From Candidatus Latescibacterota bacterium (GTDB taxonomy: Bacteria > Latescibacterota > UBA2968), in the NCBI GenBank assembly GCA_022823725.1, contig JAJEHL010000017.1, positions 62,001 to 126,000 on the forward strand: 64,000 nucleotides of DNA, given 5' to 3'. Positions 1-64,000 of the stretch are shown here, in pieces (position 1 is the stretch's first letter; every line of letters starts with the position of its first letter). The notes below the pieces were generated by a model. That model had not been told where the DNA came from and searched no databases. It saw only the letters and a program-made list of their open reading frames with translations. The translations under genes and the position numbers were made by a program.

Positions 1-1
1 T

Positions 2-1429
2 ACAGCGTGGTACGCGTATGTGGCCGGCGTAGGCGGCATGGGCATCAATACCATTTCTGCGATTATTGCCGTTGCAGGCGCAAAGCAGGGATATACCGTG
101 CGCTTCACCAATAAAAAAGGCCTGGCTATCCGCAACGGCGGTGTGTATTCGCACGTCAGTTTTACCAAAGACGAGCGGGTGATTTCACAATTGACGCCCT
201 ATGGACATGCAGACTTGCTCTTGGGATTGGATATTCTGGAGGCCGTGCGCGGTTTAGACCCAAATGGAACCGGCCGCGTGGGTAGCCCACAGCGCACCAC
301 AGCCGTCGTGGAAACCGGCAAGCGCGAGACCATTTTGTCGATGATTGGACGAGACGATTTTGATACAGATCACCTGGAGGATATGTTGCGGCGTTATACC
401 AACCCCGACACGTATTTTGGGATGGATCTCGGCGAAATCTCCGAACGATATCTGGGCAATAAAATCTATGCCAATAGCATCTTGTTGGGCGCGGCATTTC
501 AACGGGGAGCACTGCCCCTCACGCTGGAAAATATCCGGTGGGCGATGAAGCAAAATATCAAATCAAATGAACTCGAAGCCAATCTCAAAGCATTTGAGAT
601 GGGGCGCAAAGCCGCGCTGGATCCCGATGCATTTTTCAAACCCAAACTCGCAACCACATACAGGGACCTCATTGACGATAAAGCGGAAATTTTGACAAAA
701 ACGCGGAGCGACAAATTGGCCGAGACCTATCGCACCCTCTCAGAGACAGTCGCCGACTGGTCACTTGCCGACGCGACAAAATTGCAATTTGCCCTCGGCG
801 TTTACGACCTCATTCAATGGGGCGGCCTCGAATACGCGCAGTCTTATGTCGTCCGCGTAAAAAGGATTTACGACCGCGATAATGCCCAATATCAGTATCG
901 CGCAACCGATGCTGTGGTGCGCTTTCTCGCCCGTGTGATGGCCTATAAAGATGAAATCTATGTGGCCCATCTGTTGACGAGCGAAGAAAAATATCGCCGC
1001 GATCGCACGCGATACGATGTCGATCAGAGTCGCGGCGACCGGATATCTTACAGGCATTTAACCCGCCCGCATTTCACCGTGCTGGGGTTGGACATCAAAT
1101 TCGATATTCAAACCCGCGACTGGATGCTCAATCTCATGAAGCGCGCGCGTTTTTTACGCAGGCTACCGGCCTGGCATCGCGAAGAAAAAAACTACCGAGA
1201 CTGGTATATCGATCTCGTAGATAATTTTGATTTTGACAGTACAGAGCGATACGATACTTATGTGAAAGCACTACGCCTGCCCGACGATGTGCGGGGCTAC
1301 CGCGAGGTAATCTGGCCCAAAATGGCCGCCGCAAAAAAGATGGCAAACTACTGGCTCAATGACAAAGGAACACCCCCCAAACTCGACCGCGAGGTCCTCG
1401 ATATTGAGCCTGTGGTGGAAAACGCTTAG
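2..1429 (+). CDS. Indolepyruvate ferredoxin oxidoreductase family protein, C-terminal part (5' truncated)
   Basis: The reading frame is open to the left edge, so the first GTG at 20 is not the start and the true gene begins outside the window. The N-terminal ~200 residues show the glycine-rich GVGGMG loop and the DLLLGLDILEA segment of the gamma/IorB-type catalytic domain of 2-oxoacid:ferredoxin oxidoreductases. The remaining ~250 residues (ANLKAF, LMAYKDE-like FLARVMAYKDE, KKMANYWL) resemble the DUF6537 extension of fused indolepyruvate:ferredoxin oxidoreductases. The family oxidatively decarboxylates aryl-pyruvates to acyl-CoA using thiamine diphosphate and ferredoxin. The TPP-binding part would lie upstream. 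Substrate is not readable from this fragment. It is followed by a 108-bp gap and the hydroxypyruvate reductase gene. Confidence 0.8.
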   Translation, partial: TAWYAYVAGVGGMGINTISAIIAVAGAKQGYTVRFTNKKGLAIRNGGVYSHVSFTKDERVISQLTPYGHADLLLGLDILEAVRGLDPNGTGRVGSPQRTTAVVETGKRETILSMIGRDDFDTDHLEDMLRRYTNPDTYFGMDLGEISERYLGNKIYANSILLGAAFQRGALPLTLENIRWAMKQNIKSNELEANLKAFEMGRKAALDPDAFFKPKLATTYRDLIDDKAEILTKTRSDKLAETYRTLSETVADWSLADATKLQFALGVYDLIQWGGLEYAQSYVVRVKRIYDRDNAQYQYRATDAVVRFLARVMAYKDEIYVAHLLTSEEKYRRDRTRYDVDQSRGDRISYRHLTRPHFTVLGLDIKFDIQTRDWMLNLMKRARFLRRLPAWHREEKNYRDWYIDLVDNFDFDSTERYDTYVKALRLPDDVRGYREVIWPKMAAAKKMANYWLNDKGTPPKLDREVLDIEPVVENA

Positions 1430-1457
1430 GCGCTCTGCAAAACAAAACGAGATTTTC

Positions 1458-1486
1458 TTGAATCAAACGCTTTGATTGGTTATATT
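1458..1486 (+). promoter_or_regulatory. Candidate sigma-70-like promoter for the hydroxypyruvate reductase gene
   Basis: TTGAAT (1458-1463) is followed, after 17 bp, by TATATT (1481-1486), about 50 bp upstream of the TTG start at 1538. It is a match by eye to a generic -35/-10 pair; no other support. Confidence 0.4.
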
Positions 1487-1537
1487 CCGCATTCGCAATT
1501 TTCTAAATAAAACGCATACTTATAAGGAGGATGTATT

Positions 1538-2683
1538 TTGAGCACCAATGACTGGAGAACACACAACGAATCGGGCAGCAAGCGCGTCGTCGTAACCAAA
1601 GAATTGCCCGGCGACCGCTGGCTTGAGATTCTCACCGCTGCTGATTGCCGCGTAGAGATTGGCACATCGACGGAAATTTTGAGTGTCGAAGAGATCGCAG
1701 AAAAAATCGGCGATCAGTGTGACGGAGTGATCGGACAATTGACGGAAAAATGGGGCGAAGAACTGTTTACCGCCCTCAAAAATGCGGGAGGCAAAGCGTA
1801 TTCCAACTATGCTGTGGGATACAATAATGTGGATGTTGGCATAGCGACAAAATACGGCATTCCAGTGGGCAATACGCCCGGCGTATTGACCGAGACCACC
1901 GCGGAAATGGCCATCTCCCTCACCTTTTCAGCCGCGCGGCGGGTAATCGAAGCCGACGCTTTTATGCGCGCCGAAAAATATCACGGCTGGTTGCCCACGC
2001 TTTATCTGGGCGAATTAATGACCGGGAAAACAGTCGGTGTAGTCGGTGCCGGTCGCATCGGCTGCGCTTATGCCAAAATGATGTCCGAAGGGTTCAAGAT
2101 GAACGTGGTTTATTTTGACCCGTATCCCAATGAATACATGGAAAATTATATCGCGGCTTATGGCGAATTCTTAAAAGCTCAGGGCGATGAACCCGTAACC
2201 TGCCGGCGTTTGGACTCAGTAGAAGACGTATTGAGAACTGCCGACGTGGTGAGCTTACATCCGCTACTGGATGACACCACCTTCCACTTGATGAATACCG
2301 AGCGTCTTGCACTGATGAAAGACAATGCGATTCTCATCAACGCCAGCCGCGGCCCGGTCATCGACGAAGTCGCCCTGGTCGAACACTGCAGAACCCATCC
2401 CGACTTCAAAGTCGGCCTCGACGTATTTGAAGACGAACCCCTGATGAAACCCGGGCTTAAAGATCTGCCCAATGTGGTCATTGTACCGCATATTGCATCG
2501 GCGACAATATGGACCCGTTCGGGAATGGCCACTTTGGCGGCCTCAAATGTGGCTGGTGTTCTAAATGGGTATGGCGCGTGGCAAGACCCGGATGATGTCT
2601 TGCCCTTCCTCGGCGACAACCCGCCACAGGCAGCCCCCAGTATTGTCAATGCAAGTGAAGTTGGGCTTTCCGCCTATGCGTGA
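1538..2683 (+). CDS. NAD(P)-dependent hydroxypyruvate/glyoxylate reductase (D-2-hydroxyacid dehydrogenase family)
   Basis: A 381-residue D-isomer-specific 2-hydroxyacid dehydrogenase that reduces hydroxypyruvate to D-glycerate or glyoxylate to glycolate in the cytosol. The Rossmann loop VVGAGRIG lies near residue 170. The catalytic Arg is in NASRGPV, Glu in DVFEDEP and His in VPHIASAT. Length, the SNYAVGYNNVDV segment and an insertion after the Rossmann loop (YPNEYMENYIAAYG) make it more like the ~385-residue plant peroxisomal HPR1 than the usual ~320-residue bacterial GhrA/GhrB. Start chosen as TTG because AAGGAGG (1524-1530) sits 7 nt upstream; the ATG at 1531 is out of frame. An intrinsic terminator follows at 2703. 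Confidence 0.88.
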   Translation: MSTNDWRTHNESGSKRVVVTKELPGDRWLEILTAADCRVEIGTSTEILSVEEIAEKIGDQCDGVIGQLTEKWGEELFTALKNAGGKAYSNYAVGYNNVDVGIATKYGIPVGNTPGVLTETTAEMAISLTFSAARRVIEADAFMRAEKYHGWLPTLYLGELMTGKTVGVVGAGRIGCAYAKMMSEGFKMNVVYFDPYPNEYMENYIAAYGEFLKAQGDEPVTCRRLDSVEDVLRTADVVSLHPLLDDTTFHLMNTERLALMKDNAILINASRGPVIDEVALVEHCRTHPDFKVGLDVFEDEPLMKPGLKDLPNVVIVPHIASATIWTRSGMATLAASNVAGVLNGYGAWQDPDDVLPFLGDNPPQAAPSIVNASEVGLSAYA

Positions 2684-2702
2684 TAAACACTGGTGTTAAT
2701 CC

Positions 2703-2742
2703 AAAACGAGTCGGTTGCCCATGTGATCGACTCGTTTTTTTT
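2703..2742 (+). terminator. Rho-independent terminator after the hydroxypyruvate reductase gene
   Basis: An 11-bp perfect stem, AAAACGAGTCG (2703-2713) with CGACTCGTTTT (2728-2738), has a 14-nt loop and continues into a run of T to 2742. It ends immediately before the likely dusA start at 2743/2755. Confidence 0.85.
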
Positions 2743-2754
2743 ATGGAACTTTAT

Positions 2755-3765
2755 ATGGCTATTGGAAATAGCAGGCGATTTTCAATCGCGCCCATGATGA
2801 ATTGTACAGACCGGCACGAGCGGTATTTTTTGCGCCTGATCTCCCAACGAGTTTTGCTATACACCGAAATGGTTGCCACTGGCGCAATCATACACGGCGA
2901 CCGCAGGCGTTTATTGGGATTTGATCCGATTGAACATCCCATAGCACTGCAAGTGGGCGGAAGCGACCCCGCCGATCTCGCACTGTGTGCCAAAGTGGGA
3001 GAAGACTGGGGATATGATGAGATCAATCTAAATGTGGGATGCCCGAGCGACCGCGTGCAATCGGGGCTTTTTGGGGCGTGTTTGATGAAAGAACCCGAAC
3101 GGGTGCGCGATTGTTTAGCCGCAATGCGCGACGCGGTGAATATTCCCGTAACCGTAAAAACGCGCATTGGCGTTGACAATCGCGATTCTTATGAAGAACT
3201 GGTACATTTTGTCCAGACCGTTGCCGAATCGGGATGCCGTATCTTTGCGTTTCACGCCCGCAAAGCATGGCTTCAGGGCCTGAGTCCAAAAGAAAACAGA
3301 GAAATTCCCCCGCTATCTTACGACATGGTCTATCGTATCAAACGCGATTTTCCAGATCTGGACATCGTGATCAACGGAGGGATTACATCGCTCGACGAAG
3401 TCGCCGAACATCTGGCGCGTGTCGATGGCGTGATGGTCGGGCGGGAAGCCTATTCAAATCCCTATTTTCTATCCAATGCCGACCAGCGATTTTTCGGTGA
3501 GACGCGCCCCATACCGTCTCGGCACGAAATTCTGCACGCATATTTGCCCTATATCTCCGATCAACTCGCGCGCGGTACGCGACTGCACCACATAGCGCGA
3601 CATCTAATAGGCCTATTTGCCGGTGTGCCAGGTGCAAAAACCTGGCGGCGATATATCAGCGAAAATGCGTACAAAAAAGATGCAGGTGTCGAAGTATTAG
3701 AAGCAGCGAGCGAACTGGTTGGTTCGCCTGAGAAAAGGGGCATTTACTCCTTAGCTTCGAGTTGA
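2755..3765 (+). CDS. dusA: tRNA-dihydrouridine(20/20a) synthase DusA
   Basis: FMN-dependent reductase that makes dihydrouridine at positions 20/20a of the tRNA D-loop. It shows the DusA signatures APMMNCTDRHER at the N terminus, NVGCPSDRVQSG..GACLM with the catalytic Cys, the TRIGVD strand, the FHARKAWLQGLSPKENR block specific to DusA, and the phosphate-binding INGGI and GVMVGREAY. Length of 336 residues is normal. Two ATGs are possible (2743 or 2755); 2755 begins closest to homologues, and neither has a clear Shine-Dalgarno site. The gene starts directly behind a terminator, so it needs read-through or a promoter inside the preceding gene. Its 3' end overlaps the convergent oxidoreductase gene by 22 bp. 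Confidence 0.93.
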   Translation: MAIGNSRRFSIAPMMNCTDRHERYFLRLISQRVLLYTEMVATGAIIHGDRRRLLGFDPIEHPIALQVGGSDPADLALCAKVGEDWGYDEINLNVGCPSDRVQSGLFGACLMKEPERVRDCLAAMRDAVNIPVTVKTRIGVDNRDSYEELVHFVQTVAESGCRIFAFHARKAWLQGLSPKENREIPPLSYDMVYRIKRDFPDLDIVINGGITSLDEVAEHLARVDGVMVGREAYSNPYFLSNADQRFFGETRPIPSRHEILHAYLPYISDQLARGTRLHHIARHLIGLFAGVPGAKTWRRYISENAYKKDAGVEVLEAASELVGSPEKRGIYSLASS

Positions 3766-4694
3766 TCCACCAGCCGGATGGAATTGATAACATCTCGCAG
3801 GTCGTTGTGAGGCACCTCGTTTTTATTGATACAATCGACAAAATGCTGGTGCATCGTCAAAACACCCTCGTAACTGGCGACATCTTCCTCTTCCACACCA
3901 TCGATCTCCCATCCCCCCAGAGTACGCACCTGATTGTCTTCGTGAATCTCGATCTCCTGGGGGATTTTCATATAACACCCAATACCCACGCCGTGCAGTT
4001 CAGAGCGCAACACGCGCCCGCCAGAAGCGCGATTGCCATGGATGGTGGCGGTTGCATTATTCTCAAAGTGTACGAGAGCCGTATAATTATTATAGCTTTC
4101 CCCGCCAAATTTGTCCTGATAGGCCGTCACCTCCACGGGTTCGCTCCCCGCCATATAGCGCGTGAGATCGACAACATGGCAGACGTCATTCCACAGTGTA
4201 GAGGTAAATTCTTTGCCATCACCACCGAGCATTTGTTTGTTGAATGTCGTGACAATGGATGAAACGGGACCTTTTTCTGCCACGAGACGCATCGCTTCGC
4301 GCGTAACCGCTGTATAGCGCCGCTGGAACCCGACCGCAGCAAACACATTATTGGACACCGCTGCCTCGAGCAATTGCTCGGTTTCTTCGAGATTGGCACC
4401 GGGAGGCTTTTCAATAAAAATGTGTTTGCCAGCATTCATACAATCAATAGCCGTCTGCAAAATCCACTTTTCATTCATAACGCAATAGATAATATCCAGA
4501 TCGGATTCATCGAGCATCCTATTATGATCTGTATATACTTGCGGAAACTCGTATTTCTTCGCCACCTGATTCAGGCGTTCTTCATCCAGTTCGCAAACCG
4601 CGCACATCTCGACATCCTGCTCCAAACGATGGACATTTGGATAATGCGCGCCCTGACTGCGATTTCCAGCTCCGATAAATCCGGCTTTTAACAT
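3744..4694 (-). CDS. Gfo/Idh/MocA family NAD(P)-dependent oxidoreductase
   Basis: A 316-residue cytosolic oxidoreductase predicted to act on a sugar, inositol or similar polyol. The N-terminal Rossmann fold carries GFIGAGNRS (residues 5-13) and the catalytic EKP motif at 95-97. The C-terminal alpha/beta domain carries HVVDLTRYMAG, matching the conserved H/D helix of the family. Start set at the ATG preceded by TGGAGG (4701-4706); the frame stays open further upstream but that part runs through the divergent promoter region and lacks homology features. It is divergent from the catabolic operon beginning at 4852 and probably acts in the same pathway. Substrate unknown. Confidence 0.85.
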   Translation of the reverse strand: MLKAGFIGAGNRSQGAHYPNVHRLEQDVEMCAVCELDEERLNQVAKKYEFPQVYTDHNRMLDESDLDIIYCVMNEKWILQTAIDCMNAGKHIFIEKPPGANLEETEQLLEAAVSNNVFAAVGFQRRYTAVTREAMRLVAEKGPVSSIVTTFNKQMLGGDGKEFTSTLWNDVCHVVDLTRYMAGSEPVEVTAYQDKFGGESYNNYTALVHFENNATATIHGNRASGGRVLRSELHGVGIGCYMKIPQEIEIHEDNQVRTLGGWEIDGVEEEDVASYEGVLTMHQHFVDCINKNEVPHNDLRDVINSIRLVDQLEAKE

Positions 4695-4737
4695 GTGAAT
4701 CCTCCAAAAGTAGTTAATAAATAAGAAGTGAAACGTA

Positions 4738-4766
4738 TTTATGCTTGCTGTGATAAACAATGTCAA
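4738..4766 (-). promoter_or_regulatory. Sigma-70-like promoter for the Gfo/Idh/MocA gene
   Basis: On the minus strand TTGACA (4766-4761) is spaced 17 bp from CATAAA (4743-4738), about 45 bp upstream of the start codon at 4694. The -35 element is a perfect consensus. Confidence 0.6.
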
Positions 4767-4795
4767 GTCGATTGTTGAGCGGATGTAAGAGCACT

Positions 4796-4823
4796 TTGAT
4801 ATTTTATCTATTGGAGCTATAAT
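4796..4823 (+). promoter_or_regulatory. Sigma-70-like promoter for the seven-gene catabolic operon
   Basis: TTGATA (4796-4801) and a perfect TATAAT (4818-4823) are separated by 16 bp. The predicted transcript begins about 20 nt before the ATG at 4852. The -35 boxes of this promoter and of the divergent one are only 29 bp apart, which would suit a shared regulator. Confidence 0.7.
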
Positions 4824-4851
4824 TGTCTGAATCAAGACAAGGAGGGCAGTC

Positions 4852-6372
4852 ATGGGATTTATCGATGCGGTAGATAAACACGTAAAGGAAGTATTTGCGC
4901 ATTGTACACACAAAAACGGCACAATGCTGGCAGACGGGCTCGACCTATCGACCACACAGCCGTTGACCTGGGAAGGAAACATACTTTCCAACCTCGCGTG
5001 TCAGCAGAATCTTCTGCGGGCACTGGACGCATTGGGAACATTGACCGCACAGGACAAATACCACAAACGCGCAGATGAATGGATCCGTTGTACCCTGGAT
5101 AAAATTCACGACCCAGAATCCGACCTGTTCTACTGGGGAGGTCACACCAGCTACGACCTCTTAACAGATGCACCAGTATTGGGCAATCACGAAATGAAGT
5201 GCGTCTATCCGCATTATGCGTACCTCTATAAAGTTCATCCCGAACGCCTGAGCCACTTTGTCAAAGCCGTCTGGCACGCGCACATCTGGGATTGGCCCAC
5301 CTTGCTCTTTAACCGGCATGGGATTTACGAACCGTGGAAAGAAAAGTGGGATGCAGAATTTGAAGGAGGTCCATTGCCAATTGTGGAAAACACCGCGCTC
5401 TCCTTTGTCAACACGGGAAGCGATTTAATCCTGAGCGGGGCAATGCTACACGCGCTTTCGGGTGATGAAACACCCTTGAAATGGGCAAAACATCTACTTT
5501 CCCGATACGACCAAATTCGACATCCCGAGACGGGATTGGCGGGATATCAGTTTAATCACCGCGATCCCTGTCGGGTGCGAGAATCGTTCAAACCGCCGTT
5601 TGGCGAACGGACAGATGTCAACGAAGTAACAATTATCACCAATGGCGTGATTCAAACTCGATATGGACGAGCCGCTGTCACCTTTCTCAACGCAGCGGAA
5701 GCCCTGGGCAGTGAAAAGGGCAAAGCATTTCTCGATGTGGTAACCGCAGATTTAGCAGCCCTGGCAACTCACTGTTATAATATCGATGACCACAGCTTTT
5801 ATCCCGCAATCAATGACGGCACCCGCCTCTATCCCGAAAATAGCAATGAAGGAATCGGCTATTGCCCGCCCACAAAACTGAGAAAAGTGCCTGCAAATGG
5901 ACTGATGTTCTTATCTTACGCGCGGGCATATCATCTGACGGGTATTGCGCGTTTTCAAAAAATAGCTCTTTCCCTCGCCAAAGGAATGGGCTGGGGCGAT
6001 TTAAGTACACCTGTGGATTTTGGATCTGGTGGTTCGCCTGCAAGTAATGAAGCGTGGGTAAACAAAGGACAGAACGATGCCTGCGCGTTATTCGGTCTAT
6101 TAGAACTCCACTCGGCAACAGGCGATAACGCGCTATTGCAGTCTGCCACCTCTCTTGGAGAACAATTGCTGCGGCAATATCAGGTAAACGGCCTGATTGT
6201 CTCAGATAGTCGAGAAGGCGAAACAAATATCGATACCGCGCTACCCCTCGCCCTATTGCATCTGGAAGGTGCGAGACAGGGAGATCGTTCATCGCTGCCC
6301 GATTTTTATCCGAACAACACCTATTTTGACCCAAAAATTGTGATTCGCCGCTGGGAAGAAGAGGATCGATAA
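4852..6372 (+). CDS. Six-hairpin (alpha/alpha-barrel) glycosidase- or lyase-like protein, function unassigned
   Basis: A 506-residue protein without a signal peptide, so probably cytosolic. The helical, Trp-, His- and Gly-rich repeats (TWEGNILSNLACQQNLLRAL near residue 40, HIWDWPTL, GSGGSPASNEAWVNKGQND) are the kind seen in (alpha/alpha)6-barrel carbohydrate enzymes such as unsaturated-uronidases, epimerases and some pectate lyases. I cannot name the family with certainty. ATG is preceded by AGGAGGG. It is the first gene of an operon followed after 20 bp by a zinc alcohol dehydrogenase. The context with oxygenases, dehydrogenases and an isomerase suggests breakdown of a carbohydrate-containing substrate. 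Confidence 0.6.
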   Translation: MGFIDAVDKHVKEVFAHCTHKNGTMLADGLDLSTTQPLTWEGNILSNLACQQNLLRALDALGTLTAQDKYHKRADEWIRCTLDKIHDPESDLFYWGGHTSYDLLTDAPVLGNHEMKCVYPHYAYLYKVHPERLSHFVKAVWHAHIWDWPTLLFNRHGIYEPWKEKWDAEFEGGPLPIVENTALSFVNTGSDLILSGAMLHALSGDETPLKWAKHLLSRYDQIRHPETGLAGYQFNHRDPCRVRESFKPPFGERTDVNEVTIITNGVIQTRYGRAAVTFLNAAEALGSEKGKAFLDVVTADLAALATHCYNIDDHSFYPAINDGTRLYPENSNEGIGYCPPTKLRKVPANGLMFLSYARAYHLTGIARFQKIALSLAKGMGWGDLSTPVDFGSGGSPASNEAWVNKGQNDACALFGLLELHSATGDNALLQSATSLGEQLLRQYQVNGLIVSDSREGETNIDTALPLALLHLEGARQGDRSSLPDFYPNNTYFDPKIVIRRWEEEDR

Positions 6373-6392
6373 ATAACAACAGGAGGTCCGCC

Positions 6393-7484
6393 ATGAAAGC
6401 TGCTGTTTTGCGCGAAGCGCATCAGCCAATTACTGTAGAAGATGTCGATATTGCCGACCCAATCGGACGCGAAGTATTGATACGCACCGCCGCCGCGGGA
6501 GTCTGCCACAGTGACGTCCATTTTCAGCAAGGACTTTACACCTGTGAGCTACCTGCCATACTCGGCCACGAATCAGCGGGCATTGTAGAGGCGGTTGGCC
6601 CAGACGCAACCTATGTAAAACCCGGCGACCACGTAATCACCTGTCTATCGGTCTTTTGCGGGCATTGCCGCTACTGCACCACAGGGCGTCCAAATCTGTG
6701 TGAAGACAGAGAATCAACCCAACGCAAAGAGACCGATAAACCGCGCCTATCTCAAGATGGCCAGGCATTCTTTCAGTTTGCGAACCTCGCCTCTTATGCA
6801 GAACAGTTGCTGGTACACGAAAATGCCGTATGCAAAGTCCGCGAAGACATGCCACTGGACAAAGCAGCCCTGATCGGATGTGGTGTGACAACCGGCGTTG
6901 GTGCTGCGCTCAACACCGCCAAAATAGAGGCGGGCAGTACAGTAGCCGTTGTCGGATGTGGCGGCATTGGCCTGAGTGCTGTACAGGGCGCGCGAATAGG
7001 TGGTGCAGGCCGTATTATTGCAGTAGATACCGGTTCTTCCAAATTACAACTGGCACGAGAATTGGGAGCCACCGACCTGGTCAATGCCAACGACGGCGAC
7101 CCCGTTGAACAAATTATGGACCTGACCGGCGGAAAAGGCGTGGCGTACTCTTTTGAAGCCGTGGGATTGAAACAAACTGCGGAACAGTGTTTTTACATAC
7201 TCGAAGAAGGCGGCACCGCCACGATTATTGGCATGATTCCCGAAGGCGTTAAAATTGAGCTTACAGGACAAAACTTTTTGTGCGAGCGCAAAATTCAAGG
7301 CTCAAGCATGGGATCCAATCGCTTTCGCGTGGATATGCCGCGATATGTAGATATGTATCTCATGGGCAACCTCAAGCTCGACGAAATGATCTCACACAAT
7401 ATTGCCTTAGATGATATTGACAATGCGTTCAAGGCTCTAATCGCAGGCGATGTCGCCCGGCAGATCATCATATTTGATGTTTGA
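6393..7484 (+). CDS. Zinc-dependent medium-chain alcohol dehydrogenase
   Basis: A 363-residue medium-chain dehydrogenase that oxidises an alcohol with NAD(P)+, or the reverse. Catalytic zinc ligands are visible as Cys in GVCHSD and His-Glu in GHES; the structural zinc site is the four-Cys cluster in CGHCRYCTTGRPNLC. The cofactor-binding loop is GCGGIGLSAVQG. The layout with QNFLCERKIQGSSMGS near the C terminus resembles the class III/NDMA-type Zn-dependent subgroup. ATG preceded by AGGAGG. It is the second gene of the operon, with only 10 bp to the following oxygenase gene. The substrate could be a hydroxylated product of the PhyH oxygenases; this is inference. Confidence 0.87.
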   Translation: MKAAVLREAHQPITVEDVDIADPIGREVLIRTAAAGVCHSDVHFQQGLYTCELPAILGHESAGIVEAVGPDATYVKPGDHVITCLSVFCGHCRYCTTGRPNLCEDRESTQRKETDKPRLSQDGQAFFQFANLASYAEQLLVHENAVCKVREDMPLDKAALIGCGVTTGVGAALNTAKIEAGSTVAVVGCGGIGLSAVQGARIGGAGRIIAVDTGSSKLQLARELGATDLVNANDGDPVEQIMDLTGGKGVAYSFEAVGLKQTAEQCFYILEEGGTATIIGMIPEGVKIELTGQNFLCERKIQGSSMGSNRFRVDMPRYVDMYLMGNLKLDEMISHNIALDDIDNAFKALIAGDVARQIIIFDV

Positions 7485-7494
7485 GGGACGAACG

Positions 7495-8289
7495 ATGAAT
7501 ACCGATCTAAACCGAATCCGAAGAGACGGTTGGTCCGTAATAGAAAGCGTGATCCCAGAAAATGAGGTAGATGCAATACGCGAACACGTATTGCAATCAA
7601 CCGGGATACACGGCAGAGCGAAAGCCGCAGAACAAGGCATCGGACACGTACCTGGATTTATACGCTACGACCAGTCCCTCGCGCCCTATCTCGCAGACAC
7701 AAGACTGATGGCTATCTTCGAAGCACTCTTTGGCTCCTTTGTCAAAGTGTCTTATGTCTCGGCGACCATCAACCGCCAGGGCAATCCGCGGGGCAGATGG
7801 CATGCAGACTGGCCGTTTAATCAGATCAACGCCTCACATGTGCTTGCACCTTATCCAGATGCGGTAATGCACCTCACAACCCTGTGGATGTTATCTCCCT
7901 TTACCCCTGAGAATGGCGGCACATTGATCGTGCCGGGTAGCCACCGATGGTCTAATAATCCAACCGGAAATATAGATGTGGATCCGACCGCACCTTATTC
8001 AACCGAGATGAATGCAACGGGACCGGCGGGAAGCGTCCTCGTGCTGGACAGCCGAATATGGCACGCAACCGCCCCCAATCAATCTCAAGAAGATCGGGTA
8101 TCCGTTGTCGTTCGCTACGCTCCCTGGTGGTTGAACACACGCGTGTTAATGCCGGGATCTGAAGAACGGAAAATGATGGTGGATGAAACCGGCTTGACCG
8201 ATAACGATCAGGAACCGGTACCGCGTCAGATTTACGAGGAATTGCCGGAAAACGCAAAACCCCTGTTCCGACACTGGATAAGCGACTGA
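7495..8289 (+). CDS. Phytanoyl-CoA dioxygenase (PhyH) family Fe(II)/2-oxoglutarate oxygenase
   Basis: A 264-residue double-stranded beta-helix oxygenase, expected to hydroxylate an unactivated carbon using O2, Fe(II) and 2-oxoglutarate. The iron triad is visible: H103-x-D105 in RWHADW and H190 in SRIWHATAP. R201 in DRVSVVVRY fits the 2-oxoglutarate-binding Arg. GGTLIVPGSH is a typical PhyH strand. Start placed at the ATG at 7495 (GAGGGA at 7483-7488); upstream in-frame codons overlap the dehydrogenase gene. Bacterial PhyH proteins act on very diverse small molecules, so the substrate cannot be read from sequence. It is the first of three PhyH genes in this operon. Confidence 0.85.
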   Translation: MNTDLNRIRRDGWSVIESVIPENEVDAIREHVLQSTGIHGRAKAAEQGIGHVPGFIRYDQSLAPYLADTRLMAIFEALFGSFVKVSYVSATINRQGNPRGRWHADWPFNQINASHVLAPYPDAVMHLTTLWMLSPFTPENGGTLIVPGSHRWSNNPTGNIDVDPTAPYSTEMNATGPAGSVLVLDSRIWHATAPNQSQEDRVSVVVRYAPWWLNTRVLMPGSEERKMMVDETGLTDNDQEPVPRQIYEELPENAKPLFRHWISD

Positions 8290-8300
8290 AAGGGAAAAGA

Positions 8301-9080
8301 ATGAGCACAGTCACCGAACAACATATCCAACAGTATCGAGAAGAAGGATACTGCCATGTGGAAGGATTGATCCCCGCCGAACTCATGGCAGACGCCTGGG
8401 CGCGAGTAAAGGAAATAGTAGATCATCCGCCAGATTGGAAACAAGGCAGATTTCAAGTTCTCAACCCCGAAATATATCGCGCCATATCAGGCGATCCAGT
8501 ACCCAAGGGTATTCAACGGCCGGGCCTGGAAGAAGAGGTATTTGCTAAGGTCGCAGAACACAGCAATATGGCAAACGCAATGGCGGGAGTTTTGGGCGGC
8601 GATGTGGAACTCTTCACAGATCAGATAGGGGTTAAACACGGCTGGATTGACACTGAGCAGGGTGGGTGCAGTTATTTTCACCAGGATTCGTGGTACTGGA
8701 AAATCGATCCGGAATTGGGGTGCAACTGCTGGATCCCGATGCAAGAAGTCGGAAAAAACGCCATCGCATTATCGGTCATGCCGCGCAGCCATATCGGCTG
8801 GAAACTCGTACCACACGAATCTTATTACGACGACCCGCCGATGTTCAGAAAATCCCAGATGAATGGCGACGAAACCCATGAACCTTTTAAGCGCCACCGC
8901 ATCCCGCTAAATCAGATCGATTACACCGATGAAGTCCTGGTCGAAATGAAACCGGGCGACGGCCTCTTCTTCACAAATTACACCTGGCATCGCAGCGAGC
9001 CAAATCGCACGGGTAACTCAATGGCATTTTACGCGATTGCATATCAGTTGAAAGACCCCAGATTTATTGTTAGCAGTTAG
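8301..9080 (+). CDS. Phytanoyl-CoA dioxygenase (PhyH) family oxygenase, second copy
   Basis: A 259-residue Fe(II)/2-oxoglutarate oxygenase. The metal ligands are H127-x-D129 in YFHQDSWYW and H230 in YTWHRSEPN, with Arg in EPNRTGN likely binding 2-oxoglutarate. It is only distantly similar to the preceding PhyH protein, so the pair is not a recent duplication and probably acts on different steps. ATG at 8301 lies 11 bp after the previous stop, with AAAGGG as ribosome-binding site. The CNCWIPMQEVGKNA segment is typical for PhyH homologues of planctomycete-like bacteria. Confidence 0.85.
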   Translation: MSTVTEQHIQQYREEGYCHVEGLIPAELMADAWARVKEIVDHPPDWKQGRFQVLNPEIYRAISGDPVPKGIQRPGLEEEVFAKVAEHSNMANAMAGVLGGDVELFTDQIGVKHGWIDTEQGGCSYFHQDSWYWKIDPELGCNCWIPMQEVGKNAIALSVMPRSHIGWKLVPHESYYDDPPMFRKSQMNGDETHEPFKRHRIPLNQIDYTDEVLVEMKPGDGLFFTNYTWHRSEPNRTGNSMAFYAIAYQLKDPRFIVSS

Positions 9081-9097
9081 ATATGAAAGGAAAAAAC

Positions 9098-9982
9098 ATG
9101 GCGCGTGTTGGGCTAATCGGTGTCGGAGATATGGGCAGTGGGATGGCTGCGAACATCTTGAAAAACGGCCATGAGCTTGTCGTTTATGATTTGCGCTCCG
9201 AACAATTGGAACCATTTGTCGAACAGGGAGCTTATGCGGCCAAAAACATAGGCGAAGTAGGCGGGCACGCAGACTTTGTGTTCGTCATGGTCATGAACGG
9301 CGATCAGATTAAGGCGATCTTAAACGACGGCTTGTTAGACAGCCTGAAACCGGGATCGACATTTATCTGCACAGCAACCATCTTGCGGTCGGAATTAGTC
9401 GAAATCGCGCAATCCTTAAAAGAGAGAGAGATTCGCGTCATAGACGCCCCGGTAAGCGGTGGCGCACCTGGCGCAGCGGCTGGCACACTGACAATGATGG
9501 TAGCGGCACAGCGGGATGTTTTTGAGGAATCGGCAGAAGTTCTCAACGCAGTCGGAGAAAACATCTTCCATGTCGGCGAAGAGATCGGAGCCGGACAAAC
9601 CGTGAAAGCGTGCCTGGCCGTCTTGACGGGCGTCACCTATGCGGGCATCTTCGAAACCCTATCACTGGGCGTAAAAGCCGGCGTAAAACCCGAGACCCTG
9701 TACGAAGTCATCAACACGAGTGTGGTCGGCAGCTTTTTATTTCGGGACACAACGCAAAACATCATGGAACGAAATTTTGCGGGCCAAAGCCGCATTGGCA
9801 CAATGTACAAAGACCTCGGAATCGCAAAAACACTGGGACGCGAATGTGGTGTCCCCCTGTTCACACTCTCAGCGGCGGCAGAGTGGTTTCAGGCGGGCAT
9901 CAGCGTAAACCCCGAAGAAGCGAACTGGGCCATCATCAAAATTTTTGAAAACATGCTGGACATTGAAGTAAAAAAGCGGTGA
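9098..9982 (+). CDS. 3-hydroxyisobutyrate dehydrogenase-like NAD(P)-dependent oxidoreductase
   Basis: A 294-residue beta-hydroxyacid dehydrogenase (HIBADH/tartronate semialdehyde reductase/L-threonate dehydrogenase superfamily). The Rossmann motif is GLIGVGDMGSGMA at residues 5-17. The substrate loop DAPVSGGAPGAAAGTL and the catalytic Lys in GQTVKACLAVL are present; the usual KLxNN is altered to KACLA, so substrate preference may differ from the classical enzymes. Start placed at ATG 9098 because GAAAGGA (9085-9091) is well spaced; an ATG at 9083 is less likely. It sits between an oxygenase and a sugar isomerase, as in pathways where 2- or 3-keto acids from sugars are processed. Confidence 0.82.
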   Translation: MARVGLIGVGDMGSGMAANILKNGHELVVYDLRSEQLEPFVEQGAYAAKNIGEVGGHADFVFVMVMNGDQIKAILNDGLLDSLKPGSTFICTATILRSELVEIAQSLKEREIRVIDAPVSGGAPGAAAGTLTMMVAAQRDVFEESAEVLNAVGENIFHVGEEIGAGQTVKACLAVLTGVTYAGIFETLSLGVKAGVKPETLYEVINTSVVGSFLFRDTTQNIMERNFAGQSRIGTMYKDLGIAKTLGRECGVPLFTLSAAAEWFQAGISVNPEEANWAIIKIFENMLDIEVKKR

Positions 9983-10000
9983 GGCGTAAGGAGCATACTT

Positions 10001-10861
10001 TTGAAACTCGGTGTAATTACAGATGGAATCAGCAGGGATTTTGAACACGCGTTGAATGTCATGGCGGAATACGGACTGAAATATCCAGAACTTCAGTTTG
10101 TATGGGATCGGGAAGTAGGAGACCACGACGCCGAGCAAGTGGCGCGCATAAAGACACTACTGAATCAGCACGCCATGGAAGTCTCATGCATCTCGCGACA
10201 CATTTTTGGCGGCTTGCCCGTATTGCAGACCGAAGCGGGAGATGCCGCATTTGAAGATCACGTATCGGGATTGCGGCGGTGCATCTCCCTTGCAAAAAAC
10301 CTCGGAACAAATATTGTCAGAATTATGAGTTGCAAAAAAGAAATGATACTATTTGGGTACAATGGCGCAGAAGACTGGATTGTAACGGCTGGTGCGTGGG
10401 ATAAACTGGTAAAACTCATGGCCGTACCCGTTCAAATAGCCGAAGAAGAAGGCATAACACTCGTGGTTGAAACGGGTAATAATGCCATGATCACATCGGG
10501 ATATCTGGCGCGAAAGTTGATCGACGAACTGGGTAGCTCCCATCTCAAACTGCTATGGGATATACCCAACACAATGTACTGTACGGATGTCCCCTATCCC
10601 GATGCCTACAATGAAATTCGAGATTATATCGGCCATATTCACATCAAAGACGCAAAAGCCGATATAGCGCGTGCCACCGTTGGATTCTATCCCCTGGGCG
10701 AAGGCGATGTGGGACCATATCTGGAACCCATTGCAAACGCGCTCAAACGCGATGGGTATGCAGGCGCAATCTCTTACGAAAGCGTCTATCGTCCCAAAAG
10801 CGGCACTTATGAAGACGGATTCAGAGCGAGCGTTGCAAAATTTTTGGAAATTTTCAGTTGA
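10001..10861 (+). CDS. Sugar phosphate isomerase/epimerase (xylose isomerase-like TIM barrel)
   Basis: A 286-residue AP-endonuclease-2-like TIM barrel, expected to isomerise or epimerise a keto-sugar or inositol derivative using a divalent metal. Likely metal ligands lie in LVVETGNNA (Glu), LLWDIPNTM (Asp), GHIHIKDAKAD (His/Asp) and AISYESVY (Glu). Start is TTG at 10001, supported by TAAGGAG (9987-9993) 7 nt upstream and a natural N terminus MKLGVITDG. 18 bp follow the dehydrogenase gene. It overlaps no neighbour; the next gene begins 11 bp downstream. Confidence 0.83.
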   Translation: MKLGVITDGISRDFEHALNVMAEYGLKYPELQFVWDREVGDHDAEQVARIKTLLNQHAMEVSCISRHIFGGLPVLQTEAGDAAFEDHVSGLRRCISLAKNLGTNIVRIMSCKKEMILFGYNGAEDWIVTAGAWDKLVKLMAVPVQIAEEEGITLVVETGNNAMITSGYLARKLIDELGSSHLKLLWDIPNTMYCTDVPYPDAYNEIRDYIGHIHIKDAKADIARATVGFYPLGEGDVGPYLEPIANALKRDGYAGAISYESVYRPKSGTYEDGFRASVAKFLEIFS

Positions 10862-10872
10862 GGAGGACCTCC

Positions 10873-12315
10873 ATGGCTGATCCAATGCGGTTATTGACCG
10901 ATGAAGAGGTACAGCGGTTTATCGTGGATGGATGCATGACAGTTCACGCGGATTATCCGCCTTCTTTCCACGCGAATATCCACGATCAAATTGAGACAGT
11001 CTTTGAAAAAGAAGGCAACCCCGGCAATAACATCTTACCCCGGCTACCACAGATTGGACAGGTATTTGAACACCCCAACGTAAAAGGGGCACTGACCAGC
11101 TTACTGGGACCGGGATACATCTTGAACCCCCATCGACATTGCCACCTGAATCCCCCAGGCCGAAACGGACAGCGATGGCATAAAGACTGTTATGTATATG
11201 ACCACAATCTGCGGCATCCAAAATTCTACTGGGTGCTCGCCTTTTATTTTCCCCAGGACACGACTGAAGACATGGGACCTTCGGGCGTATTACCCGGCAT
11301 GCAAATATACAAAACCATCAGCGATGTAAATCCCGTACAAACGAAAGAAAAAGCGCGGGCATTTTGCGGACCTGCGGGCACAGTAGCCCTTATACACTTC
11401 GACTCCTGGCACCGCGCAACAGAGAACACCAGCGATAAAAAACGGTACATGCTAAAATTCCAATTTGCGCGCACACAAGAACCGCAAAAACCCACCTGGG
11501 ATCACCAGAGCCGTGCGTGGTCTCCGGGCATTGAAGATCGGCATCCAGCCATATCACAAGACGTGTGGAATTGGATGTGCGGAAACGCCCAAAAAGAACG
11601 CGACCCGCAACAGGGGAATCTGAAAAATTTGATTCGCGTCCTGAAGAATGGATCGGAATATGAACGACTGGACGCGGCGTATAAACTCGCTGAATTTGGC
11701 GCGGAAGCAGTACCTGAACTCATCGCCGCAATGCGAGAGGAAACACTCGCGGCAATTGATGAAACAGAAGCCAAAACACCGGACAATGCCCATGGAACGA
11801 ATCCCACGAGCGGATGCGCGGCTCTATCCCTCGCAACCATAGGAAAACCCGCAGTCTCCGCCCTCACTGAAACATTATCAGACAACCACTGGTGGGTGCG
11901 AGCGGTTGCTGCCAATGTATTGGGACGCATGGGATCAGACGCAGTTACATCTGCGCCCGCATTGAGAACCGCGACAAAAGACAATCACTGGTGGGTGCGC
12001 CGCAACGCAATCGAAGCACTGGGCGCAATCGGCGATTCTTCTCCAGAGCTACTCTCCGATCTGACAGAAGCACTCGGCGATGAAGACTATCGCGTGCGCC
12101 GCAACGCAGCCCTCACCCTCGCAAAATTTGGAGAATCGGGCGATATCGCAGTTGAAGCACTATCAACAATGCTCGAAGACGAAAATCGCTACAACCGCTT
12201 TTACGCGACTTATGTATTGCAGCAAATCGGCACACCTGCTGCACGAGATATATTATTCCACATCCTATTCAATTCTCGCTGGTGTCCCATCACTACAAAA
12301 GACGATATGTACTGA
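10873..12315 (+). CDS. PhyH-type Fe(II)/2-oxoglutarate oxygenase fused to C-terminal HEAT repeats
   Basis: A 480-residue two-part protein. Residues 1-230 form a PhyH oxygenase with H103-x-D105 in RWHKDC and H180 in DSWHRATEN. Residues ~250-465 are HEAT-like (PBS-lyase-type) helical repeats: LDAAYKLAEFGAEAVPEL, two near-identical DNHWWVR units at 338-343 and 370-375, and DYRVRRNAALTLAKFG. Start placed at the ATG preceded by AGGAGG (10861-10866). It is the last gene of the operon. HEAT repeats usually bind proteins or pigments, so this enzyme may act on a macromolecule or within a complex; inference. Confidence 0.83.
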   Translation: MADPMRLLTDEEVQRFIVDGCMTVHADYPPSFHANIHDQIETVFEKEGNPGNNILPRLPQIGQVFEHPNVKGALTSLLGPGYILNPHRHCHLNPPGRNGQRWHKDCYVYDHNLRHPKFYWVLAFYFPQDTTEDMGPSGVLPGMQIYKTISDVNPVQTKEKARAFCGPAGTVALIHFDSWHRATENTSDKKRYMLKFQFARTQEPQKPTWDHQSRAWSPGIEDRHPAISQDVWNWMCGNAQKERDPQQGNLKNLIRVLKNGSEYERLDAAYKLAEFGAEAVPELIAAMREETLAAIDETEAKTPDNAHGTNPTSGCAALSLATIGKPAVSALTETLSDNHWWVRAVAANVLGRMGSDAVTSAPALRTATKDNHWWVRRNAIEALGAIGDSSPELLSDLTEALGDEDYRVRRNAALTLAKFGESGDIAVEALSTMLEDENRYNRFYATYVLQQIGTPAARDILFHILFNSRWCPITTKDDMY

Positions 12316-12361
12316 TCGCTTATGCGAAAAAAAATGATGCAAAAATTTTATTTTTTATTAC

Positions 12362-12397
12362 ATTACATTAAGTAAGTAAAAACTTACTTAATGTAAT
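12362..12397. repeat. Perfect 16-bp inverted repeat (hairpin or operator) between operon and outer-membrane gene
   Basis: Arm ATTACATTAAGTAAGT (12362-12377) and arm ACTTACTTAATGTAAT (12382-12397) are perfectly complementary, separated by AAAA. No T-run follows on the plus strand, so a standard intrinsic terminator is doubtful. It lies 47 bp after the PhyH-HEAT gene and about 50 bp before the next start, so it may act as an mRNA-end stabiliser, a terminator or an operator. Confidence 0.7.
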
Positions 12398-12445
12398 TCC
12401 ATCGGGGTTGGGACTGACTACTGAACACTATCCAGGAGCAAAAAT

Positions 12446-14932
12446 ATGATCAGAGCGTGCTTGCTTGGGCTTTTCTGTATAGCGATTTGCGCGCGGTCGG
12501 CTGAAAGTGAAGACACAGCCGGCATAGTCAAAGACCTGACGGGCGATCTCGCTTATGTATCCGGACTCAACGGAGCGGCATCCCTGGGAAGCCAGTTACA
12601 GATGGATAATGGGTCAACGCTTCAAGTCATTAAAAAGCTCGACGACGACGTCCTCGTCGCTCGCGTAGTCGAAGAAAACGGATCGCCAGTAAAGGTATCG
12701 GATCGCATTCGCGTTGTCACCACACAGACTTCTGGCGATGCGCCCCGTGCGGTTTACGCCACCCGCGTGGATCAAGGTCCCAATATGGACGGACGTTTGG
12801 ACGACCCTGCGTGGCAAAATGCAAAACCCATTGAGGGATTTGTACAGCGCGATCCGGGCTACTGGGTGCCGAGTACCGAACGCACAACAGCCCGTATTGT
12901 TTACGACCGGACAAAAATTTACTTCGGATTTGAATGTTTTGATTCTGAGCCACAAAAAATCGTGGCAAATAACATGCGACGCGATTCCGAAGTGTGGGGC
13001 GATGACAATGTGCAAATTCTTCTGGATACTTATAACGACCGCCAAACCGGCGCATTCTTCTTCGTCAACTCCCTGGGTGCAAAACGGGACTTGATCCTAT
13101 CGCGGGAAGGCCGCACCTACAACGATGATTGGGATTGTATTTGGGAAGCCAAAGGACACCGGCACGACAAAGGATGGTCGGTTGAGGTGGCGATTCCATT
13201 CGATCAACTGCGATTTAAGGATGAAGAAGATGCGGTATGGGGTATCAACCTCGCTCGCTTTATCGCCCGCAAAACCGAATCGACAGCATTGATGATAGGG
13301 CAAAGATCAACATCTCCAACGCAGCGCTATCGCACGACAGACCTCGCAGAACTCAGGGGACTAAAATCCTTGAGAACTCGCCGTGTATTTCAGATCAAAC
13401 CTTATATATTGCCCGGCGCGCTGAAAGATTTGCAGGCAGAAGATCCATCTGCACAAAGTACTTTTGAATCCGGTGTAGATGTGCGATATGGCCTCACACC
13501 CAATATGGTGCTGGATCTGTCTTATAATACAGATTTTGCTCAGGTTGAAGGTGATCAAGAGGAAGTGAACCTGACGCAATTCTCGCAATTCTTTCCCGAA
13601 AAGCGAGAATTTTTTTTGGAGGGATCCAGTCTCTTTGATTTTGGCGAAGCCGCCACGAGACGCGGAGGAGATAGCCGCCCCCCCACGATCTTGTTCTACA
13701 GCCGCCGAATCGGCCTGGAATCGGGGGAACCTGTACCCATCCTTTTGGGCAGCAAACTGGCGGGCAAAGCTGGCAAAACGAGTATTGGCGCATTGAATGT
13801 ATTGACGGATTCCAAAACGCTTCAGGACGATACATTTGTTCAACGCAGCAATTTCTCGGTCTTGCGCCTGAAACACGATGTGATCGCGCGGTCAAATATC
13901 GGTGCGATTGTTGTGAACAAACAAACCCCTGTTCCGGGTGCGGGTTGGGACCAGTACAACCGCGCTGCCGGGCTTGATTTCAGTTACTCGCCATCCAATG
14001 CCCTCAATTTTCAGGGATTTTACGCAAAAACCTGGGATTCTGCTGAAGACGCACAGACAGGATCTGCGGGATTTTTGCAAGCTACCTATTCGGGGGGTGT
14101 TTATTCCAGCACGCTAAAATACGTCGATATTGGAGAGCATTTTCTACCCAAAGCCGGATTTGTCAACCGCCGCGCAGGACTGCAAAGACTCAGGCGATAC
14201 GAAGCACAATTCAGGGCGCGAATACCCGCCAACACGAACCTCATTCGCTATATTTCCACGGGACCGAGGTTTCGCCTCTTTGCAGATCCCAGTGACCCAA
14301 TAAATAAAGTCAAATTCTGGGACTTGCAGTGGTCCACTTACACGCGATTCAATACCGGAGACTGGTACCGAGTCGAATTTATGAGAACGCACGACGTGGT
14401 CGAGCGCACGTTCAAACCATCGAAAAAACGACCAGATATAATTATCCCACACGGCACATACAATTTTACAAAATTCGGAACCGGCCCCTTTCCGAGCCGC
14501 TCGCGGAAAGTCCGTCCCGAGTTCGACATTGAGATCGGCAACTATTACACGGGGAGGCGATATAAACTTTCACTCGAAAATACCTTCATGCCTTCTGGAA
14601 AACTTTCGATTGAGACCGACTACGAAGTCAACTGGCTGCGCCTGCCCCAGGGCAACTTCAATATTCAGGTATTGAGCAACCGCTTGATCTATTCATTTTC
14701 CACAGACTTTTATGTCAAACTATTCGCCCAGTGGAATAATGATCGCGAACAGGCCAGTGTAAACGTATTGCTGAATTACCGCTTCCGTCCCGGCAGTGAT
14801 ATTTACTTTGTATATGATCAGGGATTTGACGTGACTTACGATCACAACCTGGATGACCGGGATGTCTTGCGAGAATGGAACGAAAGAAACCGGGCCGTTC
14901 TCATAAAAGTCTCATACATGCTGGGAATGTAA
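12446..14932 (+). CDS. DUF5916 outer-membrane protein with CBM9-like N-terminal domain
   Basis: An 828-residue exported protein. A signal peptide covers about residues 1-19 (MIRACLLGLFCIAICARS). A short ~75-residue region (GIVKDLTGDLAYVSG...) precedes a carbohydrate-binding family 9-like domain at about 95-285 (DGRLDDPAWQNA, WGDDNVQILLDTYND, WSVEVAIPFDQLRF). From ~310 onward comes the DUF5916 beta-barrel region, recognised by YNTDFAQVEGDQEEVNLTQF and FPEKREFFLEGSSLFDF, and it ends in many aromatic/alternating strands. The family is found in outer membranes of environmental Gram-negatives; its function is unknown, with carbohydrate binding assumed from the CBM9 part. ATG preceded by AGGAGC. 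It stands alone between an inverted repeat and a bidirectional terminator. Confidence 0.85.
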   Translation: MIRACLLGLFCIAICARSAESEDTAGIVKDLTGDLAYVSGLNGAASLGSQLQMDNGSTLQVIKKLDDDVLVARVVEENGSPVKVSDRIRVVTTQTSGDAPRAVYATRVDQGPNMDGRLDDPAWQNAKPIEGFVQRDPGYWVPSTERTTARIVYDRTKIYFGFECFDSEPQKIVANNMRRDSEVWGDDNVQILLDTYNDRQTGAFFFVNSLGAKRDLILSREGRTYNDDWDCIWEAKGHRHDKGWSVEVAIPFDQLRFKDEEDAVWGINLARFIARKTESTALMIGQRSTSPTQRYRTTDLAELRGLKSLRTRRVFQIKPYILPGALKDLQAEDPSAQSTFESGVDVRYGLTPNMVLDLSYNTDFAQVEGDQEEVNLTQFSQFFPEKREFFLEGSSLFDFGEAATRRGGDSRPPTILFYSRRIGLESGEPVPILLGSKLAGKAGKTSIGALNVLTDSKTLQDDTFVQRSNFSVLRLKHDVIARSNIGAIVVNKQTPVPGAGWDQYNRAAGLDFSYSPSNALNFQGFYAKTWDSAEDAQTGSAGFLQATYSGGVYSSTLKYVDIGEHFLPKAGFVNRRAGLQRLRRYEAQFRARIPANTNLIRYISTGPRFRLFADPSDPINKVKFWDLQWSTYTRFNTGDWYRVEFMRTHDVVERTFKPSKKRPDIIIPHGTYNFTKFGTGPFPSRSRKVRPEFDIEIGNYYTGRRYKLSLENTFMPSGKLSIETDYEVNWLRLPQGNFNIQVLSNRLIYSFSTDFYVKLFAQWNNDREQASVNVLLNYRFRPGSDIYFVYDQGFDVTYDHNLDDRDVLREWNERNRAVLIKVSYMLGM

Positions 14933-14954
14933 TCCATCTCCCACAGTTACAAAC

Positions 14955-14989
14955 AAAAAAGACCGGACAAAGCGTCCGGTCTTTTTTTT
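14955..14989. terminator. Bidirectional intrinsic terminator
   Basis: Stem GACCGGAC (14961-14968)/GTCCGGTC (14974-14981) with loop AAAGC is flanked by AAAAAA on the left and TTTTTTTT on the right, so it works in both directions. It separates the DUF5916 gene from the convergent SDR gene, whose stop codon (14988-14990) lies inside the T-run side. Confidence 0.9.
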
Positions 14990-15740
14990 ACCCACGGCCG
15001 ATATAAGGCATCTTAGTCGCCATAATCGTCATAAACTGAACATTTGCATCTAACGGAAGGCTCGCCATATTGAGCACCGCTTGTGCAACGCCCTTAACAT
15101 CCATCGTGGGTTCTATTAGAGTAGAACCATTGGCTTGCGGAACGCCGTTTTTCATGCGCTCCGTCATATCGGTCGCTGCATTGCCAATATCGATTTGTCC
15201 ACACGCGATATCGTACTTGCGCCCATCGAGCGAAGCGGATTTGGTCAGACCCGACACTGCGTGTTTGGTCGCCGTATAAGGCGCGGAATTTGGACGGGGA
15301 ACATGCGCTGAAATCGACCCATTATTGATGATCCTCCCGCCCCGAGGCGTCTGATCTTTCATAATTTTAAACGCCTCTTGAATACACAGAAAGACACCCG
15401 TTAAATTGGTATTGACGACCGTTTGCCATTGCTCAAAAGTCAAATCCTCGAGATTGACGCCGGGCGCGCCCACGCCCGCATTGTTGAAAACCACATCCAG
15501 GCGTCCAAATTTCTCTTTTGTCCGTGCAAAAAGATTTCCCACAGATGCTGGATCGCCAACATCTGTCGGCACAACAAGCGTCTTTGAATCATCTACACCC
15601 GCTTCACTCACCGCGGCATTCAAAGTTTCTTCGCGTCGTCCTGCCAGAGTCACAGAATATCCCGCATCCAAAAAGGCAAGCGTGGTGTGTTTTCCAATCC
15701 CGCTGCCCGCGCCAGTGACAATTGCAACTTTGCTACTCAT
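14988..15740 (-). CDS. Short-chain dehydrogenase/reductase (SDR)
   Basis: A 250-residue classical SDR oxidoreductase. It shows [10 protein letters not shown] near residue 10, NNAGVG, NGSISAH with the active-site Ser, and [10 protein letters not shown] with the catalytic Tyr and Lys. An NADP preference is suggested by GRREETL after strand 2. Start set at the ATG at 15740 with AGGAGA upstream (15748-15753 on the plus strand); a longer in-frame N terminus has no support. It stands alone. The substrate is unknown; a 3-oxoacyl or sugar alcohol dehydrogenase role would both fit. Confidence 0.85.
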
Positions 15741-15954
15741 AGTCAAATCTCCTGATGGGTTGTGGTTTATATCTAACGCATGATAACACGCAAAACGCAT
15801 AAGTCAAAAAATTTATGTACAGCCAAATACACAGGTACGAGTTCCTTCTCCCGCTTCACAATACATCCGCATTTTTTGGTTCTTGTTTGTCCAGGCAAGA
15901 CGCATTATCTTGTCGCCCTACCTTATTTTTCTTAATCAATAGAAAGGACGAATA
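15741..15954. other. 214-bp divergent intergenic region
   Basis: The region separates the start of the SDR gene (minus) from the next operon (plus) and must hold both promoters. On the minus strand a weak TTGCGT-16 bp-TATAAA (15793-15766) could serve the SDR gene. I see no convincing plus-strand promoter, small gene or RNA structure. Confidence 0.4.
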
Positions 15955-17010
15955 ATGGCGATTTTGTTTGCTCGGTCGCAAAATTTGGAACGATCGTGGC
16001 CATTTGTGCCAGAGGCACTGATGGCGCGGCTAAATGAAATAGATGAAGTGCGCGTAGTACAGGTGGAACGCGGCGTACCGCTTGGTGAATTGACGAATTT
16101 ATCGCATATATCCGCCATCGCGCTATTCGGCGGACAGTTGACAGAAACGTGTTTGGCACGCGCACCCGAATTAAAAGCCGTGGGAGGCGTGCTGGATAAT
16201 TGGGGCCATCGCTCTCTTCCGGTCGATGGCATGTTTGAACGCGATATCCCCATCATTGACGGCACGCGCGCGTGGGCGGCATCTGTCGCAGAAATCACAC
16301 TCGCCCTGACATTAAACGCCCTGCGCATGATACCACAGTGGCACAAACGCATGGCATCGGGGGAACGCCTGTGGAATTTTGAATACGCGCAATTTTGCGA
16401 CAACCCAGATTTTGTCAACGGCACACTGGGAACCAAAACCGTCGGCGTCATGGGACTGGGACAAATCGGCGGGAGGATGGCGATGTGGTCCAATGCGCTC
16501 GGCGCGCGCGTACTGGGCTACGACCCATTTATTCCCAAATCGCAGTTGGATGAACTCGGCGTAGAAGGCGTGGAAATGGACACCCTCGTAGATGAATGCG
16601 AGATAGTCGTCGTCACCATACCGCCAACGCCTTCAGCCAAAAAAATCCTATCGCGAGAACGCATCTATCGGTTGCGCAAGGGCAGTCTGGTCGTAATCAC
16701 CACCCGCGCACATGCCGTCGATATGGACGCATTGCGGGAACGCATCATCGCCAACGAACTCGCCGGTGCATTTGACGTATATGACAACGAGCCGGTGCCA
16801 ACAGACGATCTATTGCGCAATCGGAACAATGTGGTACACACCCCACACATTGCCGGACGCACGCGAGATGCGAACTTACAGGTCGCCGAAGTAATCGGCG
16901 ATGATTTCGAGCGAATCTTAAATGGCGAAGCACCCCAGGCTCGGCTCTCCAAAGAAGCGATAGACGTACGAGGGTCGCGCACGGACTTGCCAGCGATGCA
17001 GAATCAATAA
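15955..17010 (+). CDS. D-isomer-specific 2-hydroxyacid dehydrogenase
   Basis: A 351-residue NAD-dependent dehydrogenase. The Rossmann loop GVMGLGQIGGRMA, the catalytic Arg in VITTRAHAVD, Glu in DVYDNEP and His in TPHIAGRT are present. The usual NxSRG before the catalytic Arg is replaced by ITTRAH, so it is a divergent member with an unknown acid substrate. ATG preceded by AAAGGA. It begins a four-gene operon with an isomerase (19 bp downstream), a sulfatase and an aminotransferase. Confidence 0.83.
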   Translation: MAILFARSQNLERSWPFVPEALMARLNEIDEVRVVQVERGVPLGELTNLSHISAIALFGGQLTETCLARAPELKAVGGVLDNWGHRSLPVDGMFERDIPIIDGTRAWAASVAEITLALTLNALRMIPQWHKRMASGERLWNFEYAQFCDNPDFVNGTLGTKTVGVMGLGQIGGRMAMWSNALGARVLGYDPFIPKSQLDELGVEGVEMDTLVDECEIVVVTIPPTPSAKKILSRERIYRLRKGSLVVITTRAHAVDMDALRERIIANELAGAFDVYDNEPVPTDDLLRNRNNVVHTPHIAGRTRDANLQVAEVIGDDFERILNGEAPQARLSKEAIDVRGSRTDLPAMQNQ

Positions 17011-17029
17011 ACCCCTTACAGGAGGAAAC

Positions 17030-17833
17030 ATGAAACTCGGACTCAACTCAGTTCTTTTTGGCGCGTGGGACATGGAAACCGCTTTTAAGTACACAGCCAT
17101 GGCCGGATACGACGGCATAGAAGTCGCGGCAATAGGTGGCATGAGCCAGCACCTCGTCCTCGACAATTGGCGCGAAACAGCCCGGGAAGCCAGGCGTCTG
17201 GGGCGTGAATACGGCCTCGAACTCCTCGCTATGGAACAACCCAGACAAGACCCCGAAATGATGGAAAAAGCATTTCGAGCTGCAAACGAAGCTGGCATCC
17301 CCGTCGTCAATTGCGGTCCGGGTGGAAAATCAGATGACGAAGAAACCCTCCAGCAAAGCATCGACTCCCTCGGCAACCTCGCCGACATGGCCGAGCAATA
17401 CGGCGTAACCCTCTGCGTCAAAGCCCATGTGGGTGCAGCCATCTACAACACCCCAACCACTCTGCGCGTGATGGAAGCCATCTCATCCCCCGCCTTTGGC
17501 ATTGACATGGACCCCTCGCACATACACCGCGCAAACGAAAATCCAGTAGAAGCCATCGCAGCCGTCATCTCGCGCGTCAAACACGTCCACATCCGCGACT
17601 GCAAAGGCCGCGAACGCGGACCAGGCGCCCCCGAAAACCAGGCCAACGGCCGCGGCGACATCGACCTCGTCGGCTATATCCGCGTCCTGCACGAAAACGG
17701 TTATGACGGACCCGTCAACCTCGAAGTCATCGGCACAAAAGCACAAGGACACAGCCTGGAACAATGTTGCATCATCGGCGCGGAAACCCGCGGACACATG
17801 CAGGCATCCTTGCAAGCGTGCGGCGCGCGATAA
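17030..17833 (+). CDS. Sugar phosphate isomerase/epimerase (TIM barrel)
   Basis: A 267-residue xylose-isomerase-like TIM barrel, related in fold to the protein at 10001 but clearly different in sequence. Likely metal ligands lie in CVKAHVGAAIYN (His), FGIDMDPSHIH (Asp/His), HVHIRDCKG (His) and VNLEVIG (Glu). ATG is preceded by AGGAGG. It probably acts on the product of the upstream dehydrogenase, which is an inference from operon position. Confidence 0.83.
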   Translation: MKLGLNSVLFGAWDMETAFKYTAMAGYDGIEVAAIGGMSQHLVLDNWRETAREARRLGREYGLELLAMEQPRQDPEMMEKAFRAANEAGIPVVNCGPGGKSDDEETLQQSIDSLGNLADMAEQYGVTLCVKAHVGAAIYNTPTTLRVMEAISSPAFGIDMDPSHIHRANENPVEAIAAVISRVKHVHIRDCKGRERGPGAPENQANGRGDIDLVGYIRVLHENGYDGPVNLEVIGTKAQGHSLEQCCIIGAETRGHMQASLQACGAR

Positions 17834-17871
17834 ACTGGAACCTATCATCTAACACAGAAAGATCTCTCACC

Positions 17872-19233
17872 ATGCCCAATAAACCCAACATTCTCTGGAT
17901 CTACGGCGAAGACCTCTATCCCAACCTCGCCTGCTATGGCACGCCAGCAGTGCAAACACCCAACATCGACAAACTCGCATCGGAAGGCACGCTATTTACA
18001 AATGCGTTTGTCACCTGCCCGGTATGTTCCCCGAGCAGGTCGGCCATCATCACCGGCCGCTATCAAACCAGCTTTGGCGCGCACAACCACCGCAGCAAGC
18101 GCGACACCCCATTGCCCGAACACATTCGCCTCATCACCGACTACTTCCGCGATGCGGGATATTACACCTGCAACAGCCCGGGACCGCCCTTTGACAAACC
18201 CGGCAAAACCGACTTCAACTTCCAGCGCAAAGGCGTCTTTGACGGCATCGACTGGACCCAGCGCGCCGAGGGCCAACCCTTTTACGCCCAGAACAACATC
18301 ACAGACACCCATCGCAACTTCACGCCCGACCCACAAAACCCCGTCGATCCCGACGCCGTAGAGATCCCGCCCTATTATCCCGATCATCCCCTCATCAGAA
18401 AAGACTGGGCAATGTATCTCGAAAGCGCTCAGGTCTTTGACCGCAAAGTCGGCGAGGTACTCCAGCGCCTCGAAGACGAAGGCATCGCCGACAACACCAT
18501 CGTCTTCCTCATCGCCGATCACGGACGCGCGCATATCCGCGACAAACAATTCCTGTACGACGGTGGCATTCGCATACCCTGCATAGTGCGCTGGCCCGGA
18601 CACATTGACGCAGGCGTCATAAGCGACGAACTCGTCAGCGGTATAGACCTTGCACCCACCGCGCTCTCGCTCGCGGGTTTAGAAGTCCCCCCGGAAATGG
18701 AAGGCAACATCTTCCTCGGTCCCGATGCAAAATCCCGCAGCGAAATCTTCTCTGCACGCGACCGCTGCGACGGCACAGTAGATCGCATCCGTTGCGTACG
18801 CACCAAAAACTACAAATACATACGCAACTATCACCCCGACCGCCCCTACATGCAATTCAACCGCTACAAATACCAGCAATACCCCCTCTGGACACTCCTG
18901 CCCCTGCTCGGCAAAGAAGGCAAACTCACCGAAGCACAGGCCAAATTCCTCGCGCCCTATCGCCCGTACGAAGAACTCTACGACCTGCAAGCCGACCCCC
19001 ACGAAGTCGAAAACCTCGCAGAGTCACCAGACCATCAGAATGTGCTCAACGATCTTAGCGCGCGCCTCGATAACTGGATCGAAACGTACGGCGACCAGGG
19101 CGAAATCCCCGAAGAACCAGAGGTCATCGCAGCACAAGCAGAAGACATGTACGACAAACATCAAAACGCCCCAGATAGCCAACTAACGCCCGAAGAATAC
19201 ATAAAAGCCTGGGAACAGAAATTGCTGGGATGA
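17872..19233 (+). CDS. Sulfatase (type I, formylglycine-dependent)
   Basis: A 453-residue alkaline-phosphatase-fold sulfatase that hydrolyses a sulfate ester. The N-terminal metal site (NILWIYGEDL) and the modification motif C52-S-P-S-R56, whose Cys becomes formylglycine, are visible, with IADHGRAHIRDK and the C-terminal YEELYDLQADPHEVENLA blocks. No signal peptide is evident, so it may be cytosolic, acting on imported saccharides. Start placed at the ATG at 17872, 38 bp after the isomerase stop; the frame runs on upstream inside that gene without homology. The formylglycine-generating enzyme is not in the window. GC is higher and codon use more C-rich here than in the first 12 kb. Confidence 0.87.
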   Translation: MPNKPNILWIYGEDLYPNLACYGTPAVQTPNIDKLASEGTLFTNAFVTCPVCSPSRSAIITGRYQTSFGAHNHRSKRDTPLPEHIRLITDYFRDAGYYTCNSPGPPFDKPGKTDFNFQRKGVFDGIDWTQRAEGQPFYAQNNITDTHRNFTPDPQNPVDPDAVEIPPYYPDHPLIRKDWAMYLESAQVFDRKVGEVLQRLEDEGIADNTIVFLIADHGRAHIRDKQFLYDGGIRIPCIVRWPGHIDAGVISDELVSGIDLAPTALSLAGLEVPPEMEGNIFLGPDAKSRSEIFSARDRCDGTVDRIRCVRTKNYKYIRNYHPDRPYMQFNRYKYQQYPLWTLLPLLGKEGKLTEAQAKFLAPYRPYEELYDLQADPHEVENLAESPDHQNVLNDLSARLDNWIETYGDQGEIPEEPEVIAAQAEDMYDKHQNAPDSQLTPEEYIKAWEQKLLG

Positions 19234-19243
19234 GAGGTTACTT

Positions 19244-20584
19244 ATGTTCTCTGCCCCACAAGAATCCGTCATCCGGCGCATGACCCGCCTATCCCTTGAG
19301 CACAATGCCGTGAACCTCTCTCAGGGGATCACAGACGAGCCCGTGCTCTACGACCTCGCCTGGGCGGGCATCGCCGCCATACTGGGTGGCTCAGATGAAG
19401 GCGCCGAGCAATTGCAATCTCTCACCCTTCGCGACCTTCTCTCGCGCAATCAGGGGAACGATAACCATTCCCTCAAAGACCTCTGCGCCATCCTGCGTCC
19501 CGAACACGACCGCTACAACCAGTATTCCTTCCCCTACGGATTGCCCGAACTTCGGGAAGCCATCGCCGACTACACCCACCAGTTCTACGCCTTTCGCCCC
19601 AATCCCGAAACGCAAATAACCGTCACCGCAGGCGCGACCGAAGGCCTCTCCTCAACACTTCGCGCCCTGTGCAATCCCGGCGATAGCGTCATCGTCTTAC
19701 AACCCTTTCACGAAATGTATCCCAACCAGGCCAGCCTTTTTGGGCTGCGTTGCGAATATGTCACCCTCCGCGAAAAAAGAGATGGCTGGGCAATTGACAA
19801 AGACGAATGGACTACCGCGGCAAAACGCGCGCGCGCACTCATCCTCAACACGCCACACAATCCCACGGGCAAAGTCTTCTCCGAATCAGAACTCGCCTTC
19901 ATCGCAGACCTCTGTTGCAAACGCGACCTGTATTTAATCACCGACGAAATCTACGAACACATCCTTTACGGCGATTGCGTCCACATCTGCCCCGCAACGC
20001 TCGACGGCATGGCCGAGCGCACCATTATTGTCAACGCCATCACCAAAACCGCCAACGCCAGCGGCTGGCGCGTCGGCTGGGTCCTATCGCCCGAACAACA
20101 CACCCCGCGGATTCGCGCTGTTCACGACACCCTCGTCGTACAGGCCCCCACCCCATTGCAAAAAGGCGCCGAGCACCTGTTGCGGTTGCCCGACGCCATC
20201 TTCAAAAATATTCACAAACCATTCTTACAAAAACGCAACCTGCTCCTGAATGCACTCCTATCCACCGGATTCAAAATCACCCCACCCGACGGCTCCTACT
20301 ACCTCTTTGCCGATTACCGCTCCGTACCCACCTTATGCGACATGAATCCAACCGATGCCGCCCTGTACATGACCCGGGAAATCGGCGTCACCCCCGTACC
20401 CGGCGACAACTTCTACGCAACGGGCAACAACGGCGACCGGTACTTGCGATTTGCCTTTTGCCGCACCCTCGACAGCCTGAGCGAAGCAGCAGAACGGCTG
20501 AAAAAGCTGAAGGCAAAAAGTATCCGCAGGCATGTCCCTGCGGGTGTAAGCAGGGATGACGCAGAAAAAACGCGAGTAATTTGA
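19244..20584 (+). CDS. PLP-dependent aminotransferase (fold type I, class I/II)
   Basis: A 446-residue transaminase of the aspartate aminotransferase superfamily. Visible are TVTAGATEGLSS, the NTPHNPTGKVF loop, LITDEIYEHI, the PLP Lys268 in NAITKTANASGWRVGW, and RFAFCRTL. Two features are odd. A stretch of ~50 residues between NLSQGITDEP and YNQYSFPYGLPELR is longer than in ordinary members. The last ~20 residues (from RRHVPAG) are encoded by a dispersed palindromic repeat, so the native C terminus has probably been replaced or extended. GAGAGG precedes the ATG. It closes the operon; substrate unknown. Confidence 0.82.
   Translation: MFSAPQESVIRRMTRLSLEHNAVNLSQGITDEPVLYDLAWAGIAAILGGSDEGAEQLQSLTLRDLLSRNQGNDNHSLKDLCAILRPEHDRYNQYSFPYGLPELREAIADYTHQFYAFRPNPETQITVTAGATEGLSSTLRALCNPGDSVIVLQPFHEMYPNQASLFGLRCEYVTLREKRDGWAIDKDEWTTAAKRARALILNTPHNPTGKVFSESELAFIADLCCKRDLYLITDEIYEHILYGDCVHICPATLDGMAERTIIVNAITKTANASGWRVGWVLSPEQHTPRIRAVHDTLVVQAPTPLQKGAEHLLRLPDAIFKNIHKPFLQKRNLLLNALLSTGFKITPPDGSYYLFADYRSVPTLCDMNPTDAALYMTREIGVTPVPGDNFYATGNNGDRYLRFAFCRTLDSLSEAAERLKKLKAKSIRRHVPAGVSRDDAEKTRVI
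20528..20562 (+). repeat. REP-like palindromic element inside the 3' end of the aminotransferase gene
   Basis: CATGTCCCTGC (20531-20541) and GCAGGGATG (20550-20558) form a stem with a short loop GGGTGTAA and a two-base bulge. The pattern (palindromic, GC-rich, with a GCAGGGATGAC edge) is that of interspersed repeats in environmental genomes. Only one copy is seen in this window. Confidence 0.55.
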
Positions 20585-20631
20585 GCGTTTTACACAGATG
20601 ATTAGGGTGATGTTCCTGTGGAGGGCTGACT

Positions 20632-21717
20632 TTATCTTCGCTCGTATTCAAATGGGAACGTCACAGGTTCACCATCGTTTGCCCACGATTGCGCCATCGC
20701 CACGTCAATCTCCCGATCCTTGCGACCGTTATAAGCCCCATATTCTGGCTCGGTATCGTTGCGAACGGCATTTGCGATACTCATCAGTTCTGACGCGACG
20801 GTAATTTCGCCATCACTGAGCGGATAATTTTGCAACGGATTTTCCCACACCACTTCCGGCGTTGTATCCGCCACGAGTGCGGCGAGGGTCTCAAACCCAT
20901 CGACATCGTTGGTTCTGCGGGCAACCGTGATTTTGCGTTGCTCATCGGCGGTATCGTTTAGAATGACCGCTTCATCGCGGAAGCACATCCCACGCTCGGC
21001 GTAGAACTTCGTGCCGTTGAAACCGCGAAGCGGCGAACCGTAAGACAAACTGCTAAAATTAAATACCCCGACCGCACCATCGGCAAATTCGATAACGCCT
21101 TGCTGCCAATCTTCCGAATCGCGCGTCGGCTGACCTTGTCGCCAAATGTGCTCCTGTACGGTGAAGCTCTTTCGCAAACCGAACACGCGGAGGGGTTCGT
21201 TATCAAACCCGACATAACTGCGAATCAAACCGATCCCGTGATACCCATGTCCGCGAAATTCGTTGTAGGCAACGTTGATCTTGCCGAATACACCCGCCAG
21301 AATCATCTCGCGTTTAATCCGTTCCGATGGCGCGCGATAATAGTTTTCGTTGACCTCAATCTTCGTCCCGTGCTGCTTTGCAGACTCGATCATCTTGTCC
21401 GACCAGCCGAGGTCTGTGTCGATCGGCGTCTCGGTGCAGTAACTCACGCCGTGTTCAGAGCACAACAGCCCCGGAATATGATTATTACTCGGGGTAATAA
21501 CGATGGAGCAGATATCTGGCTTCTCTTTTTCCAGCATCTCAGCGGTATCTGTGTATGCAGCAACGCTATACTTGGCGCCCTGCGCTTCGACAGAATCTGC
21601 GCTAACATCGCAAACAGCGACCAGTTCAAGATCGTCCTTCAACTTGGCGATGATCGGAAGGTACACATTTGTCCCACGATTCCCCGTGCCAATATGTGCA
21701 ATTTTGAGCTTGTCCAT
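20632..21717 (-). CDS. Gfo/Idh/MocA-like oxidoreductase with altered catalytic motif
   Basis: A 361-residue member of the Gfo/Idh/MocA family with HIGTGNRGTNVY near the N terminus. The EKP motif that supplies the catalytic lysine is replaced by E96-T97-P98 (TETPID), so normal dehydrogenase chemistry is doubtful. The downstream HGYHGIGLIRS segment corresponds to the second domain helix. Start placed at ATG 21717 with TGGAGGC upstream. It follows the GDSL-hydrolase gene by 47 bp on the same strand and is likely cotranscribed. It could be a non-redox member or a catalytically rewired one. Confidence 0.8.
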   Translation of the reverse strand: MDKLKIAHIGTGNRGTNVYLPIIAKLKDDLELVAVCDVSADSVEAQGAKYSVAAYTDTAEMLEKEKPDICSIVITPSNNHIPGLLCSEHGVSYCTETPIDTDLGWSDKMIESAKQHGTKIEVNENYYRAPSERIKREMILAGVFGKINVAYNEFRGHGYHGIGLIRSYVGFDNEPLRVFGLRKSFTVQEHIWRQGQPTRDSEDWQQGVIEFADGAVGVFNFSSLSYGSPLRGFNGTKFYAERGMCFRDEAVILNDTADEQRKITVARRTNDVDGFETLAALVADTTPEVVWENPLQNYPLSDGEITVASELMSIANAVRNDTEPEYGAYNGRKDREIDVAMAQSWANDGEPVTFPFEYERR

Positions 21718-21764
21718 TGATGTGCCTCCAATTGAAGAAAGCCGATATGGTATGCCCCGCCCTC

Positions 21765-22412
21765 TCACGCCTCACAAAGCATCTTAAACAACGCATCTGC
21801 AATAATAAAATGTCCTGTCCGATTGGGATGCACAGGCTCTGGACAAAAAGTTTCTGAATCTCTATATTTTAAATGCGCCTGGAAAAGATCGTGCAACCGC
21901 AACAGCTTTGTCCCATACTTTTTACTCATCTTCTCCACAATGCCGATATACTCCGGAATCAACGCCATAACCTCGCTCTGGAACGTCTGTCCGGATGTAT
22001 CCGTCGAAATGTAAAACGGCGTAATCAGCACAATTGGACACCCAATCTCCCGTTGTGTCGTATCCAAAATCGCATCGTACAATTCTTCAAATCGCGCGGG
22101 CGGAACCGCATCCTCCGTCTGTCGCAAAAGGCTGTGCAAATCGTTGATCCCGATCTTAATCGACAACTTATCCGGCGCGTGATCAATCACGTCTTCTTGC
22201 CAGCGCTCGTGCAAATGCGTCACGCGATTGCCGCCTATTCCTCTATTGATATAATTGATATTTCGCTCGGGAAACTGCGCCGTCACAATCTCTGTAAACG
22301 CCCGCACATACCCATTGCCCAGCGGTGCCTCAGCCGCCCGCCGGCCACAATCCGTAATACTATCGCCAATCAACAACATCGTCTCGCCATCTTGAACCCA
22401 AAAATCGGACAT
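21765..22412 (-). CDS. SGNH/GDSL-family hydrolase
   Basis: A 215-residue cytosolic-looking esterase/acetylhydrolase. Block I is LLIGDSITDCG with the nucleophile Ser, block II IGGNRV, block III KIGINDLH and block V EPVHPNRTGH. In block V the usual Asp of the catalytic DxxH is Glu. Members of this subfamily remove acetyl groups from sugars. AAAGGAGAA precedes the ATG. Its start codon is only 18 bp from that of the divergent modA gene. The downstream Gfo-like gene is probably in the same operon. Confidence 0.85.
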   Translation of the reverse strand: MSDFWVQDGETMLLIGDSITDCGRRAAEAPLGNGYVRAFTEIVTAQFPERNINYINRGIGGNRVTHLHERWQEDVIDHAPDKLSIKIGINDLHSLLRQTEDAVPPARFEELYDAILDTTQREIGCPIVLITPFYISTDTSGQTFQSEVMALIPEYIGIVEKMSKKYGTKLLRLHDLFQAHLKYRDSETFCPEPVHPNRTGHFIIADALFKMLCEA

Positions 22413-22430
22413 ACTATTCTCCTTTATCCC

Positions 22431-23210
22431 ATGAAAAAACTATTCTTCTACATCATCATCACAACCTGCCTCTCAACGCGCGGAATCGCCCTTGCCGAAC
22501 CCGTAACCGTATATGCTGCAGCCAGCTTGACGAGTGCTCTGCAAGACCTCTCCAAAACCGCAGAAAAACAGGGCATATCCTTGCGATTGTCTTTTGCCGG
22601 TTCTTCAATCCTCGCCAAACAGATAGCCCTGGGTGCGCCTGCGGATATATATTTCTCCGCTAATGTAAAATGGATGGATTTTTTGGCAACGGAAAAATTG
22701 ATCGAACCCAATACCCGAATCAACCTGCTGAGCAACGCCCTCGTAATCATCTCCCCCAAAAATGAAAAATTCGCTGTCGAACCCCACGCAAACTTTGACT
22801 TCCCCAGCACATTCGAAGGACAATTAGCCCTGGGCGACCCGTCTCATGTACCTGCGGGCATCTACGCCGTAGAAGCCCTGAAAAAATTGGGCTGGTGGAC
22901 CCTGCTCAAAAACCGCATCGCCCCGGCAATGGACGTACGCGGCGCACTCACACTCGTCGCCCGCGGAGAATGTGCAGCGGGCATTGTCTATGCCACAGAC
23001 GCGACAATCAGCGATGGCGTCGAAGTAATTGCCACACTCCCCGATTCCCTATTGCACACACCCATAGTCTATCCAATCGCCATCGTAAAAGGACAACACA
23101 CACCAACAGTCGAAGCCGCCATGCACTTCTTTCAATCAGACACAGCGGCTGCGGTCTTTCGGCGATATGGATTTCGTATGTTGCCTTCAGAAGATAAAAA
23201 AAATTGGTAA
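22431..23210 (+). CDS. modA: Molybdate ABC transporter periplasmic substrate-binding protein
   Basis: A 259-residue exported solute-binding protein for molybdate/tungstate. A signal peptide covers about residues 1-23, then VTVYAAASLTSALQDL, FAGSSILAKQI, GAPADIYFSAN and ALGDPSHVPAGIYAVEAL are standard ModA ligand-site segments. No permease (modB) or ATPase (modC) gene lies beside it, so it is an orphan here. The ATG has no Shine-Dalgarno sequence in the 18-bp divergent gap, where the opposite gene has a strong one. The promoter must lie inside the GDSL gene. Confidence 0.87.
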   Translation: MKKLFFYIIITTCLSTRGIALAEPVTVYAAASLTSALQDLSKTAEKQGISLRLSFAGSSILAKQIALGAPADIYFSANVKWMDFLATEKLIEPNTRINLLSNALVIISPKNEKFAVEPHANFDFPSTFEGQLALGDPSHVPAGIYAVEALKKLGWWTLLKNRIAPAMDVRGALTLVARGECAAGIVYATDATISDGVEVIATLPDSLLHTPIVYPIAIVKGQHTPTVEAAMHFFQSDTAAAVFRRYGFRMLPSEDKKNW

Positions 23211-23307
23211 CGATTTCGGTTCTTTTGGATATATTTATCTGTGATTACTATTTCCAATATTATACAGAGAGATGTGATTTGTAAACTTATTGGGAGGCCA
23301 GGAAGCG

Positions 23308-24756
23308 ATGACGGTTGCTGATCATATCAAGCAGGAGGAAGGTAAGACGCTGGAATTTAAGCGGGACTTGTCTTCACCAAAAAATCTACTGAAAACCCTG
23401 GTGGCATTTGCGAATACGGCGGGTGGCCGGGTAATCATCGGTGTGGATGATATATCTCGTTTGCCAGTGGGGGTAGAAAATCCGCTTGATGAAGAGGAAC
23501 GGCTTTGTAGTTTGATCGCCGACTCGATCAGACCGCGTTTGGTTCCCAATGTCGAAATGACGACAGTTGATGGCAAAACTCTGCTTGTAGTAGAAGTTTT
23601 TCTGAGTGGGGTCCGTCCACACTATTTGGAAGCCGAAGGTCCTGATCACGGTGTCTATGTCCGTTTAGGCTCCACCAATCGTGTGGCAGATAGGGAATTG
23701 ATCGCCGAGTTGAGCCGCTCGGTAGAAGGGATTGCTTTTGATGAACTCCCGATGCCCGAGTTATCGGTTGATGATTTGGACTTGGGTGTACTGGAAAATC
23801 TATTTCAGGATCAGCGCGATCTCGGTGAACGGGAACTGCACACTCTGAGGTTATTGACGAATGAGCAGGGGCGACAGGTGCCGACAAAAGGCGCGATTTT
23901 GCTCGTCGGAAAAGAGAGGGAAAGACATTTCCCCGATGCCTGGGTACAATGCGGACGTTTCATTGGTCGGGACAAAGCGGATATCTTAGATCATATAGAG
24001 CTGCACGATCCGTTGCCCCTGGCCGTGGAAAGCATCATGTTATTTCTCAAAAAGCACGCCATGCGCGGTGCTGATTTCTCCGAAGTCCGGCGCAAAGACA
24101 TCTGGAATATTCCCCTTGGAATTTTGCGCGAAGTGGTCATTAACGCGCTTGTTCACGCTGACTATTCACAAACGGGAACACCCATTCGGGTGGCTTTTTT
24201 TGATGACCGAATCGAGGTCGAAAATCCCGGCATATTGCTGCCGGGTTTGACATTTGACGATATTCGCCAGGGTATCTCTAAAATTCGCAACCATGTCATT
24301 GCACGCATCTTTCGCGAACTCAATCTGATTGAACAATGGGGCAGCGGCATTCCCCGCATCTTTCGCGAGGCTGAAGCACTGGGGCTGGAGTTGCGTATTG
24401 AGGAAATTGGTATGCGGATGCGTGTTACCGTACCCTTACTTGAGAACATCGCGGTTCACAAGGAACCCGAACAAGCTACCGAACAAGTAACCGAACAAGC
24501 TACCGAACAAGTAACCGAACAAGCAAAACGCATTCTGAACTGCTTAAAAAATGAACCCTTGAGCGCACGCGAGGCAATGAAAGCCCTTGGATTACATCAT
24601 CGCCCCACGTTTTTTTACAACTATATGCAACCCGTTATGACAACAGGACTTGTTGAAATGACACAGCCCGAATCGCCGAGGAGCCCAAATCAGAAATACC
24701 GCCTCACAGCGAAAGGGAAAATGGCGATTTTTCAGAGCGACCCACCGGGGGATTAG
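23308..24756 (+). CDS. AlbA_2/Schlafen-like putative ATP-binding transcriptional regulator (RecG-related COG2865 type)
   Basis: A 482-residue protein. The N-terminal ~120 residues are an AlbA_2 (Schlafen AAA_4-like) domain: EGKTLEFKRDLS, ANTAGGRVIIGVDD, VYVRLGSTNRVAD. The middle holds an HATPase_c_4-type segment: REVVINALVHADYS, VENPGILLPG, EQWGSGIPRIFREAEALGLE. After residue ~390 comes a linker of alternating TEQA/TEQV units, then a winged-helix-like domain (ILNCLKNEPLSAREAMKALGL). Start chosen at the ATG 23308 (GGGAGG, 23292-23297). Such proteins are often called transcriptional regulators or putative DNA-binding proteins; the real function is not established. Confidence 0.8.
   Translation: MTVADHIKQEEGKTLEFKRDLSSPKNLLKTLVAFANTAGGRVIIGVDDISRLPVGVENPLDEEERLCSLIADSIRPRLVPNVEMTTVDGKTLLVVEVFLSGVRPHYLEAEGPDHGVYVRLGSTNRVADRELIAELSRSVEGIAFDELPMPELSVDDLDLGVLENLFQDQRDLGERELHTLRLLTNEQGRQVPTKGAILLVGKERERHFPDAWVQCGRFIGRDKADILDHIELHDPLPLAVESIMLFLKKHAMRGADFSEVRRKDIWNIPLGILREVVINALVHADYSQTGTPIRVAFFDDRIEVENPGILLPGLTFDDIRQGISKIRNHVIARIFRELNLIEQWGSGIPRIFREAEALGLELRIEEIGMRMRVTVPLLENIAVHKEPEQATEQVTEQATEQVTEQAKRILNCLKNEPLSAREAMKALGLHHRPTFFYNYMQPVMTTGLVEMTQPESPRSPNQKYRLTAKGKMAIFQSDPPGD
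24472..24525 (+). repeat. Short tandem repeat encoding TEQ units within the AlbA_2 gene
   Basis: A 12-bp unit, roughly ACCGAACAAGYW, repeats about four times and encodes alternating TEQA/TEQV. It joins the ATPase-like domain to the winged helix. Such repeats are prone to slippage and copy-number change. Confidence 0.75.
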
Positions 24757-24786
24757 ACATCGGCAATGTCTATTTGGAGGCATGGC

Positions 24787-25053
24787 GTGAACACTGCGAA
24801 TAATACCGAACCTCGCATCAAAACTATCAAGACCACCGAGGAATTGATCATCGCGGATTTGGTGGAAGGTCGAACAATCAGCGTACCACTCGTTTGGTCC
24901 TGGCGACTTGCAGACGCAACGCCTGCTCAACGTGAAAACTATGAATTTATCGGCGACGGTCAGGGCGTTCACTGGCCGGATATTGATGAAGACATCAGTG
25001 CAGAAGGCATGTTGATGGGTGTACCCGCACGCCCCGCCAAACAACGTGTGTAA
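24787..25053 (+). CDS. DUF2442 domain-containing small protein
   Basis: An 88-residue acidic protein. PLVWSWRLADATPAQRENYEF and HWPDIDEDISAEGMLMG are the hallmark segments of DUF2442. Start chosen as GTG at 24787 because GGAGG (24776-24780) is correctly spaced; an upstream ATG at 24766 lacks a site. DUF2442 proteins are often encoded with DUF4160 partners in toxin-antitoxin-like pairs; no DUF4160 gene is next to it. It follows the AlbA_2 gene by 30 bp and precedes an intrinsic terminator. Confidence 0.8.
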   Translation: MNTANNTEPRIKTIKTTEELIIADLVEGRTISVPLVWSWRLADATPAQRENYEFIGDGQGVHWPDIDEDISAEGMLMGVPARPAKQRV

Positions 25054-25080
25054 AGTGCGAGATACAGAGGCATTATTCTC

Positions 25081-25106
25081 AGGCGACCTTCAGAGTCGCC
25101 TTTTTT
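25081..25106 (+). terminator. Intrinsic terminator after the DUF2442 gene
   Basis: Stem AGGCGAC (25081-25087)/GTCGCCT (25095-25101) with a 7-nt loop and a run of six T follows the DUF2442 stop by about 28 bp. Confidence 0.82.
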
Positions 25107-25136
25107 GTGTGCGGATTTAGTCTTCGCCAACCTCAA

Positions 25137-26261
25137 TTAAAAATTAAACGTAAGCGCAGCGCGAAGCCCTTTTGTGGATGTGGGGGCAAGGCTCAGGTTG
25201 AGACCCTGAGGCGAGACTTTGACCCATTTATCGGATTTTGTTGTGGCACCAACAAAAATCGAGATAAGACACACAATTACACTGGCGGAATATCCCAATA
25301 GTCTCAGGCGGTTAACGACAAGATGTTGACTTTGGGGATCGGTACCTCTTGGATCAATCCGCTTTCTCTCTTTATTTGTATATATGCTTGTATATCCAAT
25401 GATGACGGCTCCCGCACTAAGACCAATAGCCATTCCTTTTCCCGTGTTTCTATGCTGTCCAATGTTCACTTCAAAATTGGAGATTGAAGACACGGGCACT
25501 TGAAAAAATGTGCCTCCTCTTGAGATAACGAGTGTGTCCGGTGTCATTTTGATGAGTCTGCCAACCACCCGACTTTTCCAGATTGAAGAGGCCTGGACAC
25601 GCACTTTGGCATTGTATTTATCTTTAAGGTGTCTTTTGACCTGTTTTGCATTTTTCCATGCTTCAATACTCTGCACATGTTGCGAAATAACGAGGGTATC
25701 GATATCCCCGTATGCTATTGTTTTCGAAAATTTCAACGCGTGCTCCCCTTGCACTCTAATCACGATATGAACAGAGTCTTGCCTGGTAATTTTTCCTGTT
25801 ACAGTCTCTTCTTCACCTTCTGATGTGTAAATAACATGGGCATACCATCCTTTCGTAATCTTTGAAGAATCGATCTGCTCGCGTGACATAATGACGACCT
25901 CCGGCAATTGTATTCCCATATTCCGAATCAACCGATTCACGTCACTCATCTGCTTTAGTATGGCTGATTCTTCGCTCATGATCACTGACAGGACTTTGTT
26001 GTAGGCAATCGTCTTCTTGGTCCAATGTCCACTGCGAATTGTGAACGAAGTTTCACCAACCGCGTCAATCCATCCCTTCTCCAATTTCTGTTTGCCCTTG
26101 CTATCGTAATAAGTGACTGCAACGTAAGCATCTTGAATGAGCGTATTGGCATTGACCTCTGCGCCTTGCAAGTATGTGGCTGCATACGCAAGCGCTGGAG
26201 CCATTGCGTTGAGCAGAATTGCCCCTACCATAACAATAGAAAGAGACCTAAAAATAGGCAT
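25137..26261 (-). CDS. Exported or membrane protein of unknown function
   Basis: A 374-residue protein that I do not recognise. A signal peptide or N-terminal anchor covers residues 1-28 (ILLNAMAPALAYA). Two to three small beta-rich segments follow, each with a charged strand and a turn (GWIDAVGETSFTIRSG, VTGKITRQDSVHIVIR, VGRLIKMTPDTLVISRGG), like SH3/LSm barrels. Two hydrophobic segments lie near the C terminus (GMAIGLSAGAVIIGYTSIY and VIVCLISIFVGA). ATG is preceded by GGAGGAGGC; an upstream frame extension is not supported. It overlaps the upstream gene by 14 bp, which indicates translational coupling. Confidence 0.65.
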   Translation of the reverse strand: MPIFRSLSIVMVGAILLNAMAPALAYAATYLQGAEVNANTLIQDAYVAVTYYDSKGKQKLEKGWIDAVGETSFTIRSGHWTKKTIAYNKVLSVIMSEESAILKQMSDVNRLIRNMGIQLPEVVIMSREQIDSSKITKGWYAHVIYTSEGEEETVTGKITRQDSVHIVIRVQGEHALKFSKTIAYGDIDTLVISQHVQSIEAWKNAKQVKRHLKDKYNAKVRVQASSIWKSRVVGRLIKMTPDTLVISRGGTFFQVPVSSISNFEVNIGQHRNTGKGMAIGLSAGAVIIGYTSIYTNKERKRIDPRGTDPQSQHLVVNRLRLLGYSASVIVCLISIFVGATTKSDKWVKVSPQGLNLSLAPTSTKGLRAALTFNF

Positions 26262-26769
26262 GGATGCCTCCTCCTGCATAAACGCCAGCGAGACCCTTAG
26301 ATTGAGAGCCGATTTTTTCCCTGCCAAACCCTTGACCGATCTCCACGTTCAAACCCAAAGGAATCCCCCCAAGTGAAAACACGAGTTCGCCTCCGAAAGC
26401 GAGACCTGTTGCCAGCGTCGTAGTTTTGACAGTCTCCTCGCGGAAATCCTCCTTCTGTTGCCAGCCGCCTTCGAGAGTGAAATGAAGTCGGGCCAGGTTC
26501 CACCTGCTCTGATGCTCGAATATGGCATACGAAACGCCAGCACCTAACATATGGTCGCTATCCTGACCATTGAGAATAAAACGTCCAACGGTTTGAAGAT
26601 ATACCGGTGCCAGTCCGTTATAGCGAAAACTAATGCCACCAAATGTGGGTGTCGCTCCCTGAAGTCCAATACCATAACTCTTAGTGAGATCAGTTTTTTT
26701 CGCCTGAACCGGGAAACTGAAGGTTACAATCGAAAGGATACAGATCAGATAAGAAATTGAGCGTGTCAT
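26248..26769 (-). CDS. Exported beta-barrel-like protein of unknown function
   Basis: A 173-residue protein with a signal peptide to about residue 23 (ending SFPVQA). The rest consists of alternating short strands rich in Gly and aromatics (GIGLQGATPTFGGISFRYNG, FTLEGGWQQ, LVFSLGGIPLGLNVEIG, AGGGIHAYF), resembling a small outer-membrane barrel. GGAGAAAATA precedes the ATG. Its stop overlaps the start of the next gene (25137-26261) by 14 bp. Both are secreted unknowns of one two-gene operon. Confidence 0.62.
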   Translation of the reverse strand: MTRSISYLICILSIVTFSFPVQAKKTDLTKSYGIGLQGATPTFGGISFRYNGLAPVYLQTVGRFILNGQDSDHMLGAGVSYAIFEHQSRWNLARLHFTLEGGWQQKEDFREETVKTTTLATGLAFGGELVFSLGGIPLGLNVEIGQGFGREKIGSQSKGLAGVYAGGGIHAYF

Positions 26770-26822
26770 TATTTTCTCCTTTTTTAAGTACTTGTTGACA
26801 AACCTCTGTCATGCATGATGCA

Positions 26823-27833
26823 CTATATCTCCACCTGCTGAAGGCCATCATTTTGCGATATCTCATCAGCCCGCTTACCTCGCGGCCCGATCAGCAGCAG
26901 CGTCAGCCCCACCTGCATCCAGAAAAGCCTCCGAACCCGTCTGATAATCCCCACAGCCAAACCCATCTTTGGATCCAACCCCATCATAAGAAACAGAAAC
27001 ACATGCCCACCTTCAAAAACGCCCATCCCGAGCGGAACAAAAAAGAACGCCGCGTTAATCACAATCATCAGCGCGTGGAACAGATACACCGAAACAAACG
27101 GCATCGGTTCACCCAGCACATAAAGAATCACATAGATCTCCAGCGTCCCCAGGCTCCAGCCCAACAGATGTAAGCCCAACACCCCCACCAAACGCCACCT
27201 GTTCAACCGATAAAACTGCGCCAAATTCTCATCAATCTCCACCGCGCGATCGCGGAACCGCTCCAAAAACGTAAGCCGCAACCACAGCATCAAATTCAAA
27301 AACCGCGTAAAGGGACTCCGACGCTGCCTGAAAACCATCCAAACAACCCCCAGAACAGACAACGCCAGAACAGCGATCAGAGCACCTCGCACCTCAGTTG
27401 GCCACGAAAACCGCTGCAAACCCAGCACAACACCACCTATCACAAAAATCACCCCGCCAATCATCTCACCCGTCTTATTGATCACCAGAGACGACACCCC
27501 TCTGGAAACGCACATCTTGTCTCTCAGCACAATCGCCTTGCCGACCTCCTTACCAACCTGCGATGCTGGCGCCACATTGCCCACTGCCTCGCCAGCCAAC
27601 TGCACCCACAGCAACTGCCTCAAACGCGGCCTCTTCTCCCCGCGATCAAAGCATGCCCGCCATATCCACGCATGATGAACAAATACCACCAGCGACAAGC
27701 CGATCACCGGCACATAGCCCCAGCCCATCATCAAAACATGCTGCCACACCTCTGGAGTACTGAGCTGGTACAAAAGCACACCCAGGCTGGCAAACCCGAT
27801 CAGACAAAGTACAATATGCGTTCCCTGTTTCAT
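26823..27833 (-). CDS. Flippase-like membrane protein (LPG synthase N-terminal/UPF0104 type)
   Basis: A 336-residue inner-membrane protein with about eight to nine transmembrane segments. GEAVGNVAPASQVGKEVGKA is the recognisable signature of the lysylphosphatidylglycerol synthetase/glycosyltransferase-associated flippase family (UPF0104/COG0392), which lacks the catalytic aminoacyl-transferase domain here. Such proteins are proposed to move lipids or to aid cell-envelope polymer export. It lies 23 bp downstream of the CDP-alcohol phosphatidyltransferase gene, so both probably use the sigma-54 promoter upstream. C terminus ends in a charged tail. Confidence 0.82.
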   Translation of the reverse strand: MKQGTHIVLCLIGFASLGVLLYQLSTPEVWQHVLMMGWGYVPVIGLSLVVFVHHAWIWRACFDRGEKRPRLRQLLWVQLAGEAVGNVAPASQVGKEVGKAIVLRDKMCVSRGVSSLVINKTGEMIGGVIFVIGGVVLGLQRFSWPTEVRGALIAVLALSVLGVVWMVFRQRRSPFTRFLNLMLWLRLTFLERFRDRAVEIDENLAQFYRLNRWRLVGVLGLHLLGWSLGTLEIYVILYVLGEPMPFVSVYLFHALMIVINAAFFFVPLGMGVFEGGHVFLFLMMGLDPKMGLAVGIIRRVRRLFWMQVGLTLLLIGPRGKRADEISQNDGLQQVEI

Positions 27834-27856
27834 GTCATTCTCCTGAAAATACTGCC

Positions 27857-28504
27857 TTACACAACAACCCGTTTAGCAGCCGTAATTACTGGAATCGCCC
27901 GAATAACACAAAGCGCGACCGTCAGATACGTCGCCATCAAAGTAAACATCTCAAGCCCCGACAAAAATGCAGGCGTCAAACCCGGCATCAGTTGCGCCGC
28001 ATTCAGGCTGAACAACAGCACAAACGCGACCACCTTAGAAGTCCCATACGTCGCCCGGCTCACGCGCGAGGCAACCAGCGCGAACCCAAGCCGCGACTTC
28101 ATCATCGTTGACTCGCCAAACGCCGTGAAGCCTTTGGTCAGGGCACAACTGCGAATCGCATCCGTCACAAAACCCCTGCTGAGCACCACAATCGGCACCC
28201 AAAGCGGAATGACATGCAACCACGCAAACACCACCCACCACACATTCTCCGCAATCCGATCCCCCACAATATCCAGCACCCCTCCGACCTTACTCTCGCA
28301 ACCCAACCGCCGCGCCAGATACCCATCCAACCAATCCATCACCAGCGCGACAAAAGCGAGCGGCACCGCAACCCACGCCAGCATCACACCTCCAGACACG
28401 GCAAAAGCCGTCGCCAGAAACAGAAGAACCACTCGAGCCGCGGTAACCAAATTGGCAATCTGACCTGGAAACGCGGTCACAAACGTCGATGTAAGCGTTG
28501 ACAT
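27857..28504 (-). CDS. CDP-alcohol phosphatidyltransferase
   Basis: A 215-residue membrane enzyme that transfers a phosphatidyl group from CDP-diacylglycerol to an alcohol (e.g. glycerol-3-phosphate, inositol or inositol-phosphate). The CDP-alcohol motif is complete: D57..D60-G61..A64-R65...G74...D78...D82 in DWLDGYLARR and GVLDIVGD. Several hydrophobic segments flank it. The short TKGFTAFGE and WWVVFAWLHVIPLW regions do not identify the acceptor alcohol. GGAGGAGGC precedes the ATG. It is the first gene behind the sigma-54 promoter at 28560-28577, with the flippase-like gene after it. Confidence 0.87.
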   Translation of the reverse strand: MSTLTSTFVTAFPGQIANLVTAARVVLLFLATAFAVSGGVMLAWVAVPLAFVALVMDWLDGYLARRLGCESKVGGVLDIVGDRIAENVWWVVFAWLHVIPLWVPIVVLSRGFVTDAIRSCALTKGFTAFGESTMMKSRLGFALVASRVSRATYGTSKVVAFVLLFSLNAAQLMPGLTPAFLSGLEMFTLMATYLTVALCVIRAIPVITAAKRVVV

Positions 28505-28559
28505 CTCAGCCTCCTCCTGAAAGGTTCACATCTCAAACTACTCGGTCACCACACGTCAT

Positions 28560-28577
28560 ATGCAAATCCCGTGCCAA
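28560..28577 (-). promoter_or_regulatory. Sigma-54 (RpoN) promoter for the phosphatidyltransferase-flippase operon
   Basis: On the minus strand the sequence TTGGCACGGGATTTGCAT matches the -24/-12 consensus TTGGCACGNNNNTTGCWT at every conserved position. GG and GC are 10 bp apart, as required. Predicted transcription start is near 28550, giving a ~45-nt leader. It is a strong match read directly from the sequence. Confidence 0.88.
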
Positions 28578-28639
28578 AACCATTTTACCGCCGAAAAAGG
28601 TCATTTTCCCTGTTATTTACCCCAAAAATCGTCCAATCA

Positions 28640-28680
28640 GTGCAAACTCAATATTGCACCTGCAAACTGAGTATTGCACA
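28640..28680 (-). promoter_or_regulatory. Tandem 20-bp dyads, candidate enhancer (UAS) for a sigma-54 activator
   Basis: Two sites, GTGCAA-N8-TTGCAC (28640-28659) and TGCAA-N8-TTGCA (28661-28678), repeat with an exact 20-bp period (two helical turns). They lie about 90-130 bp upstream of the predicted sigma-54 start. The spacing and location suit an activator of the NtrC family. The adjacent response regulator (28745-30136) is the obvious candidate. Confidence 0.72.
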
Positions 28681-28688
28681 GCAGGCAC

Positions 28689-28721
28689 AAAAAAACCCGG
28701 AGACACAATGTGTATCTCCGG
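28689..28721 (-). terminator. Intrinsic terminator after the response-regulator gene
   Basis: On the minus strand CCGGAGA (28721-28715) pairs with TCTCCGG (28703-28697), extended by a small inner CAC/GTG stem, and seven T follow (28695-28689). It ends the kinase/regulator transcript just before the enhancer dyads. Confidence 0.82.
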
Positions 28722-28744
28722 ATCAGTAAAGTTGCAGGGACTGG

Positions 28745-30136
28745 CTACCGATAAATCTTAGGATCGATCCCGTGCTCCTTCAATTTCTGTTGCAGCGCCT
28801 GCCGTTTCATGCCAATAGCCGGTGCTGTACGACTAATATTGCCGTTGTAGTATTCCAAAGCGGATCGAATAAACGCAACCTCAAAAGACTGTACAACCTC
28901 CTGTTTTGCATCTTGAAAAAACACCCCATCACGCCAGACAGACTCAGTGTTCTCCACAGACTCAACGCCCCGAACCTCCTGGGGAAGCAAATCGAGACGC
29001 AACTCGGACCCATCTGAAAAAATAACCGCCCGCTCAACCGCGTGCATCAACTCCCGTATATTGCCCGGCCATGCATACACCATCAGCATCTTCATCACAT
29101 CCGGCGGCACATCCGTCATCGCCTTGCCGTGCTGATCATTAAAACGCGCCAAAAAATGCTGAATGAGCAGCGGAATATCCTCGCGCCGATCCCGTAACGG
29201 CGGCAAAAAAATATCCACCACCTTCAAGCGATAAAAAAGATCCTCCCGGAACCGTCCTTCCGCAATCTCCGCTGACAAATCCTTATTCGTCGCGCTGATA
29301 ATCCGAACATCCACCGTCACCGTCTCCGAACCGCCCAGCCGCTCAAACTGTTTCTCCTCCAGCACGCGCAACAACTTCGCCTGCGTCTCGATGTGCATAT
29401 CGCCGATCTCGTCTAAAAACAGCGTCCCCTCATCCGCAAGCTCAAACTTGCCCTGCCGCCGCGCAGTCGCCCCGGTAAACGCGCCCCTCTCATGCCCGAA
29501 CAACTCGCTCTCGATCAACTCCGTCGGCAACGCCGCCGCATTCACCGCAACAAAAGGCCGCGCCTTTCGCCCGCTCTGCTCGTGAATCGCCCGCGCCGCC
29601 AACTCCTTACCCGTACCGCTCTCCCCACCAATCAGCACCCCCGCATCGGTCATCGCCACCTTGCCGATCAAATCATAGACCCCTTCCATCACACGGCTGC
29701 GACCAACCAACAACCCGAACCCCGACTGCTGCCGGATCTCATTGCGAAGCGTCTCATTCTCCCGTCGCAACCGCACCGTCTCCAGAACATTCTCCACCAA
29801 ACAGCGCAACTCATCCACATCGTAGGGCTTGCTCAAATAATCGTACGCCCCCGCCTTCATCGCCTCCACCGCAACCCGCTCCGACCCATACGCAGTAATC
29901 ACAATAACGGGCCGCGCATCCCCCTGATCAGCCAACCGTTTCACCAGCGTCAACCCATCCATCTTTGGCATCTGAATATCGCAAATCAACAAATCGGGAT
30001 TGCTCTGCGCTACAGCCTCCAGCGCCGCCTCACCGTCCTCTGCCTCGACAATATCACCTCCCAGCGCCGCGAGTGCCCGCTTCAACCCGTACCGCGCCGC
30101 AGGGTCATCATCCACAATCAGAATTTTATGCTGCAT
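28745..30136 (-). CDS. Sigma-54-dependent response regulator (NtrC family)
   Basis: A 463-residue activator with receiver, AAA+ and Fis-type DNA-binding parts. Receiver: ILIVDDD with phospho-acceptor Asp53 (ICDIQMPKMD) and Lys in LSKPYDV. AAA+: Walker A GESGTGKE, the sigma-54 contact loop GAFTGA, Walker B GTLFLDEIGD, and WPGNIRELMHAVERAV. C terminus: an HTH (NISRTAPAIGMKRQALQQKLKEHGI). Start chosen at ATG 30136; it overlaps the kinase stop by 11 bp. It is predicted to bind the dyads at 28640-28680 and activate the phosphatidyltransferase promoter; that link is inference. The terminator follows after the stop. Confidence 0.9.
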   Translation of the reverse strand: MQHKILIVDDDPAARYGLKRALAALGGDIVEAEDGEAALEAVAQSNPDLLICDIQMPKMDGLTLVKRLADQGDARPVIVITAYGSERVAVEAMKAGAYDYLSKPYDVDELRCLVENVLETVRLRRENETLRNEIRQQSGFGLLVGRSRVMEGVYDLIGKVAMTDAGVLIGGESGTGKELAARAIHEQSGRKARPFVAVNAAALPTELIESELFGHERGAFTGATARRQGKFELADEGTLFLDEIGDMHIETQAKLLRVLEEKQFERLGGSETVTVDVRIISATNKDLSAEIAEGRFREDLFYRLKVVDIFLPPLRDRREDIPLLIQHFLARFNDQHGKAMTDVPPDVMKMLMVYAWPGNIRELMHAVERAVIFSDGSELRLDLLPQEVRGVESVENTESVWRDGVFFQDAKQEVVQSFEVAFIRSALEYYNGNISRTAPAIGMKRQALQQKLKEHGIDPKIYR

Positions 30137-32228
30137 CGTCCCCCCCGGGAAGTTGAACCGCAAACACCGCCCCTGTCCCCTCTGCATTTGCCACCTCAAT
30201 CGCCCCCCCCATGCGCTCCACATCGCGCTTCACAATCGCAAGCCCCAACCCCGTACCCGAAGCCTTTGTCGTAAAAAACGGCTCAAAAATGCGAGCCTGA
30301 TCTTCCTCTGAAATCCCCGGACCCGTATCCGACACCCGCACCTCCACACCGCTTTGCAACCGCCGCGCCTGCACCGTCAACCGCCGCTCTGTACAATCAC
30401 CATCCATAGCCTGAATACCGTTCAAAATCAAATTAAAAAACACTTCCTTCAGATCCTCTGGATCGCCCTTCACCGCGAGACCATCATCCACCTCAAAACA
30501 GATCTCCACATTCTGTCGCTCTGCCTCGTGAAACAAAATCAGCACCACATCTTCCAGCACAGCCTTCAGATCCAACACCTGAAACCCATCACCCTGCTTG
30601 GGTTGGGCAAACCTGAGCAGACGATCCACCACGCGGTTTAGCCGATCAATCTCGCGCAACACCACAGACAAATCGCCCGCCTTTGTCTGATCGCCCTGCA
30701 AATCCTCCCGCAACACAGTCGCAATCGCCTTGATCGAACTCAGGGGATTCTTCACCTCGTGTGCAATACTCGCCGAAAGCAACCCCAACGCCGAAAGCCG
30801 CTCCGCCTCATACATCTGCCGCTCCAATTGCAACCGCCGCTCCACCAGGCGCGTATTTTCAATCGCCAATGCAATCTGATTGCAAAGCGTACCCAACAAA
30901 TCCCATTCCTCGGAAGAAAAAGACCCCCCGCGCTTCTTCTCGCCCAAACAGAGCAAACCAACCGGCTTCTCCTCTTGCAAAACCGGAATACACAGTTCAA
31001 TCCCTTGCTTTGCGAGTATTGCGGTAAGTGCCGGATGGTGCAAATCGCCTACATCCAGCGGGCGGCGATGGGTCAACAACCAGCCGACCACCGCTTCAAT
31101 CTGCACCCCGTTCCCATCCCCAAATGGTGTGACAGGTGGCTCAAACCCCGGCAAACCACCGCTTGCCATCACCTCCACCTGACTCACTTGCCCCTCCTCG
31201 TACTCAAACACCACCAGCGAAACAGCGTGTACCTTCAACACAGTCCCGACCGCATCCACCACCGACTGCAACCGGCTCTCCAACGCGTGCGGCACATTCA
31301 GCGTTTGACTCAGCGAACCCAGCAAATGCTGGTATTCGTATCGCGCCCTGAAAAACAGGCGATTGATGATCCCCTGCAACCTGTTCTTGATCGGCTGAAA
31401 CAGAAAAATCAGCAGCGAAATCAAAATCGCCTCAACCACCTCTACCCTGAACCCACTATCCAGACGCCCCAATGCCTCTGCAACGCGCCGGATCACCAGC
31501 AAATAAACCGTCAACACAATGCCCGTCAGCGCAGAATAAAATAACGCGGGATTCACCACAATCTGAAAAAAGCTATACCGATAAATAAAATAGCCCAGAA
31601 TATACGCCGGTGCGATAGGTGAAAGAAAAAGCACCAGCGCGAGCACAGGTCCCACAACAGCACTTTGGAGCAACCCAATCGGATACGCAAAAACCGTCAA
31701 AACCGCAATACCCGTCAGCGCGAATGCCATCAACCGACAAAACACCTTATGTACCTCTGTCTCCGACCGCATCGCAAATCCCCGGCAGAGATACGCCGAA
31801 AACAGAAGCATAGCAATTGCATACAGACTAAAACTCACGCGCTTGATCGGCGCCTGGGACATCCCAATCAAAAAGATGATCACCCCCGGCACAAAAGTGA
31901 TCGGAATGAGATACCGCCGCAACCCGCGCGCCACCTTGTGCTCATCTGCAAAAGCCAACACCGTTGCCAGCAGCGCAGACGGCAAAAAATCCAGCCCAAA
32001 ACGCGCCACATGCGCCGCATAATTCACCGCACCGGCACCCGGCGCGGCCTGCTCGATCAAAATGCGCAGCGCATCCCCCGTGTACCAGAGCGCCCCCGCT
32101 GAAATCAAAAACAACAACGGCAACGGCGTGCCTCTCCGCTTTATCGCCGAGGCAAAAATACCCCAGAGCAACCCGGCGGCAATCACCGCGCCGACCAGCC
32201 AGATTGTCTCGTATAACGATAGGTCCAT
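30126..32228 (-). CDS. Membrane histidine kinase with N-terminal multi-pass region and GAF domain
   Basis: A 700-residue sensor kinase. About eight transmembrane segments occupy residues 1-280, ending in RLQGIINRLFFRARYEYQ. A GAF domain follows (~300-470: CIPVLQEEKPVGLLCLGEK). Then HisKA with the phospho-His in SASIAHEVKNPLSSIKA and an HATPase with N box NLILNGIQAM, DTGPGIS and GTGLGLAIVKRDVERMGG. The layout resembles the PrsK kinase of PEP-CTERM systems, but no PEP-CTERM protein is visible here. Its ATG overlaps the upstream sulfatase stop as ATGA; the response regulator overlaps its own 3' end by 11 bp. The signal sensed is unknown; a membrane-lipid or periplasmic cue would fit. Confidence 0.87.
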   Translation of the reverse strand: MDLSLYETIWLVGAVIAAGLLWGIFASAIKRRGTPLPLLFLISAGALWYTGDALRILIEQAAPGAGAVNYAAHVARFGLDFLPSALLATVLAFADEHKVARGLRRYLIPITFVPGVIIFLIGMSQAPIKRVSFSLYAIAMLLFSAYLCRGFAMRSETEVHKVFCRLMAFALTGIAVLTVFAYPIGLLQSAVVGPVLALVLFLSPIAPAYILGYFIYRYSFFQIVVNPALFYSALTGIVLTVYLLVIRRVAEALGRLDSGFRVEVVEAILISLLIFLFQPIKNRLQGIINRLFFRARYEYQHLLGSLSQTLNVPHALESRLQSVVDAVGTVLKVHAVSLVVFEYEEGQVSQVEVMASGGLPGFEPPVTPFGDGNGVQIEAVVGWLLTHRRPLDVGDLHHPALTAILAKQGIELCIPVLQEEKPVGLLCLGEKKRGGSFSSEEWDLLGTLCNQIALAIENTRLVERRLQLERQMYEAERLSALGLLSASIAHEVKNPLSSIKAIATVLREDLQGDQTKAGDLSVVLREIDRLNRVVDRLLRFAQPKQGDGFQVLDLKAVLEDVVLILFHEAERQNVEICFEVDDGLAVKGDPEDLKEVFFNLILNGIQAMDGDCTERRLTVQARRLQSGVEVRVSDTGPGISEEDQARIFEPFFTTKASGTGLGLAIVKRDVERMGGAIEVANAEGTGAVFAVQLPGGDDAA

Positions 32229-33616
32229 CAATACCCCTTCGCCAAATCCGCCCGACTTTGCGCCTCGGCCTCTTCGGGATCGCGTCTCAATTCCCTCGCC
32301 AACAAATCGTGCAATTGCGCGATGCGATCGGCCTGCGCGGGATCATCTGCCAGATTGTTAAATTCTCCGGCATCCTCTTCCAAATTGTACAACTCGCGCT
32401 CTGGCCCGTGTACCTCGTCAAACCGCGTGTGATACACGTACTTCCACGGACCCTGCCGAACCATCGCCATGCCCGACGCAATATTGTGGGCGTAGTATTC
32501 GCTCACCGCAACATCTCGCCAATCGCTATTCCCATCGTCCAGATAATTGAGCAACGACTCACCATCCCAATCATCGGACCGTTCCGCCCCGCCGATCTCC
32601 GCTATGGTCTGCGCCAGATCCACCAACGAACACACACCCGTCCGCCGTTGTCCACCTGCCCAGCGCTTTGGGAAAGACACAATCAGCGGCGTCCGAGAAG
32701 CGTGCTCATACATATTATTCTTCCACCACAACCCGTGATCGCCCTTGTTCTCGCCGTGATCCGTGCAGTAAATCACAATCGTATTATCCGCCACTTCGGA
32801 ATCATTGAGCGCGGCGAGCAACTTGCCGATCTCATCGTCCAGCCAATTCACAAACCCCCAGTAAAGCTCGCGCCCCAACTTCGTCTGCTCGGGCGTCGCC
32901 TTTGTCACCCCAAATCCGGCTCGCAAATGCTTGTAATTGGTCGGCAACGTCTCCAAAAAACCCTCGGGGATCTCGGGCATGGGCACCTTATCTTTGTAAG
33001 GCGCGTAATATTCTTCTGGAATAGTCAACGGAAAATGCGGCGCCAGATAACCAGCCAGCAAAAAGAATGGCTTATCATCCGCAGATCGATTCTGTAAAAA
33101 CGCACTGCACTCCGCCGTCACCTTTCGATCCTTCTCCAAAATAGGCGATGTGTCACTCGTCTTAAAAGCCGCCACCCGCCCTTCCCAACCAAAACTCGAT
33201 TCACTCAGATCATCGAACGCCCGCCGCCCGCCCTTGCCACTCCTCTCCCCCTGGTTCGCACCGGGATAAACATCGCGAAAGCCATAACGATGCGCGCCCG
33301 CAAAATGCATCTTGCCCCCCAGCCAGCACTCATAGCCCACCGCATTCAGCGCGTGCGGCAACGAAGGATAATCGTCAGAGGGCAACTGACAATCATTGGT
33401 CCACACCCCACAGCGACTCACGTATTGCACCGCCGTAAAACTCGCACGCGCAGGCGCGCAAAGCGGTGATGTCGTATAAGCCGCATCAAACACAATCCCC
33501 TCTTCTGATAGTCGATCCATATGCGGCGTTTGCACAATAGAATCGCCATAACACCCCATCACTGCCGGGTCGTGTTCATCGGACATAATCATCAGAATAT
33601 TTGGACGGTCAGACAT
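32228..33616 (-). CDS. Sulfatase (type I, choline-sulfatase-like)
   Basis: A 462-residue formylglycine sulfatase. Metal-binding NILMIMSDEHD, the modification motif C53-A-P-A-R57, IYCTDHGENKGDHG, and the C-terminal ELYNLEEDAGEFNNLA are visible. CAPARAS with the MSDEHDPAVMGCYG start resembles choline-sulfatase/betaine-type enzymes more than glycan sulfatases, but the substrate is unproven. AAGGAG precedes the ATG. Its stop codon overlaps the histidine kinase start, so sulfatase and kinase are coupled. No signal peptide is obvious. Confidence 0.85.
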   Translation of the reverse strand: MSDRPNILMIMSDEHDPAVMGCYGDSIVQTPHMDRLSEEGIVFDAAYTTSPLCAPARASFTAVQYVSRCGVWTNDCQLPSDDYPSLPHALNAVGYECWLGGKMHFAGAHRYGFRDVYPGANQGERSGKGGRRAFDDLSESSFGWEGRVAAFKTSDTSPILEKDRKVTAECSAFLQNRSADDKPFFLLAGYLAPHFPLTIPEEYYAPYKDKVPMPEIPEGFLETLPTNYKHLRAGFGVTKATPEQTKLGRELYWGFVNWLDDEIGKLLAALNDSEVADNTIVIYCTDHGENKGDHGLWWKNNMYEHASRTPLIVSFPKRWAGGQRRTGVCSLVDLAQTIAEIGGAERSDDWDGESLLNYLDDGNSDWRDVAVSEYYAHNIASGMAMVRQGPWKYVYHTRFDEVHGPERELYNLEEDAGEFNNLADDPAQADRIAQLHDLLARELRRDPEEAEAQSRADLAKGY

Positions 33617-33649
33617 AAAATCTCCTTGTGGTTAGGAATGACACATCAT

Positions 33650-34561
33650 CTAAAGCAACTGATCCAACACCTGGGCACGATTAATACTTGTACGCCAAAA
33701 TTCTTCGGGCGTATCCACACTCCACCTCGCCCAGATTAAAGCCAGAACCAGCCCCCATTTGATAATTCGCTCGCGCGGGATATCCAATTCCTCTGCCATA
33801 ATCTCCACGCGGCGAACATCGATTTCGCCCCGATCGCGCCCTTCACAGGATTCGTCGGGATAATTCGCCAAAAAAGCACCGACCTCATACCCCGGATCGC
33901 CAAAATAACCTTTGGGATCAATGACGAGATAGGGTTCGCGCTCTGAACTCAAAATATTCCAGTGATGCAAATCCCCGTGCAAAACAACTGTTTCTGTACT
34001 GGAACGCATCAACTCATCGTAAAGCGTTTCGGCGCGCACAACCCACTTTTCGGGCAACGGCCCGGTACCCCCATCATATTTTTTGCGCAACTTATCAAAG
34101 CCATCTATTTCATAAGCCGTCGGTCGAAAAGTGTGAACTTTCGGAACGGGTTGCCAGAACTTTTTCATCAGACGGGCGGCAATGCGCGTATTCTCCTCGT
34201 CGTCCGGGCAAACACCCAGAGGGACACCCGGCCGGATGCGCTCGAGCATCAGCACGCCCAACGCCTCATCAAAATCGAGCAACCTGACCGTACCATTACC
34301 ATTGCAAAGTTGCAGCGCGTGGCACTCTTGTTGCCAGATTTCCGCCAATTGCGGAGGCGAGCCAATTTTCAGAACGACCTCTGTCCCCTTCGCGTCCGTC
34401 GCTGGCGCAATATAGCTATAGGACATCTCGGCATAATCTTCTGTCATAGGATCCTCAATGCGAAGATCCCACCGCTTTGCACACGCAGCAACGATATCTG
34501 GCAGTTGTTCGATCCAGTCAGCCCATTTTGGATTGGACGATAGAGTTTCTGGAATGTACAT
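33650..34561 (-). CDS. Aminoglycoside/hydroxyurea-type phosphotransferase (APH superfamily)
   Basis: A 303-residue kinase-like protein. The Brenner-type catalytic loop HGDLHHWNIL and the DPKGYFGDPGYE segment are characteristic of the APH(6)/hydroxyurea kinase family (StrB-like). The N-terminal lobe shows YSYIAPATDAKGTEVVLKIGSPPQ. Family members phosphorylate small molecules; an actual resistance function cannot be inferred, since chromosomal members commonly have metabolic roles. It is followed on the same strand by the sulfatase gene after 33 bp, so they may be cotranscribed. A weak AGAAA stretch precedes the ATG. Confidence 0.8.
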   Translation of the reverse strand: MYIPETLSSNPKWADWIEQLPDIVAACAKRWDLRIEDPMTEDYAEMSYSYIAPATDAKGTEVVLKIGSPPQLAEIWQQECHALQLCNGNGTVRLLDFDEALGVLMLERIRPGVPLGVCPDDEENTRIAARLMKKFWQPVPKVHTFRPTAYEIDGFDKLRKKYDGGTGPLPEKWVVRAETLYDELMRSSTETVVLHGDLHHWNILSSEREPYLVIDPKGYFGDPGYEVGAFLANYPDESCEGRDRGEIDVRRVEIMAEELDIPRERIIKWGLVLALIWARWSVDTPEEFWRTSINRAQVLDQLL

Positions 34562-34599
34562 AGATTTCTCACTTTGTGGACACTGAAAAGTTTCAGGAC

Positions 34600-34650
34600 A
34601 GATAGGGATGTACAGGATGGGTGAGGATGAGAGGATAAATAGGATGGGGC
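34600..34650 (+). repeat. Copy of a short GGATG-rich dispersed repeat
   Basis: The words GATAGGGATGTACAGGATGG and GGATAAATAGGATGG resemble the GATACAAGGATGAACAGGATA found at 37791-37811. Both are in intergenic positions. The family is of the short dispersed intergenic type. Confidence 0.4.
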
Positions 34651-34723
34651 AGGCTCAAGTGGCGTGAAGATGATTCAGAGAGGAAACGGATGGTTCTTCA
34701 AGCCAGAAAGATAACCTGTATAT

Positions 34724-34957
34724 TCAGAGCCGATCGTGTTCTTCTGGTTCGATGTGAGGTACAGCCTTTAAGACTTTTTCAAAATCCGCACGTTTGCTTT
34801 GTTTCGCCTCTTGAGCCAGATAGTCTTCTGAGAGTAATGCAGCCATTTTTTCAGCAGCGGTCACCATAAACTGATTGACCGATAAACCTTCTGCTTTAGC
34901 CAGTTCTTCAATTTTGTGATGCAGTGAATTTGGCAAGCGAACAGTGAACGCACCCAT
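34724..34957 (-). CDS. Ribbon-helix-helix antitoxin-like protein
   Basis: A 77-residue protein. FTVRLPNSLHHKIEELAKAEGLSVNQFMVTAAEKMA is a ribbon-helix-helix (Arc/HicB C-terminal-type) DNA-binding region; the rest is a charged tail. The start is 5 bp after the PIN gene stop, and the GAGGAT site lies inside that gene. It is predicted to neutralise the PIN nuclease and to bind the operator upstream of the pair. Confidence 0.72.
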   Translation of the reverse strand: MGAFTVRLPNSLHHKIEELAKAEGLSVNQFMVTAAEKMAALLSEDYLAQEAKQSKRADFEKVLKAVPHIEPEEHDRL

Positions 34958-34962
34958 CGTTC

Positions 34963-35388
34963 TTAATCCTCAATAAGATGTAAAAAGGCCTGAGGGCTGA
35001 CAGGCGTAATACCGAATTGTTCCTCGATACCACGGTCAGCAAAATGACGGAGATTGTGAGTGACAATATAACGACTCTGAGAAGCTATGGCTGCTTCTAA
35101 AACCATATCATCTTCTGGATCGTCAAGCCTGGGACGCCACAGAAAGAACACTTTTTGTTGATGTGCAATGCTGCAAAGATAACGAAGAAAGTTGAAAATG
35201 TCGTTCCGGTTACTCGCACCAGTCATGTTTTCTGGACGTGTAAGAACAGCCTGATACTCCAAATACAAAGGAACAGTCAGTGCGATCTGAAAATGCACGG
35301 AAGGCAATTGAGATACAATCTTATATGAAGCCCCCATGTCTGATCGCAGTGCAGAAACAAGCACATTGGTATCCAAAATGATTCGCAT
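34963..35388 (-). CDS. PIN-domain toxin-like ribonuclease (COG1569 type)
   Basis: A 141-residue PIN domain protein. The N-terminal acidic residue (ILDTNVLVSALRS, Asp6), the middle acid (WRPRLDDPEDDMVLEAA) and ASQSRYIVTHNLRHFAD make up the metal site of Mg-dependent PIN nucleases. COG1569 proteins are toxins of type II systems, cutting RNA. Here it precedes its RHH partner, the reverse of the usual antitoxin-first order. Confidence 0.8.
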   Translation of the reverse strand: MRIILDTNVLVSALRSDMGASYKIVSQLPSVHFQIALTVPLYLEYQAVLTRPENMTGASNRNDIFNFLRYLCSIAHQQKVFFLWRPRLDDPEDDMVLEAAIASQSRYIVTHNLRHFADRGIEEQFGITPVSPQAFLHLIED

Positions 35389-35462
35389 AGAAGAGTGCCT
35401 GACCGTTCTCTTTTGTTTTTTAAAATATCAAAATTTTAAATTTATACAAGCCCAAACACCCT

Positions 35463-37748
35463 TCACCCCTGTCTGGACGAGACGTAAAAGCGCGTTTGAT
35501 CGCGGTGGCCGATCTCGTCGATCACCTCGAGAGTGTGTTGACCCGTCGGCAGCGCAATGGATTTGACGTGCCGCGTATTTGTCTCTCCCAGATAGCGATG
35601 GTTGAGATACCAGTACAACGTGCGGTTTTTATCGCGATGTGTCACCCGCAACACAACATTTTGCACCGCACCGTCAAAATCCCTGGGCAAATAAAGACGC
35701 GCATTCCGCGTTGGATACACAATATGCACAGGTGCGTGATCTGCTTGCGCCGCACAATCCGCGCGATGCGGAGGCAAATCCCCCGCGCTTTGACCGCGCT
35801 GTCGCAAGTGGTGAACAACATCTGGCGGATACATCAGATGCGAAACGCGACGGTATTCACCCGGCTCCCAACAAAGGGAGCATACCCGCTGTGTACTATC
35901 GGCATTCACCGTTATAACCCGGTGATACGGACAAATTTTCAAAAGAGAGCGGGGAGCATCCACAGAAACCCGCTCTGGACAATGCGGCGCAGCGCGATAC
36001 CCCGTATCTGCACAGACATCGCGCTGGATCAAATCGACCTGTGGTGACGCGAACCACCGTTGACCGGGATCGTGGGGCAAGCTGTTAAACAGATCGAAAA
36101 ACAAAGGCGCGGCACAACGCGCACCCGTGAGTTCAGACACCCCTTCACCCGAGAAATTCCCCACCCACACAGCAATCGTCCACTGTGGCGACACCCCCAC
36201 AGCCCACGCATCGCGATATCCATAACTCGTACCCGTTTTCCAGGCAATGGGCCACTGGTTTTGAAACTGATGCCAGTAAAATTCTATTCCGGGCCGCGAG
36301 AGATCGCGCAACGTATTCAGCACCAGATAACACGCGCCGCGACTGAGCAAAGGCGGGGATTCAGACGGGCGATCCGCCGGATTGATATGAAGAGGCTGAA
36401 ACACGCCCCCATTGCCCAAACCGCGAAAAAGCACCGCCATATCCCAACCCGTCACCTCGGCACCACCGAGAACGAGGGGCAAGCCATAATCATTCGGCGT
36501 GCGGAACAACGTCGTCAAACCAGCCGCGCGAAGCCGCTCGTAAAACGCCACCACGCCATACTCATAAAGCAAGCGCACCGCAGGCACATTCGCCGACAAA
36601 ATCAGAGCATCATACGCCGAGACAAGCCCCTGAAATGTGCGACTGGCATTGTGTGGCGAAAACGAACCGTAATACGTCGGAACATCCCGAATTTTGCTCT
36701 GCGGCAGAATCAGCCCCGCATCCATACTGAGCGCATAGAGAAAAGGCTTGAGCAACGAACCCGACGACCGCGACGCGCGAATGCCATCGACATGACTATC
36801 TGTGAAATTTTCAGACCCGACATAAGCGCGAACAGCACCCGTTTTGGTATCCGCGATCAGCGCAAAGCCATTGTGAATCCCGCGCTGCCGCAACCTGCTG
36901 ACGTGACGCGCAACGAGTTCTTCTGCCCGAATCTGAATATCCCGATCAATCGTCGTTGGATGGACAAACGACGTCTGGCGATCTACAATATACCGCGCCA
37001 GATGAGGAGCCAGCATGGGAAACGGATGTGACTTGCGCGGCACAGATTCTTTTTTCGCCAGATACAGCGTCTCATCATCAAAATATCCCGCCCCGTGCAG
37101 CGCGGTGAGCAATATATCGCGCTTCTTTTTTAACAAATCGGGCTTCGTCAGAGGCGAAATTTTTCCCGGCGCATTGGGCAACACCGCGAGCAATGCCGAC
37201 TCTGCCCAGGTCAGCTGATCCGGCGACTTCCGAAAAAAACGCAACGCCGCCGCCCGATAGCCCACCACATTCCCGCCATAAGGCGCGTGATCGAGATAAA
37301 GTTGCAAAATCTCTTCTTTTGAATACCGCACCTCCATCTTCAGCGCCTGAAGCATCTCCAGTGTCTTGTTAAAATAAGTACGCGGCCTGGGATGCATCAG
37401 CCGAGCCACTTGCATAGTCAAAGTACTCGCGCCACTCACAGTTCTGCCCTGTTTCAAATTCTGATACAGCGCGCGCACCACGGACACGGGATTGACGCCA
37501 AAATGATAATCAAAATATCGATCTTCAAAATAAAGCACACTCGTTTTGAGCTTCTGCGAAACGCGCGCATCTTTCCGAGGCGGAAAATGCCACTGCTGGC
37601 GGTTATTGAGAAAAGCGCGCAAAATACGCCCATCTTTATCCAGCACAACCGCGCTATAATCCGCTAAAAAACGCGGCAATGGAACGGCAAAGTACAGAAA
37701 TACTATTCCCGCAAAAATACCGATTAAAATTTTGTATCGGCGTCTCAT
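35463..37748 (-). CDS. pbpC: Penicillin-binding protein 1C
   Basis: A 761-residue bifunctional peptidoglycan synthase-like protein anchored by one N-terminal transmembrane segment (ILIGIFAGIVFLYFAV). The glycosyltransferase domain has YFEDRYFDYHFGVN, SGASTLTMQVARL and YLDHAPYGGNVVGY. The transpeptidase has the active Ser in SRSSGSLLKPFLY, SxN as SANVP and KTGTSYG. The BiPBP_C domain closes the protein (VHIVYPTRNARLYLP to TLEVIDEIG). ATG 37748 chosen; a GTG 24 bp upstream is also in frame, neither has a strong ribosome site. It is paired with the upstream alpha-2-macroglobulin gene, the classic PBP1C partner. Confidence 0.92.
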   Translation of the reverse strand: MRRRYKILIGIFAGIVFLYFAVPLPRFLADYSAVVLDKDGRILRAFLNNRQQWHFPPRKDARVSQKLKTSVLYFEDRYFDYHFGVNPVSVVRALYQNLKQGRTVSGASTLTMQVARLMHPRPRTYFNKTLEMLQALKMEVRYSKEEILQLYLDHAPYGGNVVGYRAAALRFFRKSPDQLTWAESALLAVLPNAPGKISPLTKPDLLKKKRDILLTALHGAGYFDDETLYLAKKESVPRKSHPFPMLAPHLARYIVDRQTSFVHPTTIDRDIQIRAEELVARHVSRLRQRGIHNGFALIADTKTGAVRAYVGSENFTDSHVDGIRASRSSGSLLKPFLYALSMDAGLILPQSKIRDVPTYYGSFSPHNASRTFQGLVSAYDALILSANVPAVRLLYEYGVVAFYERLRAAGLTTLFRTPNDYGLPLVLGGAEVTGWDMAVLFRGLGNGGVFQPLHINPADRPSESPPLLSRGACYLVLNTLRDLSRPGIEFYWHQFQNQWPIAWKTGTSYGYRDAWAVGVSPQWTIAVWVGNFSGEGVSELTGARCAAPLFFDLFNSLPHDPGQRWFASPQVDLIQRDVCADTGYRAAPHCPERVSVDAPRSLLKICPYHRVITVNADSTQRVCSLCWEPGEYRRVSHLMYPPDVVHHLRQRGQSAGDLPPHRADCAAQADHAPVHIVYPTRNARLYLPRDFDGAVQNVVLRVTHRDKNRTLYWYLNHRYLGETNTRHVKSIALPTGQHTLEVIDEIGHRDQTRFYVSSRQG

Positions 37749-37790
37749 GATAAGAATTTTCAGAGCTTGCACTGGAATGATTCTATCCAG

Positions 37791-37870
37791 TGATACAAGG
37801 ATGAACAGGATACCCCCAGCCCTTCTTTTTTTTGCCTTTCATCTGTGTGCATCTGCGTACATCTGCGGAT
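37791..37870. repeat. Dispersed intergenic repeats between alpha-2-macroglobulin and pbpC genes
   Basis: CAAGGATGAACAGGATA at 37795-37811 and a 10-bp periodic triplet ATCTGTGTGC/ATCTGCGTAC/ATCTGCGGAT at 37841-37870. The latter is the reverse complement of the element inside the hydrolase gene at 45259-45290. Widely recurring short motifs of unknown function. Confidence 0.6.
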
Positions 37871-40800
37871 TCACCTAACCACTACAGTTCTACCCGGCAC
37901 AACCGCCTTAATTTTATTATTGTACATCGCCTCGACAAGTGCGGGCGGCAGGGTAAATGTGCCCACCGTAACAGCATTGATCTTCACGACAAAATTCTGC
38001 GTATAGCTCGCAGGTGCAATATTAAAAAAGTATGTCACGCGATCATCGCGCATATCGACATAAGCCTCGCGGCCCAAACGCAAATCAGAAGACCACCCCG
38101 GCATTAGCGCGCCCGACAAGCGCGTATTTTCAATTTCCCAACCCGAAGGCAACAACTGAGTCAATGCAATCTCGCGGATATGTGCGGCAGATGTATTTTT
38201 TACCCGGAAATGCCACCAAAAGGTCGTCCCTTGTTTGAGCGTATCGGGATATATGCGAAAGCCATTTTCATCGCGCCAGCGCACGTCGAGTTCCAAATTG
38301 CGAGATTCGGCTACCGCATCGGCCTTGAGCGGCACGCCCGACCACGCGAGGGTTGCAAATGCCCGCATCACCGTACTCTCGGCATTGAACTGCACGCGAA
38401 CAGATTGTCCAAATCCAGATTCGATATCGACATTGTAAAAACGTGAATCCGTATCAAACGGCACAACCTCCCCACCGGGCAATGTCACCGACCCCATCAA
38501 ACGCAGCGGTTGATCCCCCTCAGTCGCCCGAATATGCTTACCCAGTGATAGCAGCGCAAAACCGCTCGTCTGTGTCGAATACCACCTGTTCGATGACAGT
38601 GCCAGCGCGATTTCTTCGGATAGGGGATCGGCTTCTTCCCAGCGTTGAAGATCGACCATCGCCATCAAAATCATCGCACGGTCCCTCAGCGCAGATCCAA
38701 AGGTATGATCCCAACGCTCAGCCCGGTTTGCAAGCGTTCCCGCATTCCTGAGAATCTCATCAACTATCGCAGAACTGCCCGCGCGGTGATACGCCGATGC
38801 CAACAACCATTTCTCCACATCCGTCATATCCCTCAAACTGCTTTCCTTCAGTAAATTCATCGCCCCCAGCGCGGGCTGATTTGCCAACGCGAGCAAATAA
38901 ACGCGATAGGTTCGGATCATGAGATCATCGCGCGTAGTCAAAGCCCGAGATTGCTCGTATTGCACCCAGCTATCAAACAAATCGTCGGGCACATGATAAC
39001 CGAGAGCTCTGGCCTCAATCAAAAAGTGCCCGGCATATAGCGTACCCCATATCGATGGCTCCGACCGCCCCGGCCAATAACTGAGCGCGCCGGACGACAG
39101 CCGAAATCGGCGCAACCGCCGAATCGCAGCATTGATATGCTCATCGATCTCCCGCGCAATCGCATTCGATTGATCCGATACGATGAGAATGTCCTTGAGA
39201 TAAAGCTGTGGAAACGCCGCCGACACCACCTGCTCCACACAACCATAGGGATATCGCACCAGCCACAGCAGGCGATTGTCCAATTTCATATTCGGGCGCG
39301 TGTGCAGGGTGAGACGTGCGCGATTTGAACCAGGAATGCCCCGGTCGGAAATGGGGAGAACAACCGCATCTCCCGGCCGTATCTCTCGCGTTTCATCGGC
39401 ACTGATGCGCGGCGACGACGGAGAAATGGTCAGATCCGTCGTATGCGTGGCCATCACATCGCCCGCAGTTGCAGTAATCGCAACGCGCGCATCTCCAATA
39501 GCATTGGGCACCACACACATAAATAACACATCTTCTTCACCGGCTTCTTGAAACGCAATGGTATCTCGCACCTGCCCATCAACGCGAAGCAACCCCTCTG
39601 TACTGATCGCCACATCAACACGCCCCAAACTATCCCTCATTGCAAATACAGTAGCGGGCACAGCAATGCGGTCGCCGGGACGCAACGCGCGCGGCAAAGT
39701 GGGCAAAACCATCAAATCCGTTTTCACGGGCACTGTTTTTTCCGCACTGCCATAAGCATTGCCCCGCGCTGCCACAGCCATGATGCGCACCGAACCGACA
39801 TAATTGGGCATAACAAAAGAAACCACAGCGCGACCCTGATCGTCGGTAGCAACCGGACCTTCGAAAAGCGATACAGACTTAAAACGCTGTTTCTGCTCCT
39901 CGGGAAGCCTATCGCGCCGATAAGCAGCCAGAGCAGCATCGCCGCCTATCGCAAAAGTCTTAAACACATCACCGATATTGACACCTATAACCTGCCCAAA
40001 CAGATCGGAGATATGCAACCCCAAACGCAACTTGGCAAAAAACGCGCGCCAGGGATCGGGCGTGGAAAATTGCGTGATATCCAGCAAACCCTCATCCACA
40101 ACAGACAGCGTCAACTGCGCGGGTTTTCCATCATCCGTTTGCACGACAACCTCAAAAGAATCATCGGGTTTGAGTTCATCGGGTGCAGTCAATGTGAGAT
40201 CGAGCCGCGTATTCGGATCAACCACGCGCAAAGGCACAACCCCATACATCCGCAACGGACGATCATTGGCCGTCTGTCTATGCGGCTGAATAACGGATAT
40301 CGTCACGTACGCATTCGGCGCCATGTCTGCTGTAATGGGAATCTCGACTTGCGCGGTATTCCTCGTGCTCGGCGTATGCCACTGTGAATGCACCACATTT
40401 CCACCGCGCGATACCGTCACCAGCACAGACGACGTATCGGGCACGGGAAAAGACACCACAGCCGTTTCACCCGGCGCGTAATTTTCCCGGTCTGTCTTAA
40501 GCACCAGTGCGCCAGCATCTCGACCACTTGCGGGCAAACTGCCCCAGGGATACGCGCGAATAAAAAGTGACGCCTTATGCCCACCTGCATCCTCCACCTC
40601 GATCAAATACTCTCCTTTTTTCTCGGGTGTAAACGCAATCGGCACCGGACGATCACGAGAAATAATCGATGTCTCGAGAATCTTCTTCGTACTAAAATCC
40701 CGCTTAAAACGCAGGCGAAACTGATCCTTCGAATCGTATTCCCACCACCAGTAATTCTCATTGTGAAAAACGCGATACATCAACGTGCGTCCAGGCGCGG

Positions 40801-43348
40801 CCTCCCCATCGGGCGTCACCGCCACAACGGGCACTTCGAGAGAGGCATTAATACGCGTAAAACCATAATCCAGGTCTGGCTTTCGCAACCCCACGTAAAC
40901 CTCAAACGGATCGATGTGTACCATGCGCACTGTGCTATTGGGTCGCCCTCCTTTTTCGAGCACGCGAGCGCGCAATATCGCAGACAGACGCGAAGGTGCT
41001 TCGCTCAAAGACGGAAGCTGCCACGACACAGCGGCTTTGCCCTCCTCGTCCAGAGTACCCGTAAAAATATTGGCAGTAATCGGCTTGAATTGAACCGCCT
41101 GATTGACAAACGAAAAACCCTCATACTTGGGAAATACAGGCGGAGAACTGCGCAGCGTAACATCGACACGGGATCTTAATCCCGCCGCTGGATTGCCAAA
41201 TAAATACGCACTCCTCAGATCTGCTTTCAACACGCGATCTCGCTCTACAAGTTGCGGATCGAGAAAGACCTTGAGGCGAAAAGGCACAATGGTTTCCACC
41301 TTGACCCTGTGATTAAATTTGCGGCTACCCACATCAATTTCAGCACGCCAGTTGCCCGTTGGCGCGTCAGCCGAAGTCGATAAATCAAAAGTATAAAATC
41401 CATCTTTCCCCTTGCGATTGGTCTGCGTGAGCACGCGCTGTCCCAATGGATTGTAAAACGCGAGCGAGACCGGATGACCATCGGGAAACGTGTGGTTGTG
41501 ATTTCGCACAATCGCCGACAGGTGGATAGCATCGCCGGGCCGATAAACCCCGCGCTCCGTATAAAAAAACGCCCGAACGCCATCGGGTGCGGGGTCTTGC
41601 CCTCCCGTGTCAAAAGTCGATAGATTCCACGCCATATCCCCCGGTTTAATAAAACTGCGCTGCCCGTCTTTCTCTGCTTCGATATAAAAAACATCTGACT
41701 TTACAGAACTAAAATCCGCCAGGCCATTCCGATCCGTAACTTTCAGTTCCACAACCTGATTCTGGTATGTGCGCAGGGTTATAGTGACACCGGACAAAGG
41801 GCGCGCATCTTCCAAATGGGTGGCATAAACGAGATGCCGATCATGCGTCTTTTGATGCGTAAGACCGATATCGCTGACCACCACAGGTTTATAGATGCGC
41901 CCGTGCTGATAGACATAACCGCGCGAATAGGGATTGTTAAAATAAGCAGCCCCGCGGTACCGCCTGCGCTGTTGCCGCGCCTCTGCCGCTTCCACAGGGT
42001 CTCCGTAGAGCATATCCTCTGCCCCAAAAGTGAGACCGATCAGATAAAGCCCCTTCTCGTCTTTGGAAATCAGATCATCCAGATCGAGTTCGTGCTGCAA
42101 CCACACATTTTTTTTCCTGCCGATATCCAGTGTTGTATCTGCCACCGTCACGCCCACGCGACGCATATAACCACCTCGCGTGCGATCCCGCGCCCCATCC
42201 ACCCCTTGAACTTGCAAGAACTGCCCCAGATTCGATTCAAAAACCTGCTCTATTTTGAGGTGAACACGCGACACACTGACCGTTTGAAACCGAATCTTTC
42301 GATTGCCAGAAGTGGGCAAAAATACCCCGTCACGCGCAAAACGCATGCGGGGCTTGATATCGTCAAAAACCACCGTCTCTGTATGCGGTTGAGCCAATGC
42401 GATGCCCCAGCGACTGCGAATCCCCGGATGGATCGTCAACGCATAACTCTGTCCGTGCTGAAAATCGCCCACAACACTCACCGTCTTGCCAATCGCATTG
42501 AGCTGAAGCTGTTGCGGTGGATCGGCAGTGATCAGCCCCGCGATATCCTGACCAAAATCGAGATCGTCTGAAAAAATAATGCTTACGCTCGGGCGGTCCC
42601 GGTCCGTGTGTTTTTCAATCTCAACAACGGAAAGTGCCGATAAAGGGGGCAAAGACCATGTATTGTCGTAGTCTTGCGAGAGTTCCAGGTCAGCTCGTTC
42701 AATATGCATCGCGAGTTCCTGGGCCTCTCTTGTGCGCGTGATCTCGGCACTCGTAAAATCGTGCGTCTTGCCATCTGACAACACGCGCCAATGGAGTGCA
42801 AGCCGCTGATCTCCCAGACGCAACGCCACCGCATCGCTCACAGCCGAAGAAGCCGCACGTTCGTTAAAGCTAATCTGACCGCTTAAAACGAGACGCTGCG
42901 GATCATTCGCATCGGGCAACTCAAAATCTGCCTCAAGTGCGACGAGTTCCCGACCCGCGACCTCAAACTGGATGGCGAGCGGCTTCAGATCTTTGTGCTG
43001 GGGAAACAAATCGACCATGCTGAGTTCACCGCTATAAACCGTGCGCAACGCCAGCGGTGCGTTTGGCTTAAAAACAAGCGTACGCACATCTTCCCAGGTC
43101 GCCAAACCGTCAATAGATGGAATAAATCGAAACACGCGCGTTCGCAACACCCGCCCAACCTGACTCTTGCCAACAACAGACGACACAAAGCGCACGCGAA
43201 CAGGATCAGTCGAGGCGAGCACACCCTCACTCACATGACTCACCATACGCGCCGTCTCCAAAGGATAGGATTGCGGCGCATCTTCGGGCGACTTTTTGCT
43301 ACACGCAAACAGCGTCAGCAACACGAAGAGAGAAATACGGTATGACAT
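37871..43348 (-). CDS. Bacterial alpha-2-macroglobulin lipoprotein (protease trap, YfhM-like)
   Basis: An 1825-residue protein. A lipobox (LTLFAC, Cys at ~16) after a short signal peptide indicates a lipoprotein. MG domains and a bait region lead to the thioester motif C1370-V-E-Q in PYGCVEQVVSAAFPQ, followed by the alpha-helical thioester domain (LSYWPGRSEPSIWGTLYAGHFLIEA). The protein is believed to trap invading proteases in the periplasm; a bait region (LSEAPSR... through the middle) is not conserved by eye. The pairing with pbpC links it to cell-wall repair after envelope damage. 10 bp upstream lies the gene of an unknown membrane protein. Confidence 0.92.
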   Translation of the reverse strand: MSYRISLFVLLTLFACSKKSPEDAPQSYPLETARMVSHVSEGVLASTDPVRVRFVSSVVGKSQVGRVLRTRVFRFIPSIDGLATWEDVRTLVFKPNAPLALRTVYSGELSMVDLFPQHKDLKPLAIQFEVAGRELVALEADFELPDANDPQRLVLSGQISFNERAASSAVSDAVALRLGDQRLALHWRVLSDGKTHDFTSAEITRTREAQELAMHIERADLELSQDYDNTWSLPPLSALSVVEIEKHTDRDRPSVSIIFSDDLDFGQDIAGLITADPPQQLQLNAIGKTVSVVGDFQHGQSYALTIHPGIRSRWGIALAQPHTETVVFDDIKPRMRFARDGVFLPTSGNRKIRFQTVSVSRVHLKIEQVFESNLGQFLQVQGVDGARDRTRGGYMRRVGVTVADTTLDIGRKKNVWLQHELDLDDLISKDEKGLYLIGLTFGAEDMLYGDPVEAAEARQQRRRYRGAAYFNNPYSRGYVYQHGRIYKPVVVSDIGLTHQKTHDRHLVYATHLEDARPLSGVTITLRTYQNQVVELKVTDRNGLADFSSVKSDVFYIEAEKDGQRSFIKPGDMAWNLSTFDTGGQDPAPDGVRAFFYTERGVYRPGDAIHLSAIVRNHNHTFPDGHPVSLAFYNPLGQRVLTQTNRKGKDGFYTFDLSTSADAPTGNWRAEIDVGSRKFNHRVKVETIVPFRLKVFLDPQLVERDRVLKADLRSAYLFGNPAAGLRSRVDVTLRSSPPVFPKYEGFSFVNQAVQFKPITANIFTGTLDEEGKAAVSWQLPSLSEAPSRLSAILRARVLEKGGRPNSTVRMVHIDPFEVYVGLRKPDLDYGFTRINASLEVPVVAVTPDGEAAPGRTLMYRVFHNENYWWWEYDSKDQFRLRFKRDFSTKKILETSIISRDRPVPIAFTPEKKGEYLIEVEDAGGHKASLFIRAYPWGSLPASGRDAGALVLKTDRENYAPGETAVVSFPVPDTSSVLVTVSRGGNVVHSQWHTPSTRNTAQVEIPITADMAPNAYVTISVIQPHRQTANDRPLRMYGVVPLRVVDPNTRLDLTLTAPDELKPDDSFEVVVQTDDGKPAQLTLSVVDEGLLDITQFSTPDPWRAFFAKLRLGLHISDLFGQVIGVNIGDVFKTFAIGGDAALAAYRRDRLPEEQKQRFKSVSLFEGPVATDDQGRAVVSFVMPNYVGSVRIMAVAARGNAYGSAEKTVPVKTDLMVLPTLPRALRPGDRIAVPATVFAMRDSLGRVDVAISTEGLLRVDGQVRDTIAFQEAGEEDVLFMCVVPNAIGDARVAITATAGDVMATHTTDLTISPSSPRISADETREIRPGDAVVLPISDRGIPGSNRARLTLHTRPNMKLDNRLLWLVRYPYGCVEQVVSAAFPQLYLKDILIVSDQSNAIAREIDEHINAAIRRLRRFRLSSGALSYWPGRSEPSIWGTLYAGHFLIEARALGYHVPDDLFDSWVQYEQSRALTTRDDLMIRTYRVYLLALANQPALGAMNLLKESSLRDMTDVEKWLLASAYHRAGSSAIVDEILRNAGTLANRAERWDHTFGSALRDRAMILMAMVDLQRWEEADPLSEEIALALSSNRWYSTQTSGFALLSLGKHIRATEGDQPLRLMGSVTLPGGEVVPFDTDSRFYNVDIESGFGQSVRVQFNAESTVMRAFATLAWSGVPLKADAVAESRNLELDVRWRDENGFRIYPDTLKQGTTFWWHFRVKNTSAAHIREIALTQLLPSGWEIENTRLSGALMPGWSSDLRLGREAYVDMRDDRVTYFFNIAPASYTQNFVVKINAVTVGTFTLPPALVEAMYNNKIKAVVPGRTVVVR

Positions 43349-43357
43349 AGCAACCTC

Positions 43358-44032
43358 CTACCCTCTCCCATCAGCCGCATCGGCAATCCACGTCAAATAG
43401 GACCTGTGACCGTGCGACACGGAAAATGAGATAGACAAATTCCTCAACCGTTTTTTCAGTGACCTCAAGCGCCCTTTTACAGTCATCACAAAAAGCACGG
43501 TACCTTCATCCCGATCCGATAAAAAATACTGCGAAAAAACATCCACCCGCGCAGCCAACCGCTCGGCAACAAGCGCGTGCCCAACGCGATTTGCCTCCGC
43601 CTCAGATGGCATGGGAAGAGCCAGAATATAAGGCGCGGCGCGCAACCCATGGTGAACCGTGACATTGAGATCCGTCTTCCCCAGACGCCGTGCCACATCG
43701 ATCTTTCGCACAACCGTATGCACCACAAAAAACACCAGACAAATCATCACCCCGATAGCAACGTGCTTCATCAACCCGCTGAAAAACGCGCCCTGCTCTC
43801 GATCCTCCGCCTGAAAAAACGCATGCTGAAAACGCCCATCCGACTCCGAAGCCAACCTTCTCGCAATAACGCGCACCTGTGCATTCGCCACGGGAGGCAA
43901 TGGCTTCACGCGCTCGGAACCATACAGCGAGCGAATCATCTCCCGCGCAATCCGCGAGGCATCCTCTTCCTCAGCCCCTGCAGAAGCAACAAAACAGAAC
44001 CCCAACAGAATGACAATCCAGACTCTCAACAT
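43358..44032 (-). CDS. Unknown membrane protein of the alpha-2-macroglobulin/pbpC locus
   Basis: A 224-residue protein not matching a family I know. A signal peptide lies at residues 1-20 (ending FVASAGA). A transmembrane segment follows around residues 90-110 (VAIGVMICLVFFVVHTVV). The C-terminal ~110 residues (VHHGLRAAPYILALPMPSEAEANRVGHALVAERLAARVDVF) look like a small cytoplasmic domain. The stop lies only 9 bp from the A2M start, so it is most likely cotranscribed and part of the same envelope function. Confidence 0.62.
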   Translation of the reverse strand: MLRVWIVILLGFCFVASAGAEEEDASRIAREMIRSLYGSERVKPLPPVANAQVRVIARRLASESDGRFQHAFFQAEDREQGAFFSGLMKHVAIGVMICLVFFVVHTVVRKIDVARRLGKTDLNVTVHHGLRAAPYILALPMPSEAEANRVGHALVAERLAARVDVFSQYFLSDRDEGTVLFVMTVKGRLRSLKKRLRNLSISFSVSHGHRSYLTWIADAADGRG

Positions 44033-44059
44033 ACTATCGGCATCCTTTCACGGGCGTAT

Positions 44060-44108
44060 TTCTTTTAGATTTCATAGCTTATATCTTTGTGTCTTTGTGT
44101 GAGGTCTC
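44060..44108. repeat. Dispersed CTTTGTGT-type repeat in intergenic gap
   Basis: The gap holds ATCTTTGTGTCTTTGTGTGAGG, an imperfect direct repeat of CTTTGTGT. A related GCACAAAAAGCACAA copy lies at 47980-48002. Confidence 0.45.
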
Positions 44109-44756
44109 TCACACCTCACGTATCGCAACGAGTTCTGGCGTCTTGCCCCCGCCCAACTCCTCTGCTCGGTCCATCAAATCGCTGAGTTGCGCCCGCGTCG
44201 TCTTCAAAAAAACCATCGCCTCCGCAGCTTCTCGCACCCCATCCTCCCGGCGATAGATTGAACGGATACTCGGCGCAACAGTTCCGCCCGTCGCCAAATT
44301 TTCTTCAACAAGCACCTTGCCGAGTTTCTGCGCCCGCGCTTCTGTACGCATCGCAATCAACACCCCCAGAGGATCATTTCCCGACTCGGCACCCACTCCC
44401 CTTCGAATCACACGGAAAATCCCCCACAAAACCAGCAACGCAATCAGAACAGCGATCCCCTTAGCAACCTGGCTTGCGATATTCCGAATCGACGCATCTC
44501 TTTCGCGACGCATTTCTTCCAACCGCTGTTTTTGTTCGTCGAGAAACACCGCATCCTCTGCCAATTGCGCGGTCATGCGCTCGACCCATGCAACCTGCTC
44601 TGCCGCCAGAGAATCCCCCTCGGCCAAAACCGCCCGCGCCACATGTCGCGCAATGCTCTCGAGCCGTTCCACATTCACCTGTCCCTCAGCGGGCATACAC
44701 ATCGCAAAAAACAAAGCGATAAACGCGCCTGCGCCAAAGATATATCGATATCTCAT
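44109..44756 (-). CDS. Unknown membrane protein with coiled coil, first gene of the envelope operon
   Basis: A 215-residue protein. Signal peptide to ~residue 25 (CMPAEG), a long charged helix (LDEQKQRLEEMRRERDASIRNIA) likely forming a coiled coil, then a transmembrane segment (GIAVLIALLVLWGIFRVI) and a C-terminal cytoplasmic part ending AEELGGGKTPELVAIREV. I do not recognise it. ATG chosen at 44756 with GAGGAAGG upstream; the longer frame upstream crosses the divergent gene. It is the first of four genes ending with pbpC. Confidence 0.6.
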   Translation of the reverse strand: MRYRYIFGAGAFIALFFAMCMPAEGQVNVERLESIARHVARAVLAEGDSLAAEQVAWVERMTAQLAEDAVFLDEQKQRLEEMRRERDASIRNIASQVAKGIAVLIALLVLWGIFRVIRRGVGAESGNDPLGVLIAMRTEARAQKLGKVLVEENLATGGTVAPSIRSIYRREDGVREAAEAMVFLKTTRAQLSDLMDRAEELGGGKTPELVAIREV

Positions 44757-44862
44757 AAAACGACCTTCCTCTATCAAATTTCCGTTGTTTTTCTCCCGTA
44801 CTTTCAGCAATATAAGACACAGAAATGCTACGTGCAAGAGCGTGCGAACTGGAGAAACGCAA

Positions 44863-45981
44863 ATGGCACCTGAACAACTCGGTTTTAATTCGCAAAAACT
44901 CGACCACGCCATACAAATCTTACAACGCCATGTGCATACGCGCACCACCCCCGGTGCCGTCGGCCTCGTCCTGCGCCGTGCGGGCATCGTCACCTGCTGG
45001 GCTGTGGGCCACCATACCTATCAACCAGACGCCACACCCGTACAAATCAATACCATCTACGACCTCGCTTCCGTCACCAAAGTCATCGCCACCACAACGC
45101 TCTGCATGTTATTTGTCGATCGAGATCGTCTGGACCTCGACGCACCCGTGCAATTTTATGTCCCCTCCTTCGCCGGAAAAAACAAAAACCGCGTCACAGT
45201 TCGGCATCTGCTCGCCCATTGCAGCGGCCTGCCCGCACATGTCCACCTGTATAAACGCATCCGCAGATGGACGCAGATAAACGCAGATAAAAAGCAAGAG
45301 GCGAGACGCCGCGATGCCATGCTCAACGCAGCGTGCCAACACCCCTTAACTTATGAACCCGGCACAGACACCGTGTACAGCGACCTGGGCTTTCTAATCC
45401 TGGGCAAAATCCTCGAAACCATTGGCAAACAGCGCCTGGATCACCTCGTCAAACAGCACATACTCGAACCGCTCAAAATGACCGCCACCTGGTACTGTCC
45501 ACCCCCCCATCTCAAACACCGCATTGCCCCCACTGAAAACGGCACCAACTTGCGCGACCACCTCGTACACGGTGAAGTCCACGATGAAAACGCCGCCGCG
45601 ATGGGCGGTATCGCCTCCCACGCTGGTCTTTTTTCCACAGCGCATGACCTGTCGAAATGCCTGCTCGCCTGGCTCGGCGCAGGCACCTTTCCCAAACGGA
45701 GCATTCGACAATTTACCACCCGCACCAATATCGCGCCCAACAGCACCTGGGCACTCGGCTGGGACACCGTCTCATCCGGCAAAAGCTCGAGCGGCCGCTA
45801 CTTTAGCGAACAATCCTTTGGCTCCCTCGGATTCACCGGCACATCCGTATGGGCAGACCCCATCCGCGACCTCGGCGTCATCCTCCTCACCAACCGCGTA
45901 CACCCCACCCGCGAAAACACGCAAATTGCCCATCTCCGCCCCGAATTTCACGACGCGATCTCCGAAGCCTTAATCGAATAA
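44863..45981 (+). CDS. Serine hydrolase, beta-lactamase (class C)/DD-peptidase family
   Basis: A 372-residue protein of the SxxK hydrolase family. The motif S70-V-T-K73 in YDLASVTKVIA carries the nucleophile and general-base Lys. Tyr in TVYSDLGFLIL occupies the YxN position (YSD here). GFTGTSVWAD matches the KTG/HTG box variant GTS. No signal peptide is apparent, so it may be cytosolic or leaderless. A 10-bp dispersed repeat in frame encodes residues ~133-143 (IRRWTQINADK) between otherwise typical helices. Such enzymes cleave esters or amides; the substrate is unknown. TGGAGAAA precedes the ATG. Convergent with the heparinase gene. Confidence 0.8.
   Translation: MAPEQLGFNSQKLDHAIQILQRHVHTRTTPGAVGLVLRRAGIVTCWAVGHHTYQPDATPVQINTIYDLASVTKVIATTTLCMLFVDRDRLDLDAPVQFYVPSFAGKNKNRVTVRHLLAHCSGLPAHVHLYKRIRRWTQINADKKQEARRRDAMLNAACQHPLTYEPGTDTVYSDLGFLILGKILETIGKQRLDHLVKQHILEPLKMTATWYCPPPHLKHRIAPTENGTNLRDHLVHGEVHDENAAAMGGIASHAGLFSTAHDLSKCLLAWLGAGTFPKRSIRQFTTRTNIAPNSTWALGWDTVSSGKSSSGRYFSEQSFGSLGFTGTSVWADPIRDLGVILLTNRVHPTRENTQIAHLRPEFHDAISEALIE
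45259..45290 (+). repeat. 10-bp periodic CGCAGAT repeat inserted in frame in the serine hydrolase gene
   Basis: Units CCGCAGATGG, ACGCAGATAA and ACGCAGATAA follow each other with a 10-bp period. The same element, in inverse orientation and intergenic, lies at 37841-37870. Confidence 0.7.
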
Positions 45982-46013
45982 AAAAAGGAGCAAGTCCCCA
46001 TGACATTGCTCCT
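45980..46013 (-). terminator. Intrinsic terminator of the heparinase-like gene
   Basis: On the minus strand AGGAGCAA (46013-46006) pairs with TTGCTCCT (45993-45986), extended by a small inner stem, and seven T follow (to 45980). It overlaps the stop codon region of the convergent serine hydrolase gene. Confidence 0.75.
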
Positions 46014-46034
46014 CTTGTTGTACCCCGCTTCGTC

Positions 46035-47954
46035 TCACCGCGTCACCCGGATCGTCCACCCGCCTTGCGGCTCGGGATTTTTAACCCTCAGAGTAATTCT
46101 TCGCAACAAATCGCCCCAAACCGTCTTCAATCGCGCATCTTCAATCGCGATATCCTCAATTGCCACATCGAACACATCCGCCTCGTAATGCAAACGCCCC
46201 TCGCCCGACACGCGTCCATCCGCCAACTCTACCTCATTCAACGCGATTGTGCCATCGCCGCGATCTTCAGCACCACACGCCGTCAACACATTCATCACAA
46301 CATCGCCCGTCACGGCTTTCAACGCATATCGATCTGCAATCGTCACACCCTCGCCGCGATGCAACACAACCGTCCGCATCCACGAATCAATCTGAGCCTC
46401 TGGCGGATAGGCTTGCGCCAGATCCAGTGTAAACGTCGCATCCGCCTCATTCGCCTCATAAGACACATCCCGAGCCGCAATATCGTAGTGATAATCAATC
46501 CCCGCCTCGGAATAAACCCGCCCGGGAATCTGCATCTGTCCATTCACCGTCGGCAACGTGTGATACTGAGACTGCATCGTCCAGATATCATAACGCGTAC
46601 TGCTAAACGTCTTCGCCGTATAAGTCTCGACCCCCGCATCCACGAGCACAGGCTTACCATCCAGATAGACCACCACATGCCCGATATCATTGTGATTGTG
46701 ACTCTCGGCATTGTGCCCGCCCTTTGCCCCCACAAAAAATCCATCTGCCGATCCTTCCTGGTCGCGTGCGACAAACACCTCAATCTCATCCAAAAACACA
46801 TCGCGCGGCAACGGCGGCGCAGCTTCTGCATCGAGAATCTCATTCAGCGAAAACAGCGCGGGCAACGCCCGCCCCATGCTCCCAAAAGACTCCGAAATAC
46901 CCTTCTCGGCAGCACCCTGTTGTTTTGCAGCCCACGCGCCAAGAGCCACCATCGCGTCATCACCAATGCGCTTGCCATAGCCATAGACCACCGCAAAAGC
47001 TGGCATCACCACAGGCGATGCATCGGCAAAATTGATAAAATATCGATCCGCAATCTGTACCCGATAGATAAACTTGCCAATATTCTGAACGAGCGGTTCA
47101 TCGTACACATCAATCGCGCCACCCGTTGCACTGTAAAGCCACTCCAAACAATCGTAAAGCGATGCCCCCGCACGCCCCCAATAGCCCGGTCCCTCGTCGC
47201 AGCCCCCGTCCTCAGGATACGGATCGATAAAATAATCCACCGTCTGCATCGCCTTAAACACCGAAGCGACCCGACGCGCCTCATCGGTCTCCATCAACAA
47301 AGTAGAAGTCAACCAATTCGACACAATCCACGGATTCCAATTATTCACGCGCGCACCCGAATACCCCATCCAGCCAAAATCTTCCCGCTCCAACAAAGGC
47401 GTCAAAATGCGATATTGCATCTCACGCGCAATGCGCGGCACAATCAAAGGCGAAACCGCGTTGAGTTGTGCGCCCAGCAAATACACCGTCCACGCCAGCA
47501 ATTCCGACGTCTCTGCGGCAAACAAATCGACAATCGGCTCAGCCGTATCCGGCAGGCCACTACCCGCCTTTTGCACGCCAATATGCGCGGGCACCCCCCA
47601 AAAAGACTCCTCGCAAATACACCAGATACCATTGGTAATATCATCCAAAAAACGCCCTTTCCCCTCCACGCACTCTGCCAAAACCAGATCGGACAGCGCC
47701 GTGCGCCGTCCAAAACTCAGAGCCTCGTATCGCGAGCGATTGCCATTGCGCGCATAATCCAAAAACCGCACCGCGGGCACGCCTGGCCATTCAAAATTCA
47801 GGCGTTCTTCCCCCCGCGCAATTTGCGCCTGCCGCACCGCGTCTGGCAACGCATCCCACGCATAGCGCATCAACGCCGTGGGAAAAGGCCGCCAGTCATC
47901 CCGCGAAATCAAAATATCTTTTAACACATCTTCCGAATACTTTTGCGAAAGCAT
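46035..47954 (-). CDS. Heparinase II/III-like polysaccharide lyase
   Basis: A 639-residue protein. The helical N-terminal half (alpha/alpha toroid: SGARVNNWNPWIVSNWL, DEGPGYWGRAGASLYDCLEWL) and the beta-sandwich half with SHNHNDIGHVVVYLDGKPVLVDAG and YHTLPTVNGQMQ match heparinase II/III family lyases (PL12/PL15/PL21-like). The catalytic Tyr-His-Asn set is likely in WGRAGASLYD and SHNHND. No clear signal peptide, so it may act on imported oligosaccharides. It cleaves uronic-acid-containing glycans; exact substrate unknown. CGGAGGAACTG precedes the ATG. Convergent with the serine hydrolase gene, with a terminator between the two stops. Confidence 0.85.
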   Translation of the reverse strand: MLSQKYSEDVLKDILISRDDWRPFPTALMRYAWDALPDAVRQAQIARGEERLNFEWPGVPAVRFLDYARNGNRSRYEALSFGRRTALSDLVLAECVEGKGRFLDDITNGIWCICEESFWGVPAHIGVQKAGSGLPDTAEPIVDLFAAETSELLAWTVYLLGAQLNAVSPLIVPRIAREMQYRILTPLLEREDFGWMGYSGARVNNWNPWIVSNWLTSTLLMETDEARRVASVFKAMQTVDYFIDPYPEDGGCDEGPGYWGRAGASLYDCLEWLYSATGGAIDVYDEPLVQNIGKFIYRVQIADRYFINFADASPVVMPAFAVVYGYGKRIGDDAMVALGAWAAKQQGAAEKGISESFGSMGRALPALFSLNEILDAEAAPPLPRDVFLDEIEVFVARDQEGSADGFFVGAKGGHNAESHNHNDIGHVVVYLDGKPVLVDAGVETYTAKTFSSTRYDIWTMQSQYHTLPTVNGQMQIPGRVYSEAGIDYHYDIAARDVSYEANEADATFTLDLAQAYPPEAQIDSWMRTVVLHRGEGVTIADRYALKAVTGDVVMNVLTACGAEDRGDGTIALNEVELADGRVSGEGRLHYEADVFDVAIEDIAIEDARLKTVWGDLLRRITLRVKNPEPQGGWTIRVTR

Positions 47955-47974
47955 CAGTTCCTCCGTTAATTAGT

Positions 47975-48003
47975 GAGCCACAAAAAGCACAAAAAGCACA
48001 AGG
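47975..48003. repeat. Copy of AAAAAGCAC direct repeat near the heparinase gene
   Basis: CACAAAAAGCACAAAAAGCACAA is a 10-bp direct repeat in the 156-bp gap between the heparinase and Gfo genes. On the minus strand it reads as the CTTTTTGTG-type dispersed repeat known in several uncultured phyla. Confidence 0.45.
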
Positions 48004-48110
48004 GAAATGCAACTGCCTGTGCGATGCACCTGTCTGATGGAGCACGGGCGAGCGCAGTTAGGCAATAGCAATTCATCATTCCAACTCTCAACTACAGGAG
48101 CAAGGACACC

Positions 48111-49109
48111 ATGCCACTCAAAATTGCACAAATCGGCAGCGACGGACATCAGAACATGGTACTCGACGGCATCGCGCACATCCCCGATGCACAACTCATC
48201 GCCTGCGCCAAAGGGCATCCCGACGACACCCTCGCCAAAGTCAAATCGCACGCGGCATTTACTGCACACACCCGCCTGTATGACGACTATCGCCACATGC
48301 TCGACACCGAAGAAATCGATCTCGTCAGCATCTGCCGTCCGTATTCCCTCAACGCCGAAGCCTCAATAGCCGCTGCAAACCGAGGAATCGACATCGTCAG
48401 CGAAAAACCCGTGGCAACCACTCTGAAAGATCTCGACGCCCTTGAAACAGCGGTCAAAAACAGCGGAATTCGCCTCACCGCCATGTTTGGCCTGAGACTA
48501 TCCCCTGCATTTCGCGCAGCGCACCAGGCGGTTCGAGACGGCCTCATCGGCGAACCCATCCTGGCAACCGCGCAAAAATCCTATCGCTTTGGCACGCGCC
48601 CGGACTTTTTCAAACAGCGAGAAACTTATGGCGGCACAATCCCCTGGGTCGCAATCCACGCCGTCGATTACACGCGCTGGACAACCGGGCGTGAATACAC
48701 GCAAGTCGCCGCCCTTCACGGCAACCTCGGCCATCCCGACTATCCCGGCTGCGAAGACCACGGCGGCATGCTCTTCCGCCTGAGCAATGGCGGCACGGCA
48801 ATGATCAACCTCGATTATTTGCGTCCCTCAACAGCCCCCACCCACGGCGACGACCGCCTCCGAATCGCCGGATCAGAAGGCGTCATCGAAGTCATCGACG
48901 ACCGCACGCATCTGATTCGCTCGGGCGAAGCACCCCGCGACCTGCCCCTACCCCCCGAAGAAAATTTTCTCGTCAACCTCCACGGTGAACGCACGGGCAA
49001 AGCACCCCACATCATCGACCCCGACGAAGCCATAAAAGTCACGCGCCTGTGCCTGCGTGCACGCGAAGCCGCGGACACGGGCAACATAATCGCTCTTTCA
49101 CCGCTTTAA
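48111..49109 (+). CDS. Gfo/Idh/MocA family oxidoreductase
   Basis: A 332-residue NAD(P)-dependent dehydrogenase. The family Lys is in VSEKPVATTL, and the second-domain H/D in WVAIHAVDYTRW is present, so redox function is likely. The N terminus (LKIAQIGSDGHQNMV) deviates from the GxGxxG pattern: the loop reads IGSDGHQ. AGGAGC precedes the ATG. It overlaps the convergent M24 peptidase gene by 12 bp at the 3' end. Sugar substrate unknown. Confidence 0.83.
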   Translation: MPLKIAQIGSDGHQNMVLDGIAHIPDAQLIACAKGHPDDTLAKVKSHAAFTAHTRLYDDYRHMLDTEEIDLVSICRPYSLNAEASIAAANRGIDIVSEKPVATTLKDLDALETAVKNSGIRLTAMFGLRLSPAFRAAHQAVRDGLIGEPILATAQKSYRFGTRPDFFKQRETYGGTIPWVAIHAVDYTRWTTGREYTQVAALHGNLGHPDYPGCEDHGGMLFRLSNGGTAMINLDYLRPSTAPTHGDDRLRIAGSEGVIEVIDDRTHLIRSGEAPRDLPLPPEENFLVNLHGERTGKAPHIIDPDEAIKVTRLCLRAREAADTGNIIALSPL

Positions 49110-50222
49110 CACCAGCGGATAATCCGTCAAATTTTGCACGCCGCCTTCCGTCACCAGAAACGTATTCTCCAACCGGATACCCCCGTTCAATGCTTCGCTA
49201 TACGCCCCCGGTTCACAGGAAAAGACCGTGCCCACCTCAAAAATACCCTCTCGATCCCGGTTCAAATCGGGCGGCTCGTGTGCGCGAATCCCCACGCCGT
49301 GCCCCGCGTGATGAATCAACCCAACATCGGACAGGTGGGGATGCTCGCGGATTCTCTCATCAATGGTATGCCACAGTTCGGTACCCCGTCCACCAGGCCC
49401 TACCAGATTGGGAACATCTTCTAAAATAGCTTTCAAAAGATCGTACACCGACGCCTGCAAATCCGTGGGATCGCCCACGGCAAAGGTACGGCACAGATCG
49501 GACCAGTACCCGTGATATTCCGTCTGCGCGTCGATAACATACAACTCCCCATCCTCAATAATCCGATCTCTGGCCAGCCCGCCCAATTGCCCGCACTGAT
49601 AATCGCCCCCGTGGTGCAGCACCTCACCTGCCGCATGCAGTGCCACCTGTTGCCCCGCCGCGAGCACATCCAGTTCATTCACGCCTGGCGCAATCACCTC
49701 TTGCACGCGATCATAAGCCCGCAGATTAATATCAATCGCCTTTTGCAACATCGCAACTTCATCGGCATCCTTTCTCATCTGCTGTGCAATCAGCAAATCG
49801 TCTATCCCCACCCATTCGCCACCCAGAGCATCTGCCACTGTATCGGCGAGCAACCTGGGCGTGGCTTCCTGCTGCCAGCCCAAACGAGAAATACCCCGGC
49901 AATCGCGGAGCTTTTGCGCCACCGCCGCATTCAGCAAGCGCATCGGATCGGGATTCATCGTATAGAGCACATGCGAATCGTACACCACGCGCTCATCCAC
50001 AGCCACATCCCCTTCATCAGTCGTTGACGCCAGCCACGCCCCTCCCTCAGTCTCCAAATACAGAAGCGCGGGAAAAGAAAATGACGGATATGCCCCTAAG
50101 AGCGCGCCGGTCAAATAATAGATATCCCGATAATCTGTAATAATAACCGCGTCAATCCCCTCCTCGGAGAGACGCGCTCGAAATCGCTGCTGCCGATTGC
50201 GGCAACCTTCCAAAGTGAGCAT
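49098..50222 (-). CDS. M24 family metallopeptidase (Xaa-Pro aminopeptidase-like)
   Basis: A 374-residue creatinase/aminopeptidase P-type protein. The pita-bread domain has the metal ligands: Asp in YVIDAQTEYHG and WSDLCRTF, His in IHHAGHGVGI, Glu in SCEPGAYSE and Glu in GGIRLENTFLV. Members hydrolyse Xaa-Pro peptides, or creatine-like substrates; the fold alone cannot tell. ATG 50222 chosen with AAAGGAT upstream; an in-frame extension upstream is less likely. It is divergent from the next Gfo gene at 50328, with 105 bp between. Confidence 0.83.
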   Translation of the reverse strand: MLTLEGCRNRQQRFRARLSEEGIDAVIITDYRDIYYLTGALLGAYPSFSFPALLYLETEGGAWLASTTDEGDVAVDERVVYDSHVLYTMNPDPMRLLNAAVAQKLRDCRGISRLGWQQEATPRLLADTVADALGGEWVGIDDLLIAQQMRKDADEVAMLQKAIDINLRAYDRVQEVIAPGVNELDVLAAGQQVALHAAGEVLHHGGDYQCGQLGGLARDRIIEDGELYVIDAQTEYHGYWSDLCRTFAVGDPTDLQASVYDLLKAILEDVPNLVGPGGRGTELWHTIDERIREHPHLSDVGLIHHAGHGVGIRAHEPPDLNRDREGIFEVGTVFSCEPGAYSEALNGGIRLENTFLVTEGGVQNLTDYPLVLKR

Positions 50223-50327
50223 AACACCATATCCTTTCCATGAAATTCTGTTGGTAAATCCCTCATTTTTTTGCATAATACAGGACGCATTTTCAAAACC
50301 AACCCAATTTAACAACAGGAGTGCATT

Positions 50328-51371
50328 ATGCCAGAAAAAAAAGTCCGCGTATGTGTCGTCGGTATGGGTATTGGAAAACCCAATGGCCGCGCCCTCGCAA
50401 AAAATGATCGCGGCGAAGTCGTCGCGCTATGCGACCTGATACCCGAAAGAATGGAAGAATTTGCCCGCGAACTGCCCGGCGAACAAAAATTTTACACCGA
50501 TTACAAAGAAATGTGCAAAGCCCCCGACATCGACGCGGTTTTTGTAGGCACCCCAAACCAGTGGCATGTGCCCATCGCACTCGAAGCCGTCAAAAACGAC
50601 AAACACGTCATGGTCACCAAACCGCTCTCGGACTCTGAGCAGGCAGCAAAAGAACTCGTCGAAGCCGCCGAAGCATCTGGCGTCGTCAACATGATGTCGC
50701 TCTCCACTCGATTTTCCGACCAGTGCCAGTACCTGGGCAACCTCGCGCGCGAAGGCTATTTTGGCGACCTCTACTACGCCCGCGCCCGCAGCGTGCGCCG
50801 AAGCGGCATCCCCGCGTGGAACCTCGGATTCATCCAAAAAGGCGGCGGCGCATTCCGCGACATGGGCGTTCACGTCCTCGACGCCGTGTGGTACTTGCTC
50901 GGCATGCCCAAACCCGTCACCGTCACAGGCGTATGTGGCGCAAAATTTGGCCCGCGCGGACGCGGCTATTGGGGCTTTAGACAAGTCCCGCGCAGCACCT
51001 ACGAACAATACGCCGCTGACGACTATGCCGGCGGATTCATCCGCTTTGAAAACGGCGCGGGCCTCCAGGTCGAAAGCTTTTGGGCATCTCATCAGCCCAA
51101 CGAACTCCAGATCGAACTCTTTGGCGACGAAGCAGGCGCGCAATTCCGCCCGCTCAAACTCTACAAAACACAGGACGGTGTCCCGCACGACATCGCCGTC
51201 GATATCCCGCTCGCAACCCAGGCCTGGGACCGCATTGCGGGCCACTTTATCGACTGCATCCTCGATGGCAAAACCTGCGAAGCACCCCTGCGCCACGGAT
51301 ATCAAGTGCAGCAAATGATGGAAGCCGTGCTCGAAAGTGGCGAAACAGGACGGGAAATTCGCATTGATTAG
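50328..51371 (+). CDS. Gfo/Idh/MocA family oxidoreductase
   Basis: A 347-residue dehydrogenase. Rossmann segment CVVGMGIGKPNGRALAKND, the catalytic Lys in MVTKPLSDSEQA and the H/D pair in DMGVHVLDAVWYLLG are present. The GGGAFRDMG segment is typical of glycan-degrading members. ACAGGAG precedes the ATG. It is the first of two genes; the beta-helix protein follows after 9 bp. Confidence 0.85.
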   Translation: MPEKKVRVCVVGMGIGKPNGRALAKNDRGEVVALCDLIPERMEEFARELPGEQKFYTDYKEMCKAPDIDAVFVGTPNQWHVPIALEAVKNDKHVMVTKPLSDSEQAAKELVEAAEASGVVNMMSLSTRFSDQCQYLGNLAREGYFGDLYYARARSVRRSGIPAWNLGFIQKGGGAFRDMGVHVLDAVWYLLGMPKPVTVTGVCGAKFGPRGRGYWGFRQVPRSTYEQYAADDYAGGFIRFENGAGLQVESFWASHQPNELQIELFGDEAGAQFRPLKLYKTQDGVPHDIAVDIPLATQAWDRIAGHFIDCILDGKTCEAPLRHGYQVQQMMEAVLESGETGREIRID

Positions 51372-51380
51372 GAGACTCCC

Positions 51381-52577
51381 ATGACTGGCTTACACATCAC
51401 CGTCGGACAAAAAAACGCCGACATCATCGGCAATGACAACCGCGCGTTGCAAGCAGCGATTGATTACATCGCCGCGCTCGGCGGAGGCACGGTTGAAATC
51501 CTATCCGGCACGTACATCATGCGCGACGCGCTCCATCTTCGCAGCAACATCACCGTCAAAGGACAGGGCGAAAATACCACATTGTGGAAGGCAGATGGCG
51601 TTGAGACCTCGCTTCTCCTCGACGGGGATTTTGGCGAAGAACAAATCACCCTCGAAAATCCCGATGGATTCAAAGTGGGCTATGGCGTCAGCATCACAGA
51701 CGATCAGGGCGGTGGATTTCACACCGCAGTCGGCACCATCCTCTGGCAAAAGGACAACACCTTTGGCGTCAATGTGCCCATGGGAGGCGATTATCTCATT
51801 TCTCGCAATGCGCGCGCTGCCACCACCTTCCCGGTCATCAGCGGCTACCACATCGAAAATGCCCGGATCGAAAATCTGACGGTGGATGGCAACCGCGAAA
51901 ACAACCCGCACCTCAACGGGTGCCGCGGCGCCGGCATATTCCTCTACCGCGGGCACCATACCACCCTGCAAAACTGCGCGATCAAAAATTATCACGGCGA
52001 TGGCATCAGCTTCCAGCAGAGCCAGCACGTCACAGTCGAAAATTGCACCTGCACGGGCAATACCCACCTGGGCCTGCACCCGGGCAGTGGCAGCCAGCAC
52101 CCCATCATCCGCAACTGTCGTTCGGAAGATAATGGTCGCATCGGTCTTTTCCTGTGTTGGCGCGTCAAACACGGCATTTTTGAGAACAACGATCTCATCG
52201 GCAATGGGGATACGGGTATTTCCATTGGTCACAAAGATACCGACAATGTGTTTTCCAACAACCGATCACTGCGCAACGGCTGTGAAGGCATACTCTTCCG
52301 CAACGAATCCGAACCCATGGGCGGGCATCGCAACACCTTTGAGAACAATCAGATTCTCGACAACGGCGACAAAAACAAAGGCTATGGCATACGCATCCTG
52401 GGCGAAACCCACGACCTCACCTTCACTAATAACCGCATAGGCAACGACGAAACCGCAACACAGCGCATAGGTGTTCACATCGGCGAAAAAGCAGATCGCA
52501 TACACCTCAACAACAACGACCTATCGGGCAATCTCGACGCCGAAATCGAAGACACGCGACAAGTCGTTTCAGTCTAA
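51381..52577 (+). CDS. Right-handed parallel beta-helix protein (pectate-lyase-like/PbH1 repeats)
   Basis: A 398-residue protein without a signal peptide. The N-terminal part (DNRALQAAIDYIAALGGGTVEILSG, LRSNITVKGQGENTTLW) is a pectate-lyase-3/glycosyl-hydrolase-28-type cap. The rest is a series of parallel beta-helix turns rich in NN/NC/GN (QNCAIKNYHGDGISF, VENCTCTGNTHLGLH, ENNDLIGNGDTGISIG, FSNNRSLRNGCEGILF, FENNQILDNGDKNKGYG), with DNA/sugar polyuronate lyase or epimerase (AlgG/poly-mannuronate) relatives. AGGAGAC precedes the ATG. It lies 9 bp after the Gfo gene and is presumably in the same operon; substrate unknown. Confidence 0.83.
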   Translation: MTGLHITVGQKNADIIGNDNRALQAAIDYIAALGGGTVEILSGTYIMRDALHLRSNITVKGQGENTTLWKADGVETSLLLDGDFGEEQITLENPDGFKVGYGVSITDDQGGGFHTAVGTILWQKDNTFGVNVPMGGDYLISRNARAATTFPVISGYHIENARIENLTVDGNRENNPHLNGCRGAGIFLYRGHHTTLQNCAIKNYHGDGISFQQSQHVTVENCTCTGNTHLGLHPGSGSQHPIIRNCRSEDNGRIGLFLCWRVKHGIFENNDLIGNGDTGISIGHKDTDNVFSNNRSLRNGCEGILFRNESEPMGGHRNTFENNQILDNGDKNKGYGIRILGETHDLTFTNNRIGNDETATQRIGVHIGEKADRIHLNNNDLSGNLDAEIEDTRQVVSV

Positions 52578-52583
52578 ACAAAA

Positions 52584-52611
52584 TTGACTTTTTGCTGTGA
52601 TCGCATATTTT
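52584..52611 (+). promoter_or_regulatory. Candidate sigma-70-like promoter for the second AlbA_2 gene
   Basis: TTGACT (52584-52589) is 16 bp from TATTTT (52606-52611), about 80 bp before the ATG at 52692. The intergenic gap has no other clear element. Confidence 0.4.
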
Positions 52612-52691
52612 GTTCACGATATTGGATATGATGAACAGAAGCGTTCGCTATTGCAAAACCTCTCGCAGTATCACAGATCGGTAAGGGTCCC

Positions 52692-54314
52692 ATGCAAGGT
52701 GTACCAATCAATATTGATAACCTGATCCACGCCAGATCGGTCGAAGACAACCGCAGAGAGTTCAAAGCGACCTGGAATGACGCCGTAAAGGAATCGGTAG
52801 TTCGGAGCGTGTGTGCATTTGCGAATGACTTGCTCAATCTAAACGGCGGGTACATCATCCTGGGTATCGACACAGATGAACAGGGCCGCCCCATATTGCC
52901 CCCGCGCGGTCTCGGTCATCTCGATCTCGATCATATCCAAAGAGAGATATACGGACAGTGTAATCGCATTGATCCCATGTACCAGCCACTCGTATTCCCC
53001 GAGGCATACCGCGGTGAAACGATACTGATTATTTGGGCACCCGGCGGCGATAATCGGCCCTATCAAGCTCCGAAACGCGGACGCAGTGGCGAACGAGAAT
53101 ACTACGTGCGACAAGGCTCCAGCACTGTTGAGGCGAGAGGTGAAATACGCACCCAACTCATAGAGCAAACGGCACGGATACCGTTCGACGACCGGCGCAG
53201 CCTGATCGCCAAAGTCGAGGACATATCTCCTACGCTGGTTCGCCGATTTCTTTCGGATGTACGAAGCGATTTGATACAGACCGGAACAAATGTCGCAGAT
53301 AGCGACCTGTATCAGCGGATGCGAATCGTCGTCCGCCTCAATGACCACTACGCGCCGCGCAACGCAGCCATCCTGTTCTTCAACGAGACCCCGGATAGTT
53401 TCTTTGACGGTGCGCGAATTGAGATTGTGCAGTTCGGTGACGATGCGGGAGGCGATTTAATTGAAGAGAGAACAATTATCGGACCGCTCAACGAACAGAT
53501 CAAACTCACTTTAGACCACCTCAATTCACTCACAGACGTTATGCTAAAAAAACGACCGCGAGAGGCCGAAGTAGATCGCGCGGTCACATACCCCTACGAG
53601 GCGATGGAGGAAGCGGTCGTCAACGCCGTATATCATCGTTCTTATGACAACCTGCGCGAACCCACGAAGATATATCTATACCCGGATCGCATGGAGATAA
53701 TCAGTTATCCGGGACCGCTTCAAGGCATTGAGGCACATCATCTCGTTCGGGATGGTATTGTACCCCCTGTACCTGCGCGAAATCGACGAATAGGTGAGTT
53801 TTTGAAAGAATTGAGACTGGCCGAAGGCCGGGGAACAGGACTGCCCAAAATTCGTCGTCGGATGGCAGAAAATGGGTCTCCAGAACCGCTATTCGACTAC
53901 GATGAAGGGCGGACGTATTTTCGCGTTATCCTGCCTGCTCATCCGCGTTACAAGGTTATTCATGCGTTGAGAGAAAGCGCGTTGCTGTGGTCAACAGGCG
54001 AGCGTGACGCGGCACTTTCACATTTGAAAAGAGCCTTTGATACCCAGCCGAGTTCGGGCGCATTGGCAAGCCATCTCATAGACTATCTGATAACGATGGA
54101 TGACCTCGCAACAGCGGAACGCGTTTTTACGCAGTTTGATTCTCAGTCCGTAAAGGCCGAAACCGCCCAGCCATACCTGGTGTATGCGGCAGCGTTACTC
54201 GACAGAAACCACCCCCAAAAAGCACGTCAAATTTTAGATATGATGCCGTCATCCGACGCATCAGAAAACACACCTGAAACAGCAAGACTCCGGAAGCGGT
54301 TGGACGAGTTTTGA
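52692..54314 (+). CDS. AlbA_2/Schlafen-like ATP-binding protein with helical-repeat C terminus
   Basis: A 540-residue protein. AlbA_2 domain: EDNRREFKATWNDAV, GGYIILGIDTDEQG and YYVRQGSSTVEAR. The middle has HATPase_c_4-like ALVNAV-type MEEAVVNAVYHRSYDN, SYPGPLQGI and GRGTGLPKIRRRMAENG. After ~440 the sequence becomes helical and resembles TPR (AALSHLKRAFDTQPSSGALASHL, VYAAALLDRNHPQKARQILDMM). It differs from the AlbA_2 protein at 23308, which ends in a winged helix. The function of these orphan proteins is unknown. TAAGGG precedes the ATG. Confidence 0.8.
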   Translation: MQGVPINIDNLIHARSVEDNRREFKATWNDAVKESVVRSVCAFANDLLNLNGGYIILGIDTDEQGRPILPPRGLGHLDLDHIQREIYGQCNRIDPMYQPLVFPEAYRGETILIIWAPGGDNRPYQAPKRGRSGEREYYVRQGSSTVEARGEIRTQLIEQTARIPFDDRRSLIAKVEDISPTLVRRFLSDVRSDLIQTGTNVADSDLYQRMRIVVRLNDHYAPRNAAILFFNETPDSFFDGARIEIVQFGDDAGGDLIEERTIIGPLNEQIKLTLDHLNSLTDVMLKKRPREAEVDRAVTYPYEAMEEAVVNAVYHRSYDNLREPTKIYLYPDRMEIISYPGPLQGIEAHHLVRDGIVPPVPARNRRIGEFLKELRLAEGRGTGLPKIRRRMAENGSPEPLFDYDEGRTYFRVILPAHPRYKVIHALRESALLWSTGERDAALSHLKRAFDTQPSSGALASHLIDYLITMDDLATAERVFTQFDSQSVKAETAQPYLVYAAALLDRNHPQKARQILDMMPSSDASENTPETARLRKRLDEF

Positions 54315-54342
54315 TTTTGCAATAACTTCCGAGCAACTACCT

Positions 54343-55836
54343 CTACAAATCGATAGTCCGGGGTTTTGGCTGGCTTTTGCGCCCGTGCAAATACGCATCG
54401 TTTTCCGAGGGCCATCGCAGGCGATATTGCTTGCTGCGCTGGCGTTTGTATCCGGCATTGTAATAATTGCTCGTCGCCATCCAACTGAGCAAATCCGCAA
54501 ACATCTCGCCTTTCACATCGGCGTATTCAGACTGATCCCAAACATTCCACAACTCTCCGGGATCGCGGCTCAAGTCATACAACTCGCCTTCTGATTGCCC
54601 GATATAATACACCATCTTATGGGTCTGCGACCGCATCATAATCTGATAGTTATCCTCGCAAAAAACGTATTTCCGAGGCACGGGCGTCTCCCCATTCAAA
54701 TACGGCATCAAAGAGCGACCCTCCAGATAGGTCGGAACAGCTATTCCCGCAGCCTCTAAAATCGTAGGACCCAGATCCATAAGCGAAACCAGATCGCGCG
54801 TTTCGCCGGGCTGGTCAACAGATTGCGGCGTGCGAATCATCAGCGGAATATGCACAATCGGATCGTACATCAACCACTTATACGCCAACCCGTGATCGCC
54901 CAGCATCTCGCCGTGATCGGAACAAAAAATCAACAAACTATTCTCCAACCACCCCCGCGCTTGCAGGGCATCCATAATCTCGCCCAGCTTTTCATCAACC
55001 GTCGAAATATTCCCATAATAATGCCGCTTCATCTGTGCAAGTTCATCATCTGTGCGCCCGCGCAAATCGATCTGCGACTCGTGATCAGTCGTCGCATGCA
55101 TATCCAGATGCGCCGCATGTTGCGGTGGCTTCTCCTCCAACTCCCCATCGCGCTTCACACACGGCGGCATTTCCCGATCGCGATACAGATCCAGATGTCG
55201 CGGCAAGGGATCCCAGGGTTCGTGAGGGCCCGTAAATCCAACCTGGAGAAACAACGGATTATCGCCCCGGTGATTATGAATCCAGTTCAACGCGGAATTA
55301 CCGATAAACACATCGCTGTGAAATCGCTCCTCCTCGTGCCACACAACCCCCTGACATTTGTTGAGCCATTCGGAATCGAACTTATTGCGATCATTGGGCC
55401 GCTTCACATTGTGAAACGTCATGTACCTGCCCCAATCGTCATCTGCCCCGCCACCGTCCAGTGCCTTATTCGTGGGATTTTCCACAATAACGCGCTCGTG
55501 AAATCCACCCGGAACATCGCGCGGTGTCAAGTGCATCTTGCCAATATTCACGCAATAGTAACCCGCATCCGATAAATCCTGCACCCAGTTCCGGTGATTC
55601 GCCCAGTGATCAAAACTATAAACACCCGTCGTATGCGGGTACATACCCGTAAAAATCGCCGCTCGCGATGCCACGCAGGTCGCCCCGGGACAATACGCCT
55701 GCCGAAACGACACACTCTCGCGCGCGAGCCGATCCAGCGTGGGCGTCACCATATAATCATATCCCCAGGCGTGAATGGTATCAAAACGCTGCTGATCGGT
55801 AATCACAAAAATAATATGGGGCCTGCTCTCAAACAT
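54343..55836 (-). CDS. Sulfatase (type I)
   Basis: A 497-residue sulfatase. Metal-site FVITDQQRFDTIHAWG, modification motif C54-V-A-S-R58 (variant of CxPSR, with Ala for Pro), LIFCSDHGEMLGDHGLAYK, and C-terminal GELYDLSRDPGELWNVWD are visible. No signal peptide. Following 9 bp downstream of the next sulfatase gene on the same strand, so the two are cotranscribed. GAGGAGGT precedes the ATG. C terminus ends in a basic tail rich in Lys/Arg and Tyr. Substrate unknown. Confidence 0.86.
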   Translation of the reverse strand: MFESRPHIIFVITDQQRFDTIHAWGYDYMVTPTLDRLARESVSFRQAYCPGATCVASRAAIFTGMYPHTTGVYSFDHWANHRNWVQDLSDAGYYCVNIGKMHLTPRDVPGGFHERVIVENPTNKALDGGGADDDWGRYMTFHNVKRPNDRNKFDSEWLNKCQGVVWHEEERFHSDVFIGNSALNWIHNHRGDNPLFLQVGFTGPHEPWDPLPRHLDLYRDREMPPCVKRDGELEEKPPQHAAHLDMHATTDHESQIDLRGRTDDELAQMKRHYYGNISTVDEKLGEIMDALQARGWLENSLLIFCSDHGEMLGDHGLAYKWLMYDPIVHIPLMIRTPQSVDQPGETRDLVSLMDLGPTILEAAGIAVPTYLEGRSLMPYLNGETPVPRKYVFCEDNYQIMMRSQTHKMVYYIGQSEGELYDLSRDPGELWNVWDQSEYADVKGEMFADLLSWMATSNYYNAGYKRQRSKQYRLRWPSENDAYLHGRKSQPKPRTIDL

Positions 55837-55845
55837 CGTACCTCC

Positions 55846-57243
55846 TCATGTCCCCAGCGCAAAATGCGCCCCTGACAAAACCTGTGACGAAGCCACGCGA
55901 TCGAGAATCCGCAGGCGCAGCTGATTCTCAACCTCGGCCATCTCGGGCAAACCCGCGAGATTATTCACCTCATCGGGATCTTCTTGCACATCGAAAAGCA
56001 AATAGGGCTGCCCCTCGCGATTCAGCACAATTTTCCATTCGCGGTTCAACAACATAATTTCCCCGCCGTATTCCGATATCGCTTCTGTGCGGTGTTCTCG
56101 CGTCGGATCTTCCAGAACGGGACAGGCCGATTTGGCAAACTGTCTGAAATTCAGTTCACCACCTGCAAGCTCGACCAGCGTCGGTCCCACATCAAACCAC
56201 TCAATCGGACTGTCACACACAGAACCAGCGACATCACCACTCGCCGTCTCGGGCGTGCGAATCAACAGAGGAACCCGCACCGCGCCATTTAAGAGATTGC
56301 TCTTATAAATAAAACCGTAATCGCCATTCATCTCACCGTGATCCGACATCAGCACAACGACCGTATTATCCATCTCGCCGCGCTTTTCAATCGCATCGAA
56401 AATCTCGCCAATCTGATCGTCAATCAACGTGACATTGCCTGCGTAATTTGCGCGCAACAATTTCTCTTCCCCCGGTTCAAACGGTATTTTTTGCTTGGCA
56501 TCTAACAAACCCTGCGGACGCTCGCGGTCATCATCTATCGGGACAACCGGATCGGGCATATCTTCCGGGTTATACCGGCTATAATGGGGTTCTGGCGTAT
56601 CCCACGGTTCGTGCGGCCCTCCAAAACTCACCCAGCAAAACCAGGGCTGATCGCGGTCATATCCCGCCAAATACTTCTTCGCCTGCTGCCCCACATACAC
56701 ATCCGCATAATCTTCAAAAGGCAGTGTCGATGGCCGCGTCACCCAGGGCTTATTGCTAAAACGCTCATCGAAATCTGCCTTATATGCTGCCCACAACCCC
56801 TTATCTTCCCACATCGCCGTCATATACGACAAACATCGCGCGCTCGCCCTCGGCCCGCCAATTTCATCCACATCATCAAGCCCATAACTGTTCATCAGAT
56901 GCTCGCGATCCCTCAAGTCACCTCCGTGCGGGTGTAAATGCGTCTTGCCAAACAGACTCGTGCGATACCCCGCATCGCGCACCGCCTGCATCCACGTTGG
57001 ACAATCTGGCGATAACGTGTGGTTCTGATTATCCCACACCCCCGTATTGTGCGGATAGTGCCCGGTAGCCAGACTCAACCGCGTTGGAATACACACCGGC
57101 GAGTTGCTCACACAATTTGAAAACCGCACGCCCTCTGCCGCAATGCGGTCCATATTGGGCGTCTCCAGCCAATCGCTCACACAACTCAGCGCATCCCACC
57201 GCTGCTGATCAGTCATAATCATCAGAATATTCGGTTTGCTCAT
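55846..57243 (-). CDS. Sulfatase (type I) with CxPTR motif
   Basis: A 465-residue sulfatase. Metal-site LMIMTDQQRWDALS, modification motif C51-I-P-T-R55 (Thr where Ser is usual), VLMSDHGEMNGDYGFIYK, and VQEDPDEVNNLAGLPE are visible. It is the upstream member of a tandem pair; the ATG is preceded by AAAAGGA. No signal peptide. The two sulfatases are about 30% alike by eye in the core, so they are divergent, not a recent copy. Confidence 0.85.
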   Translation of the reverse strand: MSKPNILMIMTDQQRWDALSCVSDWLETPNMDRIAAEGVRFSNCVSNSPVCIPTRLSLATGHYPHNTGVWDNQNHTLSPDCPTWMQAVRDAGYRTSLFGKTHLHPHGGDLRDREHLMNSYGLDDVDEIGGPRASARCLSYMTAMWEDKGLWAAYKADFDERFSNKPWVTRPSTLPFEDYADVYVGQQAKKYLAGYDRDQPWFCWVSFGGPHEPWDTPEPHYSRYNPEDMPDPVVPIDDDRERPQGLLDAKQKIPFEPGEEKLLRANYAGNVTLIDDQIGEIFDAIEKRGEMDNTVVVLMSDHGEMNGDYGFIYKSNLLNGAVRVPLLIRTPETASGDVAGSVCDSPIEWFDVGPTLVELAGGELNFRQFAKSACPVLEDPTREHRTEAISEYGGEIMLLNREWKIVLNREGQPYLLFDVQEDPDEVNNLAGLPEMAEVENQLRLRILDRVASSQVLSGAHFALGT

Positions 57244-57321
57244 TCAATGTCCTTTTCGAAAAGGTTAAAATAGGGATCTTTTGCCCAATATAAATGCCCA
57301 TGGTGAAATTCGCAACCGTTC

Positions 57322-57492
57322 TTAAGAATCCGTATCGGCACCTCGATTTGCCTGCTGCAACAGCAAAATAATCTGATCTAACCGCTTCATAAATCCATAG
57401 AGAAAGGCAAAAATCGTACACCACAATCCCACGATAAAAAGCCCACCGGTAATCGCCATCAAAATCAAATCATAGCGCGTAAACTCTGGCAT
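57322..57492 (-). CDS. Small 56-residue membrane protein, unknown
   Basis: An open frame of 56 residues, starting with MPEFTRYDLILM and ending TDS, with one hydrophobic segment (LMAITGGLFIVGLWCTIFAF). GGAGGAGAG is a very strong ribosome-binding site (57493-57501 on the plus strand). The C-terminal half is a charged amphipathic helix (KRLDQIILLLQQANR). It resembles no protein I know. It precedes the sulfatase pair by 78 bp on the same strand and could be cotranscribed. Confidence 0.6.
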   Translation of the reverse strand: MPEFTRYDLILMAITGGLFIVGLWCTIFAFLYGFMKRLDQIILLLQQANRGADTDS

Positions 57493-57559
57493 CTCTCCTC
57501 CTTAAAATAGGGTATGCTGCCACTTGCTATTATAATTCAATTGCCTTATGTTCCCATGA

Positions 57560-57587
57560 TTCCGAGGAACAAACACTGGTCTATAAT
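57560..57587 (+). promoter_or_regulatory. Candidate sigma-70-like promoter for the lipoprotein hydrolase gene
   Basis: A perfect TATAAT (57582-57587) is 16 bp from a weak TTCCGA (57560-57565), 34 bp upstream of the ATG at 57621. The -10 box is convincing, the -35 is not. Confidence 0.45.
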
Positions 57588-57620
57588 AGTCAAAAATAAA
57601 ATTGATCAAAGGATAGTATC

Positions 57621-58397
57621 ATGCGCCAATACCTGTGGATCGCAATATTTTTAATCGGATGCGGCAGCACCACTGCGCCGACACCCACCGAACCCGAACT
57701 CACCGCCCAACACGCGCGTCTGGAACCCGTGCAGTTTCAAACGCCAGACGGCTTTCTGTTATTTGGCACGCTCTTTTCTTCACCCAACCACCCCGCACCT
57801 CGCCCCGCGGTCATCTTGCTCCATCAGTTTAACGAAAACCACTTCCAGTGGGCGGACTTTATTCCCGAACTCGTTGCCGAGCGGGGCTACCTGGCACTCG
57901 CCTTTGACCTGCGCGGACATGGCAGCAGCATCTTTCGCAATGGGCAACCCGTCACAATTCAGAACTTCTCCATTGACGACTACAATCAGATGCCGCTCGA
58001 TGTCGTCGCTGCAATTGCATTTCTCAAAACCCGCCCAGAAGCCGACCCCAATCGTATCGGCGTCATCGGCACAGACATCGGTGCCAACATCGCCTTTGTG
58101 AGCGCAGGTCTGCTCCCCGATATAAAAGCAACCGTATCCGTTTCGCCCAGCTTTCGCGAAAACCAGGCTCAGGAAATTCTCATCGGCACCAATATCCCCG
58201 GTTTTGCGCCGCGCAACATTCTCTACCTCGCAGCTTTTGGCGATGGATATGCCTACACCTCATCCCAAACCATGTCTGAATTGACCCGGGGGGTTACTGC
58301 CGTAGTCGGCTACCAGGGCGCGGGGCGTGGACTCGATTTGCTCGCCCAGGGCAATGCTTGGACAACCGTCCTGGATTGGCTCGACCAAAACCTATAA
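57621..58397 (+). CDS. Alpha/beta-hydrolase-like lipoprotein with Asp in the nucleophile elbow
   Basis: A 258-residue protein. The lipobox FLIGCGS with Cys14 marks it as a lipoprotein. An alpha/beta-hydrolase core is recognisable: VILLHQFNENHFQW, LALAFDLRGHGSS, VIGTDIGANIAFV. The elbow reads G150-T-D152-I-G154, with Asp in place of the usual Ser. An Asp nucleophile is known in epoxide hydrolases and haloalkane dehalogenases, but the surroundings suggest a dienelactone-hydrolase-like ancestor; activity may be lost or changed. The next gene follows after 44 bp. ATG preceded by AAAGGAT. Confidence 0.72.
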   Translation: MRQYLWIAIFLIGCGSTTAPTPTEPELTAQHARLEPVQFQTPDGFLLFGTLFSSPNHPAPRPAVILLHQFNENHFQWADFIPELVAERGYLALAFDLRGHGSSIFRNGQPVTIQNFSIDDYNQMPLDVVAAIAFLKTRPEADPNRIGVIGTDIGANIAFVSAGLLPDIKATVSVSPSFRENQAQEILIGTNIPGFAPRNILYLAAFGDGYAYTSSQTMSELTRGVTAVVGYQGAGRGLDLLAQGNAWTTVLDWLDQNL

Positions 58398-58441
58398 AGC
58401 GATTTATGAAAGCGCGTCATCTCTTCACACGGGAGGCAACC

Positions 58442-59878
58442 ATGCGATTTTCAAGATGGATATCGATCTTACTGATGGGCACGGCATTGTGTGCCTTAGA
58501 CCTGTCGGATATTTATGCACAGCGCGGTGGTGGTCGCGGTGGCGGCGGACGCGGCGGTGGTGGTGGCAGTAGTCGCGGAGATTTGCGCCCTCAGCAACGT
58601 GGACAATTCAACGATTTCCCCTGGGATGCCCAAAAGCTCCTCGAAGCCAACGCACAGATTCTCAGCCAAATGCCAGCACCCATACAGATGTACATACTCG
58701 ATCAGGCAAAAAAATGGGACGATCTGTTTCCCGTTCGCCACCAGCAACTCGAACTCTTTTTTCGCAAAATCCCCAACACCGACCGCCAGGAATTTAACGC
58801 TGTATTCGGCAATATCTTGCGCGAATTTCAGGCACTTCAGGGCGGCGGACAGGGGCGCCGGGGGCAAGGGGCACGCGGCGGCAGAGGTGGACGTGGTGGA
58901 CGAGGACGAGGAGGCCCCAGTCTAAATATCACCGATTTTACACCTGTGCAATACGCCATGCTCGAGCGCGCATTCCAATCTTTTGTCCTATCAGATCAGG
59001 GCTTGCCAAAAGGCGTGGTCATCGTTGCGATCACCGGATCGGACCAGGGAACGCATATCCCCGCCTATCTGACGTACAGAGGGGCATTATTTAACAATAT
59101 CGACTACGGCAAAAATCCGCGCGAATGGATGACCACGGTTCAAACGGCTTCACCCAATGCAATCAAAGGCAAAAATCTGAAAATCCCTTCTATATTTGAA
59201 CACCACAACAAAGCCATCGAGGACAAAACCCATACGCGCACACTGGCTTTCTATCAATCCGGAGAAAAAGAAATCCCCCCCATAGTTAGCAAAACCAAGA
59301 ACTATGGTACCAGATACAGCCCTTCTGCCGTCAACGCACCCAGCCTCGAAAAAATCGCAGGCACCATAGAAGAACAACTCGGCACAGCCATAAAACAGGG
59401 CAAATCGCAGCGATATATCGACCGCATGGTGAAACCCAAGCTGACTCCGGAAGCGCTCAAACTAAAAAAAATCATCAAAGATGAGGCGTTTGGTCGGCTG
59501 GTATCCGGAGTACTAATGGACAGCGAAGAAAGCCGCAAACTCGGCAGCGCATTCATCACCGAGGTCACGCAAAAAGCCATGGATGCCGCACTTCCCGATA
59601 TCGTCTTTATCGAAATGAAAGCCAGCGATATCTCTACCCAGACCATCTCCCAATTTCACGACACAATGAGTGCTATGGCGCGCTATGGCAGCGGCGTAAC
59701 ATTCGCCCTATTCGATCAACCTGCTGGCCAGGCGCTCATTGTCAGTCCCAAAATCATTGGCGGTCAAACCTTCGACGGACAAAGCCTCGAAAACATATCC
59801 GCCACCCTGGCCAAAGCGGGTAGCCTCATTCTCGATGGCGCAGCGGGAACACCTGTTGCAGAGGTGAGAATGCGTTGA
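58442..59878 (+). CDS. Secreted protein with two Arg-Gly-rich tracts, unknown function
   Basis: A 478-residue exported protein. Signal peptide to ~residue 27 (ALDLSDIYAQ). Two RG/GGR tracts occur at 28-46 and 133-159. The remaining ~320 residues have folded, mixed charged segments (VQYAMLERAFQSFVLSDQGLPKGVVIVAITGSDQGTHI, ADVFIEMKA-like DIVFIEMKASDISTQTISQFHD) without a family I can name. ATG preceded by GGGAGG. It is 44 bp after the hydrolase gene and is followed by a strong terminator. Confidence 0.62.
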   Translation: MRFSRWISILLMGTALCALDLSDIYAQRGGGRGGGGRGGGGGSSRGDLRPQQRGQFNDFPWDAQKLLEANAQILSQMPAPIQMYILDQAKKWDDLFPVRHQQLELFFRKIPNTDRQEFNAVFGNILREFQALQGGGQGRRGQGARGGRGGRGGRGRGGPSLNITDFTPVQYAMLERAFQSFVLSDQGLPKGVVIVAITGSDQGTHIPAYLTYRGALFNNIDYGKNPREWMTTVQTASPNAIKGKNLKIPSIFEHHNKAIEDKTHTRTLAFYQSGEKEIPPIVSKTKNYGTRYSPSAVNAPSLEKIAGTIEEQLGTAIKQGKSQRYIDRMVKPKLTPEALKLKKIIKDEAFGRLVSGVLMDSEESRKLGSAFITEVTQKAMDAALPDIVFIEMKASDISTQTISQFHDTMSAMARYGSGVTFALFDQPAGQALIVSPKIIGGQTFDGQSLENISATLAKAGSLILDGAAGTPVAEVRMR

Positions 59879-59902
59879 AAGTATAAGCGATAGCCAATCG
59901 CA

Positions 59903-59934
59903 AGGGCGGACCTGTGGGTTCGCCCTATTTTTTT
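59903..59934 (+). terminator. Intrinsic terminator after the RG-rich protein gene
   Basis: Stem AGGGCGGACC (59903-59912)/GGTTCGCCCT (59917-59926) with a G-U pair and a 4-nt loop is followed by ATTTTTTTT. It ends the lipoprotein hydrolase/RG-rich operon. Confidence 0.85.
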
Positions 59935-59956
59935 GCATAGCCGAACGCGCCTCTCT

Positions 59957-61006
59957 TTACACTGCTACTGCCTGCCTGCGTCTTACCGACTCAACTTCTT
60001 TGAAGCACAGACGCAGCGCATCTGCGGCACTTTCACCAGAAATTGCTCTGCCTACCTCGCCGCTTTCCACAGCATCTACTGCAGCTTGAATCTCGTTGGT
60101 AAATGCCACAACGGGATCGGCATCGCCCAAATCCGGTTCTCGCACCTCACCGTCATCCGTCAACAAGGTCACGGGCATCGTCACAACTGGCTTCCCGCCC
60201 AGAGTCGAAAACTCGTAAAGCACCGTAGCGCGCTCCATATAAACTTCAAATCCGTGTGTAAACGCCCTCCCCTGCTGAGAAATAGCACCCGAAGCACACG
60301 TCACGCACAAATCCGGCTGGCTGTCGTATTGATAACTCGTCGAAATATATTCCACATACCGGTCTCGCACCAGCCTCCCCGAAGACACCACCCGATCTGG
60401 CCGACCGAGCAACACCAGGATATAGTGCGTATCGTGAATATGCAAATCTACGCCCGGTCCCCCGCTCTTTTCCATATTGCCGAAGGCAGTCGTCCAGTTA
60501 GGCTGCGAAATAACGCGCTTAAAATGCGCACCCAGCACATTGCCGTATTCCCCGCCATCGACCACCTGCTTGAGATAGGCAAACTCCGGGAAAAAGGGCA
60601 AAACCTGTGCCACCATCATCAACCTGCCCGTCTCTTCGGAGACCTGCACCATGCGGTCGGCGTCCTCAAGACTCAGCGCAATGGGCTTTTCGACCAGCAC
60701 ATGCTTGCCCGCACGCATCGCATCAATCGCAACCTCACAGTGTTGCGACGTCGGCAAACAAATATCGACCAGATCAATGGAATCGTCTGATAGCAAATCA
60801 TCAATCTTCTCATACGTGTGAATACCCGAAAGATCTTCCACCCTCCCCGGCTCTCCAAAATTGCCGCCCAAACCCCGCCAATCTCCCGCCCGCTTTTTGG
60901 GACTGCGCGTACATATCGCTGCCACGTTACCCCCGCGCACCCTCTGAATCCCCCGGTAATGCGTCATACCCATAAATCCCAATCCAATAATACCTATCGA
61001 AACCAT
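59957..61006 (-). CDS. Gfo/Idh/MocA family oxidoreductase
   Basis: A 349-residue dehydrogenase. Loop IIGLGFMGMTHYRGIQ, the catalytic Lys in LVEKPIALSLED and the H/D pair in LHIHDTHYILVLLG are in place. GGAGGTTTG precedes the ATG. The DAACS symporter gene lies 23 bp upstream on the same strand, so uptake and oxidation of a dicarboxylate-like or sugar-acid substrate might be linked; inference. Confidence 0.85.
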   Translation of the reverse strand: MVSIGIIGLGFMGMTHYRGIQRVRGGNVAAICTRSPKKRAGDWRGLGGNFGEPGRVEDLSGIHTYEKIDDLLSDDSIDLVDICLPTSQHCEVAIDAMRAGKHVLVEKPIALSLEDADRMVQVSEETGRLMMVAQVLPFFPEFAYLKQVVDGGEYGNVLGAHFKRVISQPNWTTAFGNMEKSGGPGVDLHIHDTHYILVLLGRPDRVVSSGRLVRDRYVEYISTSYQYDSQPDLCVTCASGAISQQGRAFTHGFEVYMERATVLYEFSTLGGKPVVTMPVTLLTDDGEVREPDLGDADPVVAFTNEIQAAVDAVESGEVGRAISGESAADALRLCFKEVESVRRRQAVAV

Positions 61007-61029
61007 AACAAACCTCCAATCAGTAAATG

Positions 61030-62259
61030 TCAGTGTTTAGTAATATTTGTTTCTCCCTGATAACGAGCTATCAGAGCAGTGCCACACGAATCACTCCAGA
61101 CATTGACCGTGGTGCGACACATGTCCAGAATGCGATCCACAGCTATAATCAGGCCGACCCCCTCCAGAGGCAACCCCACAGAAGACAGGACAACAGAAAG
61201 CATGACCATGCCCGCCATAGGAATACCCGCCGCACCAATGGAGGCCAACAAAGCGGTAAGGACAACCAGAAATTGCTGGGCAAAGCCCAGCTCAATCCCA
61301 TAGGCTTGAGCAATAAATAGAGCGGCAACACATTCATACAGAGCTGTACCATCCATATTGATGGTAGCGCCTAACGGCGCGACAAAACTGGTGGTGCGGT
61401 TGGAAACGCCAGCGCGTTGTTCCAGCGATTCAATGGTAATGGGCAAAGTCGCCGAAGAAGAACTGGTAGAAAAAGCGGTGAAAAGAGCCGGCGTCAGGGC
61501 ACGAAAGAGAGCCAGGGGCGATATGCCGCCAAAAAAATAGAGTACGAGCGGCAGGATAATCGCCGCGTGGACGATCAGACCAACTAAGACAGTAAGGGCG
61601 TACAGACCCAAATCGACGAAAACCGACGGACCGGTGGTGCCAACGACTTTGGCGACCAGGGCAAAAATGCCGATGGGTGCCAGACGAATAATAAAATGGG
61701 TCAATTGCATCATAACTTCGAAGGCCGATTGAAAAAAATCGCGCAGGCGCTTCTGGTGCGAATCGGACAATCGAATAATAGCAAATCCGAGCAGGAAACA
61801 AAAGACGATCACAGGCAAGATCTGCCCCTCGGCCATCGCCTCGAATACATTATCCGGCACCATATCCAACAGCAGACGCTCAAGAGCGGCTTTGGGACCA
61901 TCGCCGAATTGGGCTATGGAATCGGCAAGTTGTTCAGGAGGCACTTGCAAACGCAACTGCGCCCCCTTGCCTGGACTTATGGCATTGACCAACACCAATC
62001 CAGTAATAATGGACAGCAAACTGCTACTCGTGTAATAGGTAAAAGTCTGAGCACTCAGGCGCCCAAAATGACCGACCTGGCCTATGCCGACCACCCCGGA
62101 AACAATAGAAGTGACGATCAAGGGGACGATAATCATTTTAAGACCCTTGAGGAAAAGTGTTCCCACAAAGGCGAAGTGAAGAACGGATTCCCCTAACAGC
62201 AGGCCACTTATTGCGCCGAGGATCAACGCAATGAGGATTTGCACATGGAGCGAGCGCAT
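61030..62259 (-). CDS. Dicarboxylate/amino acid:cation symporter (DAACS family)
   Basis: A 409-residue inner-membrane transporter of the GltP/DctA family. Visible are the serine-rich AFSTSSSSATLP hairpin, the NMDGTALYE motif, the second hairpin GAAGIPMAGMVML and DRILDMCRTTVNVWSD, all ligand- and Na-binding parts of the family. About eight transmembrane segments. ATG chosen at 62259; an upstream TTG/GTG extension is not supported by an RBS. Substrates are typically glutamate, aspartate, C4-dicarboxylates or serine/threonine; the Asp-Arg-Thr set favours acidic substrates. Confidence 0.9.
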   Translation of the reverse strand: MRSLHVQILIALILGAISGLLLGESVLHFAFVGTLFLKGLKMIIVPLIVTSIVSGVVGIGQVGHFGRLSAQTFTYYTSSSLLSIITGLVLVNAISPGKGAQLRLQVPPEQLADSIAQFGDGPKAALERLLLDMVPDNVFEAMAEGQILPVIVFCFLLGFAIIRLSDSHQKRLRDFFQSAFEVMMQLTHFIIRLAPIGIFALVAKVVGTTGPSVFVDLGLYALTVLVGLIVHAAIILPLVLYFFGGISPLALFRALTPALFTAFSTSSSSATLPITIESLEQRAGVSNRTTSFVAPLGATINMDGTALYECVAALFIAQAYGIELGFAQQFLVVLTALLASIGAAGIPMAGMVMLSVVLSSVGLPLEGVGLIIAVDRILDMCRTTVNVWSDSCGTALIARYQGETNITKH

Positions 62260-62434
62260 GTTTATTCTCTCGGGGTTTTGCAGTATTCTCTGATCTGATG
62301 AGGTAAATAAAATAACCCTACATTCCACCTTTACACCATTGTTTTTTACCCCTCTTTGTTATATTTTATATTAAATGCTCACCCTTATACCAGCAGGTGG
62401 GAACATAGATACCGCCCCTACGTATAACATTTGA

Positions 62435-62480
62435 AAAGTCGGCTACTTCACACTTCATACTTCTCACTTCATAAGAGGTC
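62435..62480. repeat. Short CTTCAYACTTC repeat upstream of the TlpA-like gene
   Basis: CTACTTCACACTTCATACTTCTCACTTCATAAG has three imperfect copies of ACTTCAYACTTC. It lies in the 226-bp divergent gap and is of unknown role. Confidence 0.4.
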
Positions 62481-62485
62481 ATCTC

Positions 62486-63022
62486 ATGAAAAAAATTCTC
62501 GCACTATGGCTCTGCCTTCTCGTCGCATCATCTGCCCGTGCAACCGAAGCCCCCGATTTCAACCTGCCGGGCCTCAGTGGCGAGCGGGTACAACTATCAG
62601 CACTCCTCAAAAAGGGTCCTGTATTACTCGACTTCTGGGCCACATGGTGCAAACCCTGCATCAAAGCAATGCCCAAGCTCGAAGAAATCCACGCAAAATA
62701 TGCCGACAAAGGACTCACCGTCCTCGGCGTGAACGAAGATGGCCCCCGTGGTCAAAATCGCATTCGCCCATTTTTGCGAGGGCGCAACATCACATTCCCA
62801 ATCGCCATTGACGCCGATGGATCGGTTATGCAACGCATGCAAGTTCGCGCCCTGCCCACCACAATTCTCATTGCGCCAGACAGGGAAATTGTATTGCGAG
62901 AGGCAGGTTTATCCGATGGGAAGGCCATCATCGACGCTTTAGAGGTCCTATTACCAGCAAAAAAAGCATCAGAGGAAAAGGACCCCCCCCAAAAAAAGGA
63001 AACGCCAGATGAAAGCAAGTAG
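62486..63022 (+). CDS. TlpA-like thioredoxin-fold thiol-disulfide reductase
   Basis: A 178-residue exported redoxin. Signal peptide to ~residue 20 (SSARATEAP). The active site W-C55-K-P-C58 in DFWATWCKPC and cis-Pro loop ALPTTILIAPD are standard for the TlpA/ResA/AhpC-TSA family, which reduces periplasmic disulfides, often in cytochrome c maturation. The C-terminal ~18 residues are Lys/Glu-rich and unstructured. The stop overlaps the next gene by 14 bp, so the DUF6029 protein is cotranslated; they may cooperate in envelope function. Confidence 0.88.
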   Translation: MKKILALWLCLLVASSARATEAPDFNLPGLSGERVQLSALLKKGPVLLDFWATWCKPCIKAMPKLEEIHAKYADKGLTVLGVNEDGPRGQNRIRPFLRGRNITFPIAIDADGSVMQRMQVRALPTTILIAPDREIVLREAGLSDGKAIIDALEVLLPAKKASEEKDPPQKKETPDESK

Positions 63023-64000
63023 CCTCCTGCTCCTTTTCCTGCTCTTCACAGCCCCCATTTCTGCACAAATTACCATCACGGGATTGACGGAAATGCAGCG
63101 CGGCGAAGTGCCGGGGTCTGACTCTACAGCCATCTCTACGGCTTACAACCAACTGAACCTCGACTTTACGCAAAAGGGCTTGCAGGCCGGTTTAAGAGCA
63201 GAAATTTACAACACCTGGGGGGGTGCGGACCGAGAAACGTATCAAATCACACAAAAATACGCACGGTGGAACCATGGCGCTGCAAATGTGGAAATCGGCA
63301 ATTACTACGCAATTCTCGGACGGGGCCTCACGCTTCGCGCATTTGAACTGCCCGGCGTCGTACTCGAAAGCCCCATTTATCGCCTGCGCTATGCCCCGGC
63401 TCAGGACCTCGAAGGCGCGACAGCCTCATGGGCTGGCAATCGCGTAGAAGCCAGAGCACTCATCGGTCGATCAGCACTCAGCGATATTCCCCCAGGTGCC
63501 AAAACCGGCACCCCGCCACGCAGTATTTCCCGTCGCGGAGATTGGGCCACAGGCGGCGAACTCGCCATCAGGCTCTCTTCCAATCTTAAAATTGGCAGCA
63601 CGGGCGTCCACATTACCCCCAGAGATTCCCTCATCGACAAAAACTGGGCCTGGTCTGGTTTTGCCGATCTCGACCTCTCTAATATCCTGCAAAAGGCCGG
63701 TCTATACGGCAGCTTCTACGGCGAATACGCGCAACGCGAAGGCGAATATGCACGGCGCGAAGACGACGAAAAAGGATCTGCCCTCTACTTATCGGGCAAC
63801 ATGGGCTGGAACAATCTGGGCTTGAGTGTCGAATACAAAGATTACGACAACATGCACCTCCACTTCAATGACCCCCCATCGCTCATTCGCGAACACACTG
63901 CTGCTTTGCTCAACCGAAACACACATGTACTGCTACTCGCCAGTGAAAAAGGCTATCAAATCGAAGGCACTTATACGCCCCTGAGCCTGGGCAATTTCAC
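63009..64000 (+). CDS. DUF6029-family exported protein (3' truncated by window end)
   Basis: A frame open to the right edge, 330 residues seen. MKASSLLLLFLLFTAPISAQ is a signal peptide, then TGLTEMQRGEVPGSDS, GLRAEIYNTWGG, LGRGLTLRAFELPG, NDPPSLIREHTAALLNRNTH, and alternating strands that fit an outer-membrane beta-barrel of the DUF6029 type. The start overlaps the TlpA-like gene by 14 bp with translational coupling. C-terminal part and exact end lie outside. Function unknown; DUF6029 proteins are found in outer membranes of Bacteroidota and relatives. Confidence 0.75.
   Translation, partial: MKASSLLLLFLLFTAPISAQITITGLTEMQRGEVPGSDSTAISTAYNQLNLDFTQKGLQAGLRAEIYNTWGGADRETYQITQKYARWNHGAANVEIGNYYAILGRGLTLRAFELPGVVLESPIYRLRYAPAQDLEGATASWAGNRVEARALIGRSALSDIPPGAKTGTPPRSISRRGDWATGGELAIRLSSNLKIGSTGVHITPRDSLIDKNWAWSGFADLDLSNILQKAGLYGSFYGEYAQREGEYARREDDEKGSALYLSGNMGWNNLGLSVEYKDYDNMHLHFNDPPSLIREHTAALLNRNTHVLLLASEKGYQIEGTYTPLSLGNF

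Follow-up and report, generated by a model that had tools for sequence, protein, structure and literature searches.

The window analyzed here is a stretch of 64,000 nucleotides from a Candidatus Latescibacterota bacterium (assembly GCA_022823725.1, contig JAJEHL010000017.1). Within it, a gene that joins a PhyH domain to HEAT repeats is the last of a tight same-strand run starting at a pectate lyase gene, and a DUF5916 gene comes next (Table 1). The run from the pectate lyase to the PhyH-HEAT gene probably forms one operon. The reading frame of the fusion gene is uninterrupted from the ATG at 10873 to the stop codon ending at 12315 and encodes 480 amino acids; an alternative TTG start at 10858 would yield 485 amino acids, and stops interrupt the frame read on the opposite strand across the gene.

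Table 1. Features of the putative operon and of the PhyH-HEAT gene (positions are those of the window)
Feature	Position	Strand	Remarks
Pectate_lyase_2 (PF06917), first gene of apparent operon	4852..6372	+	E 1.2e-107
Zinc-type alcohol dehydrogenase	6393..7484	+	
Separate PhyH enzyme 1	7495..8289	+	E 5.7e-20
Separate PhyH enzyme 2	8301..9080	+	E 1.7e-20
3-Hydroxyisobutyrate-dehydrogenase-like (HIBADH-like) reductase	9098..9982	+	E 1e-43
Xylose-isomerase-like TIM barrel (PF01261)	10001..10861	+	E 1e-26; ends 11 nt before fusion gene
PhyH-HEAT fusion gene	10873..12315	+	480 aa plus stop
PhyH/double-stranded beta-helix oxygenase domain, residues 5-204	10885..11484	+	Pfam 43-191; structure matches FtmOx1, TlxIJ, AndA, GriE over about 5-204
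HxD iron ligands H103, D105	11179..11187	+	Invariant 126/126
Loop 107-112 (YVYDHN) after HxD	11191..11208	+	Clade-specific, conserved, low model confidence
Third iron ligand H180	11410..11412	+	Invariant 126/126
R191, presumed 2-oxoglutarate-binding arginine	11443..11445	+	Invariant 126/126; role by family knowledge
Linker motif W232-N-W234	11566..11574	+	Weighted conservation 0.96 and 1.00
Five HEAT repeats, residues about 248-467	11614..12273	+	Anchor Arg 265, 343, 376, 409, 442
Clade-specific insert AKTPDNAHGTNPTS, residues 300-313, between HEAT repeats 1 and 2	11770..11811	+	
DNHWWVR copy 1, residues 337-343	11881..11901	+	
DNHWWVR copy 2, residues 370-376	11980..12000	+	
DEDYRVRRN, recognition helix start of repeat 4, residues 403-411	12079..12105	+	
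NRYNRF, recognition helix start of repeat 5, residues 438-443	12184..12201	+	
C-terminal tail SRWCPITTKDDMY, residues 468-480	12274..12312	+	RW(C) kept in most clades

Judged from its sequence, the gene product is predicted to consist, in this order, of an intact PhyH-type Fe(II)/2-oxoglutarate (2OG) oxygenase, five HEAT repeats, and a C-terminal tail that is conserved. In Pfam, residues 43 to 191 match PhyH (PF05721) above the curated cut-off (E 3.9e-8, 34.3 bits against 22), and the second half matches HEAT_2 (PF13646; E 1e-28, 99.9 bits against 27.7), HEAT (PF02985; E 2.2e-16, 58.8 bits against 23.5), and HEAT_PBS (PF03130; E 4.8e-16, 57.9 bits against 20.9), scores that exclude a chance match for either half. 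The initial annotation had described a fusion with all metal ligands in place, and this is borne out: H103, D105, H180, and R191, the last of which we take from knowledge of the PhyH family to be the 2OG-binding arginine, are invariant in all 126 distinct full-length sequences of the family. The two DNHWWVR boxes that it reported are present as well, with their starts 99 nt or 33 residues apart, not 32 as first given. The boxes are identical as protein and share 20 of 21 bases, a match that is partly due to tryptophan having a single codon.

AlphaFold2 models were obtained for the window protein (pLDDT 86.1, pTM 0.87) and for an ortholog that is about 52% identical (pLDDT 83.8, pTM 0.85), and the pTM values imply that the PhyH and HEAT domains are predicted in a definite mutual position. 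In both models, the structure matches of the N-terminal half are PhyH enzymes and those of the C-terminal half are artificial HEAT-like binders (alphaRep proteins); the predicted double-stranded beta-helix matches TlxIJ, SptF, AndA, and FtmOx1. The window model is of low confidence at residues 107 to 115, 308 to 310, and 469 to 480, and the ortholog model is low in the matching stretches. These stretches correspond to the loop that follows HxD, to the NAHGTNPT insert, and to the C-terminal tail, and each of them is highly conserved in the clade to which the window gene belongs.

Distribution and variation of the PhyH-HEAT family

At E values up to 1e-60, the family was found in 51 of the 386 genomes of relatives searched: 46 of the 47 genomes of the class (Latescibacterota-like), none of 17 elsewhere in the phylum, and 5 of about 322 beyond it (G102, G175, G247, G312, and G379), a split counted by hand from the listing, with G012 counted as a genome on a single match. 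The source genome (G000, 5.34 Mb) contains four fused paralogs. Named relatives in a genome collection (23 loci) are titled Latescibacterota, Gemmatimonadetes/Gemmatimonadota, and others, these being titles of metagenome bins. The family is old. The initial annotation regarded the fusion as unusual, which is true of PhyH enzymes in general and does not apply within the class. Nor does the fusion appear to be already characterized as a small-molecule hydroxylase: it is common in the class, but no paper describing it was found in the open-access literature (subscription papers and preprints being outside the reach of the search), even though PhyH oxygenases and HEAT repeats are each well known. 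In the accessible part of a paper on sponge Latescibacterota, HEAT is absent from the list of repeat domains.

Homologs were gathered by score (E up to 1e-30 in one search and up to 1e-60 in another), so that HEAT-less relatives near 1e-20 would be under-collected and the statement that the PhyH domain is always fused is valid only for the collected set. At E up to 1e-20, 175 open reading frames (ORFs) were retrieved, 170 of them full length and 126 distinct. The other five comprise pieces at contig ends (L059 and L060), pieces cut at the locus end (L008 and L104), and one true HEAT-less protein (L006). The 126 distinct fusions from the 170 loci were aligned and placed in a tree of several clades, which was built by a quick method, with long branches flagged and a root for drawing only.

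Several elements vary between the clades of this tree. In the tail, R469 and W470 have a conservation of 0.99, and the RW(C) motif is kept in nearly all clades, the exception being one clade of 17 rows (L044:276-1691 on the minus strand, L105, L126, and relatives) that lacks it and in which most proteins end near residue 457. Several members of that clade have a stop within or just beyond the match. DNHWWVR itself is, from alignments to alphaRep proteins, the usual D....VR signature of HEAT-like repeats, and the identical HWW in both boxes is the unusual feature, one that is kept by selection. Within clade A, that of the window gene, the second box reads D-x-HWWVR in all rows of the motif table, and in remote members HWLVR, HWYVR, or HWPVR takes the place of HWWVR in the first box. 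A recent tandem duplication was considered and rejected as the main cause of the twin boxes, since both persist in divergent orthologs and the first drifts independently.

The history of the window gene may not have been strictly vertical: in a comparison with L018 to L024, its ortholog in one genus of another family is 75 to 79% identical, whereas the orthologs in its own family outside the genus are more distant (59 to 65%), and this pattern possibly reflects horizontal transfer or unequal loss. No family match was found in phages, plasmids gave only HEAT-only or PhyH-only partial matches (six records), and a search of viral model structures gave only single-domain PhyH-type or repeat matches. 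At one locus, an 83-amino-acid ORF (L041:13260, plus strand) repeats the last 77 residues of the fusion at 86% identity. It lies about 3.8 kb downstream of the intact fusion gene and immediately ahead of the DUF5916 gene, an arrangement that looks like duplication of the 3' end of the fusion by an insertion.

Conservation of the HEAT face and the active-site loop

In alphaRep repeats, positions 18, 19, 22, 23, 26, and 30 are the randomized, binding positions (PMC3754942). These positions were mapped onto the fusion via the VR motif (two residues before VR, two after, and two further on), which places the WW pairs on the face presumed to act in recognition. Among the 37 rows of clade A (effective number 18), mean entropy is 0.61 bits at the recognition positions of repeats 2 to 5, 1.08 at structural positions, 1.88 at the remaining HEAT positions, and 1.12 across the PhyH half (recognition versus other, p 7e-7). 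If the comparison is widened to all five repeats and to position 30, the values are 0.99 versus 1.74 bits (p 2e-4). Outside clade A, for five repeats and six positions, recognition and other positions are equally variable (2.22 versus 2.25 bits; p 0.43). Five groups were chosen by the analyst from the tree, clade A by motif and the others by branch, and because they were hand-picked, the group p-values are descriptive: the recognition face is conserved in three of the five, namely, clade A, the GGNP/GRNP group (1.08 versus 1.67 bits; p 0.003), and the WWLRA group (1.06 versus 1.51; p 0.02), and not in a 20-row group (1.26 versus 1.45; p 0.13) or a 26-row group (2.04 versus 1.89; p 0.79). Positions that are hypervariable in designed HEAT binders are thus, in clade A, more conserved than the catalytic domain, and they differ freely between clades.

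The same clade specificity is seen beside the active site. Among the 26 PhyH-half residues that are conserved in clade A and variable elsewhere, 14 lie within residues 85 to 115 around HxD where 3.4 are expected (p 6e-8, an optimistic value because neighboring positions are not independent). The insert AKTPDNAHGTNPTS follows the same pattern, with a mean entropy of 0.37 bits in clade A and a missing or different sequence in other clades. It is mainly because of this joint clade specificity that the HEAT face, the active-site loop, and the insert are taken to serve the same ligand, which the face and the loop would both touch. Direct-coupling analysis gave no excess of interdomain pairs (23 in the top 50 versus 24.7 expected) at an effective depth of 77, which is hardly able to detect one.

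The pattern also bears on a purely structural role, in which the repeats would stabilize the oxygenase, replace its usual C-terminal helices, and recognize nothing. The predicted arrangement of the domains is definite, and some PhyH structure alignments extend into the final HEAT repeats: 30 of 33 PhyH rows do so for the window model and 28 of 40 for the ortholog model (counted by hand from the listings, with several rows being entries of one enzyme). For the window model, the extension adds up to about 30 residues at a higher rmsd (for example, 223 residues at 4.6 Å for 9ler_A versus 194 at 2.7 Å for 9j1h_B). For the ortholog model, many of the FtmOx1-type rows extending to the last repeat gain about one residue over rows stopping at 192 to 193 (188 versus 187), and the argument from alignment extension is therefore thin, offering only a hint in the models that the solenoid may return to the catalytic core. 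A pure scaffold, however, is not expected to keep alphaRep-type positions above the conservation of the catalytic domain in one clade and to change them in another, and such a role seems very improbable.

Gene neighborhoods and the putative substrate

Within the genus, 6 loci have flanks, and most of the gene run upstream of the fusion recurs in them, although not every gene is present in each. Outside the genus, the neighbors differ and include PhyH with an octopine-dehydrogenase-like gene, sulfatase, DUF6785, MoxR/DUF58, UbiD, Gfo/Idh/MocA, and MR_MLE, so the link to pectin is local. A survey of 571 slots around 110 family genes revealed no constant partner gene, the largest neighbor clusters having 17, 14, and 14 members at mixed positions. 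The raw counts among the 110 genes are 20 for Gfo/Idh/MocA-like, 13 for sulfatase, 12 for MR_MLE, and 11 for TIM-barrel neighbors, and they are not independent because, in one genus, the upstream TIM-barrel gene is common to 10 loci. Downstream of the family gene in one genome outside the phylum lies, directly adjacent, a 994-amino-acid WD40 repeat ORF (L091:3978-6959, minus strand; G102:C76).

The closest HEAT-less relatives are also located in sugar or polyol gene clusters. The nearest one found, the 272-amino-acid WP_267009352, is encoded on a plasmid of Streptomyces sp. NBC_00316 in a stretch with iolD, a TIM-barrel gene, and a Gfo/Idh/MocA gene. It is 44% identical to the 272-amino-acid HEAT-less protein of the source genome (L006), whose gene is followed by genes for a TIM-barrel protein and a 2-hydroxyacid dehydrogenase; the adjoining TIM-barrel gene is of the same kind as that beside the fusion gene. 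These sisters are about 26 to 33% identical to the PhyH half and share its HxD and RYM.K motifs but, unlike the fusion, lack both the HEAT half and the NGN motif near residue 50.

The best-supported reading, to which we assign a probability of about one half, is that the fusion is an active 2OG oxygenase with a HEAT recognition module in cis and a small substrate of the sugar, polyol, or uronate type. It builds on what was observed directly, namely, the domain content, the invariance of the catalytic residues, the retention of the fusion in the collected set, the clade-wise conservation of the HEAT face, and the clade-specific cluster beside the active site. The PhyH half would be catalytically competent and would hydroxylate or oxidatively demethylate a small molecule or short oligomer, and the C-terminal HEAT solenoid would be a permanent substrate-recognition module, fixed together with the PhyH half as a unit. 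One binding site, tuned per clade, would be made up jointly of the solenoid's concave (helix-B) face, the NAHGTNPT insert, and the loop just after HxD. That the repeats help to choose what the enzyme oxidizes is suggested by the conservation of the binding face together with the active-site loop, and a small sugar-type substrate is suggested by the operon, with its pectate lyase, dehydrogenases, sugar-isomerase-like protein, and two PhyH enzymes. The ligand is probably small and sugar-like, perhaps acidic, and the type of reaction is proposed with the same reserve.

A more specific version, which we regard as rather doubtful, casts the solenoid as a carbohydrate-recognition clamp in a pectin-type catabolic operon. 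Here, the face, with its Trp pairs and arginines (W340, W341, W373, W374, R377, R407, R410, R439, Y440, and R442), and the NAHGTNPT loop would hold an acidic or methylated oligosaccharide that the PhyH center hydroxylates or demethylates. If so, HEAT repeats would give small-molecule 2OG oxygenases an exchangeable specificity module, and each clade would have a single specificity of its own.

A conserved HEAT face, however, equally suits a conserved protein ligand, and the solenoid could instead dock a protein or other polymer and present it to the oxygenase, as the initial annotation had proposed. HEAT repeats commonly bind proteins, and among solved structures, those that score best against the HEAT half are alphaRep-type artificial protein binders. 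In one alphaRep complex, the contacts of one partner all come from the randomized positions (PMC3754942), and the same positions are conserved within clade A. Against a macromolecular substrate stand the lack of a recurrent partner gene in the mostly metabolic contexts and the occurrence of the HEAT-less sisters in small-molecule gene clusters. HEAT-like repeats can also hold small ligands, as in the bilin lyases, to which the matches here are weak. We therefore consider a protein or polymer substrate unlikely. The part of the earlier proposal that identifies the HEAT half as a binding surface is upheld by the clade-specific conservation; the step from there to a macromolecule is not, given that no partner gene is constant and that the neighbors are largely sugar-catabolic or oxidoreductase genes.

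Alternatively, the HEAT half might dock onto a separate HEAT-less PhyH protein or another pathway enzyme, giving a hetero-oligomer or metabolic complex. A PhyH gene lies within three genes of 31 of the 110 family genes, on the same strand in 33 of the 35 such slots, and two are present in the window operon; the TlxI-TlxJ heterodimer of PhyH proteins provides a precedent (PMC11880133). Conversely, 79 of the 110 have no PhyH neighbor at that distance, 5 of the 35 slots are occupied by other members of the fused family, and PhyH is very common in the source genome, with 154 PF05721 places in 5.34 Mb (the same search gives matches in 1 of 14 control genomes). Such docking is decidedly unlikely.

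If the reading of a recognition module in cis is correct, HEAT repeats would serve enzyme specificity within the same chain instead of protein docking. A recognition domain that is conserved within a clade and changed between clades would offer a handle on substrate choice in one branch of the superfamily, and domain swaps and point mutants would become direct tests of that choice.

Comparison with known systems and other fusions in the source genome

PhyH-type oxygenases of natural-product pathways (FtmOx1, AndA, TlxIJ, SptF, GriE, SnoK, and KanJ) have in common with the fusion the jelly-roll fold, the HxD...H triad, and the 2OG arginine. The window model aligns with FtmOx1 (9j1h_B) at Z 18.8 and an rmsd of 2.7 over 194 residues and with TlxIJ at a Foldseek E value of 3.7e-9. 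Unlike the fusion, these chains have about 240 to 290 residues, are without HEAT repeats as far as the matches show, and reach 11 to 19% identity. In both AndA and TlxIJ, the substrate pocket is completed by a loop from one monomer together with the jelly roll (PMC11880133).

For the HEAT half, the alphaRep proteins share both the repeat fold and the consensus (phmmer E values down to 8e-45), and an alphaRep-fused ComF (7p0h) aligns at Z 19.9 and an rmsd of 3.9 over 198 residues. These proteins are designed and lack an oxygenase domain, and the positions that vary among them are fixed within a clade in the fusion. The PBS-lyase HEAT-like proteins CpcE, CpcF, and NblB have HEAT-like repeats as well but no oxygenase domain. 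Membership in the CpcE/CpcF bilin lyases was rejected, the scores of 38.6 of 330 and 34.3 of 220 bits being far under the curated NCBIfam cut-offs. Deoxyhypusine hydroxylase likewise combines HEAT repeats with iron-dependent hydroxylation (a weak match, E 0.0016), but in that enzyme the HEAT repeats themselves bind two irons via His-Glu motifs. An iron site of this type was rejected for the fusion, in which no HE occurs in residues 241 to 480 and only 5 of the 126 rows have two or more.

A PhyH glut similar to that of the source genome is present in Poribacteria, another sponge-associated phylum, where the functions were reported as mostly unassignable (PMC3909097). Several other ORFs of the source genome also join PhyH or HEAT to further sequences. 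For example, a 744-amino-acid ORF (L207:1093-3324, minus strand; G000:C42) carries an alginate lyase domain (PF05426, E 3.2e-83) and PhyH in one frame, that is, a polyuronide lyase fused to an oxygenase. Four ORFs of 588 to 711 amino acids (L203, L204, L205, and L206; G000:C45, C46, C36, and C49) have PhyH in the C-terminal half, preceded by about 300 to 420 N-terminal residues without any Pfam match. Finally, domains of the multiheme-cytochrome type are combined with HEAT repeats in one ORF at two loci (L208:790-2664, minus strand, and L211:354-2579, plus strand; G000:C26 and C46), the second of which contains TPRs too.
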